From Chromera velia (Eukaryota > Sar > Chromeraceae), in contig JAHBMJ010002255.1 in NCBI GenBank assembly GCA_018398765.1, positions 1 to 20,865 of the forward strand: DNA of 20,865 nucleotides, read 5' to 3'. Position 1 is the stretch's first letter; each line of letters begins with the position of its first letter. This document shows positions 1 through 20,865 of the stretch, piece after piece. Under the pieces are notes generated by a model that did no database searches, was not told the DNA's origin, and saw only the letters and a program-made list of their open reading frames with translations. The position numbers and the translations under genes are program-made.

Positions 1-625
1 AAAAATCCAGAGAGAGAGAAAGAGAAAAGAGCAATCAGATCGGACACACTGACTGAAAGACCCTAAAAGCCACTAGATCTTCTCAACTAGAAGCTTATCA
101 TTAGAGTCTCTTAAGATCTTCTTACAGGGAAAGACTGAAGGACGGGATGCATTGCATATTCCCGTTCCTTTCATTGTTCAGCCGTTTCATCTCATCACGT
201 TTTATGAGCATGCTACTATTGATTGCAATTAATTCAAATTGTATGAAGAAGCATGCACATGCATGCATGCAGCTTGGCATGGCTCATCAATCTATAAGGC
301 GGCACGCATGGCGGCGGGCACTTTAGGCATGGCGGCTCAACAATAGAGCTGTTAGAACTTTTTGCCACTTATAGGGGTGAAGCAGTTGAAAATTTATATT
401 TTTTTAATGTTTTTTTTATTTTTTTGTGTGTGTGAATAGGCTTTTCAAATGCCAATAAACACTTAAAAACATGTTTTTAAAGGTTGGCGCCACAGGCGAA
501 ATTTTTTTTTTTGGACCCTAATTTTTATCATTTTTTTTGTTTGTAAAAGGAAGGCAGACTGAGGCCATTACCGGTTACTGGCAATTGCCGGTAGACTAGA
601 CCTGTTACCGACCAGAAAAGGAACC

Positions 626-628
<3 letters not shown>

Positions 629-667
<39 letters not shown>
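629..667. repeat. TA dinucleotide microsatellite
   Basis: An uninterrupted TA run of about 33 bp ending in tgtatat, followed by a short tatcc/tatcc series. It lies in the AT-rich flank. Confidence 0.95.
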
Positions 668-1115
668 TCTATCCTATCCTATCCCATCCTTACATCGGTT
701 TTACGGCTAGTTTTACAGCCCTAGTTACAGCCTAACGCATGTGAATGTTCTGCGGCTATTCTCCAAAGTTCTGTGCCCTCCATCTTTGGATTAGGCTAGG
801 GATTAGGATTAGGATTATAGGATTTATATTCCAGGTTGCCCCGCGGTCCACTGCTGGGCCTCGACCTGCACTTAAGGTATCCTATAAGGCATACTCTGAA
901 CTTTGATCGATCCATAACAAAGTTCAAAATTATTCTAAAGTTCTGCAGTCTTTATATAGGCTATTTTAAGGAGTTAGACAACTGACATACCAGGCATGCA
1001 GGTCTAGGGCTTCGGCCTCAAATACAATGTAATCCTGTAATCGTGTTCACAGTGATAAACGAATTTAGCTAGGAATCTAAAGGAATTTAGACTCCTAAAT
1101 TCCTAATTAAACTTT

Positions 1116-1270
1116 CAAAAGTTAGAGATCGATTTATCATGAAGTTGACATGAACTATAATGAGTTAGATTTTGATATTGATGGTGCTTACAACTGTATA
1201 TTATAGGTCTATAAGCACCATTAATATCAAGTTCTCATTCATCATAGTTCATGAGAAATCGACCTCCAAA
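1116..1270. repeat. Imperfect inverted repeat / long hairpin
   Basis: The left arm, about 1125-1190, contains atcgattta and gatattgatggtgctta. It pairs with the right arm, 1211-1266, which contains taagcaccattaatatc and aaatcgacctc. The loop is about 20 bp. The left arm carries an extra segment of about 11 bp (gttgacatgaa region). A smaller perfect hairpin (10-bp arms 1081-1090 and 1095-1104, loop actc) lies just to the left. It could be a MITE-type element or a hairpin RNA gene; no coding sequence is present. Confidence 0.7.
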
Positions 1271-1490
1271 ATTTGCGACATTCCTCTATAAATTCGACGC
1301 TGCTTAAAAAAATTCGTCGTTTGCACATTTTGTGCAATGAAGACATATGATTATAAAGGAGGTCTGGGTGAAGCGACCTAGGAAGCGACGGTGATGAAGA
1401 GACAGCAACTCGCTGTCACTTTCTGCACTTTAAAGTCTGAATCAAAGACTGACACAGCTTTAGACACAGCTTTGCGATGGTAACGACAAA

Positions 1491-3398
1491 TTGCATGCGC
1501 AGAGACAACGTACGTGTACATGGCATAGAGAGGCTTGCTACACACCACACAAATTTTCAGATGGGCAGACGATGAAGCTTGGACAAATGACAGCTAGGAA
1601 GACAACTGAATCCATGAATACACGCGTGCAAGCCCATTTCGCTGAACTGTGGCTCTCTGACCAAACACAAGCAAGAAGTCGGCTGGAAGCAATAATGAAG
1701 TCGCTGCCGGTATGTGTCGTGGCGCGCACGGTACCCACACAGGCAGACGGCCCGCGTTCCCGGTCTGCTCCTTTTTCAAGGAAGCAGGAACGCCTTCACA
1801 AATCTTAATTCTGTCTGAGCTAGTCGCCTCCGCGAATGACCTTCCCACAGTGCCTCTCAGGAGAGTGCGGAGACGAGGATGCATGGTGAGACCACGAGGA
1901 ATTGCTTAAGTAGTCTCTCGCTCTTCCCTTCATTCTCTTTTTCCCTCTGCACCCAGTCGAGTACTCACAGGCGGCCTGAACATGCAGTCCTGTGTGTGTG
2001 ACCATATGTTTGCCCAATTCCTGTCCGGTCTTCATGCAAAAAACAGAGAAGGAAAGAGAAGGAAGAGGGGTTGACCCCTGCATCTCCATCTCCGTCTATC
2101 CCTTTTTGCATGCAAGATTGGATGCATGCGCACGCCCGTACTCATACATACAGCTTTCTCCCCTCCAGAGACTGCTGTGTCTCTCTCTGCATGCATGTGT
2201 ATGTGTTGTTTGCACGTTCAAAAACGTTGATTGATTCTGAATTACACAACTGCATGCGACAAAAGAACAGACAAACAAAAGAGTGGCCCCATGCAGTCTG
2301 GCCACAAACCCAAACAAACCCCACTGCCCCCTGTCCAACCCGTCTCCTTTCTTTTCCTTCCAGGCATGCACGCCAATGTATGCCCTGCCGGACCCTCCTT
2401 CAGTCGTCCCTCTCGTCTCTTTTTCTGTCTTACCTCCTGTCATACTGAACAAAGAATCCAAGCAAACCCCATGCAGACACACGTCTCCGTCCTGTCTGCT
2501 GCCAAAATTGAGAGGGGTGGGGAAACCCGACCCGAGCAGAACAGATCAGATGCTCCTTCAATAAGAGAAGAGAAGAGACGACGCGCGCGGGCGCGCGCGA
2601 GAGAGAGAAAGAGAGAGAGAGAGTCCTCCCTCCCTTTTACGCTTCTCTTTTCTTTCCTTCAAATGGGTCGATGGGGGAGGCGGCAGGTGCGTGACGGAGG
2701 TTGGCAGGCGGTTTGGGTGTTTTTTGTTGGGGGAAATGGCGAGGGTTTCTGTGACACTCAAGCAAACGCAGTGCCGAGAATGAGAAAAAGTTGAATTCAA
2801 CGCAGCCATCCATCTATTCACTCACGTAGTCAGTCTGTTGACTGCATGGAGGCAAATCAAGAGAGACCACCCAAGGCCACAACATCATTACAAGCACAAC
2901 TGCTGACCGACGGACTTGTTTCTTCTCCTAAAAAGGAAAAGAAGTGAAGACGAGAGAAAGAGAGAGAATCGAACAAATTGACTACCTTTCTATACATGAG
3001 TGTAGACCCAACCCTTAATTTCCTTTGGCACACGGCATCATTCTTCTTTCTGGCTACACATTGGGTGGTCTGTCTGTCACTTCGTGCAACGGCTTTCTAA
3101 CGTTCAGTTGCACCATGCACCCCTCTGCAAAAATTGTTGGACGGACAATGGTAAAATCATTCGAAAAGGACATTCGTGCATATGTAGTGTGTGCAGACTG
3201 AAAGCGAGAGAGAGAAAGAGGGCGAGGACCGGAGGCGTCCTCTCTTGCTTCCTTTCAGTCCCTAAGGCTGTTTGCCCCGATGACAGAAAAGAACGGAAAC
3301 GGCCTTGATATGCCCCCCGTGAATAATCATTCCCTGCTCCTGTCCTAACCCCCCCCCTACCCCCCGTTCTCTATCGCCTCCTGCCCTTCCTCGAGGGC
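1491..3398. other. Downstream flank of the RAD16-like gene, no supported gene
   Basis: Short open frames exist on both strands but their translations are low-complexity, show no domain, and overlap one another. The stretch is rich in pyrimidine/purine runs and repeated gcatgcat words. It should include the 3' UTR of the gene next to 3399. I see no AATAAA on the minus strand in the first kilobase after the stop. Confidence 0.6.
2558..2625. repeat. Purine tract with a CG-alternating core
   Basis: A GA-rich tract interrupted by cgcgcgcgggcgcgcgcg at about 2582-2599 and followed by (GA)n. Alternating CG of this kind can adopt Z-form DNA and GA runs can form triplexes. No function is known here. 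Confidence 0.75.
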
Positions 3399-5314
3399 TC
3401 AGGAGTTGAAGAGGAATCTCAAGTCGTCAGCCGTCAGCTTTGCAATCGACCCCTCCTGGTTCCCCACCGTCTGCACAGACAGACCAATTCGCGCATCCAT
3501 TCACACATCCATCCATTCATTGATTGCTTCACTTACTCCCTTTCTCCTCATTTCTCTCTCACTCACTCACTCCCTCCCTCCCTCACTCACTCACTCACTC
3601 ACTCACTCACTTAACTCAACTGACTTTTCTGACTCACTCATTCAGACGAAGCAAAACGAACAAACGGCAATCCTCGAAGCCGCAGGGCCACTTAAAGCGA
3701 CGACGTGTCAAGCTCAGCTCCATAATCTCCTCTATGTACGGAGATAAATACAGAGAGGCGGCGGCGCATGGGAAGTGAAAAAGTCAAAGCCCTGGAATAT
3801 CGGCAAAGTCGCCACACTAGCTTTCAGAAAAGGACACGCTCTCTTTCTTGAGGCCCGCTGCTTGATAAAAAAAAGTGGAGCTCCAACTGTAATGTCTGAA
3901 GGCAAGCTGAGTCCAATTATTCACAAAAAGACCCATCCCATCCCCCCCACTACCCACCGACCGACCCCATCGAAGACGAGTTGTTTCTTTTCCTGCAGCT
4001 GGAGGATTCTCTCCTCGATTGTGTCCTCTGAGATGAATCTGACACCTGTCACGGGACGGCGCTGCCCGATTCGGTGGGCTCGTTGAATGGCCTGCATGGA
4101 TGGATGAGAAAGGGAATTCAGGAAGAAAGAAGGAGCTGATCAGAAATCAAATAAACGAAGAGCCTTCAAGTCTGTCAGACATTCAACTTGCTCTCTTAGG
4201 GGGAGATTTGATCAAAGCACATCTATCTTCTTGTCCTGTAAGAGACAATAAGTCAGTCGACAGAGGTTCTCACGAAGATAACGTAGTCCAAATCATACGA
4301 AAGAAGAAGACGCTGACTGAGGGACCACACCCAAGGGCGGTGCATGAAAGACGAGAGAGAGAGAGAACTTCTGTAAAAGGAACCCTGGCCCCCTGCCCAT
4401 GCACCCACTCACCTGCATTTCTGTCGCGGGGTTCCACCAGGGGTCCATCAGGAACACGTGGTCTGCTGCTTGAAGGTTCAGTCCCTCCCCGCCTGCCTTC
4501 AGGGAGATCAGCACGCACGTCAGGCTGGGGTCTGTGTTGAACGCGTACAGGATGTTCGACCTGTGTTCGAGCATATTGTAGGGATGGCAACAAAATCAGG
4601 AATACAGAGATTTGACACATGTACTCAAGTAAGACGAACATGCTGACAAAAAACGAAAGCACAAAAATCGGGAAACCACTCTAAGGACTAAGAAACAAAG
4701 GCGACTACAAAGCAGTTCGACCCTCTTTTTTTGCATTCATTGAAACACGCCAAACAGGGTGTCAAGAAAAGCGAAACATTTCAAGACCCGCAGAATGCGA
4801 GGAGCAAAACCGACAGAATCAAGATACTGACCGAGCTTCCATGGTCATACTCCCGACAAGTTTGGCACAGTGCACCCCTCCCTTCTTCAGTCTCCACTCA
4901 ATCAACTCCAGCATCGACGTGAACCTGCTCATGCAGACACGGGGAGGGAGGGACACAGACAGACAGATAGATTCGTCCATGCGGAGAAAAGGAAGAGAGA
5001 GCTGAAAAGAAAGAAGAAGGGATAGGAGGAAAATAATAAGACATGCAAACCGATGACGACGAGATTCGAACAAACAGGAGAGGCACATGCATGACACATG
5101 ACACACCGCTAGGCAGACGGACTGACTGTGAGAAGACGATGGCTTTGCTCTTGGAGTCCTTTTCCCTCATGGCGTCCACTTCCTGGCACAAGGCCTCGAT
5201 CTTCGTGGAGGACCGAAACTCCGAGGCCTTCAGTCGAGACATGATACCCCGAGTCTTCCCTGTTGCTGCGCCCTTTCCTCCCGACTTTCCGTTCCCGTCT
5301 CTCTCGTCGTCGAC
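3399..5314 (-). other. Helicase C lobe (motifs IV-VI) and C-terminal tail (exons 27-31)
   Basis: Exon 27: [10 protein letters not shown] and [10 protein letters not shown]. Exon 28: [16 protein letters not shown] and [10 protein letters not shown]. Exon 29: [20 protein letters not shown] then [13 protein letters not shown]. Exon 30: [20 protein letters not shown] and [13 protein letters not shown]. Exon 31: [16 protein letters not shown], then the TGA. The arginine finger of motif VI is intact. The residue before it, usually Asp in the form D-R-x-HRIGQ, is Gln (Q1855). Exon 26 (5657-5806) is a basic, Ser/Ala-rich linker between RING and this lobe. Confidence 0.96.
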
Positions 5315-5352
5315 CTGCAAGACACACACACACACACACAACACACACACAA

Positions 5353-5390
<38 letters not shown>

Positions 5391-8300
5391 CAAGAGAGTG
5401 CGTGAGTGACAGACAGTCTTTTTGAAAGTACATCGTTTGCAGGTTTGGAGCAGCGAGCGCCCTCACGGCTTTGGAAGATGCGGAAAGAAAAAGGAATCAG
5501 TCCCAGAGATACGAAGGCACGCCGATCAAAAAAGTGAGACGAGACCGGGGAGCGACAGATGTGTAAACAGATGTAGGCAAGCAGCCACTCGCTCACTCAG
5601 ACACACACATACGCACATACATACATTCACACACACACACACACACACACGCAGACCTCTGGCGGGTCCTTGCTGCTCCTGCTGCCTCCTTTCCTGCTTC
5701 CAGCTGCAGAGGCAGATGACGACGAAGGCGAAGGAGCGGACTCCTTTTCCTTCACGCTGCCTCTTCGCCTGCCCAATCGTCCCGCTGCTGCTGCCTCTGC
5801 TTTCACCTGCAGGCAAGAGGTACAGCCGGACGGTTGGTAGAGGAGAAACACTTAGAGGGGGAGGAAATGAGATCAATCACACAAAAGATAGAGGCACATG
5901 ATGCAACCGCAAGAGAAATGGAGACCTGAAAGTGGGCCAGTACTGAAATGCAGATTAAAGTAAAGACAGACAGCTGTGGTTTTGTGCGCATCGTAAATTT
6001 GTAGCTGCATACGATTCAGCGCTCTCAGTCGTGCCTCAAGATTGATTGAGCTTCGCAGCGGAAGGAGAAAAAGAGACATGGAGTGAGAGACAATGTATTG
6101 ACAGAAAGAACAGAGAGGCTAACGGACCACTTCATCCAGTGCGGCCTCCATGTCGCCCCCTGCGCCCCCCTCCTCTTCCCCTTCCTCCTCCTCCTCCCCC
6201 CTCAGAGCAGAGAGGTCTACTGTCAGAGGAGAGTAGCACACAGGGCACCCGAGGTCGGAGCTTTCCGGGGCCGCCTCCACGAAGGAAAGCAGACAGGCAC
6301 GGTGGAAGGCGTGGTGGCACTTGCTCAGGCACAGCTCCTGCACGCACGCATGGTGTTCATACATACGCACACACCTTCAGTTTACAAAGAAGACGGGGCT
6401 GGAAGGGACGAGATTTCGGCCGAAGAAGGCAAAGAGGCAAAAGAACGAACCGCTCCAGACAGACACGTCTTTCATCATTCGACTGACGGACCAACGCACA
6501 GATACACACACCTTCAGGCAAAGAAAGACCGAGCTAGCCAGACTCACCTTTTTTGATTCGATGTCGTCCTGGCAGATCCCGCAAGTCTCGCTCAGATCCC
6601 CAACTGAGAGAGAGAAGCCAACAGAGAAGCATTCAGAATAAAAAAAAAGGGGGGGGCACACACACGCATGAAAATCCCTGTTGCACATGTACGTAAATTA
6701 ACAATCCGGCGTGTCCTTCAACAATCATCACCGAGTCACCTGCCGCACGTGCAAGCCTTTATCTAGCCATGCTACCGGAGCATCTATCTACCCACGCGAA
6801 CCCGACACTAGCTTGCCCTTATGCAACCAAAGACCCGCACAGAGACAGAATTTGACCCTCACAGTTCTTCTTACGAGATGCTGACTGCTTGCTTTAAAGT
6901 TTTTGCTATCCGGTCCCACGTTCACGCATCGAACAGGTGTGTCTGTCACTCACAGGGTTTGCATGCACTCGAAGAGATCTAGATCCCTCCCTCCCGGCCT
7001 ACCTGCGGGTCTAGATGCTGAGGGCAGTTGAGGAGCGTCCCCCCTCTGGCCGAGGTTGCCGTGAATGATCAAATACGGGTGGTCAACAGCCTGCAGACAT
7101 CAGTCAGTCAACCGGTCAGTCGAGTGGTAGGTATATGATTTCATGAACTTCCGGATTCTTTCCTTCCCGAAGCTTTCGACGTCGCCGGTTTCTGTTCATT
7201 CAAAGGACCGACGGACCTGAACAGAAAAGAGGGGAGAACCGAGAAAAGACATTCGAACGCACAGGAACAGAAACAGAATGGCCTCCCAGCAAATCGACGC
7301 ATGCACGTACACATGCACACAACCAAAACCTCCTGCAGGCCCTGTCGAGATGCCAACCAGAGACCTCCCACCCCTCCTCCAACGACGACACCCCTCTCTC
7401 GAGTGACCAATGGGTCATACCCCTTTCTTCGTTCACAGCAATCCTCCGACACATGCAGGATTGAACGCCTACCTGTCGGAGTCTGGAGAGAAGGTCAAAG
7501 ATGTGCGCGTAGTTGTGGAGCACCGTGCCCTCGTCTACGTACGCGCTCTGCAGGAAACAGGGGAGAAACATATACGAAATGCACAAGAGGTATAACGATG
7601 TCCAGCATACGGATGAAAGTGGACGGGATGCCGGCTTGCACTGCCGATGCAGGTAGAGGACACGAGCACAAGGCGACACCCGGTTGGCGGAATGAGCAGT
7701 TCCACGAAGATACAATCCACTACCCTACCCCCCGAACCACACAACCATCAACAAACTGACAAATGCGGTTTTTGTCTGCATGAACAACGCCTCGTAGAAG
7801 TCTCTCTCCTCTGCACTCAGAGCGTCTCTCCTGATCCGCACAGTCAGGGGAGGGAGCTTGACGTCCTCAGCCCTCTCCACCTTCGTTCGACTGCAAGCCT
7901 CAAAATGCACAGTAGAGATTCTTTCACAGAGGCAGAGAGGAGTAGACAGATGAGAAGGTCTCCTTTCAGACAGACCGGGCAACGTATACATGCTCACTGA
8001 CAAACTGCCACCTGAAGTGCCCGCGGATATCTTTTTCCTCCAACCAACGAAGTCTTCGTGGAAGATTCCCGAGCAATCGAATCTGTCCACAAATCTGCCC
8101 CAGTAAAGAGAGAAATGTATGGTATGGTATGGTATGGTTGTACATCCCTCTTTGCGATTTTCATGTCGGTGATGTTAGAGTAGGTCGGTGATGTTAGAGT
8201 AGGTCGGAAGCATGTGATATTAGCTGGTTTATATTAGAGGATAAGTAGTACCTTTGTGTATTATGGAGAAGTGTATCCATCATTGAGAAGCAAAAATATT

Positions 8301-10064
8301 TCTTTAGATTTACGAATATCACCCAAAAAACAAAATGGAGAACAACAAGAAGAGGACAAAGAGAGATTCCAAGAAAAAAACAAGGCAGAATGCTGCCCAG
8401 AAACGATAAAAAAAACGAACCAACACACAGACCGACGAACCCACCGCAGAAGGATCTTCTCCAGGACGTCATTCCTCAAGTATGTCATCGCGACCTTGCC
8501 CTCTCCGGCGTATCTGCTCTCATACATGAACGAAGAGGCGATTCCACAATTGAACGCACAGAATCGACAAAGAAGGAGAGACCGAAAACGAAGAGAGAAA
8601 TGGAGGGGACGACGGCAGGGCTCTATGGAGGAGCAGGCGCACGCATCTTCCTCCCTTCGTCAACAGACAACAAATCCGGGAGACAAAAATGGAGGCATGC
8701 AGGCAGAGCCCCACAAGCCCCCCTCTCCCCTCCTTCACACACACATCCAGAGACCCACCCGTAGTTTTTGATCGGAGTGACCACCTTCCTGCAAGCAAGA
8801 TGCATGGCAGGCAGACGCGCAGTGTACCTGAGAGGTCGAAGAGTTCTCTTCCCAAATAGCTTCGGCATTTGCATCATCATCATAGACACAACCTTCCATC
8901 TGTCTGCCCCTCTCGGAGCCAAATAATCTTCATCACACACAACATCGACGCACGCAGATTGATCGAGGGGACCTCTGACTGAAGAGAAGAAGAGAAGAAA
9001 CAGACTGACACTCAGCCAGGGAATCCCTCAAATTTACGCCTCCACATTGAGTGAGTGAGTGAGGACGGGAGTCGTGATCGACAGAGATCGAATCCCCTTT
9101 TCGCTTCTCCTTGCCTACCCTGAGAGGACACTGACCGATTGAAGTAAGAGAAGTGACTCATGCGTGTGTGCCCGCACTTGAGACAGTACCTGCGTGCATG
9201 TTCACGTTGTTGGTAGCACACGCATAGAGGCGGGCAGGCAAGAATTGATAGCAAGTTCTGAGCGTCGAATCAATCGTTCGGCAAAGAGTCGTCCATGTTT
9301 TCTTCTTTTCCTTCCCTGGAAAAGAAACTCTTTCTCAATGCCTTTTCTGCTACAGAACAAAGAAGGGACGGGGGAGCGAATTCGAAAAAGGGTGAAAGGA
9401 CTGGCTGGATGAACAGAGCTCACTTCCCATCGATAGCCCCCTCACTCACACCCTCACAACTCGTGTCTCCTTTTCTTTTTCTTTTCACCTCATGCCACCA
9501 AAAGGGGCCCACGAATATCCCCTCATTCCCGCAAGAGCCTCCCTCCCTCACCGATTGTCCTCGAAACGGAAATGCAGAGATCGGCACCCGCACCCCTTTT
9601 TGTTGCAGAAGTAGAAGGCGTACGGGTGGAACCTGAGGGATACATGGAGAAAATTGGGAGAGGGAAGATTTCTTTGTCATGAATTGGACTTCTCATAGTG
9701 ACCCTTGACGTATTCTTCTGCACTTGAGAGTCGAGAGTAGAGAAGCAGAGCGTGACAGCGACAAAGAGACAACAAAGAAAGGAGGTGTCAGAAAGAGCGA
9801 ACCATTTGCCCGCACTTTTGATTTTGAACCCAAGACACGGACATGACACCCACAACAGAACAATTCTCAACGACTCCCAGTTGTTCCCTCACTCTGCCAG
9901 TGCTTGTCCTGTTAATCTGCCTGCCTGCCTGCCTACGTGTGCTCAATCTACGTGCAACGCCCTCATCCCTCGATGTCCCTGGCGACTTCGAAGGCATTCC
10001 ACACCGTGCTCACGGAGCAAGATAGACCAACAGATGGAGTAACTCCACACACACACACCTCCAC

Positions 10065-10123
<59 letters not shown>

Positions 10124-10818
10124 AATGGAAAGAAAAGAGAGGAAGAGAGAGGGAGAGGGGGAGAGGGAGAGAGACCTGAGGAAGCGCACGAGTGAGTAGA
10201 GTTCTCCCACACGGTTCTGAAGGGGGGTCCCCGTCAGGCACCATTTTGCACGGGTGGACTGGAGGGAGTACACCGCCTGCAGAGAAGGAAGGAAGGAAGG
10301 AAGAGTGCAGTCCCCCCGAATTTTCATTTCACGTTTTTTTTGCACGAAAAGAAAAGGGAAAGAGAGAGACGCATTGGAGAGAGACGCGGTGGAGAGAGAC
10401 ACATCTCAGATCAATGCACAAGCCTACAGAGCACACGAATGGAAGGAGAAAGGAAGGAAAGAATGAATGCATGCGGGATGGCACGTGTGTCGACAAGGTC
10501 AACACGCCCCTTTTCTCTCTCTTACTGTTGTCGACTCCACTTTCCATAAAAGAAGGATTCAGAAAGCAGCAATTCGCAATAAGCATGGCTCCTATTCCCC
10601 CCCCCCGGTAGGGCCACAAGGGGCCAACCAAGCACAAAAGAGACCGACGAGACCGGAAGAAACCCGCCTTCAAACCCGAAGCATGCAACCGACCAACAGG
10701 AGAGTTTGACTCCTGATGCAATACCCGCCCTTGTCCCCCCTCTTTCGAACAGAAGGCACACACACCCGTCCGGTGGACCTTCTTTTATACGGGCACAGAG
10801 AACTGTATGAATGTGAAA

Positions 10819-10849
<31 letters not shown>

Positions 10850-11986
10850 CTTGGCGGTCGATGTCGTTCTCGACTTGATGCGATGTGCCTCGTCGAGGAT
10901 GATGCGCTGCCATCTGCAGACAGACCGAGAGAGGAATTCCTCTTCCTCATGCACTCCCTCTCATTCCACGGAACCGACCCGAAGAAAGTACAGATGGGAT
11001 GGGACCCCCACAGCTCTCTCTCCCGACAGGCGAAAAAAAAAAAAAAACAAGTGCAAGAAATGATATTGCCAGTAGAGGGATGGCAGGGACAGAATATTCC
11101 GTGAGAAGAGAGAGGCGATTCTCTTTTAGCGACGGAGGCGAGAACTGTTTGCATGAGGCCAGCGGAGAGGCCGACCAGATCAAGAGCTATCTATGGACAC
11201 GAATTCACCCCCCTCGCCGAAAGGCACCCTTCCTTCCTTCCTTCCTTCCTTCCTGCCCAGCTGGCTGACTTGACTGAGTGCAGGAGGGACTTCTTCAACG
11301 ACACTCCTCCCTCGGCCTCTGAGTGGCTCAGGTCTGCATCTCCTCTGTCGAATTCAGCGCCTTCGCCTGGAAGGAAGAATACATAGAGACAGACAAACAC
11401 ACAGAGAAACAGTCGGTTCAAGACGAAAACAAAGAGTGATGCGGAAAGCAAATTTGAGACAGAGATTGAAATACCACCAAAAATGAACGGGAACGGGCTT
11501 CCAGAACGCTCCTCGTCGACGCAAGAAAAGCAATAACACTTACAAGCAAAGCGAAACAAAACAAAATAGGACATAAAACATGCAACCCAAAAATCCGACC
11601 TGCAAACCAACCTGCAGCCGTTGCCTCTGCCATCGCCTTGGCCCTTTTTTCGGCTTTCTCCCTTCCCTTCTCCTTTTCATCTTCCATCCCCTCCTCTTCC
11701 TCTTCTTTCGCCCCCTTTGCGCCCTTGCTCTTGCTGACACTGCCTCCGGAGCGAGCTCCGCCTTTCTGCACACAGAAACACACGCACACACACGTCCGCT
11801 TCCACTCGTGCTTGATGGAACTCTCACGAGCAGTACATCTTCCTCTGCAGCAATTCTCTCTGCAAGATTTTCTTTCTCTGTTCATGCGTCCACTGGCGGT
11901 CTTTGCATGGCCTCTCCCTGCCGTTTTGTATGGGCCTCTCTCTGTCCTCGTGCTGCATGCTGTCTGCGTGTCCGTCCCCCACGACC

Positions 11987-12023
<37 letters not shown>

Positions 12024-12255
12024 GTTGCGCCTTCCTTCCAACCAACAAGTAGGTCCTTTCTCCACCCCGCCATCTCTACTCCACCCGAGTCACTTGCCTT
12101 GTTTGTTCTCTTCCGGTCGTCCCCCGAGTCACTCATTTCTCCCTCAGAGGATTCCGAAGAGGAAAACAGAGAGCTCATGCCGCTCTGCACACACAGTCAT
12201 ACACAAGCAAAGACACACACAAACACACACACACACATACACACATACACACATA

Positions 12256-12305
<50 letters not shown>

Positions 12306-15300
12306 GGAAGTGGAACTAAGGAAAGAAGGCGTTTGTCCGCCAATTGAGGCTTACTGCAAGCAACCCAACGGAACGGTCGATCAGAGGCTCCTCCCCTCAT
12401 CACTGAATCCCTCTCCTTCCTGTCTTCTCCTGTCTTGCCCTCTATTCACTGGCCCATAAAAGCAGAGAGAAGAAAATCCGATCATGGATCTGTCCTCTCT
12501 CCCTCCCACCTCTGGCTAGAAAGGTCACTCTAAACAAGACTGCAAGACAGACAAGCTTACAGCTCCCTTTCTTCCTCTCCGGCTGAGACTGTCTGCCTGA
12601 CGCACGCACCTCTGAGTCGTCGTTTGAGGGTGCGTACTCTGAGTCGCTCTCGCCTGTCCTTCCCTTGGAGCTTCTCGAGCGACCGGAGGAGGAAGCCGAC
12701 TTTTTGGCGCCCTTCTTGCTCGGCTTCTTTGTGGCACCCTTCTGCAGACACGAGGGATTTGCATTCCGCTCTAGAGCCGCAAACGCATATGCACACACCT
12801 CATTTACGGGTCGGTATTAACAAATGGAGATAGAAAAACCGTAGGTACACCCAGACAGACAGCACAGGCCCAAGCGAAGGAATAAGGAGGAGAGGGGACA
12901 GGAGAGCAAACTCAGATCGTCACTTCAGAGGATGGGAGGGAGACACACTTCACTCAATTAAGTTGTCTGGCTGTGTCTGTCTCACTGAGAAGTTCATTTG
13001 TTCCCCTCTCTCTCTCCCCATCTCTCTGCACTGCCTGTCGCTCTGCACAGTTGACCTCCAATCTGACTGCATAGACTTTTCTGTCCCTGCTTTTCATTAC
13101 TCACGGACCCATGCAGGTCTCTCTCAGTTGTTTCGACTCTCTCTTTTCCCTGTGCGGCTTTTCTTTCCGACCTTCTTAGCGCTTGCCGCCTCCTTTTTCT
13201 TCTTGGGCATGGGTGCGGCCTTTTTGCTCTTCTTCTCAGGAGCCTCGTCGCCCTCTTTCTCTGCAGCAGCAAGACCCTTCCCCTTCGCCCGCTCGCTGCG
13301 CACCCTCAGAACCTGCAAGAGAGAGAACATGATAGAGAGCCCAAATTGCGACAACACGAATAACAGAAGATTCGAGTCAAAACAGAGCGGAGCCACAGGG
13401 GACACGAGAGACGAAAAAGAGAAAAAGAAGGTGATTGCAGAAGAATTGAGAGACAAGAACGACACAAGCAAGTACACACGGCCACTCAAATGGACCATGC
13501 AACCCTTCAGCTTGAGACGCGGTTCCTCAAGGAGGACCATGCAAACAAAAAACATAGAGGCGGAAAGAATTGAGCGACACAAAATAAAAAAGAGCGATCG
13601 TGAATGGGAGGGACCTTCAAGGAACAAAGGAAGAAAGAAGCTAACAGACAAACCTTCTTCGTTCGGGATGTGCTTTCCTCTTCCTCGTCGTCAGAAGAAT
13701 CTGAAGAGGCCGAGTCATCTTCTGAATTCTCAAACAAATCCTTCGAGAAGGACACACGGGAAGAACCCGATGCAGCCAGACGACCGCTTCTTCTTGAGGA
13801 CTCTCTCTGACTGCTGTCGTCCTCTTTCTCTTCCTCATCTCCTTCGTCCATGTCTACATCTTCATCTTCTTCTTTCCCCCCCTTTTTCGGATTCTTTGCA
13901 CTCTTCTTCGTGCCTGCTTTTTTGGTTCTCTTCGAAGGCCTCTCGATCTCTTCCTCTTCCTCATCATCATTTTGGTTTCCGTCTTCCTCATCTGGTTCAA
14001 GGAACGCGACCTTCTTTTTCTTCTTCTGTGACTCAGTCTGCTTCTTCTTTTTGATCATCGGCACTTTTTTTGTGCCTCCTTTCTTCTTCCCCCCATCCTT
14101 TTCTTCTTCCTCTTCTCCCTCTGCATCGACATCGATGGCTTCGTCAGACGGAAACGCACGACGGAGACGTCTAGAGGCTCTGCTGCTAGTGCTGCCGTCT
14201 CCTCCCTCTCCCCCCTCTGCTGCTGCTGCTGCGGGAGCGGCTGCGGGAGCTTGTGAGGGGGGCTGCTTGCGTCGCTTCTGGTGCTTCTTTTCGTCTTCCT
14301 CTTCTGGCTCTTCTGGTGGAAAGAGGAAGGCAGAGAGACGGTCAACAAGGGCGTTCTTTGTGCCCTCTGTTTCGAGTCCTGCGCGCTTTGCCATCTCCCT
14401 CAGCTTCTCGACCTTCTCCTTCATCAGCCCCGTCTTGGAAACACCAAACTCACGCAGCAACACCGCACGGAAGGCAGCATCAGCGGAGGAGGAATCGTCA
14501 TGATCTGCACCTGTGCCTGTGCCGGGGGGTGTTGGAGACTCAGGCGGCGACCTCTCAGAGACGGATCCCTCATCGGAAACGTCTGCCTTCACCTTCCCGC
14601 CTTTCCCCTTCCCTCTTGATTTGTCTCTCTGAGCACGAGAGGGGCCAGCTGAAGCGGCGGCGGCGGCCGCTGCTGCTGCCCCGCCAGCACTAGCCGAAGA
14701 AGAAGAGAGAGAGATCACTGAGTTCACAGAAGAGGCCGCCGCCCCCTTCCTTGCTTGCCCCTTTTTGGGTGCCCCCTTGGCCCCCTTCTGGGACGCGGCA
14801 GCTCGCCACTCCAGCAGCAGGGAAGCCGCAGCATCGGCGTCGCCTCTCGTCGCCTGGAGGGGAGGTAGAGAGAGATAAAAAGGAGGAACACGAAAAGAAG
14901 ATTCGAAAGAGGGGTGTTCAAAGGAAGGAGACGGGAAAGAGTGAATGAATCGACAGCTGGTTGCATGGATCGATTCGGTCGGTGGGTGGCTGGATGGGAG
15001 TTTCCTCTGAGCAAAGGAAGGGTTCAAAGAACGAAAAAAAGAGAGGCGGAAAGGGAGTAGCCTTGAGACAAGAGGAGAAAGAGATGGACAGAGAAACACT
15101 TGGCATTTCGGTATGCTTATGCTTAATTTCATGTATCGCCTCTGTCCTCAGTCCCTGACTCCTTGCCCTTTCTTCCCCACAATCCAAACACCAATGCTAC
15201 CCCACCATGCACATATGCCACAGACATACCTACCGTCAGTGCTGTACGCACAGGGCCTTCATCGAATCCCATCATGACTAAAGAGACCACCGACGCGTCG

Positions 15301-18300
15301 ATCTGCTTCATTCAAACAGAAAAAGAGAAAAAAATTGACGACCATGGGAGGAGGAGGAAAGATGCGCAGGAAGGCAGACAGGCAGACAGGCACAACCACG
15401 CACACAGAGGCAGAGAGAAACAGGATGATCGAAAGAAAGAGAGAAATGAATGTGATCATGTGGGTTTGTCCGAGTGTCTTCCTGTCCGCCTGACCTCAGC
15501 CTCTTCTGCCTCGATTTCCATCTCGATTTCCTCTTCGTCATCCCCGTCTGCTCCGTTGCCCTTTCTCTTCTTCTTTTTGTTCTTTCCGACTGGCTTTCCC
15601 TTTGCTTTTGCTTTCGGTTTCGCTTTCTCACTCACACCCTTCCCCTGCTTTCCCTTCTTCATCTCATCTACCGCCTCTTCCTCTTTGTCCTTCCCTTCTG
15701 CGTCCCCACTAGCAGACGAGGACGAGGACACTTCTGCCGCGCCGCTGGCAGCAGAACGACCCTGGGCACGGAGGGCCCTGTCAGAGACGGAAGAGGAGGG
15801 GGCGGCAGTGGGGGCATCCGAAGGGGCAACGGAGCGCCTCGATGATGAGGCCTTCCCCTTCGGCTTCCCCCCCCCTGCCTTGTTCCCCTTCCCACCCTCT
15901 GCCTTCTTTGCGTTTTCTCCTGACACTTCCACCTCCTTTTCCTCCTCTTCTCCTCCCATCACCACATCGGAAGAAGAGGCAGCAGCGGCAGCAGACGATG
16001 AAGATGAGGAAGAGGAAGACAAGGCGCCTTCCTTCTTCCCCTTCTTCTCCTGCTTGGCAGTCTCTGTCTCCTTTTCACTTTCCTCCTCTGTCTCTTTCTT
16101 CTGCTGTTGCTGCTCCTGTCTGCTCTTCCTAGACTGGTACCAGGGGACAGCGCCGTTGGGAAGTTCGTTCTCTCTGTTGGCTTTCTGCACACACACACAC
16201 ACACATGCATGAATACAGACGACGCAGGGCCACTGTTCATGCGCACGTTCCCTGTCAAAATCCGTGGGCCTCTTCGTTTTTGTGTGTCAAGAGGGTATTT
16301 ATCAAACCCAAACACAAATCAACGTGCAGCAGAATGAACGAACGCGACGTCGGACAAGGGATGCACCCAAACAACACACGGACAAGGGATGCAACCAAGC
16401 AACACACGGACAAGGGATGCAACCAAACAACACACGGACAAGGGATGCAACCAAACAACACACGGACAAGGGATGCAACCAAACAACACACGGACACGGG
16501 ATGCAACCAAACAACACACGGACAAGGGATGCAACCAAACAACACACGGACAAGGGATGCAACCAAACAACACACGGACAAGGGATGCAACGAAACAACA
16601 CACGCTTGTCTTCTCATCTTGTAGTTTGTCTTGCTTTACACTCTCTCGCTCATGAAGACTGTGTGCAATCCTTTTCTTCGGTTTCCCATTTTTCCTTCTT
16701 GGTCGCTCATCCCCGTTCCCTTTCTGTGCTTACGCAGTCAAACAGACAGAGGCAGACAGACAGAAAGACGGACAGACGAACCCTCATGATCTCTCTGTAC
16801 ACGTTCGTGATGGTGGGCACAAAACTTCTCTCCCTCTCGGGGACGGAGGCAGCTGCGGCAGCTGCAGAGGACCTCTTTCTCTTCCTCCCGCTGCTGCCCT
16901 CTGCCTGTTCCTCTGCCCCGGGTCCTGTCGCGTCTGCGTGCGTCACGATGTTGAGGGTCTTCATTGCCTTCTTTGCGGCCTCCTGGTTCTTCTTCTGCGT
17001 CTTCTTCTGCTTCTCTGTGCGCTCCGCATTCGGTCCACAGAAATACCTCAGGTGGACCTTCAGCTTGTCTGGCAGGAACAATCGTTGACAGTATTTGCAC
17101 TGCTTTTTCTGTTTGTTCACCTCTCTCCTGAAGTCCTGTTCTACTGTTTGGTAAGTGGTGATAACCACGTCTGCCTTCTCAAGCTCTCCTGAGAGGAGAC
17201 CTCGGTACTGACCGTGGTAGATCAGAACAGAGAGAGCCCCTGGCTTGGTGAACTTCTCAATTTCCATCTTCCACTGGAGCACGGTGGCCAGAGGAGAGAC
17301 AACCAAAGTCTTTGCACGTCTCATCCCACTCTCCCCTTCCTCTTCATCGTCCTCATCACTCTCCTCTGCAGCAGCCGCAGCAGCAGCTGCGCCTCTCCCT
17401 CCTCTCCGCTGCAGAGCGGAAGAAGAAGAGGACGAGAACGAGGAAGAAGCCGCTGCTGCTGTGTTGTTGTTGCGTTCCTCCTCCTCCTGCTTCTTTGCAA
17501 GGAGCAAGGACACTGCCTGGATCGTTTTGCCCATCCCCATCTCATCTGCCAAAATGCCTCCTCTGACAACCCCCTCCTCTTGTCTGCACATCCATGCAAG
17601 GCCTTCTTCCTGAAAAGGCAATAGAGGCACAAGCAGACTGTCGGGAGCCTTCCTTCTCTCCATCGGCTCTTTTCTCTTCACAAGAGATTGCAAAGGTTCC
17701 CCCCCCTCCCCCTCCTCACCCTCCCCCCCCTCAGGCTCATCCTCCTTCCGCAACACCTCCAGCACAGACTCCCTCTGCTCCTCCTCCAGGTCCTTCCAGC
17801 CAAAGCAGGTCTTCCCGATAGTGTTCACACCCACACCCAGAGTCAGAAGGGCGGCGCGACAACACTGAGGATGATACCTGAACAAACAGAGAGGCAGAGA
17901 GGGAAAGAGTGAGAGAGAAGGGAAAAAAAAAAAAGAAGTCAGGAGGAGGAGCGATGAGATGAAAAAGGACCCCCAAGAGAGACTTCCCCTCCCGATGGAC
18001 CGAAAGAAAAAAAGCTGCGTGCCTGCACGGCCTGCCTGGGCGAGGGGTCTGCAGTGCCCATGACCCCCCCCTTTTGGTTCACAGACTCACCCACTCACTC
18101 ACTCACTCACCAGCAGATGATGGCACCAAAGCAACCACGGGGGTCCTGCGTGGAAGAAGATGGATAGATGGATCGATAAATAAACAAATGCATTGTTATG
18201 TGAGTCAGTGGGAGAAGAAGTCACTTGATTGGCTGACTGACTGATTGATTGGTCAATTCAGAGAAGGATTCGGGTGGGCACATTCTCGCATGGCAAGGAG

Positions 18301-19351
18301 GGGGGAATTGAAATCTCACACGGCAACAGGATCGCAGCGGAGACAGCGGGTGCGTTCCTCCTTCTCTGCTCTTGCCTCTGTGTCGCGATGCCCGGACATA
18401 CAAATTCAACAAACAAACAAACAAACAAACACACAAACAGCCAGCAAGCTAGTCCGTCGGGCAGAGATCCCCTCCTTTCTCTTCTTTTTTCTTCTCTTCT
18501 CTTCTTTTCCCTCTCGGGGGGCATTCATCTCTGACAAGGTTGGCTGCTTAGGAGGGAGAACTCACGGACTGCACGACATGATCAAGTCAAGCGACCAAGC
18601 GAATAAATGACACCGACAGAGGGAGAGAAGGAAAAAAAAAAAGACGAACCTTGAGGGGAAATCCAAGTCGCAGCTTTTTCTTCTCACACGCTGACCCGCA
18701 CCCTCTGCACTTGCTCATGTCTGCAGAAAGGCACATAAGGATTGCAAGAGAGAGACCGGTGACTCCTTCGCTCCACCTTCTTGTGCGCGTGACGCCACAA
18801 AAGCCTCACTGGATGCGCCCGTTGTCTACACGCTTTGTGGGCTCTTGGACATCATGCACCGCCTCCCTGGATTGAAAAGAAGGTAAAAACAAATGCCCAA
18901 GGAGACGGAAGTTGAATACTTGCAGAGTCGTCATAACTGCCTGATTGACTGACTGGTGGTCGCAATGTTGGCCACAACCCTGACGTCCTCCAGTCTTTTC
19001 TTCTTCTTGGGTTCCAGTCTCTTCACCTGCAGTGAGCAAGAGAAGCCAGAAGAGATATGTATCGCACACACGGAGTCTTTCTCTCTGCGATTCCTTCTCT
19101 TTTTTCACTGCCGTCTCGTCTCGCGACCCTGTACCGACCTCTCCTTTTTTTCAGACCTTCTTACAACTCTCCCCCCTGCCCCTTCCTTTCTCCCTCGCTT
19201 ACACCTATTTCAAGCATAGAGCCAGGCGGACCTTATCCTCAGGGATCCACTCCCTGTCCTCCGGGTCGTACAGGGCGTCCTGCAGCATCCCGGGGGGCAG
19301 TTTGGGGCCCTTGGAGAGGAACCCCGCAATTTCGTCGGGAATGTCCGTCAT
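3399..19351 (-). CDS. RAD16: Rad16-like SNF2 translocase / RING E3 ligase, 31 exons
   Basis: Spliced gene of about 1,917 residues. Exons in order of transcription (plus coordinates): 19232-19351, 18950-19026, 18810-18866, 18650-18713, 18111-18145, 16782-17877, 15495-16184, 15234-15302, 13654-14853, 13172-13312, 12610-12741, 12098-12184, 11612-11765, 11270-11366, 10850-10913, 10176-10276, 9552-9632, 9136-9189, 8759-8788, 8445-8513, 7761-7890, 7473-7547, 7003-7090, 6548-6603, 6128-6337, 5657-5806, 5127-5314, 4832-4924, 4413-4560, 3966-4091, 3399-3470. All phases join without a stop. The ATG is chosen because an in-frame TAG lies five codons upstream (19364-19366) and no earlier ATG intervenes. 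Family: Rad16/HLTF-type SNF2 ATPase with RING, known in yeast for global-genome nucleotide excision repair of non-transcribed DNA, in the nucleus. Seen: motif I DEMGMGKT (229-236), motif II DEAH (1347-1350), motif [16 protein letters not shown] 1578-1623, [19 protein letters not shown]. An NLS-like RKRKR lies at about 449-453. The protein is roughly twice the length of plant or yeast Rad16 because of added domains and Ser/Ala/Glu/Lys-rich insertions. Least certain: the exon 3/4 junction and which exon 13 donor is used. Confidence 0.93.
3559..3611. repeat. (CACT)n tetranucleotide repeat in intron 30
   Basis: An actcactc run interrupted by ccctccctc, within intron 30 (3471-3965), the last intron of the gene. 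Confidence 0.9.
5322..5390. repeat. (CA)n(GA)n compound microsatellite at the exon 27 acceptor
   Basis: On the coding (minus) strand this reads (TC)n then (TG)n, ending a few bases before the acceptor TTGCAG at 5315. It probably supplies the polypyrimidine tract of intron 26. Confidence 0.9.
6236..6583 (-). other. RING finger, C3H2C3 form (exons 24-25)
   Basis: Zinc ligands: C1578 and C1581 (TCGICQDD), C1596, H1598, H1601, C1604 ([11 protein letters not shown]), C1620 and C1623 (CPVC). The fifth ligand is His (RING-H2 type), whereas from memory yeast Rad16 has Cys here. RING fingers of this family recruit E2 enzymes and ubiquitinate repair substrates. The domain is split by a 210-bp intron (6338-6547) at phase 0. 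It is followed by LTVDLSAL, as in the family, then by a Glu/Gly-rich tail. Confidence 0.95.
7003..7890 (-). other. Rad16 core between lobes: NYAHIFDLL block (exons 21-23)
   Basis: Exon 21 encodes [20 protein letters not shown] then [12 protein letters not shown]. Exon 22 encodes [20 protein letters not shown]. Exon 23 begins [12 protein letters not shown]. These are the conserved segments leading to the RING in every Rad16 and HLTF/Rad5 protein. Exon 22 is a 75-bp phase 0-0 exon, so skipping it would keep the frame but delete the conserved helix. Confidence 0.95.
8118..8207. repeat. Two short tandem repeats in intron 20
   Basis: A ggtat pentanucleotide run at 8118-8138, then a 19-bp unit (gtcggtgatgttagagtag) present 2.3 times at 8165-8207. 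Both are within intron 20 (7891-8444). Confidence 0.9.
8445..9632 (-). other. Second Cys-rich zinc loop and linker (exons 17-20)
   Basis: Residues 1395-1472. Exon 17 gives [19 protein letters not shown] (C1404, C1409, C1411). Exon 18 gives [18 protein letters not shown] (C1424, C1427, H1429). Exon 19 gives [10 protein letters not shown] and exon 20 gives [16 protein letters not shown]. This corresponds to the PY-x-YFC-x2-CDC zinc loop of Rad16 proteins and the following TPIQ-x-HG and LLRR-x-K segments. Exon 19 is only 30 bp, the shortest in the gene. Introns 16-20, on either side of and between these exons, are all phase 2. Confidence 0.92.
10047..10175. repeat. (CA)n/(GA)n purine-rich tract at the exon 16 donor
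   Basis: A CA run followed by about 110 bp of GA/GATA-type purine repeat. It abuts the exon 16 boundary at 10176, so on the minus strand the intron begins GTCTCTCTC and continues as a pyrimidine tract. Confidence 0.9.
10176..10913 (-). other. SNF2 motifs II and III (exons 15-16)
   Basis: Exon 15 encodes [20 protein letters not shown] (DEAH at residues 1347-1350, Walker B). Exon 16 encodes [20 protein letters not shown] then VRFL. Both are near-identical to plant RAD16 in the same order. They are separated by a 573-bp intron (10277-10849) made mostly of low-complexity sequence. Intron 15 opens with a (GT)n(GA)n run directly at the donor. Confidence 0.96.
11228..11254. repeat. (CCTT)n repeat in intron 14
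   Basis: About six copies of ccttccttc-type repeat, 16 bp from the exon 14 donor boundary at 11270. Confidence 0.9.
11990..12021. repeat. (GTCT)n tetranucleotide repeat in intron 12
   Basis: About eight uninterrupted copies of tgtc, inside intron 12 (11766-12097), the GC-AG intron. Confidence 0.92.
12211..12305. repeat. (CA)n(GA)n compound microsatellite upstream of the exon 12 acceptor
   Basis: In coding sense a (TC)n(TG)n tract with tatg variants, ending about 25 bp before the GTGCAG acceptor of exon 12 (12184/12185). Confidence 0.9.
14322..14421 (-). other. SAP DNA-binding domain (exon 9)
   Basis: Residues about 881-913, entirely in exon 9. The core reads [20 protein letters not shown] followed by [11 protein letters not shown]. 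This is the SAP helix-turn-helix pattern: L-x3-(A/C)-x2-(A/R)-G-L-x3-G-x-K-x2-LV-x-RL. SAP domains bind AT-rich or scaffold DNA and occur in repair proteins such as Rad18, PIAS and plant PARP. Just upstream, the segment [18 protein letters not shown] may add an extra helix. It is followed at once by an acidic [12 protein letters not shown] tract. Its presence inside a Rad16 helicase lobe is unusual. Confidence 0.82.
14806..15302 (-). other. UBA-like ubiquitin-binding domain (exons 8-9)
   Basis: Residues 714-752, split by intron 8 (14854-15233). Exon 8 gives [20 protein letters not shown] and ALT; exon 9 begins [16 protein letters not shown]. The pattern, hydrophobic residues then MGF, then V-x2-AL-x-ATRGD, then AAASLLLEW, is the classic three-helix UBA signature with the MGF loop that contacts ubiquitin. 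Family knowledge: UBA domains bind mono- or polyubiquitin. In a protein with its own RING, a UBA could read the protein's own products or ubiquitinated PCNA or histones; this is inference. About 39 residues, the normal UBA length. Confidence 0.87.
16353..16604. repeat. 28-bp minisatellite, exactly nine copies
   Basis: Nine head-to-tail 28-bp units begin at 16353, 16381, 16409, 16437, 16465, 16493, 16521, 16549 and 16577. The unit starts gacaagggatgcaacc and ends aacacacg. Five units (3, 4, 5, 7, 8) are identical; units 1, 2, 6 and 9 each carry one substitution. The array lies wholly in intron 6 (16185-16781). Long open frames on both strands across it arise because three units make 84 bp; they are not genes. 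Confidence 0.97.
17031..17636 (-). other. SNF2 helicase lobe 1, first part (motifs Q, I, Ia, Ib) and C2HC finger
   Basis: Residues 199-400, all in exon 6. The block [17 protein letters not shown] is the usual SNF2 entry, followed by [17 protein letters not shown] (Walker A) at about 17516-17566, [19 protein letters not shown] and [17 protein letters not shown] Ser/Ala/Asp/Glu-rich insert of about 50 residues (249-300) separates motif I from motif Ia. After motif Ib comes a C2HC finger (C378, C381, H393, C398; 17037-17099), reading CKYCQRLF then HLRYFCGP, the hallmark that links this protein to plant-type RAD16. The lysine of the Walker A motif is present, so ATPase activity is expected. Confidence 0.95.
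17757..18866 (-). other. PARP-type zinc finger (exons 3-6 of the RAD16-like gene)
   Basis: Residues about 70-158. Visible: [20 protein letters not shown], then GAIICWYHPQCC, then [10 protein letters not shown]. The C-x2-C at 87/90 and H-x2-C at 120/123 match the CCHC zinc ligands of PARP1 and DNA ligase III fingers, as does the WYH preceding the third ligand and the later GW-x-L-x(2-3)-E segment. In those proteins this finger binds DNA nicks and double-strand ends. Placing it at the N-terminus of a Rad16 protein suggests recruitment to strand breaks or gaps; that role is inference. The domain is split by four introns. The stretch before the first Cys depends on the uncertain exon 3/4 junction. 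Confidence 0.85.
18411..18437. repeat. (CAAA)n repeat in intron 4
   Basis: About six copies of acaaacaa within the 504-bp intron 4 (18146-18649). No hidden exon recognised in that intron. Confidence 0.88.
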
Positions 19352-20865
19352 GATTTTGGGCGCCTAAATCTGTCGCTGCAAGTCCTCCTTGCACTTTTCT
19401 CTACTTCCAGGCGGCCGTCTGGCCAAAACTCGAAGTCTCTCTCCAGCTCCGCTTCTCAAAAGGCAGGCTGGAGGTAGGAGACTGGAAGAAAGATGGAGTG
19501 AGTAGGTCAGTCAGTCAGTCAGTCAGTCTGGTCCTTACGTCAAGGGAAAATCACAGAGCAGCAGATCAAAACCACAAGGCAGGGCGTCAATAAATTTCAA
19601 AAACTGGTTCCCTTGCCTTCTGGGCGCAAGGGATGGAGCAACAGCCGTAAAATGTTATGTTTGCTGTAGCAAGAAGGAAGGTGAAGGGAGACGGTCAGAA
19701 ATGACTCAAAAATTTCCATCTGATGCGAAATTTCGATGGCGATGATTGGGGGGGATGTACGTGGGGGGCACTTACGTGATCTTACGTGATTCTGACGCAC
19801 GCGAAGCGTGCGAATGGCCCGGAAAGCGAATTTGGGGCCCAATTTCGGGTTTTCGAAAGATCGACGCAGCAAGGTCTTCGGTCCGAACTAGTCCAAGCTT
19901 AATCTGCACCCTCACTTTTCTATCAAGATTTTCGAGGAAATCATGCACACATGACCACGCAGTCCCAGTGTAATTGTATGCAATTGTTTTTAAGTGTTTT
20001 CTAGAGTTGTCTTTTCCAGGTGACCCTAACGTTGTGTGGTGCCTCAGCTAAGACGTAGCTTGGAGACACACACTTACAAGGTCTGTCATACAAGGGTTCT
20101 GCTTCTAGAGACTGTCATTGACATACGAAAGCTTGACTCATGATTGACTGCCTGCATGTGCATGACTTAATTGCAATTCCCTTAATTGCATGCGCGAGGT
20201 TGCTCGGCATGCGCACGCTTCATGCAATCCTGACATACGACTTGCATACCGTGGCGCGGCTTGAAGGCCTCGCCACGTTACGTGCCACTTCCCCCCTCAA
20301 GCCATGTCCACGCTGGCTCACACAGAAGACGCATTGCCAAATTGATTCCTCCATGCAACTCTGTAGGACTGATGCAATTATGCCGTGTCGATCATTGATT
20401 AGATTAACATCTTCCATCCACTGTGGATTTGCAAAAGAAATTAGGGGTTGCATCTCTTTCTTCTTTTCATTTCCTCACTTTCTTTTTTCTCAAGTTTGCT
20501 CTCAATCTTTCCTGTGACTTTCTTTCTCTTTCCCATTATCAATTGGTAGTTGACTTTCGTTCTGAATCAAGCATCACAGCTGCCAACCCTTATTCATACC
20601 GTGCCACCTCCCCCTTGATGACCACGTCCACGCGCGGTCACACAGACACACGCCACAGCGGACTGAGAAAAGAATTCCGGTTCACGCTTTACAGACAAGT
20701 TTGCAGCAAACAGATAAGTAAGGCAAACAAATAAGCCAACATGCCGCGCTGATCTCATACATGCTGTTTTTTCTCCTCTGCCCCTTTGGACACAGTCGCG
20801 ACCATCCTTCATCACTCCTCAGTCATTCAATCATTCACTGACAAACAGGTGCTCACAGACATCGA
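19352..20865. other. Upstream flank of the RAD16-like gene
   Basis: No coding exon recognised on either strand. It holds an in-frame TAG at 19364-19366 upstream of the ATG and a CTTGCAG at about 19375-19381 on the minus strand that could be the acceptor of a 5' UTR intron. It also has a (GTCA)n run at 19507-19526, a doubled cttacgtgat at 19771-19790 and a perfect 7-bp inverted repeat (cgcacgc gaa gcgtgcg) at 19796-19812. The promoter must lie here, but I cannot point to a core element. Confidence 0.6.
20281..20650. repeat. Pair of diverged direct repeats in the upstream flank
   Basis: Copy A (20281-20326) and copy B (20600-20646) share cgtgccac, then a tccccc block, gtccacgc and tcacacaga. 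They match at about 38 of 47 positions with one gap. They are about 320 bp apart in the same orientation. Origin unknown: possibly remnants of a repeated element, or paired protein-binding sites. Confidence 0.7.

Follow-up and report, generated by a model that had tools for sequence, protein, structure and literature searches.

Organization of the locus

The window, by which we mean the whole 20,865-nt stretch of Chromera velia DNA that was analyzed, is the entire contig C2243 of a 177.8-Mb, 4,040-contig assembly and contains no Ns. Most of it is covered by one predicted minus-strand gene that starts with an ATG at position 19351 and ends with a TGA at 3399 (Table 1). The first-pass annotation of this DNA had described a 1,917-residue protein joining a PARP-type zinc finger (zf-PARP), a UBA, a SAP and a RING to an SNF2 motor. 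Our rebuilt gene is close to that model, with the length now set at 1,899 residues, and all five modules were found by Pfam in one frame. That frame is continuous with no internal stops, and the motor motifs, the zinc ligands and the signature residues of the UBA and SAP are intact.

The gene model was built from anchoring peptides, and splice sites were picked by phase. Introns have GT-AG borders in 28 of 29 cases, the exception being the GC-AG intron that follows exon 11, with GCAAGT as its donor; CAG is the ending of every one of the 29. Their lengths range from 192 to 597 nt (median, 342), and seven of the 29 begin with GTCA. With exons 5 and 14-30 as the training set, a codon model gave the introns a mean score of -0.42 over the three sense frames, with a maximum of 0.19. 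Exons 1 and 2 were retained because their scores in the predicted frames, 0.60 and 0.58, exceed that maximum. Two short exons (<70 nt each) scored lower in the predicted frame than in an antisense frame, namely exon 4 (-0.15 vs. 0.47) and exon 7 (0.02 vs. 0.18); both contain recognizable domain sequence. The gene model is least secure at its 5′ end. Translation from Met66, which would remove the first loop of the zinc finger, was considered and set aside, since the coding scores of exons 1 and 2 favor the upstream start. An extra exon near 18885, with an 11-residue peptide, was likewise dropped; exon 2 joins exon 3 with correct phase through a GTCAGT donor, and this direct join also aligns the start of the finger with PARP1.

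Repeats were listed in 19 rows for the window. The largest is a tandem array of ~9 copies of a 28-nt unit, 97% alike, in intron 5 (positions 16351-16604); exons 5 and 24 contain two short arrays. A simple-repeat artifact was discounted, as none of the 19 rows overlaps a domain-matched exon stretch. Open frames cross the 28-nt array on both strands. No tRNA was found in a scan of the window with the bacterial-code setting, and eight other open frames of the window matched no Pfam family at E ≤ 0.01.

Table 1. Features of the predicted gene, in window coordinates.
Feature	Residues and exons	Position	Strand	Basis
Whole gene, Rad16-type protein	1,899 aa; 30 exons	3399..19351	-	Continuous frame, one terminal stop
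PARP-type zinc finger	aa 61-141; exons 2-5	17754..18966	-	Pfam, 38.9 bits; PARP1 match
Exon 5: second half of PARP finger, first half of motor lobe 1, C2HC finger	Walker A, aa 211-218; exon 5	16782..17877	-	Gene model, profiles
Small C2HC finger, after motif Ic	aa 359-377	17046..17102	-	zf-C2HC_2, 22.2 bits, below cut-off of 27
Insert carrying UBA and SAP	About 850 aa; exons 6-13	11270..16184	-	Gene model, composition
UBA, MGF loop and terminal LLL	aa 696-734; exons 7 and 8	14806..15302	-	Pfam, Mud1 match
SAP	aa 865-895; exon 8	14323..14415	-	Pfam, genome profile search
Motif II, DEAH	aa 1329; exon 14	10850..10913	-	Gene model, PDB alignment
Cysteine knuckle, putatively Rad16-type, preceding the motor block that follows motif III	Exons 16-17	9136..9632	-	Alignments
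RING-H2 finger, between motor lobes	aa 1559-1605; exons 23-24	6236..6586	-	zf-RING_2 profile
Helicase_C lobe, motifs V and VI	aa 1729-1843	4065..5203	-	Pfam, PDB alignment
C-terminal tail (16 residues)	Exon 30	3399..3470	-	Gene model

Evidence for a single gene

Exon 5 encodes motif Ic, Walker A and the latter of the two zinc-binding halves of the PARP finger. The UBA and SAP are flanked by exon 5, with the first half of motor lobe 1, and exon 14, with motif II. Two separate genes are therefore unlikely, and the PARP finger in particular could not belong to another gene unless the motor did too. Across insert exons 6-12, the predicted frame ranked highest of the three sense frames in all seven (codon scores of 0.02 to 0.79) and highest of all six frames in six of the seven, the exception being exon 7. 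Skipping exons 6-12 (2,473 nt) would break the frame, whereas skipping exons 6-11 (2,319 nt) would keep it. On the minus strand, stop-free runs reach 546 codons at most, in exon 8, whereas none in 200 first-order Markov simulations went beyond 340. An antisense run of 406 codons opposite exon 8 is, however, also longer than any simulated one, so run length is poor evidence alone and is partly explained by base composition. Taken together, exon sharing, phases and codon scores favor one gene, in agreement with the single-gene reading of the first-pass annotation.

The PARP-type finger

As an isolated segment, the finger scored 38.9 bits with zf-PARP (E = 1.6e-9), against a Pfam cut-off of 39.3, which is a database threshold and does not by itself define the finger; the score in the whole protein was 32.6 bits. 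All four zinc ligands are intact (Cys69, Cys72, His102 and Cys105, in the pattern C-x2-C-x29-H-x2-C), and the frame of the finger is continuous over four exons. When zf-PARP segments were shuffled, the three scanned of the four made matched no Pfam family at E ≤ 1. The closest PDB chains were those of PARP1, with a whole-chain E-value of 7.2e-10 in which both fingers are summed and 1.3e-5 for the finger-2 stretch alone; single PARP1 finger-2 chains matched at E-values of about 2e-6. Alignment with PARP1 finger 2 gave 20 identities in 48 positions and a score of 94, well clear of the shuffle maximum of 50.5. Scores were 60.5 against PARP1 finger 1 and 62.5, 33 and 48 against three other finger loci of the same genome. 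The protein thus resembles PARP1 in its C-x2-C-x29-H-x2-C finger, nearest to finger 2, and differs in having a single finger. None of WGR, PADR1 and the ADP-ribosyl transferase domain (PF00644) was present among the 19 Pfam families listed for the protein.

DNA contacts were compared at the 14 positions of human PARP1 finger 2 that are named as such in PMC3094755, mapped through the alignment with the PARP1 finger. Five are identical here (Lys134 = Lys78, Arg138 = Arg82, Ile154 = Ile97, Trp157 = Trp100 and Tyr158 = Tyr101) and two are similar (Ser120 to Thr64, Leu151 to Phe94). The other seven are changed (Lys119 to Thr63, Arg122 to Met66, Lys131 to Ala75, Gly135 to Lys79, Lys141 to Phe85, Lys142 to Pro86 and Arg156 to Cys99), which sets the finger apart from that of PARP1. 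In the mutants described in that source, binding fell significantly with single changes of PARP1 at Lys119, Ser120, Arg122, Arg138 or Trp157 and to a lesser degree with those at Lys134; no binding of the test DNA remained in the double mutants Lys141Ile/Lys142Ile and Lys131Ile/Gly135Asp (PMC3094755). Leu151 and Ile154 of PARP1 are described as touching the DNA end and Arg122 as entering the minor groove (PMC4678113).

The fold of the finger and its end-facing hydrophobic pair are likely to have been kept. The basic patch appears largely gone, and it is doubtful that the finger is a strong break sensor. Both pairs of residues altered in the PARP1 double mutants are changed, so that break binding may be weak, altered or absent. 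The finger keeps its zinc ligands, but the break-sensing role first proposed for it is made doubtful by the identity of only five of the 14 named contacts and by the methionine that takes the place of Arg122.

The UBA, the SAP and the insert that carries them

The UBA, one of a class of domains that frequently bind ubiquitin, scored 20.6 bits as an isolated segment (E = 4e-4; cut-off, 22.4) and 14.6 bits in the whole protein; the same segment gave 22.3 bits with UBA_7 (E = 1.2e-4; cut-off, 27). It has the MGF loop and the leucines of helix 3. Its top PDB relative was the UBA of Mud1 (E = 0.0015), and four of four shuffled UBA segments matched no Pfam family at E ≤ 1. The SAP reached 33.4 bits in isolation against a cut-off of 23.9, 23.8 bits in the whole protein, and 28.5 bits, above the cut-off, in the genome search. 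The core pattern of this DNA-binding type of domain is intact, and the top PDB relative of the SAP was 1zrj, the E1B-55kDa-associated protein 5 (E = 0.0013). We attribute the drop in the scores of the small domains within the whole protein to low-complexity linkers. Among the domain calls made initially, those of the SAP, RING and SNF2 are supported by Pfam, and those of zf-PARP and the UBA fall just under the curated cut-offs.

Both domains are carried on a long insert of low complexity in motor lobe 1, between motifs Ic and II. About 980 residues separate these motifs, and the protein would thus be a natural example of a Rad16-type motor with such a separation. The K/E/S/A/G content is 64% in aa 381-1316, compared with 39% in aa 1317-1899.

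Following motif Ic, a small C2HC finger at 17046-17102 on the minus strand is succeeded by a 13-residue stretch. Its PDB matches were weak C2H2 ones (best E = 0.018), and a six-frame search that does not handle introns found a single match to the segment in the 177.8-Mb assembly, on this contig. Plant Rad16 presumably has a segment like this finger and the 13 residues after it, and we take the location of the insert, just beyond that finger, to fit Rad16 as well. The segment may be an under-described hallmark of Rad16 proteins.

The motor, the RING finger and family placement

In the whole protein, Pfam gave 200.4 bits for SNF2 and 87.5 bits for Helicase_C. The RING finger scored 38.2 bits with RING_2 as an isolated segment (cut-off, 27.3), and its ligands (Cys1560, Cys1563, Cys1578, His1580, His1583, Cys1586, Cys1602 and Cys1605) form a C3H2C3 set. 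NCBIfam returned four distant Snf2 models, far below cut-off. The C-terminal 585 residues matched Rad5 best in the PDB, at 201.7 bits with the next at 133.5, among the best 60 of 72 matches. No chain named Rad16 was present among those 60, and Rad5 may therefore rank at the top merely for want of a closer entry. The initial observation that a RING inside SNF2 echoes Rad5/HLTF and Rad16 agrees with the position of the RING between the lobes and with this best match.

The cysteine knuckle includes about 32 residues that are unmatched in the Rad5 alignment (at 6l8n residue 517). Its Cys/His columns appear to be common to two Rad16 sequences, with 47% and 55% identity. A knuckle without a Rad5 counterpart points to Rad16, and we treat it as a lead and not as proof. 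The C-terminal tail, LTxxDLxFLFN, is one that we take to be like that of yeast Rad16. Overall, the motor places the protein with Rad5/Rad16, and membership in Rad16 itself is probable.

Searching the assembly in six frames, with introns not handled, we found that the part of the query from the knuckle to the RING matched this contig alone, with 10 of the 13 matches; the remaining three, on contigs C505, C2269 and C3221, fell in the generic part from motif II to motif III. The gene would thus be the only Rad16-type gene detected in the assembly. HIRAN was absent among the Pfam families listed for the protein, and no HIRAN match was obtained when the assembly was searched in six frames at E ≤ 0.001 with introns not handled, the control being matched in one of 14 genomes. 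A Rad7-type treble-clef profile had no matches in the assembly, and its control likewise matched nowhere. A Rad4 profile matched contig C462 at 35.4 bits, above cut-off, so a damage-recognition gene of nucleotide excision repair is probably present. Outside this genome, in a search for Rad16 relatives, 36 stretches of prokaryote genomes and 15 of IMG/VR matched a pattern, none of which was confirmed by tblastn. Alignment scans gave generic Snf2 relatives, of which 80 of 108 from prokaryotes and 80 of at least 330 from IMG/VR were kept; these had 25-54% identity over parts and bacterial or viral titles.

Comparison with known proteins

Like Rad16/Rhp16 of yeast, Arabidopsis and Tetrahymena, the predicted protein has an Snf2 motor split by a RING, and it probably shares with Rad16 the knuckle after motif III and the C-terminal tail motif. 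The domains named for the Rad16 proteins of yeast, fission yeast and Arabidopsis are SNF2, a C3HC4 RING and helicase C (PMC10454142), and Tetrahymena Rad16 is classed by a RING between SNF2_N and HELICc (PMC9786623). The zf-PARP, UBA, SAP and long insert are additions here, and the RING is C3H2C3 in contrast to the C3HC4 form given for yeast (PMC10454142). With Rad5/HLTF the protein has in common a RING inside the Snf2 motor, an N-terminal accessory domain and the best PDB match; it differs in carrying a PARP-type finger and no HIRAN, and in possessing the knuckle after motif III. The combination of RING, SAP and a ubiquitin-binding type of module also recalls Rad18, a RING-zinc finger-SAP protein without a motor. 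That echo, pointed out in the first-pass annotation, extends to the type of module; the module here is a UBA and not a zinc finger, and the Snf2 motor places the protein with Rad5/Rad16.

A RING inside an Snf2 motor is the usual plan of Rad16/Rad5, and the novelty of the architecture, first credited to all five modules, therefore lies in the three that are added. Among the open-access literature matches listed (titles and starts of abstracts), none described a PARP finger, UBA and SAP together in Rad16 or in any other Snf2 protein, and zf-PARP, SNF2 and Rad16 together yielded nothing in the open-access papers searched. In a figure legend on the RING ligases of P. falciparum and yeast, the PARP finger and UBA are not among the domains given (PMC2408969).

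Proposed function

We interpret the gene, with a probability of roughly 0.55, as encoding a translocase and ubiquitin ligase of the Rad16 type to which modules for binding DNA and ubiquitin have been added. The motor would use ATP to move along double-stranded DNA and would have a RING ubiquitin ligase built in; proteins of this kind open chromatin during global-genome nucleotide excision repair. The PARP finger and SAP could add grip on DNA, and conceivably favor DNA that is nicked, gapped or distorted. By analogy with the family, the motor would track along DNA and loosen nucleosomes, the RING may ubiquitylate a nearby repair or chromatin protein, and the UBA may then retain the enzyme, bound either to ubiquitylated chromatin or to itself. 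Yeast Rad16 acts at damage together with partner proteins. A PARP-type finger, SAP and ubiquitin-reader type of domain built into Rad16 would show how sensing, movement and ubiquitin steps can be combined within a single polypeptide, in which their coupling could be studied. The all-in-one break sensor and ubiquitin writer-reader envisaged at first is possible on these predictions, with the residues of the finger partly against it.

The three additions could instead be real and nearly neutral baggage on an ordinary Rad16, contributing at most a generic affinity for DNA and neither damage sensing nor ubiquitin reading. The biased composition of the insert, the scores of the UBA and finger below the curated cut-offs, and the seven changed contacts, including both residue pairs at which double mutants of PARP1 lose binding (PMC3094755), are all consistent with this. 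Drift would, however, be expected to erode the four zinc ligands, the MGF loop and the SAP core, all of which are intact, and the finger reaches its near-threshold score of 38.9 bits in frame across four exons. We consider this explanation unlikely, although it is the strongest of the competitors to a translocase-ligase with working additions.

A more specific proposal, which we hold to be distinctly improbable, is that the PARP-type finger docks the Rad16-type motor on nicks or gaps, as HIRAN does for HLTF, and that the RING and UBA write and read ubiquitin there. If it were true, single-strand-break sensing could be linked directly to the chromatin opening of excision repair in this lineage, or a separate damage-recognition partner could be replaced.

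Still less probable is a fork-remodeling ligase of the Rad5/HLTF type in which the PARP finger stands in place of the HIRAN end-reader. The best PDB match to Rad5, the lack of HIRAN profile matches in the assembly at E ≤ 0.001 (introns not handled) and the location of the finger, N-terminal of the motor like HIRAN, would all suit such a protein. The knuckle, which Rad5 does not have, argues against it, as does a separate motor fragment on contig C505 that is Rad5-like by eye; the best match itself carries less weight given that no Rad16-named chain is among the best 60 of the 72 PDB matches.

Least probable of all is that the model merges a Rad16 gene with a UBA-SAP gene nested within one very large intron that would run from exon 5 to exon 14. 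In favor of this, the UBA and SAP are confined to exons 7-8 and the 2,319 nt of exons 6-11 could be skipped without loss of frame. Against it, the strand is identical and the phases compatible throughout, the loss of all 2,473 nt of exons 6-12 breaks the frame, the splice sites of the insert are of the type seen in the rest of the gene, its exons mostly reach similar codon scores in frame, and the zf-PARP is inseparable from the motor in exon 5.

Other loci in the genome

Additional loci with related domains were observed on other contigs. At C867:30620-31726 (L002 565-1671, plus strand), a RING of 32.4 bits and a weak PARP-type finger of 27.3 bits (cut-off, 39.3) are joined by a long acidic linker; no Snf2 motor was among the Pfam matches of that frame. 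Contig C158 (L001 568-1851, minus strand) encodes a PARP-type finger of 41.4 bits, above cut-off, in the N-terminal part of an open frame otherwise without assignment, and on C1479 (L003 849-1355, minus strand) an open frame of 168 aa matches the PARP-type finger at 32.7 bits, less than the cut-off. The Snf2 fragment on C505 (L008) adjoins a long run of N. On the minus strand of C2201 (L022), a SAP is followed by a stretch that by eye resembles the PADR1/third zinc region of PARP1, which suggests a separate, plant-like PARP1.
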